IMG/VR virus record: IMGVR_UViG_3300042292_001325
Location: 1 to 39,120 of that record
Reading direction: 5' to 3' (one strand)
Source of the DNA: a virus
Length of the DNA stretch: 39,120 bases
Position 1 is the stretch's first letter. Each line of letters begins with the position of its first letter. Below, in pieces: positions 1 through 39,120 of the stretch. Position numbers and translations under genes: made by a program. The notes under the pieces were generated by a model, which was given only the letters and a program-made list of their open reading frames with translations, did no database searches and had not been told where the DNA came from.

Positions 1-119
1 CGCAAATTCGTGAACGTAACGGCAATGCTGAACAGATTGATGCCCAACGTGCAAAAATTAAACAACGGGAAATTGATCTCGGTTTAGCACCTAATCCAAC
101 TAACCAAACAGGAAATTAA
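1..119 (+). CDS. Portal protein, C-terminal end (partial)
   Basis: The window opens inside a reading frame that runs from base 3 to a TAA at 117-119, giving a charged, helical tail (starts QIRERNGNAEQIDAQRAKIK, ends PNPTNQTGN). This pattern of Arg/Glu/Gln-rich helix is what the C-terminus of lambda-family portal proteins looks like, and the next gene downstream is the head protease, which follows portal in lambda-type head operons. The portal is the dodecameric ring at the head vertex through which DNA is packaged. The stop codon abuts the ATG of the next gene with no spacer, so the two are probably translationally coupled. Only about 38 residues are visible, so the call leans on position. 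Confidence 0.7.
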   Translation, partial: QIRERNGNAEQIDAQRAKIKQREIDLGLAPNPTNQTGN

Positions 120-1460
120 ATGAAAAATCCATTGAAAGCAATTAGTCGCCTTTTTAATAAAGGTGGTGTGAAATCAACAGTCTTAACCCAACTTTATGAA
201 AACACATTTAATCAACCTTTGCACATTGAGCCTACTGCTGCCCTTCCTATTTTGCATGGGTATCTGCATGGCGATGTGCGAAATGACGGTATGGATTATG
301 AAGAAGGCGGCAGTCGCTGTTCATACTATCTTAATGATAATGTTGTTGTTCTTGACATTCGTGGGGTTCTTACTGCTCGTCCCACCTACGGCAATATGTG
401 TGAAGCTTCACCACTTAGTTATGAAGAATTGAAGCAAGACCTTCAGCGCATTCAGGCTGATGCCAATGTTACTCACATTATTGGTCAATTTGGCTCATGT
501 GGCGGTCAAGCGGCTTTGATGTGTGATTTATCAGACTTTATTTATAATATGCGTGGTGGTCAAATTAAATTGATGGCTATGGTGGATTTACAAGCTTGCT
601 CGGCTGCCTACGGTATTGCCAGTGCGTTTGATGAAATTTGGATTACTCGTAGCGGTGTTGCAGGGTCAATTGGCACATATGTTTGCCTAGTTGATGAAAC
701 AGCTCGCAATGAAATGGAAGGCATTAAATTTAATTATATCGCTTCTGATATTCACAAATTGGATGGCAATCCTGACCAGCCTTTAACAGAGGAAGCCATC
801 AGTATGTTTACTGATGATATTATGGCAATGGACGCAGTATTTAAAAAAACGTGTGCGCGTAATTTAAATATGCCTGTTGAACAAATTTACGGTATGCAAG
901 CTCGTTGGTATCGGGGCGAAGAAGCAGTAAAAGCAGGTTTAGCACACAAAATTGGTACGTTTGATGATTTAATCAACTATATCAATGAAAGTAATGATAA
1001 AATAACAAACAGCCTTATTAACACTTCAACATCGATGAAAGAGGTAAAAATGGAACAAGATAACAATCCTGTTCAAGAAACGATAACACCTGACGTGCCT
1101 TTTACGCCAGATCAATTATCATTTATTGAATCACTGCTTTCTAAACAAAAAGCAGTTGAAGAAATAGCACAAGACGCACCAAAAGTAGAAGAAATCAATT
1201 CTGAAATCTTAGACTTATGTGCAGCGGCTGGTGTTCAACAAAATGTTGCTACTTTATTAGCTAAAAGTGGCATCTCAGCAGAAGAAGCTCGCGCAACGTT
1301 GATTGCAGAACAAGTTGAATCTACTGCTAAAATTGACAGCACTGTACCAGTTACTTTGGTTGATAAAGACCCAATTCAAGGTAACAAACTTCAAGATTCT
1401 TTTTCAAATATGGAATTACTTGAAGCACAACGTCAGGCTTATCTGAATTCTCACAAATAA
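120..1460 (+). CDS. Head maturation protease, S49/SppA family (lambda gpC-like)
   Basis: Processes the scaffold and itself during procapsid maturation. The S49 fold covers about residues 60-290. The nucleophile is Ser161 in ACSAAYG and the general base Lys213 in HKLDGNP; this 52-residue spacing fits the Ser/Lys dyad of the lambda gpC protease group. The strand motif GVAGSIGTYV lies between them. After about residue 300 comes a low-complexity Glu/Gln/Ala-rich tail without protease character, which is the scaffold part (see the nested start at 1050). The order portal, protease, decoration, capsid matches lambda B-C-D-E. The 446-residue length is normal for gpC. The start ATG directly follows the portal stop. 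Confidence 0.93.
   Translation: MKNPLKAISRLFNKGGVKSTVLTQLYENTFNQPLHIEPTAALPILHGYLHGDVRNDGMDYEEGGSRCSYYLNDNVVVLDIRGVLTARPTYGNMCEASPLSYEELKQDLQRIQADANVTHIIGQFGSCGGQAALMCDLSDFIYNMRGGQIKLMAMVDLQACSAAYGIASAFDEIWITRSGVAGSIGTYVCLVDETARNEMEGIKFNYIASDIHKLDGNPDQPLTEEAISMFTDDIMAMDAVFKKTCARNLNMPVEQIYGMQARWYRGEEAVKAGLAHKIGTFDDLINYINESNDKITNSLINTSTSMKEVKMEQDNNPVQETITPDVPFTPDQLSFIESLLSKQKAVEEIAQDAPKVEEINSEILDLCAAAGVQQNVATLLAKSGISAEEARATLIAEQVESTAKIDSTVPVTLVDKDPIQGNKLQDSFSNMELLEAQRQAYLNSHK
1050..1460 (+). CDS. Nested in-frame scaffolding protein (lambda Nu3-like)
   Basis: An internal ATG at 1050, in frame with the protease, is preceded by an SD-like AAAGAGG and a 5-base spacer. It sits exactly at the junction between the S49 domain and the acidic, helical C-terminal part. 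Translation from here gives 136 residues (MEQDNNPVQETITPDVPF...) rich in Glu, Gln and Ala and free of Cys-rich or catalytic motifs, as expected for a capsid scaffold. In lambda the scaffold Nu3 is made the same way, as the C-terminal part of gene C. The SD and domain boundary are seen directly; the function is inferred from the parallel. The scaffold would be degraded by the protease during maturation. Confidence 0.75.
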   Translation: MEQDNNPVQETITPDVPFTPDQLSFIESLLSKQKAVEEIAQDAPKVEEINSEILDLCAAAGVQQNVATLLAKSGISAEEARATLIAEQVESTAKIDSTVPVTLVDKDPIQGNKLQDSFSNMELLEAQRQAYLNSHK

Positions 1461-1474
1461 TAGGAATATAAAAT

Positions 1475-2413
1475 ATGACTACATTACTCGAAGGAAATCA
1501 CCCAGTCGAATGGTTGCTTTCTGATGAAGAACAACAATCAGTTGACGTTGGCACACTGGCTTCAGGTCAAAACTTGAAAAGCGGTTCTGTTCTTGGTCAA
1601 ATTACTAAAAATACCACTGCAACTTCAACTGCGGTTACAGGTACAGGTGTTGTCACAAGAACTGTTGGCGCATTAGGCGTAAACGCAATTGTTGGTACAT
1701 ACACTTTAACTTGTATCACAGCAGGTGCTACAGCGGTTTATGAAGTTGAATTACCAACAGGTGAGCAATTAGCAACCAATGCTGTTGTCGGTTCTGGCGC
1801 AATTAACATTGATGACCACTTCACTTTAACTTTAGTTAACGTTACCAACTCAGTAGTTGGCGATGTATTTACCGTTGTTGTTGCTGCTGCGACAACAGGT
1901 ACAATTACTAATACTGCTATCGTAGGAACTGGTAACGGCACAATTACACTTGGTGCAATTGGTGGTTTAGCTAAATCTGGCGTCTATTCAGTTAGATTAA
2001 CTGAAGCGGCAGCTAACGCAGGTACATTTAGCGTTTATGCACCATTAACAGGTGAATTTATTGCTGACGTAACTGTTGCTGCTGGTGCAACTTCTGTTGG
2101 AAACCATTTCACAATCACTATTGCTGATGGTGCAACTGATTTCGTTGTTGGTGATAACTTCACTGTTACCATTCAATTACCAGTGCCAAAATGGACTCAG
2201 CACGATGCTTCAGCAATCAACGGCTCACAAGTCGCTGCTGGTATTCTATACAATGACGTTGATGCTTCATCTTCTGATTTGGCTGCAACTATCTTCACTC
2301 GTATGGGCGAAGTATTTGACGGTAAATTAACATGGAAAACTAACATCACTGCTGCTCAAAAAGCACAGGCTTTAGCTGACCTTTCTACTAAATTCATTAT
2401 CGTGAGAGCGTAA
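1475..2413 (+). CDS. Head decoration protein (gpD-like) with two inserted beta-domain repeats
   Basis: The ends of the protein are gpD-like: the N-terminus has EWLLSDEEQQSVDVGTLASG (the strand that binds the capsid), and the C-terminus has a DASAINGSQVAAGILYNDVD segment followed by an ITAAQKAQAL helix. Between about residues 45 and 235 lie two tandem repeats of about 85 residues, rich in Thr, Gly and Val, each starting GTG(N/V)(G/V)T and ending VVGDxFTV. The protein is thus 312 residues against about 110 for lambda gpD. The repeats look like Ig-like decoration modules that would project from the capsid surface. SD is TAGGAA, and the gene lies 14 bases after the protease. The codon and amino-acid bias (Thr/Val/Ala) reflects the beta repeats rather than transfer. 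Confidence 0.85.
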   Translation: MTTLLEGNHPVEWLLSDEEQQSVDVGTLASGQNLKSGSVLGQITKNTTATSTAVTGTGVVTRTVGALGVNAIVGTYTLTCITAGATAVYEVELPTGEQLATNAVVGSGAINIDDHFTLTLVNVTNSVVGDVFTVVVAAATTGTITNTAIVGTGNGTITLGAIGGLAKSGVYSVRLTEAAANAGTFSVYAPLTGEFIADVTVAAGATSVGNHFTITIADGATDFVVGDNFTVTIQLPVPKWTQHDASAINGSQVAAGILYNDVDASSSDLAATIFTRMGEVFDGKLTWKTNITAAQKAQALADLSTKFIIVRA

Positions 2414-2416
2414 ATT

Positions 2417-3400
2417 ATGCCTTTAACAATGTCGCCTTTTACAACTGGGTTTGGCTTAGAAGAATTAACCCAGTCAATTATCGCTCGTCCTTATACTCCA
2501 ACGTTGCTTGGCGACTTGGGTATTTTTGAGAGCGAATCATTAGCAACCAACAGCGTTACGCTTGAAACTGATGGTCGTACTGTGGGTTTAGTTGATATTA
2601 AACCACGCAATGCACCTGCTCAAGTTGTTGAAGCAGTTAACAAACGCAAACTTCAATCTTTCGTTATTCCACATTTGCCACAACGCGCAACTGTCATGGC
2701 TGACGAAGTATTGAACGTCCGTGAGTTTGGTTCAACTAATCAACTTCGTACTGTTGAAAGCGTAATTAATAAACGCTTACAACGTATGCGTGAACAAATT
2801 GATTACACGATGGAATCACATCGTCTTCAAGCTATTTTAGGTAACTACTATAGTGCAACAGGCGCATTGACTTCACTTTACACTGAAATGGGTGTTAAGA
2901 AAAAATCAATTGCAATCGATTTGACTTCAAACTCATTAGAACTTGAAGTTGAAATGATGCGTATTCATGAAGCAATGGAAGCGGCTTTAGATGGTATCCC
3001 ATACACTGGTATCCAAATTATCTATGGCGCAACAAAATGGAAACAGTTGATTGCGTGTCCTTCAATTAAAGCGACTATGCAAAACTGGGCGGCTGCGGTT
3101 AACTTAGGTCGTGACCCACGCACACCAATGTCTTACGGTGATGCGCAACACGTTCGTTATCGCGGTTCAAACTTAGTTAAAGTACCTGATGATAAAGCTT
3201 ATGCAATTCCTTTAGGTGTTGCGGGTCAATTCAAGCATTTCTTTGCTCCTGCTAACTATATGGAAACTGTTAATACAATGGCACAACCATATTATGCAAA
3301 AAGTGAAATCCTTGAGTTTGGTAAAGGTATGCAAATTGAAGCACAAACTAACGTGCTTACATTGAATACATTACCTGCTGCGGTAATCGAACTCGCTTAA
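2417..3400 (+). CDS. Major capsid protein (lambda gpE-like, HK97 fold)
   Basis: 327 residues, close to the usual gpE length of about 340. The N-terminus (MSPFTTGFGLEELTQSI) and the segment around FESESLATNSVTLETDGRTV are the typical start of the lambda-type E family, and the end (EAQTNVLTLNTLPAAVIELA) is its last strand. Forms the hexamers and pentons of the icosahedral shell. It begins 3 bases after the decoration gene stop and ends the rightward head operon; a hairpin terminator follows within 20 bases. Head-completion genes do not follow here as they do in lambda but sit in the oppositely oriented operon at 18900-20439. Confidence 0.93.
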   Translation: MPLTMSPFTTGFGLEELTQSIIARPYTPTLLGDLGIFESESLATNSVTLETDGRTVGLVDIKPRNAPAQVVEAVNKRKLQSFVIPHLPQRATVMADEVLNVREFGSTNQLRTVESVINKRLQRMREQIDYTMESHRLQAILGNYYSATGALTSLYTEMGVKKKSIAIDLTSNSLELEVEMMRIHEAMEAALDGIPYTGIQIIYGATKWKQLIACPSIKATMQNWAAAVNLGRDPRTPMSYGDAQHVRYRGSNLVKVPDDKAYAIPLGVAGQFKHFFAPANYMETVNTMAQPYYAKSEILEFGKGMQIEAQTNVLTLNTLPAAVIELA

Positions 3401-3415
3401 TTTTAAGTGATATTA

Positions 3416-3447
3416 CCCTGACGGCTTTACGGCTGTCGGGGTTTTTT
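3416..3447 (+). terminator. Rho-independent terminator of the head operon
   Basis: CCCTGAC (3416-3422) pairs with GTCGGGG (3435-3441), one T-G wobble, followed by six T. It lies 15 bases after the capsid gene stop. No T-run on the other strand, so it works rightward only. Confidence 0.85.
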
Positions 3448-3448
3448 A

Positions 3449-3484
3449 TTGCCTAATAAAAACAGATAGTGTATTATATTACAC
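3449..3484 (+). promoter_or_regulatory. Rightward promoter overlapping dyad operator site A
   Basis: TTGCCT at 3449-3454, a 17-base spacer, and TATTAT at 3472-3477. The -10 box lies inside the near-palindrome GTGTATTATATTACAC (3469-3484). The same 16 bases recur at 29240 and 31342. A transcript would start near 3484, make the 29-residue ORF and continue antisense into the holin genes. Confidence 0.6.
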
Positions 3485-3504
3485 AAATTCACTCAGGAGG
3501 TTTT

Positions 3505-3594
3505 ATGTTTTACGCGAAAGAAGTTTGGGAATGGTTAACTGGAATGGTTACAGAAAAAGAAGATTTAAGCTATTTGGATGAAATTTGTTTTTAG
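3505..3594 (+). CDS. 29-residue protein of unknown function
   Basis: ATG at 3505 with a perfect AGGAGG (3495-3500) four bases upstream and its own promoter. The product, MFYAKEVWEWLTGMVTEKED..., is short, amphipathic and Trp/Glu-rich, with no signal peptide. Its stop codon overlaps by four bases the stop of the leftward holin-like gene, so the two genes collide tail to tail. The strength of the SD and promoter argues that it is a real gene despite its size. I cannot assign a function. Possibilities are a small regulator of lysis acting at the membrane, or simply a leader on an antisense RNA. Confidence 0.6.
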   Translation: MFYAKEVWEWLTGMVTEKEDLSYLDEICF

Positions 3595-3839
3595 TCTTTT
3601 TTGATTTGACGAAGATTAAGTATTGTCGATAACTTTTGTGTTAAACGTATCATGTCATTATCAAGTACACGAATCTGGTCAATTAGCTCAACAAGGACGT
3701 TGTACGCTTGTTCAAGAATGGGCTTTGCGGTTGTTGTTGCCCATATCCACACGAAATAAACGATATATCCCATGCCACCTGCGGCAACAATTGGGAAACC
3801 GTATGTGTTGATATATTTTGCAATTGCGACAGTGTCCAT
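3591..3839 (-). CDS. Small membrane protein, holin-like (BhlA/YvrJ-type layout), copy 1
   Basis: 82 residues: a short N-terminus, one hydrophobic segment at about residues 14-35 beginning with YGFPI, then a helical coiled-coil-like tail (EQAYNVLVELIDQIRVLDND). The GFPI start of the membrane helix followed by a charged helix is typical of the BhlA/UviB/YvrJ holin-like group. It is the last gene of the late tail operon and a likely paralogue of the next gene upstream (see findings), from which it is separated by a single overlapping base. Holins form the membrane lesions that let a signal-less endolysin such as the GH24 lysozyme at 38344 reach the cell wall. Function is inferred from topology and position. 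Confidence 0.6.
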   Translation of the reverse strand: MDTVAIAKYINTYGFPIVAAGGMGYIVYFVWIWATTTAKPILEQAYNVLVELIDQIRVLDNDMIRLTQKLSTILNLRQIKKD

Positions 3840-4099
3840 TAGTCTTTTCTCTCGGTGGGAAGTTTAAATTTTTCTTTAGGTATATTTAGTGCTTCTGACA
3901 TCAAATCGTCAATATGCAGTATATCATTAGACATCGCTGTAACACGTTTATCAAGTTGCTGGATAATATTAATTAACCCATTTATGCGTTCAAGAACACC
4001 ATCCAGCAGGAATTTTACAGTAAGAAAAACAAAATACATTCCAAGGCAAGATGACCCAATCGGAAAACCCACGTCTGTTGCAAACTGTAAAAATTCCAT
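3839..4099 (-). CDS. Small membrane protein, holin-like, copy 2
   Basis: 86 residues with the same plan as its downstream neighbour: VGFPI begins a single hydrophobic segment (about residues 11-33, ending FLTVKFLLD), then an amphipathic helix (INGLINIIQQLDKRVTAMSN) and a charged C-terminus. The shared GFPI, the conserved Gly and the aromatic cluster Y/F-V-x-F, plus adjacency, point to a tandem duplication. Overlaps the next gene by one base (TAATG type), so the block is translated as a coupled set. A pair may work as holin and antiholin, but nothing in the sequence says which is which. Confidence 0.6.
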   Translation of the reverse strand: MEFLQFATDVGFPIGSSCLGMYFVFLTVKFLLDGVLERINGLINIIQQLDKRVTAMSNDILHIDDLMSEALNIPKEKFKLPTERKD

Positions 4100-4326
4100 T
4101 ACCTGCTACCTAGCCACCAAGATAGGAACGAAAATACTGCGCCCACTGTGAAAACAATTCCACCGAGAAACCCCTTGTAACGAGTCTGGTCGTTTTTCAT
4201 TTCTTCAAGAGTTGCAATTATGGCGTCGAGTTTCTTACCGCGATCTTCAAATATTTCTTCGAGGTTTTCAATTCGTTGCTCTACTTTAGCTAAACGGCAG
4301 GCTTCGTCAGGCATTGTTAGCTCCAA
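4099..4326 (-). CDS. Coiled-coil protein with C-terminal membrane anchor, holin-like (XhlA-like layout)
   Basis: 75 residues. Residues 10-48 form a charged heptad-like helix (LAKVEQRIENLEEIFEDRG...), and residues about 51-72 form one transmembrane segment (GFLGGIVFTVGAVFSFLSWW) ending in GSR. This N-in coiled coil with a C-terminal anchor resembles XhlA/hemolysin-type holin partners. It overlaps the upstream fibre-chaperone gene by 10 bases and the next small membrane gene by one. Three single-pass proteins in a row at the end of the tail operon make this the lysis cassette; individual roles are not resolved. Confidence 0.55.
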   Translation of the reverse strand: MELTMPDEACRLAKVEQRIENLEEIFEDRGKKLDAIIATLEEMKNDQTRYKGFLGGIVFTVGAVFSFLSWWLGSR

Positions 4327-4796
4327 ATCATATCAGGTAAAGGTTGGTTATCGTAAAACGCTTGCCACGCGCTGTCGCGTATTGCAATAGCGTGAACGGC
4401 TTCTTGTGACCAAGTATTGTTAGTTGAATCAATATAAGAAACAGCATCATTGATATTGTCGAAATCTTTTTCTTTAGCAAACGCATCAAGTGCTGATTGG
4501 ACTTTAGCTTCAGTTAGTTTCTCATCTTCAACCTTTTGCGCCTGTGCATCGGTTAGTTGCTCGCCTTCTAGCTGGATGATGCTCCACGTTTGCTCCCAGT
4601 GTCCTTTAGACGTTAATACTGGTAAACCTTGTTGCACGGTTTCACTGTACTTATCATAAGTAGGCTGAGGAACGTCAAACACAACAGCGTATCCATCGGG
4701 ACTAAAGGGTGTTGCAAAAGAAGTATTTGGGTGCGCGCTACGGATTTCAGATTCCGTGCTGACTTGTTTTGTTTCTAAATTGATGTAATTAGCCAT
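4317..4796 (-). CDS. Tail fibre assembly / chaperone-like protein
   Basis: 159 residues. The N-terminal half has the SEIRSAHPNTSFATPFSPDG...VVFDVPQPTYD pattern common to proteins encoded just after tail fibres, which read as short beta elements describing a query-like fibre tip. The C-terminal half (about residues 90-159) is helical with WSQEAVHAIAIRDSAWQAFYD, like the DUF4376-type tail of fibre chaperones. It follows the fibre gene by 9 bases in the same operon. Probably assists trimerisation of the fibre; it could also be a minor fibre component. Homology is recognised from the overall pattern only. Confidence 0.55.
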   Translation of the reverse strand: MANYINLETKQVSTESEIRSAHPNTSFATPFSPDGYAVVFDVPQPTYDKYSETVQQGLPVLTSKGHWEQTWSIIQLEGEQLTDAQAQKVEDEKLTEAKVQSALDAFAKEKDFDNINDAVSYIDSTNNTWSQEAVHAIAIRDSAWQAFYDNQPLPDMIWS

Positions 4797-4805
4797 TGTT
4801 GTTTC

Positions 4806-6740
4806 CTATGCTATTGCCCATACTAAATAAGAAACACCGCTTGCATTAATAGAGCAGGTTGCTTCTTGATTAACTATAAATCCGCTTGAACTAGGGTCTA
4901 TTGCATCAGCCGATGTGATTTCAGCGGCAGTTGAATTTAATTGTAGAGTTGGGTCATTTGCAGACGTAATACCCCTTGCGCTATCCCACACCCACCATGA
5001 ACCTGTAGTGCTTGTTGCTTTAATGCAAATAAATCTTGCTCCCGCGCTAAAATTACAATTTATCACCCTACCTGTTGTCCCATCACCAACATACGAATTT
5101 ATATATTGGATTCCTGCTAGTGTGGCGAATAGGTAAGCAACGTATGTACTACCAGAAGAATTTACTTCACCGTTAAAACCAATATTGAATACCGTTGAAG
5201 TGGGAGCTGAACTAAATGTTTGCGCATCTGTATATGCAGCAATAGTTGAATTTAACCAAAGTTCTTTTGTTGCCCCAATTACTGGTATACCAACTGCCCA
5301 CGCATCACCCGCGTTTCTTTTCTTCACAATCATCAATTCTGGGGCAACTCCCAAATTATGCGCTTGCGTTGTTGCAACTCCCGTCCCTGTATAACAAACC
5401 ACGTCAAAGAATTTGGATGCGCGTTTGAAGAACCAATTAATGTAAGGCGCACCGCTCCAGTTCCAAGCACCGCTCGTTGAGTCGTTACCAAATTGTATCC
5501 CATCCATCGCACCCCAACTTTTTATTCCGTTGGTATCAGTTGCTTCATCATTAGTTAAAGAAGTGTACATATGCACACCAGCACCTGTCAGCCTGCTTTG
5601 AACAGGGGAATAGGAACTGGAAGTTCTATTTCGGTTAGCATTAATAAGAAAATCTGGCGTAAAGCCCAACCCAGTCAATGTGGTAACGGTACTATTTCCA
5701 GTTCTCGCAATCGCATTATAAACCTGCGTCCCACTCGTTGGCGGCTTGTTTGGCATACGGATTGCCATGTAGATGTAAGTTGAGGATGCCGACATACCTG
5801 TTATGTAAAATCCAGCAGCCGTTGGGTTGCCTCTATTAGCCGTTACTTCTGCTGCTGTTAAATTAGGGCGCAATAAAGAGTCAACTCCGCTAACAGTCCA
5901 TCCGCGCATACTATCTAATATAGCCCAATCTTCGCCAGACGAGCCTGTGTCTTTATATAGTAACCATTGTGGCTCCCAACCTAAATTTACAGTTGCAATA
6001 CCACTACCATCCGCTGTATAACTCCCACACTGAATAATCCCAGTTGATGACGTGTCGTGAGCGTATAGGTAGGCGACGTAGGTTGCTCCGTTGATGTTTG
6101 CATTGTTGTTACCAACATCTAAATACAATGGATTAAATGTTGTTGCTGTCGCGTAATTTTGGTCGCTATATAAAAATCCACCAGCACTTGTATTAAGACC
6201 AAAATCATTTGTTCCCGATGCTGATGTGTAATAGTTAGTGTCACTTGCTCGCGCTAAACAAAACCAGTTCTGACTAGCATCTGTTCTTTTAACTATAATA
6301 AACGCTGGTTTTGACGTAAGCGAATGTGAGATATTTTGACCTCCACCGTTACCATTCCCAGTATAAGTCACCACATCAAAAAACTTCGGTGCTTCGCGGA
6401 ATGTCCATGAGACGTAGCTCCACCCAGACTCGTTAAGACCAGTAGATGTAGTAAGAGAAAACCCATTACTATTAGCCGATATACCTGCTGGAGTGGATGT
6501 TGTTTGAGGATTAGTTAGGTTACTGGCTAAATTTTTGTTGAATCCTCTAGCTGAGTCCATAAGCACATGATTATCTACTTGGTCTCTAACTTTTCCCCAA
6601 ACCATCCCACCTTTACCAGCTAAGTCAATGCCGTTAGTGATGGTCTGCGTTGAGCCGTTGCCTGTGTAGAGCCAAGTAGAAAAGACGTCGTCGACAAAAG
6701 TTTGCGTTGCACCACCTGTAGCTGCTAATTTAGTTTTCAT
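4806..6740 (-). CDS. Tail fibre / receptor-binding protein built of six repeated beta modules
   Basis: 644 residues made almost entirely of six diverged repeats of about 105 residues, starting near residues 22, 120, 234, 340, 444 and 544. Each opens with a strand like FFDVVTYTGNG, continues with a P-x-(F/L/W)-(I/L)-(I/L) strand (KPAFIIVKR, EPQWLLYKD, TPDFLINAN, APELMIVKK, ARFICIKAT), often has a DSARG or DSMRG turn, and closes with Y-V-A-Y-L/Y-V-S-W-x-F. This resembles the DUF7483-type module of phage fibres. The extensive Gly/Ser/Thr content and the position between tip proteins and chaperone support a fibre that contacts the host. Ends overlap the upstream gene by one base. Confidence 0.8.
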   Translation of the reverse strand: MKTKLAATGGATQTFVDDVFSTWLYTGNGSTQTITNGIDLAGKGGMVWGKVRDQVDNHVLMDSARGFNKNLASNLTNPQTTSTPAGISANSNGFSLTTSTGLNESGWSYVSWTFREAPKFFDVVTYTGNGNGGGQNISHSLTSKPAFIIVKRTDASQNWFCLARASDTNYYTSASGTNDFGLNTSAGGFLYSDQNYATATTFNPLYLDVGNNNANINGATYVAYLYAHDTSSTGIIQCGSYTADGSGIATVNLGWEPQWLLYKDTGSSGEDWAILDSMRGWTVSGVDSLLRPNLTAAEVTANRGNPTAAGFYITGMSASSTYIYMAIRMPNKPPTSGTQVYNAIARTGNSTVTTLTGLGFTPDFLINANRNRTSSSYSPVQSRLTGAGVHMYTSLTNDEATDTNGIKSWGAMDGIQFGNDSTSGAWNWSGAPYINWFFKRASKFFDVVCYTGTGVATTQAHNLGVAPELMIVKKRNAGDAWAVGIPVIGATKELWLNSTIAAYTDAQTFSSAPTSTVFNIGFNGEVNSSGSTYVAYLFATLAGIQYINSYVGDGTTGRVINCNFSAGARFICIKATSTTGSWWVWDSARGITSANDPTLQLNSTAAEITSADAIDPSSSGFIVNQEATCSINASGVSYLVWAIA

Positions 6741-7486
6741 TAGCGAATCACCTTACCGTAGATAGTCGTTCCAGCATCTCGCGTCCACAGAACTAACCAA
6801 TCAGTCCCACTGGTTTGTAGAGTTACACCATTACTACTAAAAGTAGTCGTTGTTGTGCCGTCAGATTTAATCCAATTAATAGTAGGGAATGTAATTGTTG
6901 CCGCGCCAAGATTAACGCCTTCAATGAGAAGCTCACTTAGATTACCTGTTGGCGACCAATTGGTGATACTAAGCGTTTGCGCACCTGTGTTTGGAGTCCA
7001 GCGTTGATGAGAGCCATTAACGTAATCTAGCGCATTGGTTGTACCACTATTGTAGTAAGTGTAGCCAACATCTTTAAACATAGCGCGTGACAAGATTTGG
7101 TCTGTCATTGCCAATGCACCAGTAAGTGTTCCACCAGATAACGCTAAATATGAACCTGCTGGAACATACGCGATAACCCAAGAACTGCCTGTATAAACAC
7201 GCATTTCATCAGAAACATCATTAAAATATAAATTTCCAGCAATTAGCGCACCGCCAGAATTATTTAACGTTGGATTAGATGAATATGAACCAAGATATAA
7301 GTCATTCATCCCAATAACGCTTTCAGCAGCATTTACTGTGAATGCGGCTACATTAACCGCCTGTTGCATCATTGGAACAAGACGAATTAATGCACCGCCA
7401 TTACCCAGACCCGTTGTGGCATTATCATCATCGGTAACAGTTGAACCGTCACCGCCTACTGTTGTACTAAAAGTGACTGAACTCAT
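6740..7486 (-). CDS. Tail fibre-associated protein, N-terminal adaptor type
   Basis: 248 residues, Thr/Ser/Gly/Asn-rich and beta-predicted. A central YLALSGGTLTGALAM element (about residues 111-125) is the short repeat often found at trimerisation or spacer regions of phage fibres (x-L-S-G-G-T-x-T-G). A DVGYTYYNSG segment and a C-terminal beta domain with WLVLWTRDAGTTIYGKVIR follow. It is encoded between the tip proteins and the repetitive fibre, so it probably connects the fibre to the tail tip or forms a second fibre. No enzymatic motif is visible. Confidence 0.6.
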   Translation of the reverse strand: MSSVTFSTTVGGDGSTVTDDDNATTGLGNGGALIRLVPMMQQAVNVAAFTVNAAESVIGMNDLYLGSYSSNPTLNNSGGALIAGNLYFNDVSDEMRVYTGSSWVIAYVPAGSYLALSGGTLTGALAMTDQILSRAMFKDVGYTYYNSGTTNALDYVNGSHQRWTPNTGAQTLSITNWSPTGNLSELLIEGVNLGAATITFPTINWIKSDGTTTTTFSSNGVTLQTSGTDWLVLWTRDAGTTIYGKVIR

Positions 7487-8655
7487 TAGACTATTTCCTC
7501 TAATTTTAATGCCGTTTGAAACCCATTAAAATAAGGATTTTCAATCGGACTTAATTCTGAAAAATTGCACAAAAATGTTCGTGCATAAAAATTCTTATCA
7601 ACAGTAATATTAATATTACCGATATATTCTGGTTTTGAGTATGAATAAAGAAGCTCACCGCTTAACCCGACTTCACGTTGCGCATCATAAAACCCGCTAA
7701 ACGCTTCGTCTTTATCTAAATGCTTTAAAATGCAAGATAAAGTACGCATTTTAGGCTTAATATAATAATATTTGGTATTATCAATTGAACGTTGAATTTC
7801 AGTTAAATCAATATAGCCTTGTGACAAATCACCATATTCAGGATTTACATGGGGTTCAATGGTACGACCTAAGAATATGCGCCCAATCTCAATAAAGTTC
7901 TCACCGTTAATCATTGACCAAGCACTGTGCGCACCTGTTCCACCAAATGACGTGGAATTTAAAACTAATGTACCTGTCGATGACTCATAGCTTTTAATTT
8001 TACCAGAAACAAAGGTAGTGTTGGTGGAAGTTTTATAAACAGTAATTTCTTGACCTGCAATGAAATTAAGACCCGTGCTTGTTGTGAACGTTTTATCACC
8101 TACACCAACCGTAACGCTTGTTGTGCTAGTAGCAGAAATTGTTGGGGTATCATTGATAATTACTTTTACTGACCTAACCATTGTATTTTCATCAGGGTAA
8201 TAAGTCGCCATTGAAGTATAGCTTTTACGCTGTTCTTCTTCAATTGACCCAAGCCACCAATTGCGAGATTCCCAAGGTACTTTTTCACCAGCGTAATAGT
8301 TTGAATAAATTGGATAAAGGATTGTCCACGCACGGAATTCAGCACCACTGTCAAAACGCACTTCACCCGTAAAGTCTAATCCGCTATAACCAATAAAGCG
8401 TGTTTTTGAATTAGTGGTTAAATTATGATTAATAAGCGATATGACTCCAATGTTTCGTGGCTCATAAGGTAAATTTATTTTAAGCGTAGAAATACGATAA
8501 CCGATGTTGCTTCTAGCAACACGCTTAATAACAGGGTTTTGAATATTGCTTAAAGGAAGTGATGAATTCCATGTTGTTGCTGTTGTTTCAGATATGGAGC
8601 ATTCATCTATTCTATTTGGATAACTAAGCGAAATATTACTAATCATCCTATGCAC
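7486..8655 (-). CDS. Tail tip / distal tail protein, unknown family
   Basis: 389 residues, mostly beta, with no membrane segment. Starts MHRMISNISLSYPNRIDECS; a discoidin-like N-terminal half is suggested by the (N/S)xxxPLSNIQNPVIKRVARS and IGVISLINHN elements, which are common in phage proteins that describe displacement and metadata fields, and a Thr/Ser-rich insert lies around residues 170-240. It sits between a long tail tip protein and the fibres and overlaps its upstream neighbour by 13 bases. Most likely a baseplate or fibre-attachment component. I do not recognise a precise family. Confidence 0.5.
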   Translation of the reverse strand: MHRMISNISLSYPNRIDECSISETTATTWNSSLPLSNIQNPVIKRVARSNIGYRISTLKINLPYEPRNIGVISLINHNLTTNSKTRFIGYSGLDFTGEVRFDSGAEFRAWTILYPIYSNYYAGEKVPWESRNWWLGSIEEEQRKSYTSMATYYPDENTMVRSVKVIINDTPTISATSTTSVTVGVGDKTFTTSTGLNFIAGQEITVYKTSTNTTFVSGKIKSYESSTGTLVLNSTSFGGTGAHSAWSMINGENFIEIGRIFLGRTIEPHVNPEYGDLSQGYIDLTEIQRSIDNTKYYYIKPKMRTLSCILKHLDKDEAFSGFYDAQREVGLSGELLYSYSKPEYIGNINITVDKNFYARTFLCNFSELSPIENPYFNGFQTALKLEEIV

Positions 8656-10115
8656 TCCAAAACAATTTCTTTTCTTTTAGCATCAATTTGAAACCCGATG
8701 ATAGTTAGTATTTTCCCGTAATCATAGCTTAACTTATCCGAAAATACAATGATACCATCACCCAAATTAAGGCTTGGCATCTCATTTACAACCGCAGTAA
8801 TATTAACAACATCAACACGATTCTTAGCTAACGCTAAAAGTTGATTTCCAACTGTTGTTGCTGAACTTAATGTGCGAAGACAGCTTTGGATTTTAATTGC
8901 ATTTGCCAAAGGATGACGAGTTTTCACAGCCGCATCATTAGCAAAATAGCTTCGATACTGATTAGCCAAAACTGCTTTTCTGGCTGTAGTAACAGCACCA
9001 GCTAAGTCTGTTTCTTTTTGCACAGTTTCAATCTTATCGTATTCAATGGAAACCGATTCAACAGGTAATCCATTTTCACCTATTCCTGTGCTGACAATAT
9101 CAATGGTTATCAATTCGCTGTTGGTCAAATCAAGCGTATAGGTTGTTGCTAACGTAATTGATTTAGCATAAACGACATTTTGCAAGAAATACCAATACGC
9201 ACCACATGATTTGCAGATTTGATTTAATAAATCAGTCGTACTTATTTCGCTGGTAATAAATATCCCAACTTGCCCAAACGTATTTAAAAGTGTTTTAGAA
9301 GTAGAATTTAAGGTTAATGCTTCTTCAGCCAATATGATTTCAAACACATCGCCAGCATTCACAGTGGAATCAGAGCAATCACCAGTCACTGTTCCTACTG
9401 GCGATGCACCCAGTTTTACATAGCCAGCACAAGTAATATATTTACCAGTTGCAATACTTGTATGTGCCATAAATGATGCAAAGTTCGCCCATGTATAAGC
9501 TTGATGGAGTGTTAGCGCAGCACCTTTATCGTAAACCGCATTTATTGTTGCTGTCGTTCTGTCAGAAAACTGGTAAATCAATTGTGACGTATTAACAAGT
9601 ATCGGTGTAGCGTTCAGGACGCTTCCAAAGATACGAGGTTTAATGTTACCTTTAATATCACCCGCAACGCCTTCTACGCCATTAGGAAGCGCATTATCAC
9701 CCAAGTATTTGCTATTGCTATGATTTCGCGATAGCACTTCAGACATTGAGCGAACTGTGAGAAAAACAGAATCACCGCTAAAACGAATAGACTCCGTTTT
9801 ACCTGTCAGGTAATCGTTTTTTGTACCATCATCTGCAATCAACGATAAATTGATATTTCCATTATCCAATGCATAATCCATTAGATAATTTAGTCCACCA
9901 TCCTTATTGATTAATTCAATTTCCCCAATTGATGCACTAGAAAAAATATTGAATGTACCACCATCATCAGGACTGACTTTAATCAGTGCAGGTTGTTGCA
10001 TCCTATTTTCAAAATAATTACCGTCATTATCAATATAGGATACATCACTAAAATATAAAGTTTTTGATGCGTTAGAACCATCTAACGCACCGATTGTTGC
10101 TATCCAAATTGCCAT
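8643..10115 (-). CDS. Tail tip (baseplate hub-like) protein
   Basis: 490 residues encoded directly after the tape measure gene, the usual place for distal tail and hub proteins. The N-terminal part has a YFSDVSYIDNDGNYFENR segment typical of tail-tip proteins that begin with a surface beta domain, and mid-protein LTVRSMSEVLSRNHSNSKYLG and KPRIFGSVLNATPILVN are similar to hub proteins that call a covering ring. The C-terminal IVNEMPSLNLGDGIIVFSD is a beta element also seen in such proteins. Two bases separate it from the tape measure stop. Assignment rests on gene order and general pattern, not a defined motif. Confidence 0.55.
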   Translation of the reverse strand: MAIWIATIGALDGSNASKTLYFSDVSYIDNDGNYFENRMQQPALIKVSPDDGGTFNIFSSASIGEIELINKDGGLNYLMDYALDNGNINLSLIADDGTKNDYLTGKTESIRFSGDSVFLTVRSMSEVLSRNHSNSKYLGDNALPNGVEGVAGDIKGNIKPRIFGSVLNATPILVNTSQLIYQFSDRTTATINAVYDKGAALTLHQAYTWANFASFMAHTSIATGKYITCAGYVKLGASPVGTVTGDCSDSTVNAGDVFEIILAEEALTLNSTSKTLLNTFGQVGIFITSEISTTDLLNQICKSCGAYWYFLQNVVYAKSITLATTYTLDLTNSELITIDIVSTGIGENGLPVESVSIEYDKIETVQKETDLAGAVTTARKAVLANQYRSYFANDAAVKTRHPLANAIKIQSCLRTLSSATTVGNQLLALAKNRVDVVNITAVVNEMPSLNLGDGIIVFSDKLSYDYGKILTIIGFQIDAKRKEIVLECIG

Positions 10116-10117
10116 AT

Positions 10118-13100
10118 TTAAGCCTTATTTTTTAACCGAGTATCAGTACGAAGACCATTCATCGCATCAATCAATTCTTGGGTTTTTTCACGTTCTGCTT
10201 TTGATGTTGCCATCATGGTGTTAACCAGCACTTCTAATTTTTGATTTTGAGATTTTAACTCAGCAATTGTTTCAGCAGTATTGATACTAGAATCATTAGA
10301 AGGATTGATTATTTTAACAGGTATCGAGCGACCATCGGGTAATGGAACTGCTGCTTCAGCACCTGCTTCACCAAATATTGAAGGTTCATTTGCAATACCA
10401 CCATTAGCAAATGTCGTCAATGTGAATGTCGATGACATAGCTTGTGCCGCTAAATTTCTAGCTGAGTCAATGGACTTGTTTGCATCCTGCTGTATTTGTG
10501 CCGCAATACTAGCTTGGTCTGCTGCTGTGCCGTTTTTTGCCCAATATTCTTGTGCAGCTAAAAGATGATTTGGAATCACATAATCAGATGCTGCTTTATT
10601 TGCAGCCGATATAGCCGCTTCCAATACTAATTTTTGTGACCCAGTAGCTTCAGATAAAGACTTCGCATCATTTTGCTGCTTAATTGATTCTGTGGCTACT
10701 GCGGAAGACGAAGTTGTATCAACAGTTCGTATTATTCCACCTGTTCCCCCAGTAGTTCCCCCAGTAGTTCCCCCAGTAGTTCCCCCAGCCGTTCCCCCAG
10801 CCGTTCCCCCAGAAGTTCCTCCGCCAATTGTGATTGAACCCATTGACGCAACAATAATAGCCTTAGCTTTGGCAATAGCATCAGTGACATCAAATTCAAA
10901 ATTATTTAATACCAGTGTTTTTTCATTAAACGTTGCTAAGACGTTAGCGATAATACGTTCTTTTTCACTAGCACTAAATTTAGCATCAGTAATGATTAAA
11001 TCAACTTGCGACTGTAATCCTGTTGCACTACCAATACTTTCAACCAATGCATTGATAAAAGATGCATCTTTGCCAGATTTAGATGTTTTATCAACCATTA
11101 ATACTATTTTTGCAAAAGCATCATAGCGCAATTGATTTTCAATAGACGGATTTAAAAACGATGCTTCACCTGCCGCTTTTGTTGCAGCAATCAAATCTGT
11201 ATAAAGTTTCAGATTTGCGGCACTTAAATTAGCAGGCATTGCCAAATTACCAGCATCAATCGCATCTTTGATTTCTTGCAATTTATTAAGTTGCAATTCT
11301 TCAACTGGTATCATTTTATCTAATCCACCAATATCAGACATAATACTATCGATTGCTTTTTGACCTTCTTCACTACTCGCATAATAGGTTTTAATAGCAT
11401 TAATATAGGTATCAGCATAACCTGTTATTCCGCTTAATGCTGCGCGTTTTTCTTCAGCCGTTGCACCATATCTGGCAAGTTGCATTTGCTCTTGGAAATT
11501 AACTTGAGCTGCCGCCAGTTGCGTTTGCGGTGAACCTAACTGAGTTGCGTTTTGATTTTTCATCCATGCCGATATAGATTTTGAAAAATCCATTATGAAT
11601 TTAGTGGATTCAGCGGCTTTTTGATTAGCGGCTGTGACCAATTTTATTGATTTAGTATTATCAGATAAGCCTTTCACATTATCACTTGTTGCGCTTTGTA
11701 ATACAGTCAGTGTATTAACTAAATCACCAACATCAAAAACAGTTTCAGGAAGCGTGTAGCCAAGCTTTTTTAAATTATCCAATAAAGTTGTATCTAATTT
11801 AGCGGCATTGAAATTAGCTACTGATTCTAAAAACTTACCATTATTAGCCGCATAGTCAACAAGCTCTTTCCAATTTTTACTAATTTGCTTAGTTGCTTCT
11901 CCCGCATAAGATTCACCTGATAACGAATATCCGCTTCCAGCTAAACCTCCTTTTAAAATTTCAGTTGTAAGTTGGTCTAATGAAAAAGTTTTAAAATACT
12001 CATTTGTAGCTTTATCAAAGCTACCTGAGAATTTTTTAAATAAAGATACAACGCTATCTGGTTCATCAGGTCGGGAAGTAACCATCGGTTTTAGTTGCCC
12101 CAGTACAGTACCAATTAGATTTGCGTTTTCACCCAAACCTTTAACTATAGCTAGTACATCCGCATCTGTAGTAATGGTTTTAGGTACACCTGTACCTTCA
12201 CCTGTAGGAATATTAAGCGAACTCATTAGTTTAGCAATGGCATCACGCGCATCGGATAATTTTTGACTTTCACTAGTAAAAGTATCGTAAAGGTCATTAA
12301 GACCTGACTGTAATTCTTTAAGTCCGCCAAATGCTTTAGCAAGTGAATCAGAAAATGAAATTAAGCCCAATCCCGATAAGTTAATGTTTGAACCCAATCT
12401 TTCAAATCCAACTTTAGCAACAACAGCCTGTTGCGCCAAACGTTGAACTGTTTCAAGCATACCTTCGCCCATTTCTTGGAATTGAGATAGATATTTTCCA
12501 AAAGCTTGTGTAGCCATGTCGTCACTTGCTTTATTTAAATAATCTTCAATTTTTTTCTGATTTTCAGCATTATATTTTTCACCAGATTTCAACGCCAATT
12601 TCATTTTTGGCAATATAATATCCATGTTAAATAAATTAACATCGTTAAAAATGATAGCGGCTTGAATCAATGTTGTTTTAACATTGTTATAAATACCACT
12701 AAATAACTTTGTCAGTGGGTTATCAACCTGATTGATAACATCATAATAAGTGACATCGTCACTAAACCACCCTTTGACTGTTCTTTTAATTTTAGAATAA
12801 TCATAAACCGTGACTTGTTGTTGCATACCATTCAAAACATATTCTTGAACATTACTTACGATACCACCGCCAACGGCTTCATACTTTACTTTTCCAATAC
12901 CAAGTAATTTTGAAAGACCATAAATTACACCGCCAATTAACAAGCCAATACCGCCCATTGCCGCAGCCGCCATTAAGCCACCTGACATGAGAGCCGCAGA
13001 CGTACCAACTAACGCTGAAGTAACCGTACTTGCAGCACCTGTTAATGCAACAGAAGCATTTATCGCACCTGCTAAAACAGTGGTAGATAATCCAACACCC

Positions 13101-16100
13101 ATGCCAGCAGCCGCTAATCCAGCACTAATGGCTGTCGTACCCAAACCCATCATAAATTGTTTTTCTGATGCACCTGTATTTCCACTTTTCATTGCGTTGG
13201 TTGAAAAGCTAAATGCTCCTCTTTCTTGCATTGCTTGGGAAGTACCTGTCGTTGTCATTTGAACAAGATTTTTAAAGTTACTGTTCATATCTTTCAATTC
13301 AACATATTCACTAGCATGAATTGAATTTAGCGTATCAGTAATACTCTTAATCGATGTGGATGCTTTTTCATTATCACCCAACACACTCCCTGTTGTTTTG
13401 CTTTCAGGCGCAGTTAAATCTGTGGTTTTACCACTGCTTCCAGCCGCAATACCAAGTCCAGCCATAACTGCTAACATCCCTGCAACGGCAGCAAAACCCC
13501 ACGGACCTAATTGTGCAAACATTTTTGAAGCACCTTCAGCAACGTTAACAGCCGTTTTCTTAAGTGACATTGCCATCTCAATGACAGCCAATCCCATCTC
13601 AATGCCGTGGAAAGCTTTTCTAGCATTAGACTTTTCGCCAAACATTTTTGAAGTAGCACCTGCAATAGACCTTGCACCGCTAATTTCGGTTTCAATCATC
13701 GCTTGCTCATAAGCCATCTTATCTTTATTGTATTTGGCAGTCGCATTGGCTTTGTCAGCTTCTGTTGCACCAACCTGCTTCATTGCTTCGTCATAGTTTT
13801 TCTGAGAATCAGTCTGCATCGCATTTAGTTTGGTTAAATCTGTGCCTAACGATGAAGCGGCAGCGGCTACCGCACTTATACCACCTAAGATGCCGTCAAA
13901 TGCCATTTTTCCACTATTACCAAAGCTATTGAATGCGGCAGTCGATTTATCCATTTCATCGTTAAACTTCTTCATTGCCGTAGTTGCTTTTTCTTCATCT
14001 TTAACGATTTTACTAAAAGCAATAACATCCTGTTGTCTTTCAACAGGAACATCGGTTTCTGAAGTACGATTAGCAAGCGTTCCTTTTGATTTAGCAATAT
14101 CGAGGTTAAATTGCGATTGAGTAATATCACCAGATTGCAAACTTGCGTAAAGCTCTTTTGCCGTGGCAGTGTAATCACGGAAAGGGTCAAGCTTTTTGTC
14201 TTTTAATTTTTGTTGAGCATCAGCAATTCGTGCATAAGCGTCTGCGATTAATGTCGCATCAGCATTAACGGTTTTTGCATATTCATCGACTAATTGTTTT
14301 TCTTCAACCAAGCGTTCTTCTTCAGGAGAACCTCTTTTGGCAATAGCTTTTATTGCATTTTCTTGTTTTTTAATTGCCGCTTCTTGTTCCTTATAATTTT
14401 CACGCATTACTTTCCCAACTTGCGTGACACTTGAACCAGCAACATCTAATGCAATTTTAAAATCGTTAATCTGAGCAACAGCTTCAGGACTAACCATCGA
14501 CATTTCAAATTTACCACCAGCCGCATTTATTTTATTTTGAATTTTACCAGTGCCATCATGGTAACGAGCGATAGCTTGGTCAACATTACCGTTTGATTGC
14601 TTAAGCATCATGGCAAAATATTGTGTGCCTTTTTCAATTGTCAATGCTTCACTTTTGAGCATCTCAGCAACAGTCGTACCAACGCTTTTTGCCGCAGGGT
14701 CAAAAAATTGGAACATGGTTTTAGCACCAGTTTCACTAACAGCACCTTGTTTAAAACGTGACTCGGTAGCAATTAAGGCTTTAACAGCAGCCGCTTCAAC
14801 ACCACGCAAACTGGCTTGCTCATTAATCATCGCATCAATGTCTTTTGTCAGGTTTTCTCGGAAAGCTTGTTCAAAGTCACTTCTTTTAGCGGTATTACCC
14901 GATGCTTCATTTTTAATAGTAGTTATTTTTTTTAAAAGTTCAGCTTCTTGGTCAGCCAATGCTGTTTTTGATTCCTCAAGTAACTTAGCATTATATGCAA
15001 TTGATGTTTCACGTTGTTGCGCAATTTCTTTTTCACCTTTTTGTTGAGCCTTAAGCTTTTCAGCTTGCAATTGGTTTTGCGTTTCTACAAATGCTTTTTC
15101 AATATCATTTCGCTTTTTGTAAACTTCTTCAAGTTGTTTATTATAATTTGTAATGGTAGGTAACGATTTAGTATCACCTGCTATTTTTGCTGCTAAATCA
15201 ACAAATGTATACGATTTAGCTTCTTCAACATCTTGAGAATCTTTTTTAGCTTTGGCTTCAGCATCAGCTTTATCTTTAGCGTCAATTGCCATTGCACGTT
15301 TGGTAATATCGCTAGGCTCATTTGTTGAACCACCAAAATATGAACCCGTTTTATCTAACAATTGATTTAAAGCATTGATACCAGATGTCCAACTGCTAAC
15401 AACCGCATCAGGAATTAAATCAGCCAAATAATTTTTAGCTTTAAAAATTTTATTACCAATGTCTTCCCAAGTCGCTTGCCAAATAGCACCAACGCTAACC
15501 ATTTTTCCATCAACTTCAGTTAATGAATCTCTAATCGTATATAGATAGGTTGCAAATGAACCCAATACGACAAGTAAAGCTACAAACGGATTACGCATCA
15601 TACCGAGAGTCAACGTATCAAATGCAATTGCCAATCTGGTTGTTGCGCCTGTTGATATTGCCGCAGCAGCCGTATATTCAGCTTGAGCAACAGCGTTTGC
15701 TTGCACAGCAGCAGTATTGGCTAAAACGGCATTTGTCATTAATCCTGATGCCGCTAATCGTTGCGCTTGTGTTATTGCAATTCTTTCAGCCGCAACAGCA
15801 TTGGCAAGTTGAGCTTCGGTATTTGCAACCTCAGCGGCAGTTGTTTGAGAACGTGCTAATGCTGATGCTGTAATTGACGCATTTCGAGATGACGCAGCAG
15901 CAATACCCGCATATTCAGCAACAGTCGTAGCGACAATAGCGGCTTTATAACTAATCCAAGCCCCAGTTCCAACAACCATTGCGCGAACTAAAGTTTCAAC
16001 ATTATTTGCAATACCCAAGACACCATTTACAATTGCTGTAAACGCACCTGAAGTCTGACTTTCAGAACCAATAAATCTGACCAATTCATTATTTAAAATA

Positions 16101-17131
16101 GTAAAAGCTTGTCCAATAGTAATCGGCATTGATTTAGCTTCTTCTTTTAATTTTGCAGCACTATTCATCATAGCTTCATTCATTTTTGCAGCAGTGATAA
16201 ATCCTTCAGCCGCAAGTTGTTTCATCTGTGCTGTTGACACACCAACTTGACCATTAACGTCAACCAGTCCTTCACGAATGGCTTTAAACAATCGTGGTGC
16301 TTGCTCTGCAACAGACCGTAATTCGTCACCACCAAATCTGTTTGATGCAAATGCTTGTGAGTATTGAACAAGAGCTGCTTTAGCTGACTCAGCACTTGAG
16401 CCTGAAATCAAAATAGCATTAGCAACCGCTTGAACGTGTTTGATAACTTGCCCTTGATTGATACCCATGTCTTTAGCACTTGAGCCAACCTTATAATATA
16501 GGTCAGCCAAATCGACAAGTGACATTCGACTTTCTTTTGAAATGTTAACGACAGCTTCCTGCGCTACTTTTAATTCAGTCGTATTATTTGTAGCGAGCTT
16601 TAGTCGTGCGGCTAAATTGACCCAAGCATCCATATATTGTGCAAGTTGACCTGCGCCAATTGAGATACCGAGTGTACCCATTAAATTTCTAAATGCGCCA
16701 AGGGCAGATGAAGAACCTGCCACCGCTAAATTTAAATGATTTAATTGACGAGTCAGGATGTCGGTAGCAGAAACAGCAGACTGCATTCCTGTTGCCATTT
16801 GAGTTGCGCTTCTACCTGCACTACCTAATGAACTGGTGCTGGATGTCGCACTACGACCCATTGAGCCAAGTGAATTAGTGGCTGACCTTACCGTGCCGTC
16901 TAAGTTTCTAAATTCAGCAGTTGCTTGACGAACTTGAGTAGCACTTTGATTTAATCCTGTAGCCGCATTTCTAATGGAATTAACAGCAGGTTCAAGTTTG
17001 TCAAATTCCTTTCCAAGTTCTTTGACATTCTCCTTTACCTTATCAACAGCTTTATTTACTTTATCAAGTGCGTCAGTTGCCTTGCTGTGGTCGCCTTCAA
17101 TAACTATCGTTGTTTTCTGTTGAGTCGCCAT
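10118..17131 (-). CDS. Tape measure protein with internal lytic transglycosylase domain
   Basis: 2337 residues, the largest gene here; tape measure length sets tail length, so a tail of well over 200 nm is expected if the usual scaling holds. Residues 1-130 are coiled coil. Residues about 160-330 form the tape-measure N-terminal domain (KESRMSLVDLADLYYKVGSSA, RFGGDELRSVAEQAPRLFKA, ISSGSSAES-like segment). Hydrophobic Ala-rich segments lie near 370-520 and again near 1290-1430. A lysozyme-like SLT domain occupies about 765-870, with catalytic Glu in ALIATESRFKQGA, then MFQFFDPAAKSVG and AIARYHDGTGK; it would open peptidoglycan during DNA entry. A Gly/Thr repeat follows near residues 2100-2130. 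Overlaps the T frame by 35 bases. Confidence 0.93.
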   Translation of the reverse strand: MATQQKTTIVIEGDHSKATDALDKVNKAVDKVKENVKELGKEFDKLEPAVNSIRNAATGLNQSATQVRQATAEFRNLDGTVRSATNSLGSMGRSATSSTSSLGSAGRSATQMATGMQSAVSATDILTRQLNHLNLAVAGSSSALGAFRNLMGTLGISIGAGQLAQYMDAWVNLAARLKLATNNTTELKVAQEAVVNISKESRMSLVDLADLYYKVGSSAKDMGINQGQVIKHVQAVANAILISGSSAESAKAALVQYSQAFASNRFGGDELRSVAEQAPRLFKAIREGLVDVNGQVGVSTAQMKQLAAEGFITAAKMNEAMMNSAAKLKEEAKSMPITIGQAFTILNNELVRFIGSESQTSGAFTAIVNGVLGIANNVETLVRAMVVGTGAWISYKAAIVATTVAEYAGIAAASSRNASITASALARSQTTAAEVANTEAQLANAVAAERIAITQAQRLAASGLMTNAVLANTAAVQANAVAQAEYTAAAAISTGATTRLAIAFDTLTLGMMRNPFVALLVVLGSFATYLYTIRDSLTEVDGKMVSVGAIWQATWEDIGNKIFKAKNYLADLIPDAVVSSWTSGINALNQLLDKTGSYFGGSTNEPSDITKRAMAIDAKDKADAEAKAKKDSQDVEEAKSYTFVDLAAKIAGDTKSLPTITNYNKQLEEVYKKRNDIEKAFVETQNQLQAEKLKAQQKGEKEIAQQRETSIAYNAKLLEESKTALADQEAELLKKITTIKNEASGNTAKRSDFEQAFRENLTKDIDAMINEQASLRGVEAAAVKALIATESRFKQGAVSETGAKTMFQFFDPAAKSVGTTVAEMLKSEALTIEKGTQYFAMMLKQSNGNVDQAIARYHDGTGKIQNKINAAGGKFEMSMVSPEAVAQINDFKIALDVAGSSVTQVGKVMRENYKEQEAAIKKQENAIKAIAKRGSPEEERLVEEKQLVDEYAKTVNADATLIADAYARIADAQQKLKDKKLDPFRDYTATAKELYASLQSGDITQSQFNLDIAKSKGTLANRTSETDVPVERQQDVIAFSKIVKDEEKATTAMKKFNDEMDKSTAAFNSFGNSGKMAFDGILGGISAVAAAASSLGTDLTKLNAMQTDSQKNYDEAMKQVGATEADKANATAKYNKDKMAYEQAMIETEISGARSIAGATSKMFGEKSNARKAFHGIEMGLAVIEMAMSLKKTAVNVAEGASKMFAQLGPWGFAAVAGMLAVMAGLGIAAGSSGKTTDLTAPESKTTGSVLGDNEKASTSIKSITDTLNSIHASEYVELKDMNSNFKNLVQMTTTGTSQAMQERGAFSFSTNAMKSGNTGASEKQFMMGLGTTAISAGLAAAGMGVGLSTTVLAGAINASVALTGAASTVTSALVGTSAALMSGGLMAAAAMGGIGLLIGGVIYGLSKLLGIGKVKYEAVGGGIVSNVQEYVLNGMQQQVTVYDYSKIKRTVKGWFSDDVTYYDVINQVDNPLTKLFSGIYNNVKTTLIQAAIIFNDVNLFNMDIILPKMKLALKSGEKYNAENQKKIEDYLNKASDDMATQAFGKYLSQFQEMGEGMLETVQRLAQQAVVAKVGFERLGSNINLSGLGLISFSDSLAKAFGGLKELQSGLNDLYDTFTSESQKLSDARDAIAKLMSSLNIPTGEGTGVPKTITTDADVLAIVKGLGENANLIGTVLGQLKPMVTSRPDEPDSVVSLFKKFSGSFDKATNEYFKTFSLDQLTTEILKGGLAGSGYSLSGESYAGEATKQISKNWKELVDYAANNGKFLESVANFNAAKLDTTLLDNLKKLGYTLPETVFDVGDLVNTLTVLQSATSDNVKGLSDNTKSIKLVTAANQKAAESTKFIMDFSKSISAWMKNQNATQLGSPQTQLAAAQVNFQEQMQLARYGATAEEKRAALSGITGYADTYINAIKTYYASSEEGQKAIDSIMSDIGGLDKMIPVEELQLNKLQEIKDAIDAGNLAMPANLSAANLKLYTDLIAATKAAGEASFLNPSIENQLRYDAFAKIVLMVDKTSKSGKDASFINALVESIGSATGLQSQVDLIITDAKFSASEKERIIANVLATFNEKTLVLNNFEFDVTDAIAKAKAIIVASMGSITIGGGTSGGTAGGTAGGTTGGTTGGTTGGTGGIIRTVDTTSSSAVATESIKQQNDAKSLSEATGSQKLVLEAAISAANKAASDYVIPNHLLAAQEYWAKNGTAADQASIAAQIQQDANKSIDSARNLAAQAMSSTFTLTTFANGGIANEPSIFGEAGAEAAVPLPDGRSIPVKIINPSNDSSINTAETIAELKSQNQKLEVLVNTMMATSKAEREKTQELIDAMNGLRTDTRLKNKA
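10743..10825. repeat. 12-bp tandem repeat inside the tape measure gene
   Basis: Six units of GTTCCCCCAGNN in a row (10743, 10755, 10767, 10779, 10791, 10803) and a degenerate seventh at 10815, on the + strand. On the coding strand this gives a (Gly-Gly-Thr-x) linker. The C-tract makes it the most GC-rich patch of the gene. The unit of exactly four codons lets copy number change without breaking the frame. Confidence 0.9.
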
Positions 17132-17543
17132 TTTCTAATTCCTCTAATTCTTTTATCGGGTCAGGGCATTCGGGTTTTTTAGATTTGTCTTGGTATGAAA
17201 TAAATGCAGATGACATTTGACGTAATACTCTAACATCAAAAGGGGAAGGATTCATATCAGTTAGCATTGCCCAATTTGCAATTTCAGTATAACTGAGAGG
17301 TATTGCACCCATACCTGTATTTATAAAGAATCCTAATTCACCAATATAATCTAAAAGATATTTGAATTCTTCGTCTATGGCAGGTATTTTAACATATTTA
17401 GCGTATTCTTCTTCAGAAATTAGCTCATGAAAAAGCCGTTCATCAAGTTCATGAGAACGGCTCTTAGGATTTTCTTTGTCAGCGTCAGTTGCAGTATGCA
17501 ACCAAGCTACTTTTTTAGCGTATATGATTAAACGCTGGTAGTT
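17097..17543 (-). CDS. Tail assembly chaperone, T part of the frameshifted GT protein
   Basis: This frame is open from the slippery run at 17543 to a stop at 17097 (148 residues) and has no ATG start near its beginning; the only early initiator is TTG at 17501 without a good SD. It lies in the -1 frame relative to the upstream G frame, exactly as expected for expression by frameshifting, giving a GT fusion of about 283 residues. The sequence is helical and contains LLDYIGELGFFINTGMGAIPLSYTEIANWAML, similar in style to gpT-like chaperones that bind the tape measure protein. It ends inside the tape measure gene start. GT binds tape measure and recruits the tail tube protein. Confidence 0.8.
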   Translation of the reverse strand, partial: NYQRLIIYAKKVAWLHTATDADKENPKSRSHELDERLFHELISEEEYAKYVKIPAIDEEFKYLLDYIGELGFFINTGMGAIPLSYTEIANWAMLTDMNPSPFDVRVLRQMSSAFISYQDKSKKPECPDPIKELEELENGDSTENNDSY

Positions 17544-17947
17544 TTTTTTACAAAGTTTTGACGGTCAGCAATGAAAGTATCAACTTGTTTGAAAATCTCA
17601 CTTTCTTCACGCAAAATCATAGCTGCGTTTTCAAGTGTAAATTCCAATGCAACACCATCTTCGATTTCTACGTTTTCCCAACCAACGAAACACGCAAGTA
17701 ACATTGAGATACGTCTGTTTAAATCGGCAACCCAGTTGTCTTTTTTGTTTTTACCTGATAACGATTCGATAAATAATTTATCACTTTTGAATTTTGCTTC
17801 TTTGAATCCTTTTGATTCCGCACCGCGTAATTCAAAAGTGGCTTGTTTGCCATTAGACGCTAAGATTGGCGAACCATCTTCGTCAATCAACAATAATTTA
17901 CCTGTATTTTCGCCATCTTGAGATGCTTTGAATTTTAAAATGCCCAT
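17528..17947 (-). CDS. Tail assembly chaperone G
   Basis: 139 residues, made in excess over GT. Begins MGILKFKASQDGENTGKLLL; a beta N-terminal half (IDEDGSPILASNGKQATFELRG) is followed by a helical C-terminal half with LNRRISMLLACFVGWENVEI, the pattern of G-type chaperones in which a tail-tube-like domain precedes helices. The gene sits between the major tail protein and the tape measure gene, where lambda G lies. Near the 3' end the codons GTA AAA AAA carry the slippery heptamer A AAA AAA (see separate entry). SD AAGGG 8 bases or so before the ATG. Confidence 0.8.
   Translation of the reverse strand: MGILKFKASQDGENTGKLLLIDEDGSPILASNGKQATFELRGAESKGFKEAKFKSDKLFIESLSGKNKKDNWVADLNRRISMLLACFVGWENVEIEDGVALEFTLENAAMILREESEIFKQVDTFIADRQNFVKKTTSV
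17541..17551 (-). other. Programmed -1 frameshift site (G to GT)
   Basis: On the minus strand the zero-frame codons read GTA AAA AAA ACT, so the heptamer A AAA AAA is in the canonical X XXY YYZ register. Slipping back one base continues as AAC TAC CAG CGT TTA, entering the T frame, which stays open to 17097. The G stop codon lies 12 bases further on. Confidence 0.85.
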
Positions 17948-17980
17948 TTTTAATGCCCTTGTATTTGATTATTTAAAAGT

Positions 17981-18008
17981 CTGACGACTCTCAATTGAGA
18001 ATCGTCAG
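17981..18008 (-). terminator. Attenuator hairpin between major tail gene and chaperone G
   Basis: CTGACGA/TCGTCAG plus TCTC/GAGA around an AATT loop, with a single C-A mismatch; the leftward transcript then reads ACTTTTAAAT. The T-run is weak, so partial termination or mRNA 3'-end protection is more likely than a full stop. It would keep the major tail protein at a higher level than the genes behind it. Confidence 0.55.
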
Positions 18009-18035
18009 TTTACATCAAAGCCTAATTTATATCAA

Positions 18036-18872
18036 TTAGGATTCAACACTACCAGATTGAATTAACAATGTCGCTTTCGCGTTTACAAAGTTGTCAATTG
18101 AACCGCGAGTGGTTTTAATAGTTGATACTTGGACAATACCATACCATTCTTGACCTGAAGAATTATGAGTAATTTTTACAACGCGGTTTGCATTGATGCT
18201 CAAATCTTCTTGTGCTGAGAATAACAAAATCTGACCTGCGTCAGAAGGAACACGCAAGAAATCAACTGACAATTCACCTTCGTCAGAAGAACCTTTTGCT
18301 TTGTATGTGCCAGCTTCGTTAAGTAATTTAGCTGAAATGGTAGCAGCAGTTAAGCCTGTGTCGCCCATTGCAGTAATTTTACCAACTAATGCACTGCTAA
18401 CAGCGTTAGCGGCAGTAGTGATAGAGTGACCTGTAATTGACGCATCTAAAGCGTGTGAACCAGTAACAGTGAACGAGAAACCTGTTGTATAAGGACTTGA
18501 GCCTGTTGGGAATGCACCACTTGTTAAAGTTAACTCAATGTTAACAGCAGAAGTAGTTAAACCTTTAGATGTCCAAACACCAGTTACACCGCCAGTATAA
18601 GTGAATGTACCGCTGTAATAACCGTCAGCTTGTTTTGCTGTGGTCACGGTACTGGCAACGGATAATGTGCCTTGCGCTGAAGCGGCAGTTTCAAAAGCTT
18701 GATACGCAGTTAAGCGATTTGCTTTTGCAGTAACAGGGTCAGTTAAAGCTAATTGCAAAGCAGAGTTAATCGCAGTTTGCAAAGTTGACATCGCAGCGAT
18801 TTCACCAGCGGTTGCATTGTCAAAGACTGTCAACGTAGAGTTGGCAGAACTAAATGGGTTACTAATTGTCAT
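18036..18872 (-). CDS. Major tail tube protein
   Basis: 278 residues, Ser/Thr/Ala-rich and mostly beta, without Cys; the C-terminal half has the SSDEGELSVDFLRVPSDAGQ... and HNSSGQEWYGIVQVSTIKTTRGSIDNFV strands typical of gpV-type tube proteins. An Ig-like segment (residues about 80-150, YYSGTFTYTGGVTGVWTS) precedes it, unusual in being N-terminal. It is encoded between tail terminator and chaperone genes, as in lambda V. Hundreds of copies polymerise around the tape measure protein. The hairpin just after its stop fits its need for high expression. SD GAGG 8-10 bases before the ATG. Confidence 0.8.
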   Translation of the reverse strand: MTISNPFSSANSTLTVFDNATAGEIAAMSTLQTAINSALQLALTDPVTAKANRLTAYQAFETAASAQGTLSVASTVTTAKQADGYYSGTFTYTGGVTGVWTSKGLTTSAVNIELTLTSGAFPTGSSPYTTGFSFTVTGSHALDASITGHSITTAANAVSSALVGKITAMGDTGLTAATISAKLLNEAGTYKAKGSSDEGELSVDFLRVPSDAGQILLFSAQEDLSINANRVVKITHNSSGQEWYGIVQVSTIKTTRGSIDNFVNAKATLLIQSGSVES

Positions 18873-18899
18873 TTTATTTCCTCATGAGGTTGGAAAAAT

Positions 18900-19340
18900 T
18901 TAAAGCAAAGGTATGGTTTTTCTAATAGACACAATTAAACCAAAACTCGCAAAACCTTCATCGGGAAAGTAAGTTGGTCTTAATTTTTTAATTGGTCTAA
19001 AAGCATCCAGTACATTTGGGTCATCAGGCACAAAGCCTGTTACCCATTTTAGCACAGAATTTATTAACACACTTGCATTCGCTTCCGTCTGCAAATGGTC
19101 TGTATCGTTGTTTTCGCTTCGTAATATAACATGAATTTCATATTGCTGAGTATCAATAAGGAAATCATTAGAAAGCGATGGTGGTGAATAAATTGATTCA
19201 AATGGCACAATAACACAAGCAGGTAGTTTTTTAACAACCGCTTTGTCATCAGGTGAAAATGAAGAATTTGTCACTGTTACGAAATCAGGAACATGGTCTG
19301 TTATTCTATCAATTAGATATTGTTGACAAGCGTAACTCAT
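18900..19340 (-). CDS. Tail terminator protein (gpU-like)
   Basis: 146 residues of alpha/beta type: an N-terminal helix (CQQYLIDRITDHVPDFV), a strand with KLPACVIVPFESIY, then YEIHVILRSEN and a helix ending LINSVLKWVTG, and a final strand FGLIVSIRKTIPL. This order matches small tail terminators that cap the tube and set its end. Position between the gpZ-like gene and the major tail protein is the lambda U position. The stop abuts a 27-base gap before the tail tube gene. No catalytic motif; confidence rests on order and fold pattern. Confidence 0.6.
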   Translation of the reverse strand: MSYACQQYLIDRITDHVPDFVTVTNSSFSPDDKAVVKKLPACVIVPFESIYSPPSLSNDFLIDTQQYEIHVILRSENNDTDHLQTEANASVLINSVLKWVTGFVPDDPNVLDAFRPIKKLRPTYFPDEGFASFGLIVSIRKTIPLL

Positions 19341-19946
19341 TTACGGTTCTCCAAGGTCAGGAATCTTACCATCCCGAATATATTGTTCAATTTTTTCATT
19401 ATAGCGTCTTTCAAATTCTACGCCTACTTCGTTAATGAAACCGTCAGCAATATTTTGTGTTTTTTCTTGCGGTAATTTTTGCGTGATTAATTTCCATTTT
19501 TTAACTTGACGGACAATACCACGTTTATTTGCTTTAGCCGCCATGCCATTGAATTCACGTTTAACAATTTTCTTTGAGCCAGATTTGAATTGAGCAATAA
19601 AGCCTTTTTCATAGAAATATTCACCAGCTCTCGCACCGTCTTCACCTTCGTTTTGGCGTAAACGACCAACAAACGTATTATCCACTGACTCTTTGGCGAC
19701 AATAGGATTATAACCAAGCCAGACTTTACCGATATTATTTGCACTCTTTTTACCGCGATTGGTCTTGTTACGATAAAGTTTAAGAGTACGATTTGGCGTG
19801 TGATAAGTATCGGTTAGCTTTTCATCAAGCTTTTTCTTTGCCCAAGTCAATGTTGAGTTAATGGCTAAACGTTGAGCGTTATAAAGTGCGCGAGAATAAC
19901 CTTGCGAAAATTTATCCCACTCTTTGGTTTCGTATTTGCTAGACAT
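19341..19946 (-). CDS. Minor tail / head-tail completion protein (gpZ-like)
   Basis: 201 residues, strongly basic (many Lys/Arg). Near the N-terminus RLAINSTLTWAKKKLDEKL resembles the ALNRTA-x-WA helix that marks the gpZ/gp10 family, and KVWLGYNPIVAKE plus GFIAQFKSGSKKIVKRE follow as the beta core. Members join or trim the tail end before head attachment. It is coupled to both neighbours: it begins on the last base of the FII-like gene and ends one base before the terminator gene. In lambda the order is FII, Z, U, V, the same as here. Confidence 0.6.
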   Translation of the reverse strand: MSSKYETKEWDKFSQGYSRALYNAQRLAINSTLTWAKKKLDEKLTDTYHTPNRTLKLYRNKTNRGKKSANNIGKVWLGYNPIVAKESVDNTFVGRLRQNEGEDGARAGEYFYEKGFIAQFKSGSKKIVKREFNGMAAKANKRGIVRQVKKWKLITQKLPQEKTQNIADGFINEVGVEFERRYNEKIEQYIRDGKIPDLGEP

Positions 19947-20260
19947 TAGGTTTCTTGAATTTGAATGATAACTTCACCTAAGATAGAAGGAGGAGGTATA
20001 TCAAGCATAGTATGTTCAAGACCATTGACGGTGATGAGTTGTCTTTTTTTAAGTTGAAGCCTATCAACTTCAGATTGTAATGTTTTGATGTAGGTCACTT
20101 GTGAATTAATGATAGTATCCCCAAATTCGTCAAGACGTGGCTGTTGACCAAAAATAACTCTGAATTTTGCACCATCTTTATTTAGCGCATCTTCAGCATA
20201 GCCATTTGGCTTAAGCATCTGATACTTAAGCGTTGCTGCGTGTTGAAATGGAAGTGTCAT
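19946..20260 (-). CDS. Head-tail joining protein (gpFII-like)
   Basis: 104 residues, beta-rich after a short N-terminal arm: KFRVIFGQQPRLDEFGDTII, then a middle segment VTYIKTLQSEVDRLQLKKRQ and a last strand pair LITVNGLEHTMLDIPPP...EVIIQIQE. This is the pattern of the FII-like neck proteins, in which a strand pair around TVNGxxYTVxxIxPD is typical. It is the second gene of the tail operon, overlapping both neighbours by one base. Acts at the head-tail interface after packaging. Confidence 0.6.
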   Translation of the reverse strand: MTLPFQHAATLKYQMLKPNGYAEDALNKDGAKFRVIFGQQPRLDEFGDTIINSQVTYIKTLQSEVDRLQLKKRQLITVNGLEHTMLDIPPPSILGEVIIQIQET

Positions 20261-20439
20261 TAGTGCCGTATTCCTGAAACATAATCGTTTATAACATTTA
20301 ATCGTTCAGAGCGAACAATATCAATATCCGATAATCGGGGTGTAATTTGAAAACCTTTACCCCAATTTGTTTTACGTCTTGGTTTTAAAAGCATCGCATC
20401 CATTTTGCGATTAATCATCTCACGTTGTTTTTCATTCAT
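20260..20439 (-). CDS. Small basic protein at the start of the tail operon, unknown function
   Basis: 59 residues (MNEKQREMINRKMDAMLLKP...). I place the start at 20439 because a GGAGG lies four bases before this ATG; the reading frame is open further upstream (to 20547), but that part would run through the terminator-like leader and overlap the previous gene. The protein is basic with an RRKTNWGKGFQITPRL segment and no known motif. By position it could be a head-completion protein equivalent to lambda FI or W, but this is only positional. Confidence 0.6.
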   Translation of the reverse strand: MNEKQREMINRKMDAMLLKPRRKTNWGKGFQITPRLSDIDIVRSERLNVINDYVSGIRH

Positions 20440-20448
20440 AAAACCTCC

Positions 20449-20523
20449 AAAAAATAGGGTGTGGCAGATATTAGGGCAAATACTTTTCGGGAATGACCCT
20501 AGCCACACTTGCGGATTATAGCA
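20449..20523 (-). promoter_or_regulatory. Late tail-operon promoter with 5'-terminal hairpin
   Basis: TGCTATAAT (20523-20515) is a perfect extended -10 box. The RNA would start about 20508, and its first bases GTGTGGC (20508-20502) pair with GCCACAC (20465-20459). A run of six T (20454-20449) follows, then the SD of the first tail gene. The arrangement resembles a promoter followed at once by a terminator, as at lambda pR'-tR'. Confidence 0.6.
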
Positions 20524-20531
20524 TAAAGACT

Positions 20532-20957
20532 TTAATAATCGTGGCATTCAAAAAAGGTAATTTGCCCAATTAAATCACCTTTATTTAATTTAAGATAACT
20601 GCCTGAAGACAAATTGGTTAATTCTAAAATCAATTTACCTGCCCAAGTTGGTTTAAGTAATATTGACGTTGAATGCTCAAGACCTTGCTGCGCATATTTG
20701 CTACGAATAGTAAACATCCCCATCACATTCTTTGGCATAACAAAAGTTTCTTGAAGTCTTGCGCGTAAAAATTGTTTTGGGTTTATTGAGAAATTTGAAC
20801 TATAGGCTTCCCAAATAACATCCCCATCGGGAAGTATTTCCGATGAAAACCAGTCATCAATCGAAACATTAACGCCAGCATATTCAATGTTTTTTTCAGG
20901 ACAATCTGAAATTATCGATACTAAATTTTTTAATCTTTCGCCTACAATTATTGACAT
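20532..20957 (-). CDS. dCTP deaminase / dUTPase-fold protein with altered active site
   Basis: 141 residues. The trimeric dUTPase/Dcd fold is clear from MGMFTIRSKYAQQGL (R85, S86), TWAGKLILELTN (E112) and GDLIGQITFFE near the end. E112 aligns with the catalytic Glu of E. coli Dcd (E138), and R85/S86 with R110/S111. The second conserved Arg (R115 in E. coli) is Gln90 here, so activity may be lost or changed, or the protein may be a regulator. It is shorter than Dcd (about 190 residues), lacking part of the N-terminus. A separate, fully canonical dUTPase is encoded at 35864. It is the last gene of the leftward early operon and overlaps its upstream neighbour by 10 bases. Confidence 0.7.
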   Translation of the reverse strand: MSIIVGERLKNLVSIISDCPEKNIEYAGVNVSIDDWFSSEILPDGDVIWEAYSSNFSINPKQFLRARLQETFVMPKNVMGMFTIRSKYAQQGLEHSTSILLKPTWAGKLILELTNLSSGSYLKLNKGDLIGQITFFECHDY

Positions 20958-21289
20958 GAATTATCCCCTTTGCTTTTATTTAAAACATTTTCAACATTAT
21001 CCATAACATTACATAAACTGCCGACACTTCCATCAGTATCGTACCAATGCTTAATTTCAGTTAACACTCCAATTGTATTTTCAATTTTTATATCATTCTT
21101 AGCTGAAGTTTTTTGAAATAGTTCTTCAGCAACATTCATTAAAATTAGACGACATGAGTCAATGATAGCGTGATGGGAGGACGTTTCGATAACAAGACCA
21201 AAATCGCTATTTACGTTATCTAAAATTTTAGTTACATTGTAAATATTGTTGATTATGTCATGAACGATTTCTTTTTCATATTCGGTCAT
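20948..21289 (-). CDS. Helical early protein of unknown function, 113 residues
   Basis: Starts MTEYEKEIVHDIINNIYNV and is predicted all-helical and acidic, with two Cys in the middle and at the C-terminus. No motif I can name. It overlaps both neighbours (10 and 14 bases), so it belongs to a tightly coupled run of small early genes between 20532 and 22454. Such genes in phages often counteract host functions, but nothing in the sequence shows this. Confidence 0.65.
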   Translation of the reverse strand: MTEYEKEIVHDIINNIYNVTKILDNVNSDFGLVIETSSHHAIIDSCRLILMNVAEELFQKTSAKNDIKIENTIGVLTEIKHWYDTDGSVGSLCNVMDNVENVLNKSKGDNSCQ

Positions 21290-21461
21290 TTTCTTCGCCT
21301 TTTAATATTAAAATACATTTATCCAATTCTTTGCACATCGCATCGTTAGCGTAATCATACTGGATGTCATCTTGCAATATGAGCAATAGTTCGATTACCT
21401 CATCACACTGTTTTTGCAATCGTTTAACGTTATCATAATAACCGTATTTGAAATCATTCAT
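21276..21461 (-). CDS. Small helical early protein, 61 residues
   Basis: Starts MNDFKYGYYDNVKRLQKQCD; helical, acidic, with Cys at residues about 19, 43 and 49. It overlaps the downstream gene by 14 bases and the upstream gene by 4 (ATGA type). The short length and coupling are typical of phage accessory genes. No function recognised. Confidence 0.6.
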   Translation of the reverse strand: MNDFKYGYYDNVKRLQKQCDEVIELLLILQDDIQYDYANDAMCKELDKCILILKGEENDRI

Positions 21462-21709
21462 ACGTTCCCGCTTGCTTTGCTAATAGCATCTAAACACATT
21501 TGCTTATACCAACCGTTTGGAGTGGATTTATCCATTGCACCTTTATCGGCATGATATTTTTCATATACTGCAAACACTGTTGCGACTGTATTTAACGTAC
21601 GAATCAAATAATTTTGATTTTCTGTTAGCTTTTTTATTTCGTCACACATTTCGGCAAAATCTGAACCGCTGATTGCTACTGATTCATTAGGGTCTTGGTC
21701 AAAGCTCAT
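21458..21709 (-). CDS. Small early protein, 83 residues
   Basis: Starts MSFDQDPNESVAISGSDFAE and has a helical centre (MCDEIKKLTENQNYLIRTLN) with a coiled-coil look, then VYEKYHADKGAMDKSTPNGWYKQ. Starts within the stop of the gene upstream (ATGA overlap, 21706-21709) and overlaps the next gene by 4 bases. No family recognised. Confidence 0.6.
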   Translation of the reverse strand: MSFDQDPNESVAISGSDFAEMCDEIKKLTENQNYLIRTLNTVATVFAVYEKYHADKGAMDKSTPNGWYKQMCLDAISKASGNV

Positions 21710-21885
21710 AAATTACCTTCACACTTTTCTATAGTTAACTGCGCCTTTTCTAACAATTCTTCACAATAACAACAATGATTTCCAGCAATCTCACCAAAAA
21801 TTAAAGTTACTTCTTTAAGCATTGCTAACAATTCATTACGTTGACCAACCACTTTACCTAATTCTTCTTCGTATAAGTCATTCAT
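21706..21885 (-). CDS. Small early protein, 59 residues
   Basis: ATG at 21885 preceded by AAGGTGG with a 6-base spacer; reads MNDLYEEELGKVVGQRNELL and ends KCEGNL at a TGA that overlaps the next start. The middle contains a CCYC cluster (HCCYCEELLEKAQ), which could bind a metal, within an otherwise helical protein. It fills what would otherwise look like an empty gap in the operon. Function unknown. Confidence 0.6.
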   Translation of the reverse strand: MNDLYEEELGKVVGQRNELLAMLKEVTLIFGEIAGNHCCYCEELLEKAQLTIEKCEGNL

Positions 21886-21888
21886 TTG

Positions 21889-22047
21889 CTACCACCTTAT
21901 AGCACCTATTCGTTTTAATACATCACGCACTTTGCTTGGACGTTCTTTTTTAAATATATAATGCATATTCATATCTATAGTGAAATTTAAATAAGGTATA
22001 CAACGCCACCAAACGTTTCCGTTACATCCTCTTTGTCTTACTCGCAT
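21889..22047 (-). CDS. Small basic protein, 52 residues
   Basis: ATG at 22047 lies inside the end of the upstream gene (10-base overlap). Reads MRVRQRGCNGNVWWRCIPYL, then NFTIDMNMHYIFKKERPSKV, ending IGAIRW. Basic, with two Cys and two adjacent Trp near the N-terminus. The SD of the following gene lies in its last codons, so expression would be coupled. The lack of a clear SD of its own makes it less certain than its neighbours. Confidence 0.45.
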   Translation of the reverse strand: MRVRQRGCNGNVWWRCIPYLNFTIDMNMHYIFKKERPSKVRDVLKRIGAIRW

Positions 22048-22238
22048 AACTCAACCTCATCAATAATTTCTTCAAAAGAATTAAAAAAATCATCTTTAGT
22101 TGTAACAAACATTTCACGAAGTTTATTTGCATTAAAATAAGCAATACCATCAACCCATTTATCGCCAATTTTTACATGACACGCAGTTTCAAGTAAGCAA
22201 ACGTCACCAGTTTTTGTGTTCTTGTATTGAATACTCAT
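22038..22238 (-). CDS. Small phage protein, 66 residues
   Basis: Starts MSIQYKNTKTGDVCLLETAC, a beta-hairpin opening (Y-x-N-x-K-T-G-x-x-Y/C) found in many short phage proteins including DUF1653-like ones, then GDKWVDGIAYFNANKLREMF and an acidic helix to the end. Probably a single small beta-alpha domain. Separated from the upstream gene by 3 bases. No function can be given. Confidence 0.6.
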   Translation of the reverse strand: MSIQYKNTKTGDVCLLETACHVKIGDKWVDGIAYFNANKLREMFVTTKDDFFNSFEEIIDEVELCE

Positions 22239-22241
22239 AAC

Positions 22242-22454
22242 TTACCCAACCTTTTTAACAGAAATTTCATAAATTGGTTTACCAGAACTACACACAACAT
22301 GAGTTTTATCAATACCTATATACTCAATAATGGATTTTAAAACGTCACTTGTCACATCGGTTTTACCTGTTAAAAAAGAATCGCCTTTTTTATTAAGTTT
22401 ACCTGCGTAGATTGTTTTTGTTAATGCAGATGTAGCTACTCTAATATTACTCAT
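22242..22454 (-). CDS. Small conserved-type phage protein, 70 residues (DUF7446-like pattern)
   Basis: MSNIRVATSALTKTIYAGKL followed by GDSFLTGKTDVTSDVLKSII, then a strand pair (THVVCSSGKPIYEISVKKVG). The pattern of VATSALTxTIYAGK... KxDVTSDxLKAV...Y-x-I-x-V recurs in small proteins of many phages, of unknown role. Spaced 3 bases from each neighbour in the early operon. Confidence 0.6.
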   Translation of the reverse strand: MSNIRVATSALTKTIYAGKLNKKGDSFLTGKTDVTSDVLKSIIEYIGIDKTHVVCSSGKPIYEISVKKVG

Positions 22455-22457
22455 AAA

Positions 22458-23108
22458 TCAACCGCACTTACTTGCCGAACACGATAAACATACCTTGCAG
22501 TTATCCATCATAATTACCGCTTTGGTATTGCACTCATCACATAAGATAGCATTAGCAGGATAACCAGATTCCTCTTTGCCCATTACTTCCTGACGCTTTT
22601 CTTGAATATAAGCTTGTTGATACTCATCTATTACGGTCTTAATAACACCGATAGACTTTAAATGCTGCTCAATCACACAGCCGATTTCTGCAACAAGCGA
22701 AGGCATATACACACCACCTCGTTTGTAATAACCCCCTTTTGGGTCAAAAACGTTTTTAAATTCTTCAACCAAAAACGAACTGTCGCCACCTTTACGCCAA
22801 ACGGCTGATACCAACCTAGTCAATGCCAACACCCATTGGAAATGCTCCATGTTTTTTGAATTGATAAACATTTCGTATGGATGGCGTTCTTCATATTCTG
22901 TTTCTGCGTTTAAAACCATATCGTTAATGGTGATGTAAAGTGCGTGTTCAGATTGTGGCGTTTTTATTTTATAAGTACATCCACTGAGCATATCAGGACG
23001 TTTAAGTGCTTCATGGATGGTTTCAAGTTCAGGTTTGGCAACATCAGCAATTTCATCAGCATTTTGTTTAACACTGTAGCCGACAATTTTTTTATCGATT
23101 GTAAACAT
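22458..23108 (-). CDS. TSCPD-domain protein, stand-alone relative of the RNR (NrdJ/NrdZ) C-terminal region
   Basis: 216 residues. The N-terminal half carries HALYITINDMVLNAETEYEE and PYEMFINSKNMEHFQWVLAL, then TRLVSAVWRKGGDSSFLVEE and GGYYKRGGVYMPSLVAEIG, the TSCPD layout found at the end of vitamin B12-dependent ribonucleotide reductases. The C-terminus has a four-Cys pattern (CDEC...CKVCLSC...KCG), probably a zinc ribbon. The catalytic barrel of RNR is absent, so it cannot reduce nucleotides alone; stand-alone versions of this length are frequent in phages and may modulate host RNR or bind nucleotides. SD AAGGAA. Preceded by a promoter and a leader with a terminator (see 23131). Confidence 0.75.
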   Translation of the reverse strand: MFTIDKKIVGYSVKQNADEIADVAKPELETIHEALKRPDMLSGCTYKIKTPQSEHALYITINDMVLNAETEYEERHPYEMFINSKNMEHFQWVLALTRLVSAVWRKGGDSSFLVEEFKNVFDPKGGYYKRGGVYMPSLVAEIGCVIEQHLKSIGVIKTVIDEYQQAYIQEKRQEVMGKEESGYPANAILCDECNTKAVIMMDNCKVCLSCSASKCG

Positions 23109-23130
23109 AAAATTCCTTATGGTTTAAAGT

Positions 23131-23232
23131 AAAAAACCCACTAACACAGGTGGACGAGAACACTGTGGTAGCGGGTCAGGACGAATCCTTTAGATTAAAT
23201 ACACCTCGTCCGTGCAAATCTAAAAAACTCAA
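23131..23232 (-). ncRNA. Leader RNA with terminator upstream of the TSCPD gene, attenuator candidate
   Basis: From the promoter at 23265-23237 the RNA would start near 23230. It contains GGACGAG (23211-23205), which can pair with TCGTCC (23184-23179), and then a strong hairpin: 23176-23163 with 23149-23136 (12 of 14 pairs) followed by six T. The terminator loop contains CTCGTCC (23158-23152), an alternative partner for the same GGACGAG, so a pseudoknot or switch is possible. No ATG within the ~100-nt RNA. It may be a free small RNA or a 5' leader that controls the gene starting at 23108. Confidence 0.5.
23136..23176 (-). terminator. Rho-independent terminator before the TSCPD gene
   Basis: ACCC-CTA-CACAG arm at 23136-23149 pairs with CTGTG-TAG-GGGT arm at 23163-23176, followed on the leftward strand by TTTTTT (23136-23131). 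Confidence 0.75.
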
Positions 23233-23236
23233 ATCT

Positions 23237-23265
23237 AGTGTAACATATTACAATTTAAGGTTCAA
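23237..23265 (-). promoter_or_regulatory. Leftward promoter overlapping dyad operator site D
   Basis: TTGAAC (23265-23260), 17 bases, TACACT (23242-23237). The near-palindrome GTGTAACATATTACAA (23238-23253) lies in the promoter and matches the other dyad sites at 13 of 16 positions. Geometry is identical to the promoter at 29267-29239. Confidence 0.55.
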
Positions 23266-23266
23266 T

Positions 23267-23296
23267 AAAAAGCCAGAGGGATAAGGCTGGCTTTTT
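23267..23296. terminator. Bidirectional terminator
   Basis: AAAAAGCCAG (23267-23276) and CTGGCTTTTT (23287-23296) form a 10-bp perfect stem with a 10-base loop and T-runs on both strands. It would end the leftward transcript carrying the SNF2 helicase and the 57-residue gene. Confidence 0.85.
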
Positions 23297-23313
23297 AAAG
23301 AAAGGAGAATACT

Positions 23314-23343
23314 ATGCAGGTCACACCTAAACGCTTTTTTTAG
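23314..23343 (+). other. Nine-codon mini-ORF with strong SD, facing the early operon
   Basis: ATG at 23314 with AAAGGAG 7 bases upstream encodes MQVTPKRFF then TAG. It is on the strand opposite to all its neighbours, just after a bidirectional terminator. It could be chance, or a leader-type peptide; no promoter is obvious. Between 23344 and 23454 there is no gene, but a 9-bp inverted repeat (AATGTTTGT 23363-23371, ACAAACATT 23388-23396) and ACACGC/GCGTGT arms. Confidence 0.3.
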
Positions 23344-23454
23344 AGTGGTTCTCGATGCCCTCAATGTTTGTAAAAAGATGAACAAAAACAAACATTTATG
23401 CTAACTGTTTTACCATGTACACGCACCTGTTAGCTGGCGTGTTCGATGTGTAGA

Positions 23455-23628
23455 CTAATCGTCACTGTCATCGCCACAGTCACAAACCTCCGAATATAAA
23501 AACGGAGTTTTGAGGAATTCTTTTGCTAATTTAAAGTCTAAGGATGAATCGAGTATTTCGGAAAAATTGCGATTACCAAAACAGTGCAAATCAAATAAAT
23601 CTTCCTTTGATTTTTTTCGTTCACCCAT
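23455..23628 (-). CDS. Small acidic protein, 57 residues
   Basis: ATG at 23628, reads MGERKKSKEDLFDLHCFGNR, then a helical part with FSEILDSSLDFKLAKEFLK and a C-terminus CDCGDDSDD. Starts 43 bases after the SNF2 helicase gene in the same direction, with AGGTTT near the SD position. The basic start, hydrophobic centre and Cys/Asp tail do not match a family I know. A CTCCG/CGGAG hairpin with a T-run lies in its own last codons on the + strand. Confidence 0.5.
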   Translation of the reverse strand: MGERKKSKEDLFDLHCFGNRNFSEILDSSLDFKLAKEFLKTPFLYSEVCDCGDDSDD

Positions 23629-23671
23629 TGTGAAACCTATCTAACGCAATGGAATGATTTTGATAGTAATA

Positions 23672-25012
23672 TCATTTTTTGTCAAGCTCTTTTAATTGCT
23701 CAAAAACTCTATCTTGGATACGCTCTTTATTACGCAGAGCTTTTAGAATTAAATGGTCAATTGTCCCATCACCGAGAAGGTAATGCACAAAGACATTTTT
23801 ACGTTGACCCTGACGATGTAAACGTGAATTTGCTTGCTCAAATAGTTCCCAAGAAAACGTCAAACCAAACCAAACAATCGTATTTCCACCTTTTTGTAAG
23901 TTAAGCCCGTGTCCAGCACTTTTGGCGTGGCAACATAAAAGCGGTACATCACCGTTATTCCACATTTTTATGGTCAAATCAGAATCCTTATCTAATGTTG
24001 CAACATATGCAAATCGTTTTTGTATTGCTTGAAGGTCTGCTTTAAAAGAATAGAAAATAAGGATTGGACTTTCTGTTTCTTCAATAATACTACTTAAAGC
24101 ATCAAGTTTATTTTCATGCAAAACGTGAATATTCTTTTGCTCATCGTAAAGAAAACCGTTTGAAATTTGCTGGCATTTATTAACAAGGGTTGCAGCCGTT
24201 GGAGATTCAATATCAATGCTGTTTACTTCAACCAATAACTGGTTACGCATTTCTTTGTAAAGCTTTTTAGCAGGTGCAGATAGTTCAACCATTATTTCGT
24301 TTTCAATCATTTCAGGCACATCAAGATAATCCGCAGACTTCATGCTTAAACAAATATCTTCGATTCGAGCTGGGATTTCAATCAGCGCATTTGGCAAAGG
24401 GTCAAAACCATAAAATCGATTTGGAATAAACCATTTATTGCGAAAAGCAGTGATGTTTTTACCGAGTCGTTTGCCTTGGTCAAGCAAATAGACTTGTGAC
24501 CATAAATCATGCACACCGTTGGCTGCTGGTGAGCCTGTCAGTATCAATGTGCGACTTAGTACAGGTAGCATTGCTTTTGCGGCTTTAAAACGCATTGATG
24601 ATGAATTTTTAAATAGCGATGACTCGTCAAAAACAACAAAGTCGTATGGGAAATTATTCCGACAAGCTTCACGAACAAGCCAAGGTAAATTCTCAGCATT
24701 GATAGTATGAATTTGGCATTTATTAATTGCTTCTAAACGTTGCTTTGCATTACCAATAATTCGACTTACAGATAGATGCTGCAAATGCTCCCATTCTTTA
24801 ACTTCATTATGCCAAACCGTATTGGCGACTCGAAGTGTTGAAATCACCAATACTTTTTTAATTTCACGTTGTTCAAATAACTGAGATATGGCTGTTAGCG
24901 TACTGACCGTTTTACCTAAACCGCATTGCTGAAATAATCCGCAATTATTGTTGTTTAAAATAAAATCTTTGCTTTTTGTTTGATACTTGTGCAAATCAGA
25001 TAAGGCTAACAT
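23672..25012 (-). CDS. SNF2-family DNA helicase/translocase
   Basis: 446 residues with superfamily 2 motifs: I QCGLGKT (29-35), Ia region VLVISTLRVANTVW, II DESS (129-132) in FVVFDESSLFKN, III LILTGSPAANG (around 156-166), and VI SRLHRQGQ (396-403) in the C-terminal RecA lobe, preceded by CHAKSAGHGLNLQ. The Q-x2-R-x-H/R-R-x-G-Q form of motif VI is SNF2-like. Compact phage versions move on duplex DNA during replication or recombination. Its start overlaps by one base the stop of the VRR-NUC gene, a pairing seen in many phage replication modules; the pair may act as a resolvase/translocase unit. Confidence 0.88.
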   Translation of the reverse strand: MLALSDLHKYQTKSKDFILNNNNCGLFQQCGLGKTVSTLTAISQLFEQREIKKVLVISTLRVANTVWHNEVKEWEHLQHLSVSRIIGNAKQRLEAINKCQIHTINAENLPWLVREACRNNFPYDFVVFDESSLFKNSSSMRFKAAKAMLPVLSRTLILTGSPAANGVHDLWSQVYLLDQGKRLGKNITAFRNKWFIPNRFYGFDPLPNALIEIPARIEDICLSMKSADYLDVPEMIENEIMVELSAPAKKLYKEMRNQLLVEVNSIDIESPTAATLVNKCQQISNGFLYDEQKNIHVLHENKLDALSSIIEETESPILIFYSFKADLQAIQKRFAYVATLDKDSDLTIKMWNNGDVPLLCCHAKSAGHGLNLQKGGNTIVWFGLTFSWELFEQANSRLHRQGQRKNVFVHYLLGDGTIDHLILKALRNKERIQDRVFEQLKELDKK

Positions 25013-25299
25013 TAAATACTCAGTTCAAGTTGGGTTAAGAGAACATCAACAGCAGATAGGCTATCAATGACGTAAACATCAATATTAAAATTTCGTCTTC
25101 GCTCATGGTCGGCTAATTGTCCTGCATTGGGTGTTTTTCCAGTGGCTTTACACTCAACAAACAAAACCTTGTTCGGTAGCGTTATCATCCTGTCGGGTTT
25201 GTTTCTACCTGACGGTGATGTGAATTTCTCACAAAGCCAATTACGTTTTTTACAGCTATCAACTAAATACTTTTCAATTTTACTCTCAAGCATAATCAA
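25012..25299 (-). CDS. VRR-NUC domain nuclease
   Basis: 95 residues. Core of the PD-(D/E)XK fold: GRNKPDRMITLP (PD) followed after a strand by VLFVECKATG (E-x-K), then PNAGQLADHERRR, the Q-x3-H helix typical of VRR-NUC. Such small phage nucleases are structure-specific and act at Holliday or replication intermediates. It overlaps the polymerase C-terminal gene by 14 bases and the SNF2 helicase by one. Confidence 0.85.
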   Translation of the reverse strand: MIMLESKIEKYLVDSCKKRNWLCEKFTSPSGRNKPDRMITLPNKVLFVECKATGKTPNAGQLADHERRRNFNIDVYVIDSLSAVDVLLTQLELSI

Positions 25300-26095
25300 T
25301 TCCCGTCAATTTGCATAATTTGATTGCTTCAGCGATATAGTAATCATAGTTTATATCGTCAGGCAGGGTGTCTGGTAATTCCATTAATGGACGACATCCT
25401 TGTGACATTGGAACTTTATTTCCATTTTTTGCATAAATCAGAGATGAGTTTAATAAAGATATATCGTCACTGTGATAAAAACGAACGGCTTTTCCTAGAT
25501 ATTTTCCATTAAATAAAGAACCGCCTGTTACATTACGAATCGTTATAAATTTTCTAATATCACGACAAGTAGTTATTGTGTTTACAATAGAAATACCTTT
25601 AGCGACATATTGAGCAACAGATTCATATATTATTAAATTATTTGGATTTTTACTTAAAGATGCTTCACCAAAACACCCTTTACATTTTGTTTTTCCATCC
25701 AATTTAACAGCAATATAATTGTTCACATCACGAGAAGCTATTTCTCGATAATCGGTTCTTTCTAAATTATAACCTGTGGTTTTTTCCCAATCTTGAATTA
25801 AATCATTTAACAGCTTAAGTTTCTCTTTGTGATAGCGCATAACAATACCGTCAGTGTTAGCACTTACAACTTTTATATTGTTTTCCTCAAGATTTTCAAT
25901 CAACATTAATAATGACAACTGCCCTGTTATTGTAGTTTGTAACAATAAATTAGGGGAATATAAAAAACTATATTTACTGCCAAATTTTCCAAACGAACCG
26001 TTGGTCGCCACCTTAAGTGTAGCTGCTGTCACTTCGCATTCAGCCAGTTCTTTTTCCAATTCATTTATTCTTTGTTCAATTTCTCTTTTTTCCAT
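25286..26095 (-). CDS. Family B DNA polymerase, C-terminal part (fingers P-helix, motifs B and C)
   Basis: 269 residues. Opens with a charged helix (EIEQRINELEKELAECEVT), then motif B K28-x3-N32 in LKVATNGSFGKFG and motif C as SANTDG (T81-D82), where the first Asp of the usual DTD is Asn. It then contains the thumb region. There is no exonuclease and no motif A; these are in the gene at 26839. The ATG is the last possible start, since a stop codon lies immediately upstream in frame. GGGGA five bases before the ATG acts as SD, and the start lies inside the end of the homing endonuclease gene, so translation is coupled to it. Together with the N-terminal part it would give about 626 residues. 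Confidence 0.85.
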   Translation of the reverse strand: MEKREIEQRINELEKELAECEVTAATLKVATNGSFGKFGSKYSFLYSPNLLLQTTITGQLSLLMLIENLEENNIKVVSANTDGIVMRYHKEKLKLLNDLIQDWEKTTGYNLERTDYREIASRDVNNYIAVKLDGKTKCKGCFGEASLSKNPNNLIIYESVAQYVAKGISIVNTITTCRDIRKFITIRNVTGGSLFNGKYLGKAVRFYHSDDISLLNSSLIYAKNGNKVPMSQGCRPLMELPDTLPDDINYDYYIAEAIKLCKLTGIDYA

Positions 26096-26805
26096 TTAAA
26101 TCCCCGATAAGTTGGTTTATATCCGTTACATACAGAATATATATTTTGCCATTTCCATGTTGGGTTTGAAAATAAAATATCCTCAACTGAACCCCAAGTT
26201 TTTATAAAATTATCATTTAAATCATATTGATGAAACATATATTGTCGTTTGGCTAATTTTACTTTTTCAGCCATTTGCATTCTTTTATCTTTATCTTTCC
26301 ATATTAATGTTGAGTTAATTGAGCTTTTAGCTTTCCATTCTGCACCGTAATATAAACCTGATTTGTGCCTTTCTTTTGCTATTTCACTCATTCTTTGTTT
26401 TTGAGCATCCGACCATTTGTTTTTGTAGTTAGGGTTGTTTTCACCTTTATTTGACATTGACTTAATTAATTTTGTTTCATCGCTCACTGTTGTTTTAGTA
26501 GAAGAATCTCGTCTTAAATTGTATCCAAACCCCCTATCACATGAGTTATAGAAATCCATCCAATATAATTCTTTATTTTTTAAATCACCTTCAGATATTG
26601 ATTGAAATTCTTCCAATAGAACAAAATCAAAATTTCCAATTCCGTATTTTTTTACTGCGCTAAACAAATGTCGATTACAATCCTTCCTCCTTGTTTCGCG
26701 TTTTAAATCGCATTTATGTGCTGAAAATCGTTTTTTTACATTTCGACTTTTACCGACATATCGTTTATTGTCAACTTTACACACAATCGCATAAATAGCT
26801 ATCAT
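26065..26805 (-). CDS. GIY-YIG homing endonuclease with NUMOD3 and NUMOD1-type DNA-binding motifs
   Basis: 246 residues. N-terminal GIY-YIG domain: IAIYAIV and KRYVGKS (GIY and YIG strands), the Arg helix NVKKRFSAHKC, YGIGNFDF, and the Glu in LKNKELYWMDFY. Near residue 118 GENNPNYKNKWSDAQKQRMS is a NUMOD3 motif. The end (FHQYDLNDNFIKTWGSVEDI, then NIYSVCNGYKPTYRGFKWK) is a NUMOD1-like helix-turn-helix. It lies between the two parts of the polymerase gene. It has its own AGGAGGT five bases before the ATG. ATCCTA and TAGGAT flank that SD as inverted arms and could sequester it. Only about 33 bases separate it from the upstream exon and it overlaps the downstream one, so there is no room for a group I intron. 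Confidence 0.9.
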   Translation of the reverse strand: MIAIYAIVCKVDNKRYVGKSRNVKKRFSAHKCDLKRETRRKDCNRHLFSAVKKYGIGNFDFVLLEEFQSISEGDLKNKELYWMDFYNSCDRGFGYNLRRDSSTKTTVSDETKLIKSMSNKGENNPNYKNKWSDAQKQRMSEIAKERHKSGLYYGAEWKAKSSINSTLIWKDKDKRMQMAEKVKLAKRQYMFHQYDLNDNFIKTWGSVEDILFSNPTWKWQNIYSVCNGYKPTYRGFKWKKEKLNKE

Positions 26806-26838
26806 CCTACCTCCTAAATAAAATAATAGGATAATACC

Positions 26839-27912
26839 TTATAACTCTAATTGCAATTTTAATTTTTTTAATTCTTTTTCTATTTCCAAACTTCTTTTTT
26901 TAGCTAAAGTTCGTCTAGTAACAATAGATTTGTATAATTCTAAAAAGTTTACACCTATGCTTTCTGGGTATAAACCTTGTTGCATTATTATGTTTGGATA
27001 AAATCCCGTGACATCTTGTTCACATAAGTGATAATCATTATCGTTTTTAATATGTTGTGCTTTTTCACAAGAATGTATTCCACCAATACCCATTTGATAA
27101 ACGGTTGTACCTATAGTAATGCGTTCTCCAAGCCAATCAGGACAAATAATCGAACCGTTTTCAGCAAGTTTAAATTCCTCTTTAAGCAAACGATTAAAAA
27201 TTAAATTTAGTTCATGTGATTTAAATTTAATTATTTTAGGGTCGGTATATTTAAATATATGATTGTCAGCGTAATTTTTTGCTTTAAATTTATTAATTGG
27301 AATGTTATATGTTTTTTGCATTTCAGATTTAATTATTGCTTCTGCAATTTGCGCATCTGATTTTGAATTCAGATTAATGCCATATTGTTCTGTCATGTCT
27401 TCACGCAATTCAATTTGTTTGCGAACTTTATAAAATATCAATCGTGTATTATCAACGTCATTTTCACAGTATTGACGTAAATTAGAAATATCGCTTTCTT
27501 TGATTGTTGCACTAGGTTCAATTGGCAAATCTTGCATTTTTTTACAATGTAAACGTCCAGCATAAATCTTTAATGAAGATTGACCAATGGGGATATTGAT
27601 AATATCAATATGGTCACATGGCAGATTATGATATTTTCGAGCTTGGTTAACAATGATGTCATCACTTAAGGCTTTTAACTGTTCGTTAGTAAAGCCATTT
27701 AAAAAGGCTTCTACCATAGGCATATCGTAAGACAAACCGTTAAACGATACGAATGTTCGCGTTTTTGATTTAAGTGCTTTAGCAAGCATTATGGTATCAG
27801 GACGTTTATCGTTGAACATTTCCCAATAATGAACTTTGCCTTCTTCATTTTTAACAAGAACAAGAAAGTAATTTTTGTAGCATTCAGTGTCGATAAAGAT
27901 TAATTTTTGCAT
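26839..27912 (-). CDS. Family B DNA polymerase, N-terminal part (3'-5' exonuclease and motif A)
   Basis: 357 residues. Exonuclease motifs: Exo I D8-x-E10 in FIDTECYK, Exo II N58...D63 in SFNGLSYDMP, Exo III Y148-x3-D152 in YCENDVDNT. Polymerase motif A is D300-VTGFYPNII. After motif A comes the fingers N-helix (LYKSIVTRRTLAKKRSLEIE, then KELKKLKLQLEL) and a stop. Motifs B and C are missing here and lie in the gene at 25286. The break falls between the two antiparallel helices of the fingers domain, at a position that could allow the two products to reassemble through those charged helices. It follows the SSB gene after a terminator-like hairpin. Confidence 0.88.
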   Translation of the reverse strand: MQKLIFIDTECYKNYFLVLVKNEEGKVHYWEMFNDKRPDTIMLAKALKSKTRTFVSFNGLSYDMPMVEAFLNGFTNEQLKALSDDIIVNQARKYHNLPCDHIDIINIPIGQSSLKIYAGRLHCKKMQDLPIEPSATIKESDISNLRQYCENDVDNTRLIFYKVRKQIELREDMTEQYGINLNSKSDAQIAEAIIKSEMQKTYNIPINKFKAKNYADNHIFKYTDPKIIKFKSHELNLIFNRLLKEEFKLAENGSIICPDWLGERITIGTTVYQMGIGGIHSCEKAQHIKNDNDYHLCEQDVTGFYPNIIMQQGLYPESIGVNFLELYKSIVTRRTLAKKRSLEIEKELKKLKLQLEL

Positions 27913-27925
27913 AGCTTATCCCATT

Positions 27926-27957
27926 AAAAAGCCGAAACGAGAATTCCCGTTTCGGCT
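27926..27957 (-). terminator. Terminator / attenuator between SSB-like gene and polymerase
   Basis: AGCCGAAACG (27930-27939) and CGTTTCGGCT (27948-27957) make a 10-bp perfect stem with an 8-base loop; the leftward strand then has TTTTT. It would lower polymerase expression relative to SSB. Confidence 0.85.
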
Positions 27958-27973
27958 AATACGCATTAGTTAT

Positions 27974-28531
27974 TTAAAAAGGAAAATCTTCATCTTCAAT
28001 ATCAGATGACGCTTCCACTTCTTCAAAATCATCAATGTTTACAGGTGCTGCACCAAAACGTTCACCTTCACGGACAAATTGAATTGCTTGAAGATTGACG
28101 TTTACTTTTTTACCAAAAGCGTTGTCTTGCACCCAATAATCAATTTTTGCATTAACGTAATCACCAGAAAATATAATTTCATCTTCTTCGGCAATAGCTT
28201 TTTTGCGCTGGTCAATGATTATTGGTTTTCTTGTAGAAGCGGCTTTGAGATACATTTGGTTTTCATAACCATCGTAATCTTGGGTATCACCATCTTTTAA
28301 TGGTAAAACAATTGATTTTGGCACTTTACCCGCACCAAATTTATCGATTGAGGCTTGCTGGCTTGATTGTTTTAGCATTGCTATAACTTCAGCGTGTTCA
28401 TTTTTGTCAAGAAGAAGTGTGGCGGCATATTTGCCAATTGTAACTGTGCCATCAGGGTTCTTGAACGTTTCTTTTTTAAATAAATGCGCAAAAGATAAAC
28501 GAACATTTTTTAAAATAATTGAATCAGCCAT
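27974..28531 (-). CDS. SSB-like single-stranded DNA-binding protein (DUF2815)
   Basis: 185 residues. N-terminal MADSIILKNVRLSFAHLFKK and GKYAATLLLDKNEHAEVIAM are typical of DUF2815 proteins, which have an OB-like fold; AKIDYWVQDNAFGKKVNVNL follows. The tail is acidic and ends DIEDEDFPF, which resembles the acidic C-terminal tip of bacterial SSB used to recruit partners. SD AAGGA seven bases before the ATG, itself behind an AT-rich 8-bp repeat. Coats ssDNA during replication; its partners here would be the split polymerase, helicase and VRR-NUC nuclease encoded downstream. Confidence 0.85.
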   Translation of the reverse strand: MADSIILKNVRLSFAHLFKKETFKNPDGTVTIGKYAATLLLDKNEHAEVIAMLKQSSQQASIDKFGAGKVPKSIVLPLKDGDTQDYDGYENQMYLKAASTRKPIIIDQRKKAIAEEDEIIFSGDYVNAKIDYWVQDNAFGKKVNVNLQAIQFVREGERFGAAPVNIDDFEEVEASSDIEDEDFPF

Positions 28532-28543
28532 TTTAGTTTCCTT

Positions 28544-28583
28544 ATGAATTTAGTAATTTAGTAATTTAATAATTTAGTAATTT
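28544..28583. repeat. 8-bp tandem repeat upstream of the SSB-like gene
   Basis: Five units of (A)(G/A/T)(T/G)AATTT: ATGAATTT, AGTAATTT, AGTAATTT, AATAATTT, AGTAATTT. On the mRNA it is an unstructured A/U-rich stretch between the structured leader and the SD, a possible ribosome standby or S1-binding site. Confidence 0.8.
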
Positions 28584-28584
28584 A

Positions 28585-29232
28585 TGGAGCATATTTGCTC
28601 AAATTGATAGTTGTCGGTGCTGATCTCCGACTTGTGGTGCTGTTTAACACACGCTTACTCTTTCGAGATAGTTACTCCTACAGTAACACTCCACTAGGCT
28701 TTTGGGCTTCTACCCCGTTCCATAGCGTATCAGCCTACGCATTTAACTATCAATAATCAACTCTCTTACTTATACATTTCGATACGTTGTACACCGTACT
28801 CTACCTGCGTCTTGAGCCAACCCGATTAGTCGATTCCAACATCGCCAATCCTTTATGCTGGTTCACGTTTGGATTCTTGCCAGCCAAGGTTGTCAATTCT
28901 TCGTAAAGTTGATTATTGATAGTGCTGTCTTTCCAGCAGTCACCAGTCCACTTGCTACGCATAAGCTGGTTCGATGCGCTCCTATCTTATTTAATTCCCG
29001 ATAGGCTAAGGAAATTTGATAGTGTAGCTGATTAGGCTCTCTTAGCGCACGTTATCATCGTGACAAAACTATCAAGAATGGCGATTTCTAAAGGACTTTA
29101 ACCTTCCTATGCAGACCCTATCCACAAGTTCCCAGTGAACAGCCAATCGCCATTATTGATAGCACTCGTCTATTCCGAGTCGTCAATTAATTTTTAAGGT
29201 ATTAATCCAACCTTGATGGGGATATTTTATGA
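28585..29232 (-). ncRNA. Large structured non-coding region (~650 nt), candidate structured RNA or leader of SSB
   Basis: No ORF of note on either strand, and base composition richer in G+C than the neighbours. It is packed with inverted repeats: 28746-28762 pairs with 28907-28923 (17 bp perfect); 29069-29086 pairs with 29145-29162 (17 of 18 with one G-A mismatch); 28604-28612 with 28745-28753; 29016-29023 with 29068-29075; 28981-28986 with 29000-29005; GAGCA/TGCTC at 28587-28600. The octamer TTGATAGT or its complement occurs six times. On the leftward strand a CTC-GAAA-GAG tetraloop and a GTTACT/AGTAAC hairpin are visible. It begins at the promoter 29267-29239 and runs up to the SSB gene. 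Confidence 0.6.
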
Positions 29233-29238
29233 ATGCTT

Positions 29239-29267
29239 AGTGTATTATATTACACAAACACTGTCAA
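29239..29267 (-). promoter_or_regulatory. Leftward promoter overlapping dyad operator site B
   Basis: TTGACA (29267-29262), 17 bases, TACACT (29244-29239), overlapping GTGTATTATATTACAC (29240-29255). It lies immediately downstream of the DUF2800 stop and would start the RNA near 29232. Confidence 0.65.
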
Positions 29268-29273
29268 ATTATT

Positions 29274-30419
29274 TTAATCAAAATCATCCAAATCAACTAA
29301 AACCGATTGCCGTTTATCATCAGCAGGGACAATCTGCGTGGTATTTGAAAAGCTACTGTAATAATCCCGTAGGTCTTCTTTCTGCTTTTTACTCAAATAT
29401 TTTTCAATTTTAGCCACACTTAAAACGTCACTTTTTACAATTTCAGTACGGTCTAAACCAAAATCATCAACTAAGATATTTGCAATTTCATCAGTATCAA
29501 ATTTCCATACTCGTTTGCGTTTACCAGAAACTAATTTATAACCTTCAAGTTTATTTTCTTCAGCTAATTTATTTGCTTCCTTTTCAACTGCCGTTATCCA
29601 TGATTTCAACAAAGGCAGTTTTCCATAAATGTCAGCAATACTTTCAGGTGTAAGCAGGTCAGGATGAAATGGTTCTATTTCGGTAATACTATTGCCTGTT
29701 GACAAAACTGTTTCTGAACTTGATTTAACAAGCTCAAGGCATCGTCCTTTAGCCGCACACCAGCGACATGAATCAACACTGGCATGATAAGGCGCATCAG
29801 GCAATTGCGTTAATGCTGCGCGTTCTGACGCATAATCACCAAATGCTAATAACTCATCAATTGTAATTTCCCAAACGGATATGTTGTTAATGCGCGGTTG
29901 CATGATGTGCATTTTTATTGTTGAGATAGAATGCGCTTTACCAAATTTGCTGTAAGCTCCAAGTGCATAGAGTTGCAGTTGCGGATTGTTCTCAGCATAG
30001 ACAGCAACACCACGTCCATATTTCAAATCAATAATATGAATCGTGTTTTCTTTTTTATCATAAATAATGGCATCAGAAGTGCCGTAACCGTCAACAACCC
30101 AGTTTGAGTAATCAACACGTTGCTCAACATATAATGTACCGTTTTTAGCAACATCTTTAACATAATCAATATAATATTGAACATTAATTTCCATTTCGCT
30201 ATCAATTTTATAACCGTTAAATGTTTCACCTAAAAAATTATTAATGCCCATATCAGTCATTAGGCAAGTTGATGCAACCTCATGTGCTGCTGTGCCTTCA
30301 GAAGTAAATTCTTCTTCATCTTCGTCTTGATATTGCGCCAAATAATCAAGAAGCTTTACGCTTCCAAGGCAGTTTAACCATCTTTCTGATGACGATGGTG
30401 AAAGTTTTGCGTGGCTCAT
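29274..30419 (-). CDS. DUF2800 protein, PD-(D/E)XK nuclease superfamily (Cas4/RecB-like)
   Basis: 381 residues. N-terminal HAKLSPSSSERWLNCLGSVK and FTSEGTAAHEVAS are the usual start of this family. The nuclease core is VDGYGTSDAIIYD (D), IHIIDLKYGRG (D-x-K) and NPQLQLYALGA (Q-x3-Y). Cysteines Cys16 and CRWCAAKGRC near residue 220 could bind an iron-sulphur cluster as in Cas4/AddB. Encoded next to DUF2815 SSB-like protein in many phage replication modules, where it probably acts as a recombination exonuclease. Starts in the stop codon of a small membrane protein (ATGA overlap). Confidence 0.85.
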   Translation of the reverse strand: MSHAKLSPSSSERWLNCLGSVKLLDYLAQYQDEDEEEFTSEGTAAHEVASTCLMTDMGINNFLGETFNGYKIDSEMEINVQYYIDYVKDVAKNGTLYVEQRVDYSNWVVDGYGTSDAIIYDKKENTIHIIDLKYGRGVAVYAENNPQLQLYALGAYSKFGKAHSISTIKMHIMQPRINNISVWEITIDELLAFGDYASERAALTQLPDAPYHASVDSCRWCAAKGRCLELVKSSSETVLSTGNSITEIEPFHPDLLTPESIADIYGKLPLLKSWITAVEKEANKLAEENKLEGYKLVSGKRKRVWKFDTDEIANILVDDFGLDRTEIVKSDVLSVAKIEKYLSKKQKEDLRDYYSSFSNTTQIVPADDKRQSVLVDLDDFD

Positions 30420-30511
30420 TCGTCTTTATCCCAAATCCGATAAGAAATAATAATCATCGCAATAGTATTGATAAGCGATGCATAAAATGTGATTACAATC
30501 AGTGTTTCCAT
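30416..30511 (-). CDS. 31-residue membrane protein
   Basis: METLIVITFYASLINTIAMI then IISYRIWDKDE: one hydrophobic helix followed by a charged end. The ATG lies in the last codons of the preceding 39-residue gene (13-base overlap), and the stop overlaps the DUF2800 start. Being a pair of single-pass mini-proteins in the early operon, it may modify the host membrane; the function is unknown. Confidence 0.45.
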   Translation of the reverse strand: METLIVITFYASLINTIAMIIISYRIWDKDE

Positions 30512-30618
30512 CTGTTTTTTGTTAACAAATGATTTTGAACTAAAAATAAAAGTATCATTAACAAATAGCCAATATTGCTTTCATCAAGATATTTAATAAA
30601 CATAATTATTGATTCCAT
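30499..30618 (-). CDS. 39-residue membrane protein
   Basis: MESIIMFIKYLDESNIGYLL then MILLFLVQNHLLTKNRWKH: one hydrophobic segment flanked by charged ends. The SD GAGAGG lies in the end of the upstream gene and the ATG one base after its stop. Overlaps the 31-residue gene by 13 bases. Unknown function. Confidence 0.5.
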   Translation of the reverse strand: MESIIMFIKYLDESNIGYLLMILLFLVQNHLLTKNRWKH

Positions 30619-30619
30619 A

Positions 30620-31312
30620 TTAACCTCTCAAAATAAGTTGAAGAACGCAGTTTTGTATATCAGTAAGTTTGTGCAACGATTTAACGTTAAATCGTTCTTC
30701 AATAATGTCGGTGACAGCTTCACCAGTTTTCTTGTAATACTTAATTGCCATGATTGATAACGCATCAACGCTTAAAGGCTCAATGCCAAATTGCTCAATT
30801 AGTTCTGCAACATCATTTGCTAAATCGACAATTTCTTTTTCTTCACTAGCTGATTTAATGTCTTCTTGTTTTTGATTTTCAAGATATTCATCATAAAGTG
30901 CTTCTTCAATTTTGCATTCTTCTTCGGGCATAACATCAGGAAGCATTTCTACATATTCTTCTTGCTCGACAGATTCAATGTAATCATCATGCGTAACATC
31001 ATCAAGTAAAATTATTTCTTTATCTTTAACTTCAGGTTCAGTGTTACTTTTAAGAAATTCGTCATAATTTTTTTCTGCATTGGCAAGTTCGCCATCAGTC
31101 ATAAATGTTTCCGTACCTATATTTGGATTAAATACCAAAGTTGTTTTTTCATGCACTTTAATAGCATTTTCATGCTTATTAATTTCAGTACGGTCATGAT
31201 AATGCCATTCCAACGCTTTGAATGTGTCTTCTTTTGCTTGGATTATTTGACGCAATTCTGCTAATTCAATTTGAACAAGCAACATCTTAAGTTTCAAATC
31301 ATCATCGTTCAT
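30620..31312 (-). CDS. Acidic protein of unknown function, 230 residues
   Basis: First gene of the leftward early operon, with AAAGGAG eight bases before the ATG. N-terminal third is a coiled-coil-like helix (KMLLVQIELAELRQIIQAKE); the centre is a long Glu/Asp-rich stretch; the C-terminal 70 residues are a folded helical domain (VAELIEQFGIEPLSVDALSI, then HKLTDIQNCVLQLILRG). No motif recognised. The strong acidity suggests a DNA mimic or a nucleoprotein partner, but this is speculation from charge only. Divergently transcribed from the HTH gene. Confidence 0.65.
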   Translation of the reverse strand: MNDDDLKLKMLLVQIELAELRQIIQAKEDTFKALEWHYHDRTEINKHENAIKVHEKTTLVFNPNIGTETFMTDGELANAEKNYDEFLKSNTEPEVKDKEIILLDDVTHDDYIESVEQEEYVEMLPDVMPEEECKIEEALYDEYLENQKQEDIKSASEEKEIVDLANDVAELIEQFGIEPLSVDALSIMAIKYYKKTGEAVTDIIEERFNVKSLHKLTDIQNCVLQLILRG

Positions 31313-31341
31313 AAATACTCCTTTGTGTTTCAGGTTGAGTT

Positions 31342-31357
31342 GTGTATTATATTACAC
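31342..31357. promoter_or_regulatory. Dyad operator site C in the divergent early region
   Basis: GTGTATTATATTACAC lies midway between the leftward 230-residue gene (start 31312) and the rightward HTH gene (start 31392). -10-like hexamers occur on both strands (TATTAT, TATAAT). Clear -35 boxes are not visible at 17 bp on either side, so exact promoters are uncertain. Confidence 0.6.
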
Positions 31358-31391
31358 AGAATTATTTAAATAGCCAAGGAAAAAATACTAA

Positions 31392-31580
31392 ATGAATGAA
31401 TTATTGACAGATTTAAGAAACAAACTACAGCCGTATAGCGGGATAGAAGTTAGGAAATTGGCTAAGAAGTGCAATGTAAGTTACAAAACACTTTACATGA
31501 TAAAGGGCGGTCATAAGAACAATATCACACTTGTGACATATCAGAAAATAACAAATGGTTTAAAAAATGACAATAAGTAA
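31392..31580 (+). CDS. Cro/CI-type helix-turn-helix DNA-binding protein
   Basis: 62 residues, Cro size. The HTH is VRKLAKKCNVSYKTLYMIKG followed by GHKNNITLVTYQKITNGL, i.e. the five-helix XRE/lambda-repressor fold, with Ser/Tyr/Lys on the recognition helix. SD AAGGA ten bases before ATG. It overlaps the primase-helicase gene by 14 bases. It lies next to dyad site C, so it is the obvious candidate to bind the GTGTATTATATTACAC sites seen at four places; that binding is inferred. No second repressor or integrase is visible, so it need not have a lysogenic role. Confidence 0.8.
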   Translation: MNELLTDLRNKLQPYSGIEVRKLAKKCNVSYKTLYMIKGGHKNNITLVTYQKITNGLKNDNK

Positions 31581-34005
31581 ATGCTTTGATGACTTATCTA
31601 AAAACGGTTATTTGATTACGCCATGTGATGGGAAAGCTCCAATACGTAAGGCGTGGCAGTCAAAAACTGAAAATGATTCTTCGTGGAAAACAAAATATCC
31701 AAATAACAATACAGGTATTTTGCTTGGAAAGGAAACTTGCGCTATTGATATTGACGTATCTGACCAGCTTATCAACGATATGATTGTTGGTATGGCTACC
31801 AATTTACTAGGTGAAGCACCACTTCGCTACGGAAATAAACCGAAATGCTTATTTCTTTATCGGGTTGAAACGCCAATTTTAAAAATGTTTCTTCAATTTG
31901 ATTACGAAGAAAAAAAACAAAAAATTGAAATACTCGGTGACGGTCAACAGTTTATTGGTTTTGGTACTCATCCTGATACCAAATTACAGTATGAGTGGCT
32001 TGATGATATTTCGCCTATGACAGTTAGTGTCAATGATTTGACATCATTAGCTAAATTAACGATTGTTGGATTTTTACAGCTTGTTCAAAAGAATTTAGCA
32101 GAATTAGGCGCAACTAACTTTAAATCAAATTTTCGTGAAGAAAAAAATGAAGAAACATTTGTCACAGACGATGAGGATATTTTTTCTGATGTAGAAGTAA
32201 TGCTTACCGAGCAGGAAATTGATGAATATCGCCAAAAGTTAAATGAGATTGACCCTGATTGCGAATATGATGAATGGATTAAGCATGGCATGGCTTTACA
32301 CAGTTTGGGCGATGAGCGTTTGCTGTCTGTGTGGAATGATTGGTCAAAGAAAGGTGAAAAATACGAAAAAGGCATTTGCCAAAGGCATTGGAAAAGTTTT
32401 AGCAAAAAAGGAAATGGTAATGCGGTAACAATTGCCAGTTTGGAATATGCGGCTAAAAAAGTAAAAAGTAGCAAAATAGAAAAAACGCTTCTTGAAAAAA
32501 TTGATGAAGCCGATGTTACTTTTTTGAAAGAAACATTAGCGGATGAAATTAAAAAAACATCCGATTTATCTGAGTTTGCTTTTGAGGAAATTTGTGTCGA
32601 GTGGAAAAAGCGTTATACAAAATTAACTGGACGTAGCATAGCAATTAATATTGTTCGAGATATGTTAAAGCCATTTGAAAATGTATCTGAAGTTTCAAAG
32701 CCTAATTGGGCAAAAGGATGGGTTTGGGTAAATGAGGATTCTGTCCATTTTAATCTTGGAACATCAAAGTCTTTAACGCTGCAAAACTTTGATTTGAACT
32801 TTTGGCATTATATTGAAGAAGACGATAGTGGGCATAAAATGCAACCAACCTCGTTTTTATCAAAATTCGGAAACCTGACAATTAAAGATCGCATTATGTA
32901 TATGCCGCAACTTGGTCGTGAGTTTAAAATTGGCAATGAAGAATGCGTTAATCTTTTTTGCAAAAAGTCATTACCACCAGTTGCTGAGAATTATACTGAA
33001 GATGGTTTAGTTACTATTAAGATGGTAGAAAATCACATTCGCCATTTATGTTCTCAGCGTGAAGAAGTCATTAAAGTGTTAATGGATTGGATGGCATATA
33101 CAATTCAGAATATGGGCAAAAAGATTAATTTTGCACCATTGATTCAGGGCATTGAAGGTGATGGGAAGTCAATGCTGACGACAATTATGGCTTGTTCACT
33201 TGGTCACGCGAATATCTTTTCAGCGCAACCTACCATTTTTCATGATAATTTCAATGGGTTTGCTGAAGGTTCTTGCCTTGTTGCCATCGAGGAATTACGC
33301 ATGGTTGGACATAATAGATATGATGTTCTTGATCGCGTAAAACCATTAATCACCAACGATAATATCAGCATTAGAAAGCCATACAAAGGGCATTATATGA
33401 TTCCAAACGTCACTAACTATATGGCGTTTACCAATTATGCTGATGCACTTCCATTGAGTGATACTGATAGACGTTGGCTGATTATCTTTACTGATTGGGC
33501 AAATGTTCAGGAAATGAAAGAGATAATTGGCGTTGATGATTTAGCAAAATACTTTTATGAAATGCACGAAAGAATTGCCAAACACGCACCTGAGATTAAT
33601 AAATTTTTTAGAGAATATCCTATTTCTGAGGATTTTAATCCTAAAGCACCAGCTCCAATGACAGACGAAAAACAGACAATGGCTAAGATGGCTAGGTCGG
33701 AATTTTCAGAATTTGTTACCGATTTGATACTCCAAGGTGGTCGTGGGTTTAATCAAAATATTGTTTCTACGCGAATGCTTAAAAATGCAATTTCGGCAGA
33801 ATCATTTGATGATAATTTAGATTATAGTGACAGTAAAATTACGGGTGTTTTGATGTCAATGGGATACCGTAAATATACAAAAATGGTTAGATGGCAAAAT
33901 AATCGACATCATATTTGGATGAAAAAGACAGCTAATATTTGCGTTCAAACTGTAAAAGATATGCTTGAAAAAACATTTGATACTGAAAATGTAGACGATT
34001 TTTAG
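31567..34005 (+). CDS. Bifunctional primase-polymerase / helicase (prim-pol, PriCT, D5/DUF5906-like)
   Basis: 812 residues. The prim-pol domain (about 1-190) has AIDIDV (D61-x-D63) and GDGQQF (124-129). A PriCT-2-like segment follows at about 210-290 (ALHSLGDERLLSVWNDWSKK, then GEKYEKGICQRHWKSF). The helicase part has Walker A GIEGDGKS (528-535) and Walker B-like CLVAIEEL, then the Arg-finger region DTDRRWLIIFTDW. The layout resembles the virus/plasmid primase-helicases that start replication at iteron origins. The next 790 bases contain just such repeats. Forms a rightward operon with the HTH gene and ends before a strong terminator. Confidence 0.85.
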   Translation: MTISKCFDDLSKNGYLITPCDGKAPIRKAWQSKTENDSSWKTKYPNNNTGILLGKETCAIDIDVSDQLINDMIVGMATNLLGEAPLRYGNKPKCLFLYRVETPILKMFLQFDYEEKKQKIEILGDGQQFIGFGTHPDTKLQYEWLDDISPMTVSVNDLTSLAKLTIVGFLQLVQKNLAELGATNFKSNFREEKNEETFVTDDEDIFSDVEVMLTEQEIDEYRQKLNEIDPDCEYDEWIKHGMALHSLGDERLLSVWNDWSKKGEKYEKGICQRHWKSFSKKGNGNAVTIASLEYAAKKVKSSKIEKTLLEKIDEADVTFLKETLADEIKKTSDLSEFAFEEICVEWKKRYTKLTGRSIAINIVRDMLKPFENVSEVSKPNWAKGWVWVNEDSVHFNLGTSKSLTLQNFDLNFWHYIEEDDSGHKMQPTSFLSKFGNLTIKDRIMYMPQLGREFKIGNEECVNLFCKKSLPPVAENYTEDGLVTIKMVENHIRHLCSQREEVIKVLMDWMAYTIQNMGKKINFAPLIQGIEGDGKSMLTTIMACSLGHANIFSAQPTIFHDNFNGFAEGSCLVAIEELRMVGHNRYDVLDRVKPLITNDNISIRKPYKGHYMIPNVTNYMAFTNYADALPLSDTDRRWLIIFTDWANVQEMKEIIGVDDLAKYFYEMHERIAKHAPEINKFFREYPISEDFNPKAPAPMTDEKQTMAKMARSEFSEFVTDLILQGGRGFNQNIVSTRMLKNAISAESFDDNLDYSDSKITGVLMSMGYRKYTKMVRWQNNRHHIWMKKTANICVQTVKDMLEKTFDTENVDDF

Positions 34006-34033
34006 TTTAAAATTTAATTTTTATCCTCATTTA

Positions 34034-34066
34034 AACCTCAAAATTTTACCGTTTTGAGGTTTTTTT
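34034..34066 (+). terminator. Rho-independent terminator after the primase-helicase gene
   Basis: AACCTCAAAA (34034-34043) and TTTTGAGGTT (34052-34061) with an 8-base loop, followed by T to 34066. The stem is perfect. Confidence 0.9.
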
Positions 34067-34077
34067 GTATTTGTTAC

Positions 34078-34681
34078 TGTCACACCTTGTGTCACACCTA
34101 AAATTTTGCTGTGACACACCTACAGACCTTTGTATATAAGGCTTTTAGGATTTTTTGTCACAGCAAAACGCAATTTAAGAAAAAATGTTTTTTAATATTT
34201 GAAGTTATTTTTCAGCTAAAACAGTGTGACAAAAGCAAAAATTAAGAAAATTTTATTAGAAAAAAAGTTATGTTTTTTTGACTTTTTTACGCATTTTTTC
34301 GATAAAATTCCAAAAAATAAATTCTCCAAAATAAATTTTGCATAGCTCCAATTTTTGCTTGAAAGCCTTATTTTAGGCTATTTGTCACAGCAAAATGTAA
34401 AAAGTGTCACAGCAAAAATTTTAGGTGTGACACCCCTCTATCCCTTTATATATCTACCTTTCTATATACTTTTGTCACACTGTCACAGATAAATAAGAAA
34501 AAGTAATATAAAGTAAGAAAAAATAGAAAATAGAGTATATAAAAATACACATATACACATACATTTCGTATCACATATAAAGGCTTTTTCTCATTTCTGG
34601 TGTTCCATGTGACACTAAGTGCTTCAAAGCCACGTCACTATTGGGCTAGAAGGGTGTCACAGTATAAAATGTGGTATGACA
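34078..34681. other. Candidate replication origin: AT-rich region with TGTCACA iterons
   Basis: No gene between 34006 and 34797. TGTCACA or its complement TGTGACA occurs at least twelve times: 34078, 34090, 34110, 34156, 34225, 34383, 34405, 34426, 34473, 34481, 34608, 34655 (starts). The longest form, TGTCACAGCAAAA, is present exactly at 34156, 34383 and 34405 and inverted at 34104-34116. The spacing is irregular and both orientations occur. Between them lie long A/T runs, especially 34190-34360 and 34490-34570, that could melt easily. Position just behind the primase-helicase gene fits a self-encoded initiator. Confidence 0.6.
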
Positions 34682-34797
34682 AACCGTTAAAACTTCCTTT
34701 TTTTAAAGTTTTTTGATAAAATCTATTTGCCGTCAAAATTTCCTTAATGGCGATTTATCAATATGGCGGCATTTTTTTAACCTGACGAGTAAAAATT

Positions 34798-35235
34798 ATG
34801 TTTTCAAAATTTCCACTTGGAATTTCAGCATTACTGCTTTTGAGTTCTTCATCCGCAATGGCAGATTTCGATTTACGATACAACAAACAAATTCGTTGCC
34901 TACAAGAAAACATCTATCACGAAAGCCGAGGAGAGCCATTATCTGCGCGTAAAGCAGTCGCAGAGGTTACTTTACGAAGAAGTAATACCAAAGGATACCC
35001 TAAAGACGTTTGTGGCGTAGTGAGCCAATACAAGCAATTTTCATGGGTACGCAAAAAACATCCTGTAACCGACAAACGTTCATGGAAATTAGCCAGAATT
35101 GCAGCAGTTGAGGTTTATCGTGGTTTTACTCATCCTGTCACCAAACACGCAATATATTTCAATCACGTCAGCTACGGTAAACGTTTTCCAACGCAAACAA
35201 AACCCATCGTTATTGGCAAATTGGAATTTTACTAA
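34798..35235 (+). CDS. Exported cell-wall hydrolase, SleB/Hydrolase_2 family
   Basis: 145 residues. Residues 1-22 are a Sec-type signal peptide (basic MFSK, hydrophobic core GISALLLLSSSSA, A-M-A cleavage site before DF). The mature part has IYHESRGEP (Glu42, the conserved catalytic Glu), KAVAEVTLRRSNTKGYPKD, VCGVVSQYKQFSWV and YFNHVSYG, all typical of this family of muramidase/amidase-like hydrolases. Exported by the host Sec system, it would not need a holin. It is the first gene of the rightward block after the origin and is followed at once by another signal-peptide protein. A second lysis enzyme is at 38344. Confidence 0.9.
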   Translation: MFSKFPLGISALLLLSSSSAMADFDLRYNKQIRCLQENIYHESRGEPLSARKAVAEVTLRRSNTKGYPKDVCGVVSQYKQFSWVRKKHPVTDKRSWKLARIAAVEVYRGFTHPVTKHAIYFNHVSYGKRFPTQTKPIVIGKLEFY

Positions 35236-35486
35236 TGAAAAAATTATTGCTACTATTCATTTTTCCGTTTTGTGTTAATGCGCATGGTTCAATAACGCAA
35301 ACTAAGATTTGTAAAACTGACATGGTGGCATACAAAAATGCAATCAAACCATACCAAGCAGTAAATCTTATGCAGCAATTACCAAGTCTTTCTAAATTCA
35401 CAACGTGCAAAAGTATTGTAAAACCTGCTGTAAAACCTAAAAAACCTAACATCAAAAAATCCATAAAAACTAAGGGCAAATTATGA
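35235..35486 (+). CDS. Small exported protein, unknown function
   Basis: 83 residues. MKKLLLLFIFPFCVNAHG is a clear signal peptide with a V-N-A cleavage site. The mature part has two Cys (CKTD and TTCKS), likely a disulphide in the periplasm, and a basic tail (KPAVKPKKPNIKKSIKTKGK). Starts in the stop of the hydrolase (one-base overlap), so it may assist or inhibit it, or act in lysis as a spanin-like element, though it has no lipobox. Its last codons belong to a 37-bp direct repeat. Confidence 0.65.
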   Translation: MKKLLLLFIFPFCVNAHGSITQTKICKTDMVAYKNAIKPYQAVNLMQQLPSLSKFTTCKSIVKPAVKPKKPNIKKSIKTKGKL

Positions 35487-35487
35487 A
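35451..35487. repeat. 37-bp direct repeat, left copy
   Basis: Identical to 35832-35868 over 37 bases and not beyond. It spans the last codons of the exported-protein gene, the SD (AAGGG) and the start codon of the Gp49-like gene. Confidence 0.95.
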
Positions 35488-35854
35488 CGACAACGAAATT
35501 GAAAAAGAAATTCAAAGCAAAGGTTTAACTGCTCCACGCATTACACCTGACGACATTGAATCAAATATTTCAAGTGAATATTTTTTCAATGCAAGACAAG
35601 CCGTTAACGCTAGTGGTTTTGATTATGATATTTCAAAAGAAAATTATACGTCTTTAAATTTATTAACTTTTTGCGTATTAATTTTAAAAAATGGGTTTCT
35701 TGTAACAGGCGAATCTGCTTGCGCATCTCCCGAAAACTTTGATGCTGAAATTGGTAGGAAAATTGCACGTCAAAATGCAATTAGCAAAATTTGGACTCTG
35801 ATGGGTTACGCATTAAAAGAAAAACTTTCAAATCAAAAAATCCATAAAAACTAA
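35483..35854 (+). CDS. Gp49-like phage protein (PF13876-type)
   Basis: 123 residues. The signature is in the second half: LTFCVLILKNGFLVTGESAC, then ASPENFDAEIGRKIARQNAI, ending KIWTLMGYALKEKL; these are the hallmarks of the Gp49 family present in many phages of unknown role. The N-terminus (EKEIQSKGLTAPRITPDDIE) is helical. The whole gene is bracketed by two 37-bp direct repeats whose right copy begins in its last codons. Confidence 0.85.
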   Translation: MNDNEIEKEIQSKGLTAPRITPDDIESNISSEYFFNARQAVNASGFDYDISKENYTSLNLLTFCVLILKNGFLVTGESACASPENFDAEIGRKIARQNAISKIWTLMGYALKEKLSNQKIHKN

Positions 35855-35868
35855 GGGCAAATTATGAA
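35832..35868. repeat. 37-bp direct repeat, right copy
   Basis: Same 37 bases as at 35451. It spans the last codons of the Gp49-like gene (in another reading frame than the left copy), the SD and the first codons of the dUTPase gene. Confidence 0.95.
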
Positions 35869-36310
35869 TTTAAAAGTTTCTATCAAACCATTACGCGATG
35901 GTGTAAATCTACCTGTGCAAGCAACAAGTGGAAGTGCTGGTTATGACATTCGCGCTAATATCGATGAAGCAATTACGCTGCTTTGCGGTGAACGTAAGCT
36001 TATCCCAACAGGTTTTGCTGTTTTTATTCATGACCCGCATTACGCATTAAAACTTTTTCCAAGATCAGGATTAGGTCACAAAAATGGTGTTGTTTTAGGA
36101 AACCTTACTGGAATTGTGGATAGTGACTATCAGGGTGAAATTTTTGTATCGCTTTGGAATAGCGGCAGTGAACCGTTTACAATTAAACCTAATGATGCAA
36201 TTGCCCAAATGATTTTTGAGCGTGTCGAACATCCGACATTTATTATCGTTGATGAATTTTCAATGAATACTGAGCGCGGTGCAGGTGGTTTTGGAAGTAC
36301 GACCAAATAA
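35864..36310 (+). CDS. dut: dUTP diphosphatase
   Basis: 148 residues. All five motifs of trimeric dUTPases are intact: AGYDIRA (25-31), PRSGLGHKNG (about 66), GIVDSDYQGE (about 85), DAIAQMIFERV and, near the C-terminus, RGAGGFGST. Hydrolyses dUTP to dUMP and pyrophosphate, keeping uracil out of phage DNA. SD AAGGG in the 37-bp repeat. Begins the nucleotide/replication-associated part of the rightward block. Confidence 0.95.
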   Translation: MNLKVSIKPLRDGVNLPVQATSGSAGYDIRANIDEAITLLCGERKLIPTGFAVFIHDPHYALKLFPRSGLGHKNGVVLGNLTGIVDSDYQGEIFVSLWNSGSEPFTIKPNDAIAQMIFERVEHPTFIIVDEFSMNTERGAGGFGSTTK

Positions 36311-36335
36311 TATTTCTTGTTAACATGGATAGCTA

Positions 36336-37043
36336 ATGAATTTTGAAAAAAAGCAAAGTCGAAAAGAAAAACGAGCTTCTAAATTTGCAACTCAAGAACC
36401 TCAATCCTACGGTGCAAAAAAAGTAAAACCGATTACTGCTTTAAATAAAATTCAACAGCAATATTTAAATACTATTCGAGCAAATATCATTACGTTTGCA
36501 ATTGGCAGTGCAGGAACTGGCAAAACATATATTGCTGCTTCCTATGCTGCCCAAATGCTTGAAGAAGGTAATATCGATACTATTGTGATGACCAGACCAA
36601 ATGTTGAAGCAGGACGTGGATTTGGTTTTTTAAAGGGCGAATTAGAAGAAAAGTTTGCTCCGTATATTGAACCATTGCTCGATGTATTAAACGAAAGATT
36701 AGGTAAATCTCACACTGAATATTTAGTGAAAAGAGGTGCAATACAATTCAAACCATTGGAGTTTTTAAGAGGTAAAACTTTTTCAAACTGCCTTTACATT
36801 TTGGATGAAGCACAAAACACAACACCTTCTCAAATGAAACTATTTCTTTCAAGAATCGGTGAAGATACAAAAGTTATAATTGACGGTGATATTGAGCAAA
36901 AAGACATTAACGGTATTTGTGGTTTAGAAGATGCTGTTAACCGATTACGCAATATTGATAACATTGGAATTGTTGAATTTACAGTTGATGATGTTGTGAG
37001 ATCGGGCATTTGTAAAGAAATTTTATTGGCATATCGTAATTAA
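36336..37043 (+). CDS. phoH: PhoH-like ATPase
   Basis: 235 residues. Walker A GSAGTGKT (57-64), then MTRPNVEAGRGFGFLKGEL, the phage PhoH signature (RPxVxAGxxLGFLPG-type), Walker B YILDEAQNTTP and VIIDGDIEQKDING, and DDVVRSGICKEILLAY at the end. P-loop ATPase related to superfamily 1 helicases; phage versions are common in proteobacterial phages, with a probable role in RNA metabolism or phosphate-starvation-like control. The N-terminus (residues 1-35) is basic and disordered-looking. Confidence 0.93.
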   Translation: MNFEKKQSRKEKRASKFATQEPQSYGAKKVKPITALNKIQQQYLNTIRANIITFAIGSAGTGKTYIAASYAAQMLEEGNIDTIVMTRPNVEAGRGFGFLKGELEEKFAPYIEPLLDVLNERLGKSHTEYLVKRGAIQFKPLEFLRGKTFSNCLYILDEAQNTTPSQMKLFLSRIGEDTKVIIDGDIEQKDINGICGLEDAVNRLRNIDNIGIVEFTVDDVVRSGICKEILLAYRN

Positions 37044-37059
37044 CTATAGGGCAAAAATA

Positions 37060-37419
37060 ATGAGCAACGTAAATCATCCAGACCATTACAACCAAGGCGG
37101 AATTGAATGTATTGATGCAATTGAATCTGCTGTTCAAAACCTATCAGGCTATGAAGGCTATTTGATTGGAAATGCAATTAAATATTTATGGCGACATAAA
37201 CAAAAAGGTGGTGTTGAATCACTTGAAAAAGCCATTTGGCATATTGAAAAACAAATTGAGTTTCTTGTTGATAATGAAACTAATGATTACGATTTTGATT
37301 TTAGTATTGCTACGGATGACGATGAGGATGATGTTGATATTTCAATTGTTTCAGATAAAAGCATTCATGACATTATTGAAATTTTAGCTTCTGCTTTGCG
37401 TGACCCAAAATGCAAGTAG
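37060..37419 (+). CDS. DUF3310 protein
   Basis: 119 residues. NHPDHYNQGGIECIDAIESA, LIGNAIKYLWRHKQKGGVES and LEKAIWHIEKQI are the typical DUF3310 motifs (HPxHY...G...ECID...G N xxKYxxRHxxKGG...DLxKAxWYL). The C-terminus is a long acidic stretch (DYDFDFSIATDDDEDDVDIS). The family is widespread in phages next to nucleotide-metabolism genes and is described as a nucleotide kinase-like or regulatory protein. SD AGGG. Overlaps the next gene by 10 bases. Confidence 0.9.
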   Translation: MSNVNHPDHYNQGGIECIDAIESAVQNLSGYEGYLIGNAIKYLWRHKQKGGVESLEKAIWHIEKQIEFLVDNETNDYDFDFSIATDDDEDDVDISIVSDKSIHDIIEILASALRDPKCK

Positions 37420-37988
37420 ATATTCGCCATGAATTTGGTTATGACTTTGCTTTATTAGGAATGTCACGCAGTTATTATGATGAAGCAGATGATGAACAAA
37501 TCTGGTGGGAAACTCAGCAGGCTAAAGCCGAAAAACGAGCAAAGCTATTGTGCGTAAAAACGCCTGAGCATTCCAAGTTTTTGCGTGTCATTGACATCAA
37601 GTTGACCATCAGAGCAACAAGGGCATTTTGGCAGGAATACGCTACTTACAAAATTGGAAGCACAGAACTTTCTGCAAGCACTATGCACAAGCTTGATAAG
37701 CGTGAGCCTACTTACAATGATTTCTCAATAACTACACCAAAGATTGTTGTTGATATTTTTAAAGTGATTTGGCTTAAATATAAAAATGGCGATATGTCCT
37801 TCATGGAATTAAAAGATTCCCTGCCCGAAGGCTATCTGCAAACGCGCGATGTTTCGATTAATTACGCTACGCTTCGCAATATCATTTCCCAGCGTAAAGA
37901 CCATCGCTATTTGTACTGGCGAGATATGATTTCCCAAATTATGCAACAGATTGAACATCCTGAATTGCTAGAGGATTTGCTAAAATGA
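37410..37988 (+). CDS. Phage protein of unknown function, possibly ThyX-like fold
   Basis: 192 residues. FALLGMSRSYY near the N-terminus, CVKTPEHSKFLRVIDIKLTI then RATRAFWQEYATYKIGSTEL and SASTMHKLDKR recur in phage proteins of the same kind (S/H-x-x-F-L-R ... A-x-R-x-x-W-x-(Q/E)-F/Y-x-T-Y-K ... S-x-S-T-M-H). The layout of an Arg/His cluster before a helix recalls flavin-dependent thymidylate synthase, but the RHRxxSxNExS motif is not present, so I do not claim activity. Overlaps DUF3310 by 10 bases and the next frame by 4. Confidence 0.6.
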   Translation: MQVDIRHEFGYDFALLGMSRSYYDEADDEQIWWETQQAKAEKRAKLLCVKTPEHSKFLRVIDIKLTIRATRAFWQEYATYKIGSTELSASTMHKLDKREPTYNDFSITTPKIVVDIFKVIWLKYKNGDMSFMELKDSLPEGYLQTRDVSINYATLRNIISQRKDHRYLYWRDMISQIMQQIEHPELLEDLLK

Positions 37989-38020
37989 TAGCTACGTTTG
38001 AATTTACGATAGGGTTGAAA

Positions 38021-38194
38021 ATGCTTTGGTCAGATATTAAATTTCCACCAATCAATCTTTATAGTTTTCCAATTCAAGAAGAATTTATTCGTAGAAATGC
38101 GCAACGTGCAGTAAATTGTATTTCGTCAAAAACCAAACGCCAAATCGCTTTAAGCAATATTGGTAAATTTTATAAATCGCGTTCCAAGAATTAA
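38021..38194 (+). CDS. Small phage protein, 57 residues
   Basis: Start chosen at 38021: ATAGGG lies six bases before this ATG and MLWSDIKFPPINLYSFP is a familiar opening of short phage proteins (M-x-W-x-(D/E)-I-K-F-P-P-I-N-L-x). The frame is open back to 37985, where an ATG overlaps the upstream gene stop, which would add 12 residues (MIATFEFTIGLK). The rest is basic (RRNAQRAVNCISSKTKRQIA). Function unknown. Confidence 0.65.
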   Translation: MLWSDIKFPPINLYSFPIQEEFIRRNAQRAVNCISSKTKRQIALSNIGKFYKSRSKN

Positions 38195-38207
38195 TGTATC
38201 AACTACC

Positions 38208-38363
38208 ATGAGATTTTTTGCAAAAATTTTCAATCGATTTTTTACCAAACATGAATGTAAGATTTTTGTACCACATCCTGTAATCGGTTGCGTTGAATGT
38301 GTTGAATGCGGAACAATTGAATTCGTAATAGGAAAAATAAATTATGGCTCAAAAACATCTTGA
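38208..38363 (+). CDS. Small Cys-rich protein, 51 residues
   Basis: From the ATG at 38208: MRFFAKIFNRFFTKHECKIF, then VPHPVIGCVECVECGTIEFV. The clustered Cys (Cys17, CVECVEC) suggest zinc binding. There is no clear SD at this ATG; a TTG at 38160 extends the frame but also lacks an SD. The gene overlaps the start of the lysozyme gene by 20 bases, so it may be translated by coupling. Unknown function. Confidence 0.5.
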   Translation: MRFFAKIFNRFFTKHECKIFVPHPVIGCVECVECGTIEFVIGKINYGSKTS

Positions 38364-38793
38364 TACACTTAAAATCCATGAAGGCTTTTCTGCTGTGCCG
38401 TATAAATGCACTGCTGATAAAAACACGATTGGCTATGGCTACAACATGGATGCAAATCCTTTAAAAGTAAACGTTGACCGATTAAAGCAGAATGGTATTA
38501 CTAAAGAAGCAGCAGAACGTTTATTAATGCTTCTCTGTGAAAAGATTAAAGCAGAATTAGAAACACATTTCTCTTGGTTTGAAGCACTCGATGAAGACCG
38601 CCAATGGGTATTGATTAACATGGCGTATAACATGGGCACAGGTGGTCTTTATAAATTCAAAAATATGCTGACTGCTGTCGGTAAAGGTGAATATGATAAA
38701 GCCGCTGCTGAAATGAAAAATTCTAAATGGTATGGTCAAGTTGGAAACAGATCGGCTTATTTGAAAACTGTGATGGAAACAGCAAACGCTTAA
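38344..38793 (+). CDS. Endolysin, GH24 lysozyme family
   Basis: 149 residues. The catalytic signature E-8aa-(D/C)-5aa-T is met by Glu13 (KIHEGF), Cys22 (YKCTAD) and Thr28 (NTIGYGYN); Cys in place of Asp is known for some phage lysozymes of this type. Later motifs: VLINMAYNMGTGG, SKWYGQVGNRSAYLK (the W-x3-G-x-x-x-R-R-x-x-E region variant). It cleaves the glycan strand of peptidoglycan. No signal peptide or SAR segment at the N-terminus, so it depends on a holin, most likely from the 3591-4326 cassette. SD AGGAAA 10 bases upstream. Last gene of the rightward block, followed by a terminator. Confidence 0.93.
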   Translation: MAQKHLDTLKIHEGFSAVPYKCTADKNTIGYGYNMDANPLKVNVDRLKQNGITKEAAERLLMLLCEKIKAELETHFSWFEALDEDRQWVLINMAYNMGTGGLYKFKNMLTAVGKGEYDKAAAEMKNSKWYGQVGNRSAYLKTVMETANA

Positions 38794-38822
38794 ATGCTGA
38801 ACTTAAAATAACTTTATTTTTG

Positions 38823-38849
38823 ATAGGGCATTTATTGCCCTATTTTTTT
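38823..38849 (+). terminator. Rho-independent terminator after the lysozyme gene
   Basis: ATAGGGCA (38823-38830) and TGCCCTAT (38836-38843), 5-base loop, T-run to 38849. Confidence 0.9.
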
Positions 38850-39120
38850 ATCTGCCATTTTATTGACACTTGGCATATAGTATAGATTTACCTGAAATTA
38901 TCCATTAGGCGTGACGGCAACGGAGCATTTCTTGTGTCATCCTAAAAGTAATTGTGTATCAAAGGCTTAGAAAAACTCCGTAACCAGTGAAATCGCGGGG
39001 TGCTTCCCCCCCGCGCTGCTTCACAATTTCATAGAGTCCCTGTAATGTTATAACATAGCTTTTACAAGTTATTGATTTTATTGATAATTTTACCGTTAAA
39101 ATCGATTTTTAAGCGTTGAC
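38850..39120. other. Non-coding right end with GC-rich hairpin, possible packaging (cos/pac) region
   Basis: No gene of any size. A perfect TTGACA (38863-38868) lacks a well-spaced -10. ACGGAG (38920-38925) and CTCCGT (38976-38981) form inverted arms. CGCGGGG (38994-39000) and CCCCGCG (39009-39015) form a 7-bp stem around a GC-rich patch that is exceptional in this low-GC genome. The stretch is the place where terminase and cos usually lie, between the lysis genes and the terminase/portal genes that should precede base 1. Another AT-rich tract follows to the end. Confidence 0.35.

Follow-up and report, generated by a model that had tools for sequence, protein, structure and literature searches.

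GOLLD and ROOL, which form nanocages with disordered variable linkers inside, are large structured RNAs of phages and prophages: GOLLD combines conserved and variable parts, often lies near tRNA genes and sometimes carries tRNAs inside its variable part, and the ornate ROOL is found near tRNA islands (PMC12286853). HEARO and the IscB-IsrB omega RNAs, and OLE, are further large structured bacterial RNAs. The Pas sRNA genes occupy lambdoid neighbourhoods near TerB, Q and holin/lysozyme genes (PMC13192938), and phage tRNA arrays include the T5 tRNAs that act against PARIS AriB (PMC12409363). Here we describe a virus locus that apparently encodes a member of an undescribed RNA family, found by sequence comparison across many unrelated bacterial viruses, P1 included.

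The window, by which we mean the whole stretch of DNA that was analysed, is a 39,120-nt IMG/VR virus contig whose proteins resemble those of gammaproteobacterial phages, for example Pseudoalteromonas PHS21. The stretch under study, 28587-29267 on the minus strand, has a DUF2800/PD-(D/E)XK exonuclease as its upstream neighbour and, as the initial annotation stated, ends just before an SSB gene. That annotation also held it to be non-coding, and an ORF check revealed no substantial ORF over its length. Its GC content is 42%, compared with 37% in the window. The folding z-score is -2.96 on the minus strand and -2.50 on the plus strand; because these values are similar, folding energy alone does not support a choice of strand. 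A search for an intrinsic terminator between the stretch and the SSB gene found none. The parts, in the order in which they would be transcribed, are as follows.

29239-29267, minus: sigma-70-like promoter TTGACA-17-TACACT overlapping the operator GTGTAATATAATACAC (29240-29255); same place in L003 and L004
29196-29214, minus: leader hairpin H0, AAGGU-UGGAUUAAU-ACCUU, from sequence comparison
29164-29181, minus: unit 1 connector hairpin H1, ACUCG-GAAUAGA-CGAGU; seven different arm pairs family-wide, all fully paired
29145-29163, minus: unit 1 strand 1 with the domain A 5' arm, GCUAUCAAUAAUGGCGAUU, from stem pairing
29068-29144, minus: unit 1 domain A, type A16, with 3' arm AAUCGCCAUUCUUGAUAG as strand 2, from comparison
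29024-29067, minus: unit 1 B-slot module, UUUGUCACGAUGAUAACGUGCGCUAAGAGAGCCUAAUCAGCUAC, from comparison
29016-29023, minus: unit 1 strand 3, ACUAUCAA, complementary to strand 2
28942-29015, minus: inter-unit connector (...GAUAGGAGCGCAUCGAACCAGCUUAUGCGUAGCAAGUGGACUGGU), also between the two units of L160
28923-28939, minus: unit 2 connector hairpin H1, UGCUG-GAAAGA-CAGCA, which together with ACUAUCAAU is identical in L004 (28/28)
28746-28922, minus: unit 2 domain A, type A2, closed by a 17-bp perfect stem between strand 1 (28907-28923) and strand 2 (28746-28762)
28725-28740, minus: core hairpin H2, GCGU-AGGCUGAU-ACGC, from family comparison
28631-28724, minus: domain B, type B1, carrying the GNRA hairpin CUCGAAAGAG; at least 10 other contigs have a near-identical copy
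28614-28630, minus: core hairpin H3, UCGG-AGAUCAGCA-CCGA, with a compensatory change in L003
28603-28612, minus: strand 3, AACUAUCAAU, complementary to strand 2, UUGAUAGUU
28587-28600, minus: terminal hairpin GAGCA-AAUA-UGCUC
27974-28531, minus: gene for a Gp2.5/Enc34-like ssDNA-binding protein (PHROG 112, PF10991), directly downstream of the RNA

The two long stems reported by the initial annotation are both there, with 17/17 positions paired in 28746-28762/28907-28923 and 17/18 in 29069-29086/29145-29162, as is a GAAA tetraloop hairpin on the leftward strand (CUCGAAAGAG, minus strand, about 28662-28671). Its six octamer copies reduce to five exact matches to ACTATCAA/TTGATAGT (28604, 28746, 28916, 29016 and 29068); the sixth, 29156-29162, agrees at only 7/8 positions and reads CTATCAA preceded by G. 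Exact copies of the octamer number 7 in the whole window, against 1.8 expected from shuffles. The leader hairpin has a counterpart in L118, ACGAU-UGGAUUAAC-AUCGU, that is, a covarying stem with a similar loop.

The proposed TTGACA-17-TACACT promoter sequence is present at 29267-29239 on the minus strand, but promoter-like sites are about as numerous in the window as in shuffles. The palindrome GTGTAATATAATACAC overlaps it in the manner of an operator-controlled promoter, as had been claimed, and this putative arrangement is kept in the relatives L003 and L004. Three exact copies of the palindrome occur in the window (3469-3484, 29240-29255 and 31342-31357), all intergenic, and a degenerate copy, likewise intergenic, lies at 23238-23253. 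A scan returned 8 strand-wise matches where 0.7 were expected, and the palindromic operator likely marks a phage-wide regulon.

Other features of the window were also recorded. A second non-coding stretch, at 23110-23530 on the minus strand (10050-10410 in L003, 9290-9640 in L004), lies downstream of an SNF2 helicase gene and is kept across phages that are otherwise divergent. Its 3' part, which comes after the degenerate operator copy, reads GGACGAGG...CTCGTCC and has a terminator stem, CCCGCTACCACAG/CTGTGTTAGTGGG, with compensating changes among the three copies and no Rfam match at gathering thresholds. A phage PolB-like polymerase (25286-27912, minus strand) is split into ORFs of 357 aa and 269 aa with a GIY-YIG homing endonuclease ORF, 26065-26805, between the halves; in L004 the polymerase is one ORF of 621 aa. 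At 34731-34770 a conserved GGCGATTTATCAAT sits within hairpins, and is also found upstream of the RNA in L123, L151, L157, L158 and others, on stems that are wholly different between phages (ACCAACCAACCCAG/CTGGGTTGGTTGGT and CAAGCACATCACAGT/ACTGTGGTGTGCTTG are examples), which makes it another covarying element. Repeats around TGTCACACC/TGTGACA (34089-34137 and 34404-34453), in a long AT-rich gap after the primase gene, are a possible replication origin.

Two IMG/VR contigs, L003 and L004, have the same locus as the window. The SSB of L003 is 97% identical, and its RNA stretch lacks exactly 240 nt between two CTATCAATAAT repeats (window 28912-28922 and 29152-29162). What remains still has a consistent fold (z -2.56), and the H3 stem has changed from UCGG/CCGA to CCGG/CCGG, a compensatory substitution. 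L004, with an SSB 86% identical, retains the promoter with its operator, along with a 28-nt hairpin-plus-ACTATCAAT identical to that of the window; the surrounding sequence differs and a small ORF is present. In a survey of 80 loci with SSB homologues, only L003 and L004 had a long non-coding gap next to SSB, and the RNA is therefore not tied to that gene. In most other SSB relatives the gap between exonuclease and SSB is 3-95 nt; in L023 and L025 a 204-aa ORF occupies it, and a few loci end at a contig edge. Judged from these alignments, the RNA is an extra at the SSB locus and not part of the SSB gene.

A blastn search of phages and plasmids with the whole 724-nt region yielded nothing useful because its domains are too mosaic; searches with single pieces worked. 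An 18-mer from domain B, GGAACGGGGTAGAAGCCC, matched 12 viral contigs, and the eleven other than L003 share up to 160 nt around it with the window at 93-100% identity and differ in upstream sequence. Two degenerate junction patterns recovered 70 and 62 contigs, a later pattern scan at least 120, and cultured phages were reached through weak blast matches with other modules. Conserved-piece searches of IMG/VR contigs and cultured phages place the family at no fewer than about 128 loci. The cultured carriers are P1, mEp460, HK633, CUS-3, KP591P1, IME207, CASP1, KlebP_265, AH02 and cp21, to which one E. coli plasmid and one E. albertii plasmid can be added, and a B-like module adjoins tRNA-Asn in an Erwinia jumbo phage. 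Of 50,697 phage records searched by blast with the P1 stretch, 158 gave a match, mostly annotated "none" or "hypothetical protein"; the core is not in all of these, and some match a single P1 domain only. Two exact patterns, specific to one hairpin and one B type, had 0 matches in GTDB genomes.

The genomic settings of the copies vary. The RNA lies between SSB and polymerase in L118, between primase and terminase in L158, L135 and L175, and between terminase and portal in L160; it adjoins tRNA arrays in L140 and L146, and in P1 and the Klebsiella phages it is beside tRNA genes. In HK633 and CUS-3 it follows Q and precedes the holin gene, and PR' is annotated in HK633. Proximity to tRNA genes is a weak tendency (among the units listed, 24 of 136 cores are within 1.5 kb, compared with 11% of random positions in the same loci). 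Most copies are co-oriented with neighbouring genes, and homing endonucleases occur near some of them (L124, L143). At about 3530-3715, where its array ends, L158 has a further structured RNA that stands apart: CTATCACTAAAAGCA...TGCTTTTAGTGATAG close this module, its interior is akin to domain A6, and its beginning is found after the core in L118, L120 and L126 as well.

Side-by-side comparison of the contigs found with the degenerate patterns revealed a common unit plan, which reads 5' to 3': H1 (loop GGAAAGAC), strand 1 (CTATCAA), domain A, strand 2 (TTGATAGTT), H2, domain B, H3 and strand 3 (AACTATCAA). The comparison shows a conserved core whose strands 2 and 3 pair with each other and whose H2 loop is complementary to its H3 loop, with domain A upstream on strand 1. 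The helix of strands 2 and 3 encloses H2 (loop AGGCUGAU), the swappable domain B and H3 (loop AGAUCAGCA); apart from B the core is about 60 nt long, and units in tandem differ in number. The two-unit layout of the window recurs in L160, with the same inter-unit connector.

Pairing of strands 2 and 3 is maintained through extensive sequence change. The 136 units in the 128 loci listed have 66 different helix sequences, mostly of 7-10 bp; UUGAUAGUU/AACUAUCAA, GUUGUGAUGA/UCAUCACAAC, GAUUGGAUG/CAUCCAAUC and ACACAGAAGCGG/CCGCUUCUGUGU are examples. Across 49 distinct strand 2 sequences the helix averages 7.7 bp with its own partner and 4.2 bp with swapped partners, a difference reached in 0 of 200 shuffles, and a pattern that did not require strand 3 nonetheless found it after H3 in 43 of 44 distinct copies. 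The seven different arm pairs of H1 are 100% paired (shuffle mean 71%; 0 of 2000 reach this), and most types of domain A are closed by stems of 17-23 bp with unrelated sequences. Covariation in H2 and H3, which were found by patterns favouring them, is modest: 36 and 54 of 2000 shuffles, respectively, reach the observed value. Since single core fragments folded alone have weak z-scores (-1.1 for the window, -0.7 for P1 and -2.3 for CASP1), the case rests on covariation. Homologues with massive covariation support the claim of a structured non-coding RNA made in the initial annotation. The compensatory changes that it proposed to look for in relatives were found; what varies is length, with domains swapped and deleted while the compensatory pairs are conserved.

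Complementarity between the loops of H2 (GCUGAU) and H3 (AUCAGC) extends over 6 nt in 116 of the 136 units listed and over 5 nt in the other 20; about 1% of shuffled loops reach 6 nt or more. The pairing is nearly invariant and is therefore evidence of complementarity, not of covariation; from it a kissing loop is predicted. In the window as in P1, strand 1 is identical in sequence to strand 3, so either is able to pair with strand 2. The alternative octamer pairings noticed earlier in the window are in this respect a family-wide property, strand 2 being complementary to strand 1 upstream and to strand 3 downstream.

While the core is constant, the domains that it carries are not. Sequence comparison shows that phages have exchanged domains A and B, and have lost them through recombination at short common repeats. 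Among 56 distinct units there are 17 types of domain A and 14 of domain B, joined in about 30 different A-B pairings. Domain A16 of the window precedes another domain B in L159, and a near-identical copy of the unit 1 B-slot module is nested within domain A in L123, L153 and L158. Nesting is also seen in A3 and A5, which have a common outer stem and different interiors.

Some of the exchanged domains resemble tRNAs. Domain A of L168 matches the Rfam tRNA model (RF00005) with 35 bits, ARAGORN calls tRNAs in L168 and L175, and domain A is tRNA-like by eye in L141, L152 and L160. A cloverleaf is recognized by Rfam or ARAGORN in some homologous A domains, but not in most, nor in the window. A T-arm-like 17-mer lies upstream of 20 of the 127 cores listed, against 0.7 expected, although at least one of those counted (L190) is the neighbouring tRNA-Thr gene itself. 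The other A domains have no Rfam match, and as only a minority are tRNA-like, a mimic role for the remainder is conjecture.

Evidence on the strand comes from the character of the mismatches. Domain A stems contain 21 G-U pairs against 7 A-C mismatches, and unpaired positions on the minus strand are A-rich; a flank-based count of G-U and A-C in the strand 2-3 helices is dominated by conserved bases at the junctions and so was uninformative. The G-U excess, the A-rich unpaired bases, the co-orientation and the tRNA-like A domains favour an RNA on the minus strand over a DNA element.

The copy in P1 has the same H2 and H3. Its strands 1, 2 and 3 are CACAAC, GTTGTGATGA and TCATCACAAC, where the window has CTATCAA, TTGATAGTT and AACTATCAA. 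It lies beside tRNA genes, downstream of C1-controlled promoters and upstream of the TerB-like tciA; the reference P1 record places plp and upl here, between tRNA-Thr and tciA, both on the opposite strand. A 196-nt deletion between short repeats distinguishes two P1 records, the same kind of event as that separating the window from L003. A P1vir RNA-seq study (PMC8201110) names upl as one of the genes with raised expression when dksA is mutated, which hints at reads from the region without giving their strand. One P1 domain (L190, about 699-755) resembles a stretch of epsilon34 (L200, 1001-1057) between PL and an N-like gene. In phages of the epsilon34 type this is presumably where a nut site would be found, and the likeness is a possible link to antitermination.

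From this anatomy, from the indications of an RNA strand and from placement downstream of phage promoters in the window, HK633, CUS-3 and P1, we consider it probable that a phage promoter drives leftward transcription of the stretch into a structured RNA of modular build. Such an RNA would be made as a stable transcript during infection; its core would serve as a rigid scaffold locked by the H2-H3 kissing loop, and strands 1, 2 and 3 would permit branch migration. The swappable domains, often tRNA-like, would be displayed as baits or mimics for binding RNA-directed factors of the host, tRNA-cleaving defence nucleases for example, and the known tRNA-cleaving defences (PMC12409363) are a plausible opponent. 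We favour a bait-displaying scaffold: a pair of exchange slots on an unchanging core, cargo that resembles tRNA, and recombination turnover even between near-identical phages have the look of an arms race. The decoy or mimic function of the domains is put forward tentatively, as the likeliest of the functions considered though less probable than not; if it is true, their rapid swapping would reflect an arms race. More doubtful is the wider proposal of a combinatorial RNA platform in many unrelated phages, with interchangeable baits, tRNA mimics among them, acting as a fast-evolving RNA counter-defence for which P1 would be the model.

A decoy scaffold can overlap with two close rivals, an assembly resembling GOLLD or ROOL and a leader switch. 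In the former, copies of the RNA would join through H2-H3 contacts in trans into a cage or ring, with A and B as cargo or interior linkers. The complementary loops exist, and the niche is the same, that of a large phage RNA often beside tRNA genes and sometimes with tRNAs in its variable part (PMC12286853). The small core (about 60 nt plus B) and the varying number of tandem units are nonetheless unlike a cage subunit of fixed size, and neither RF01998 nor any other Rfam model matched at E 10 or E 2, so that we regard such an assembly as rather unlikely. A cis-acting leader, in which strands 1 and 3 compete for strand 2 during synthesis of the RNA and a switch between the two resulting folds controls downstream transcription (by antitermination or attenuation) or translation, would make sense of the identity of strands 1 and 3 in the window and P1, of promoter-proximal sites upstream of SSB here and between Q and holin in HK633 and CUS-3, and of the missing terminator before the SSB gene. 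The non-core P1 module that matches the PL to N-like gene stretch of epsilon34, where we would expect a nut site, points the same way, and a boxA-like GCTCTTTA in L004 keeps the nut/put antitermination idea within this explanation. Against a leader, neighbours are unrelated across phages (SSB/polymerase, primase/terminase, terminase/portal, tRNA arrays), related phages without the RNA before SSB retain the SSB gene, and copies with the same neighbours differ in their domains; we think it unlikely.

The same modules might instead be excised by RNase P or RNase E from a precursor and act as several small RNAs, either base-pairing sRNAs of the Pas kind or unusual tRNAs. The tRNA-like modules are possible RNase P substrates, Pas genes lie in comparable lambdoid neighbourhoods (PMC13192938), and the P1 copy stands upstream of the TerB-like tciA; but selection on long closing stems and a common core argues for an intact assembly, STnc100 is unmatched, and a precursor seems to us improbable. 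Least probable of all is an element acting as DNA, with connectors of 10-30 nt as recombination or insertion sites and stems as DNA hairpins, in a cassette platform or a single-strand origin near SSB. Exact deletions between repeats (window and L003; the two P1 isolates) and connectors that stay identical while their flanks differ speak in its favour. The strand asymmetry of mismatches (G-U 21, A-C 7), the presence on one strand of a GNRA loop and of A-rich unpaired bases, and the T-loops and tRNA folds are evidence to the contrary, and no recombinase was found beside the few copies with annotated neighbours, though homing endonucleases lie near L124 and L143.

The preferred reading, a modular scaffold RNA, has consequences for how phage RNAs are studied. 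Even in phages as familiar as P1, where the region is marked as antisense plp/upl or left blank, a family of large structured RNAs seems to have gone unnoticed, and its carriage by P1, HK633, CUS-3 and several Klebsiella phages makes the role of a large phage RNA, a question shared with GOLLD and ROOL, directly testable in laboratory strains of E. coli. Domain shuffling of this kind is familiar for proteins, and we know of no case for non-coding RNA; the elements shuffled here are independent domains, nested domains and tRNA-like cassettes on a common core.

Comparison with described RNAs did not uphold the resemblance to GOLLD, ROOL or HEARO suggested initially, nor a relation to OLE. An Rfam 15 cmscan with all 4227 models at gathering thresholds, applied to the window, 8 homologue loci and 10 loci of cultured phages and plasmids, found only tRNAs; at E 10 and E 2 there was no GOLLD, ROOL, HEARO or OLE, only chance-level matches. 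We therefore rejected identity with GOLLD (RF01998; unmatched at gathering, E 10 and E 2), ROOL and OLE (covariance models unmatched). Other candidates rejected were HEARO (RF02033; no Rfam match, and flanks that are the DUF2800 exonuclease and the Gp2.5-like SSB), a group I or group II intron (catalytic core unmatched at E 10), a CRISPR-repeat RNA mimic consisting of a hairpin plus 8-nt tail (unit spacing and domain stems do not fit) and an integron attC (GTTGATT does not satisfy GTTRRRY). STnc100, the Rfam relative of PasD, had no match, the cultured phages examined carry no RNA annotation here, and no prior description of this RNA was found in the open-licence literature.

The likeness to GOLLD extends to tRNA-like material within a variable part, here domain A of some relatives, but the sequence is unrelated, the small core lies 3' of a swappable domain, two domains are swapped independently, and units occur in tandem. 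ROOL is one long conserved fold, whereas the window family is a shuffled assembly of variable length. HEARO and OLE differ in their company, no IscB/TnpB-like ORF or OLE partner gene having been noted beside this RNA. Pas RNAs are structured too, but are base-pairing sRNAs, and PasA and PasC are set beside the window family by neighbourhood only. Phage tRNA arrays share its neighbourhood in several phages, tRNA-like domains and a possible decoy role; here, however, the modules are embedded in a large predicted RNA, and most are not tRNAs. Large RNAs of obscure role are already familiar from phages, and among them this one appears to be new as a family and in its design.
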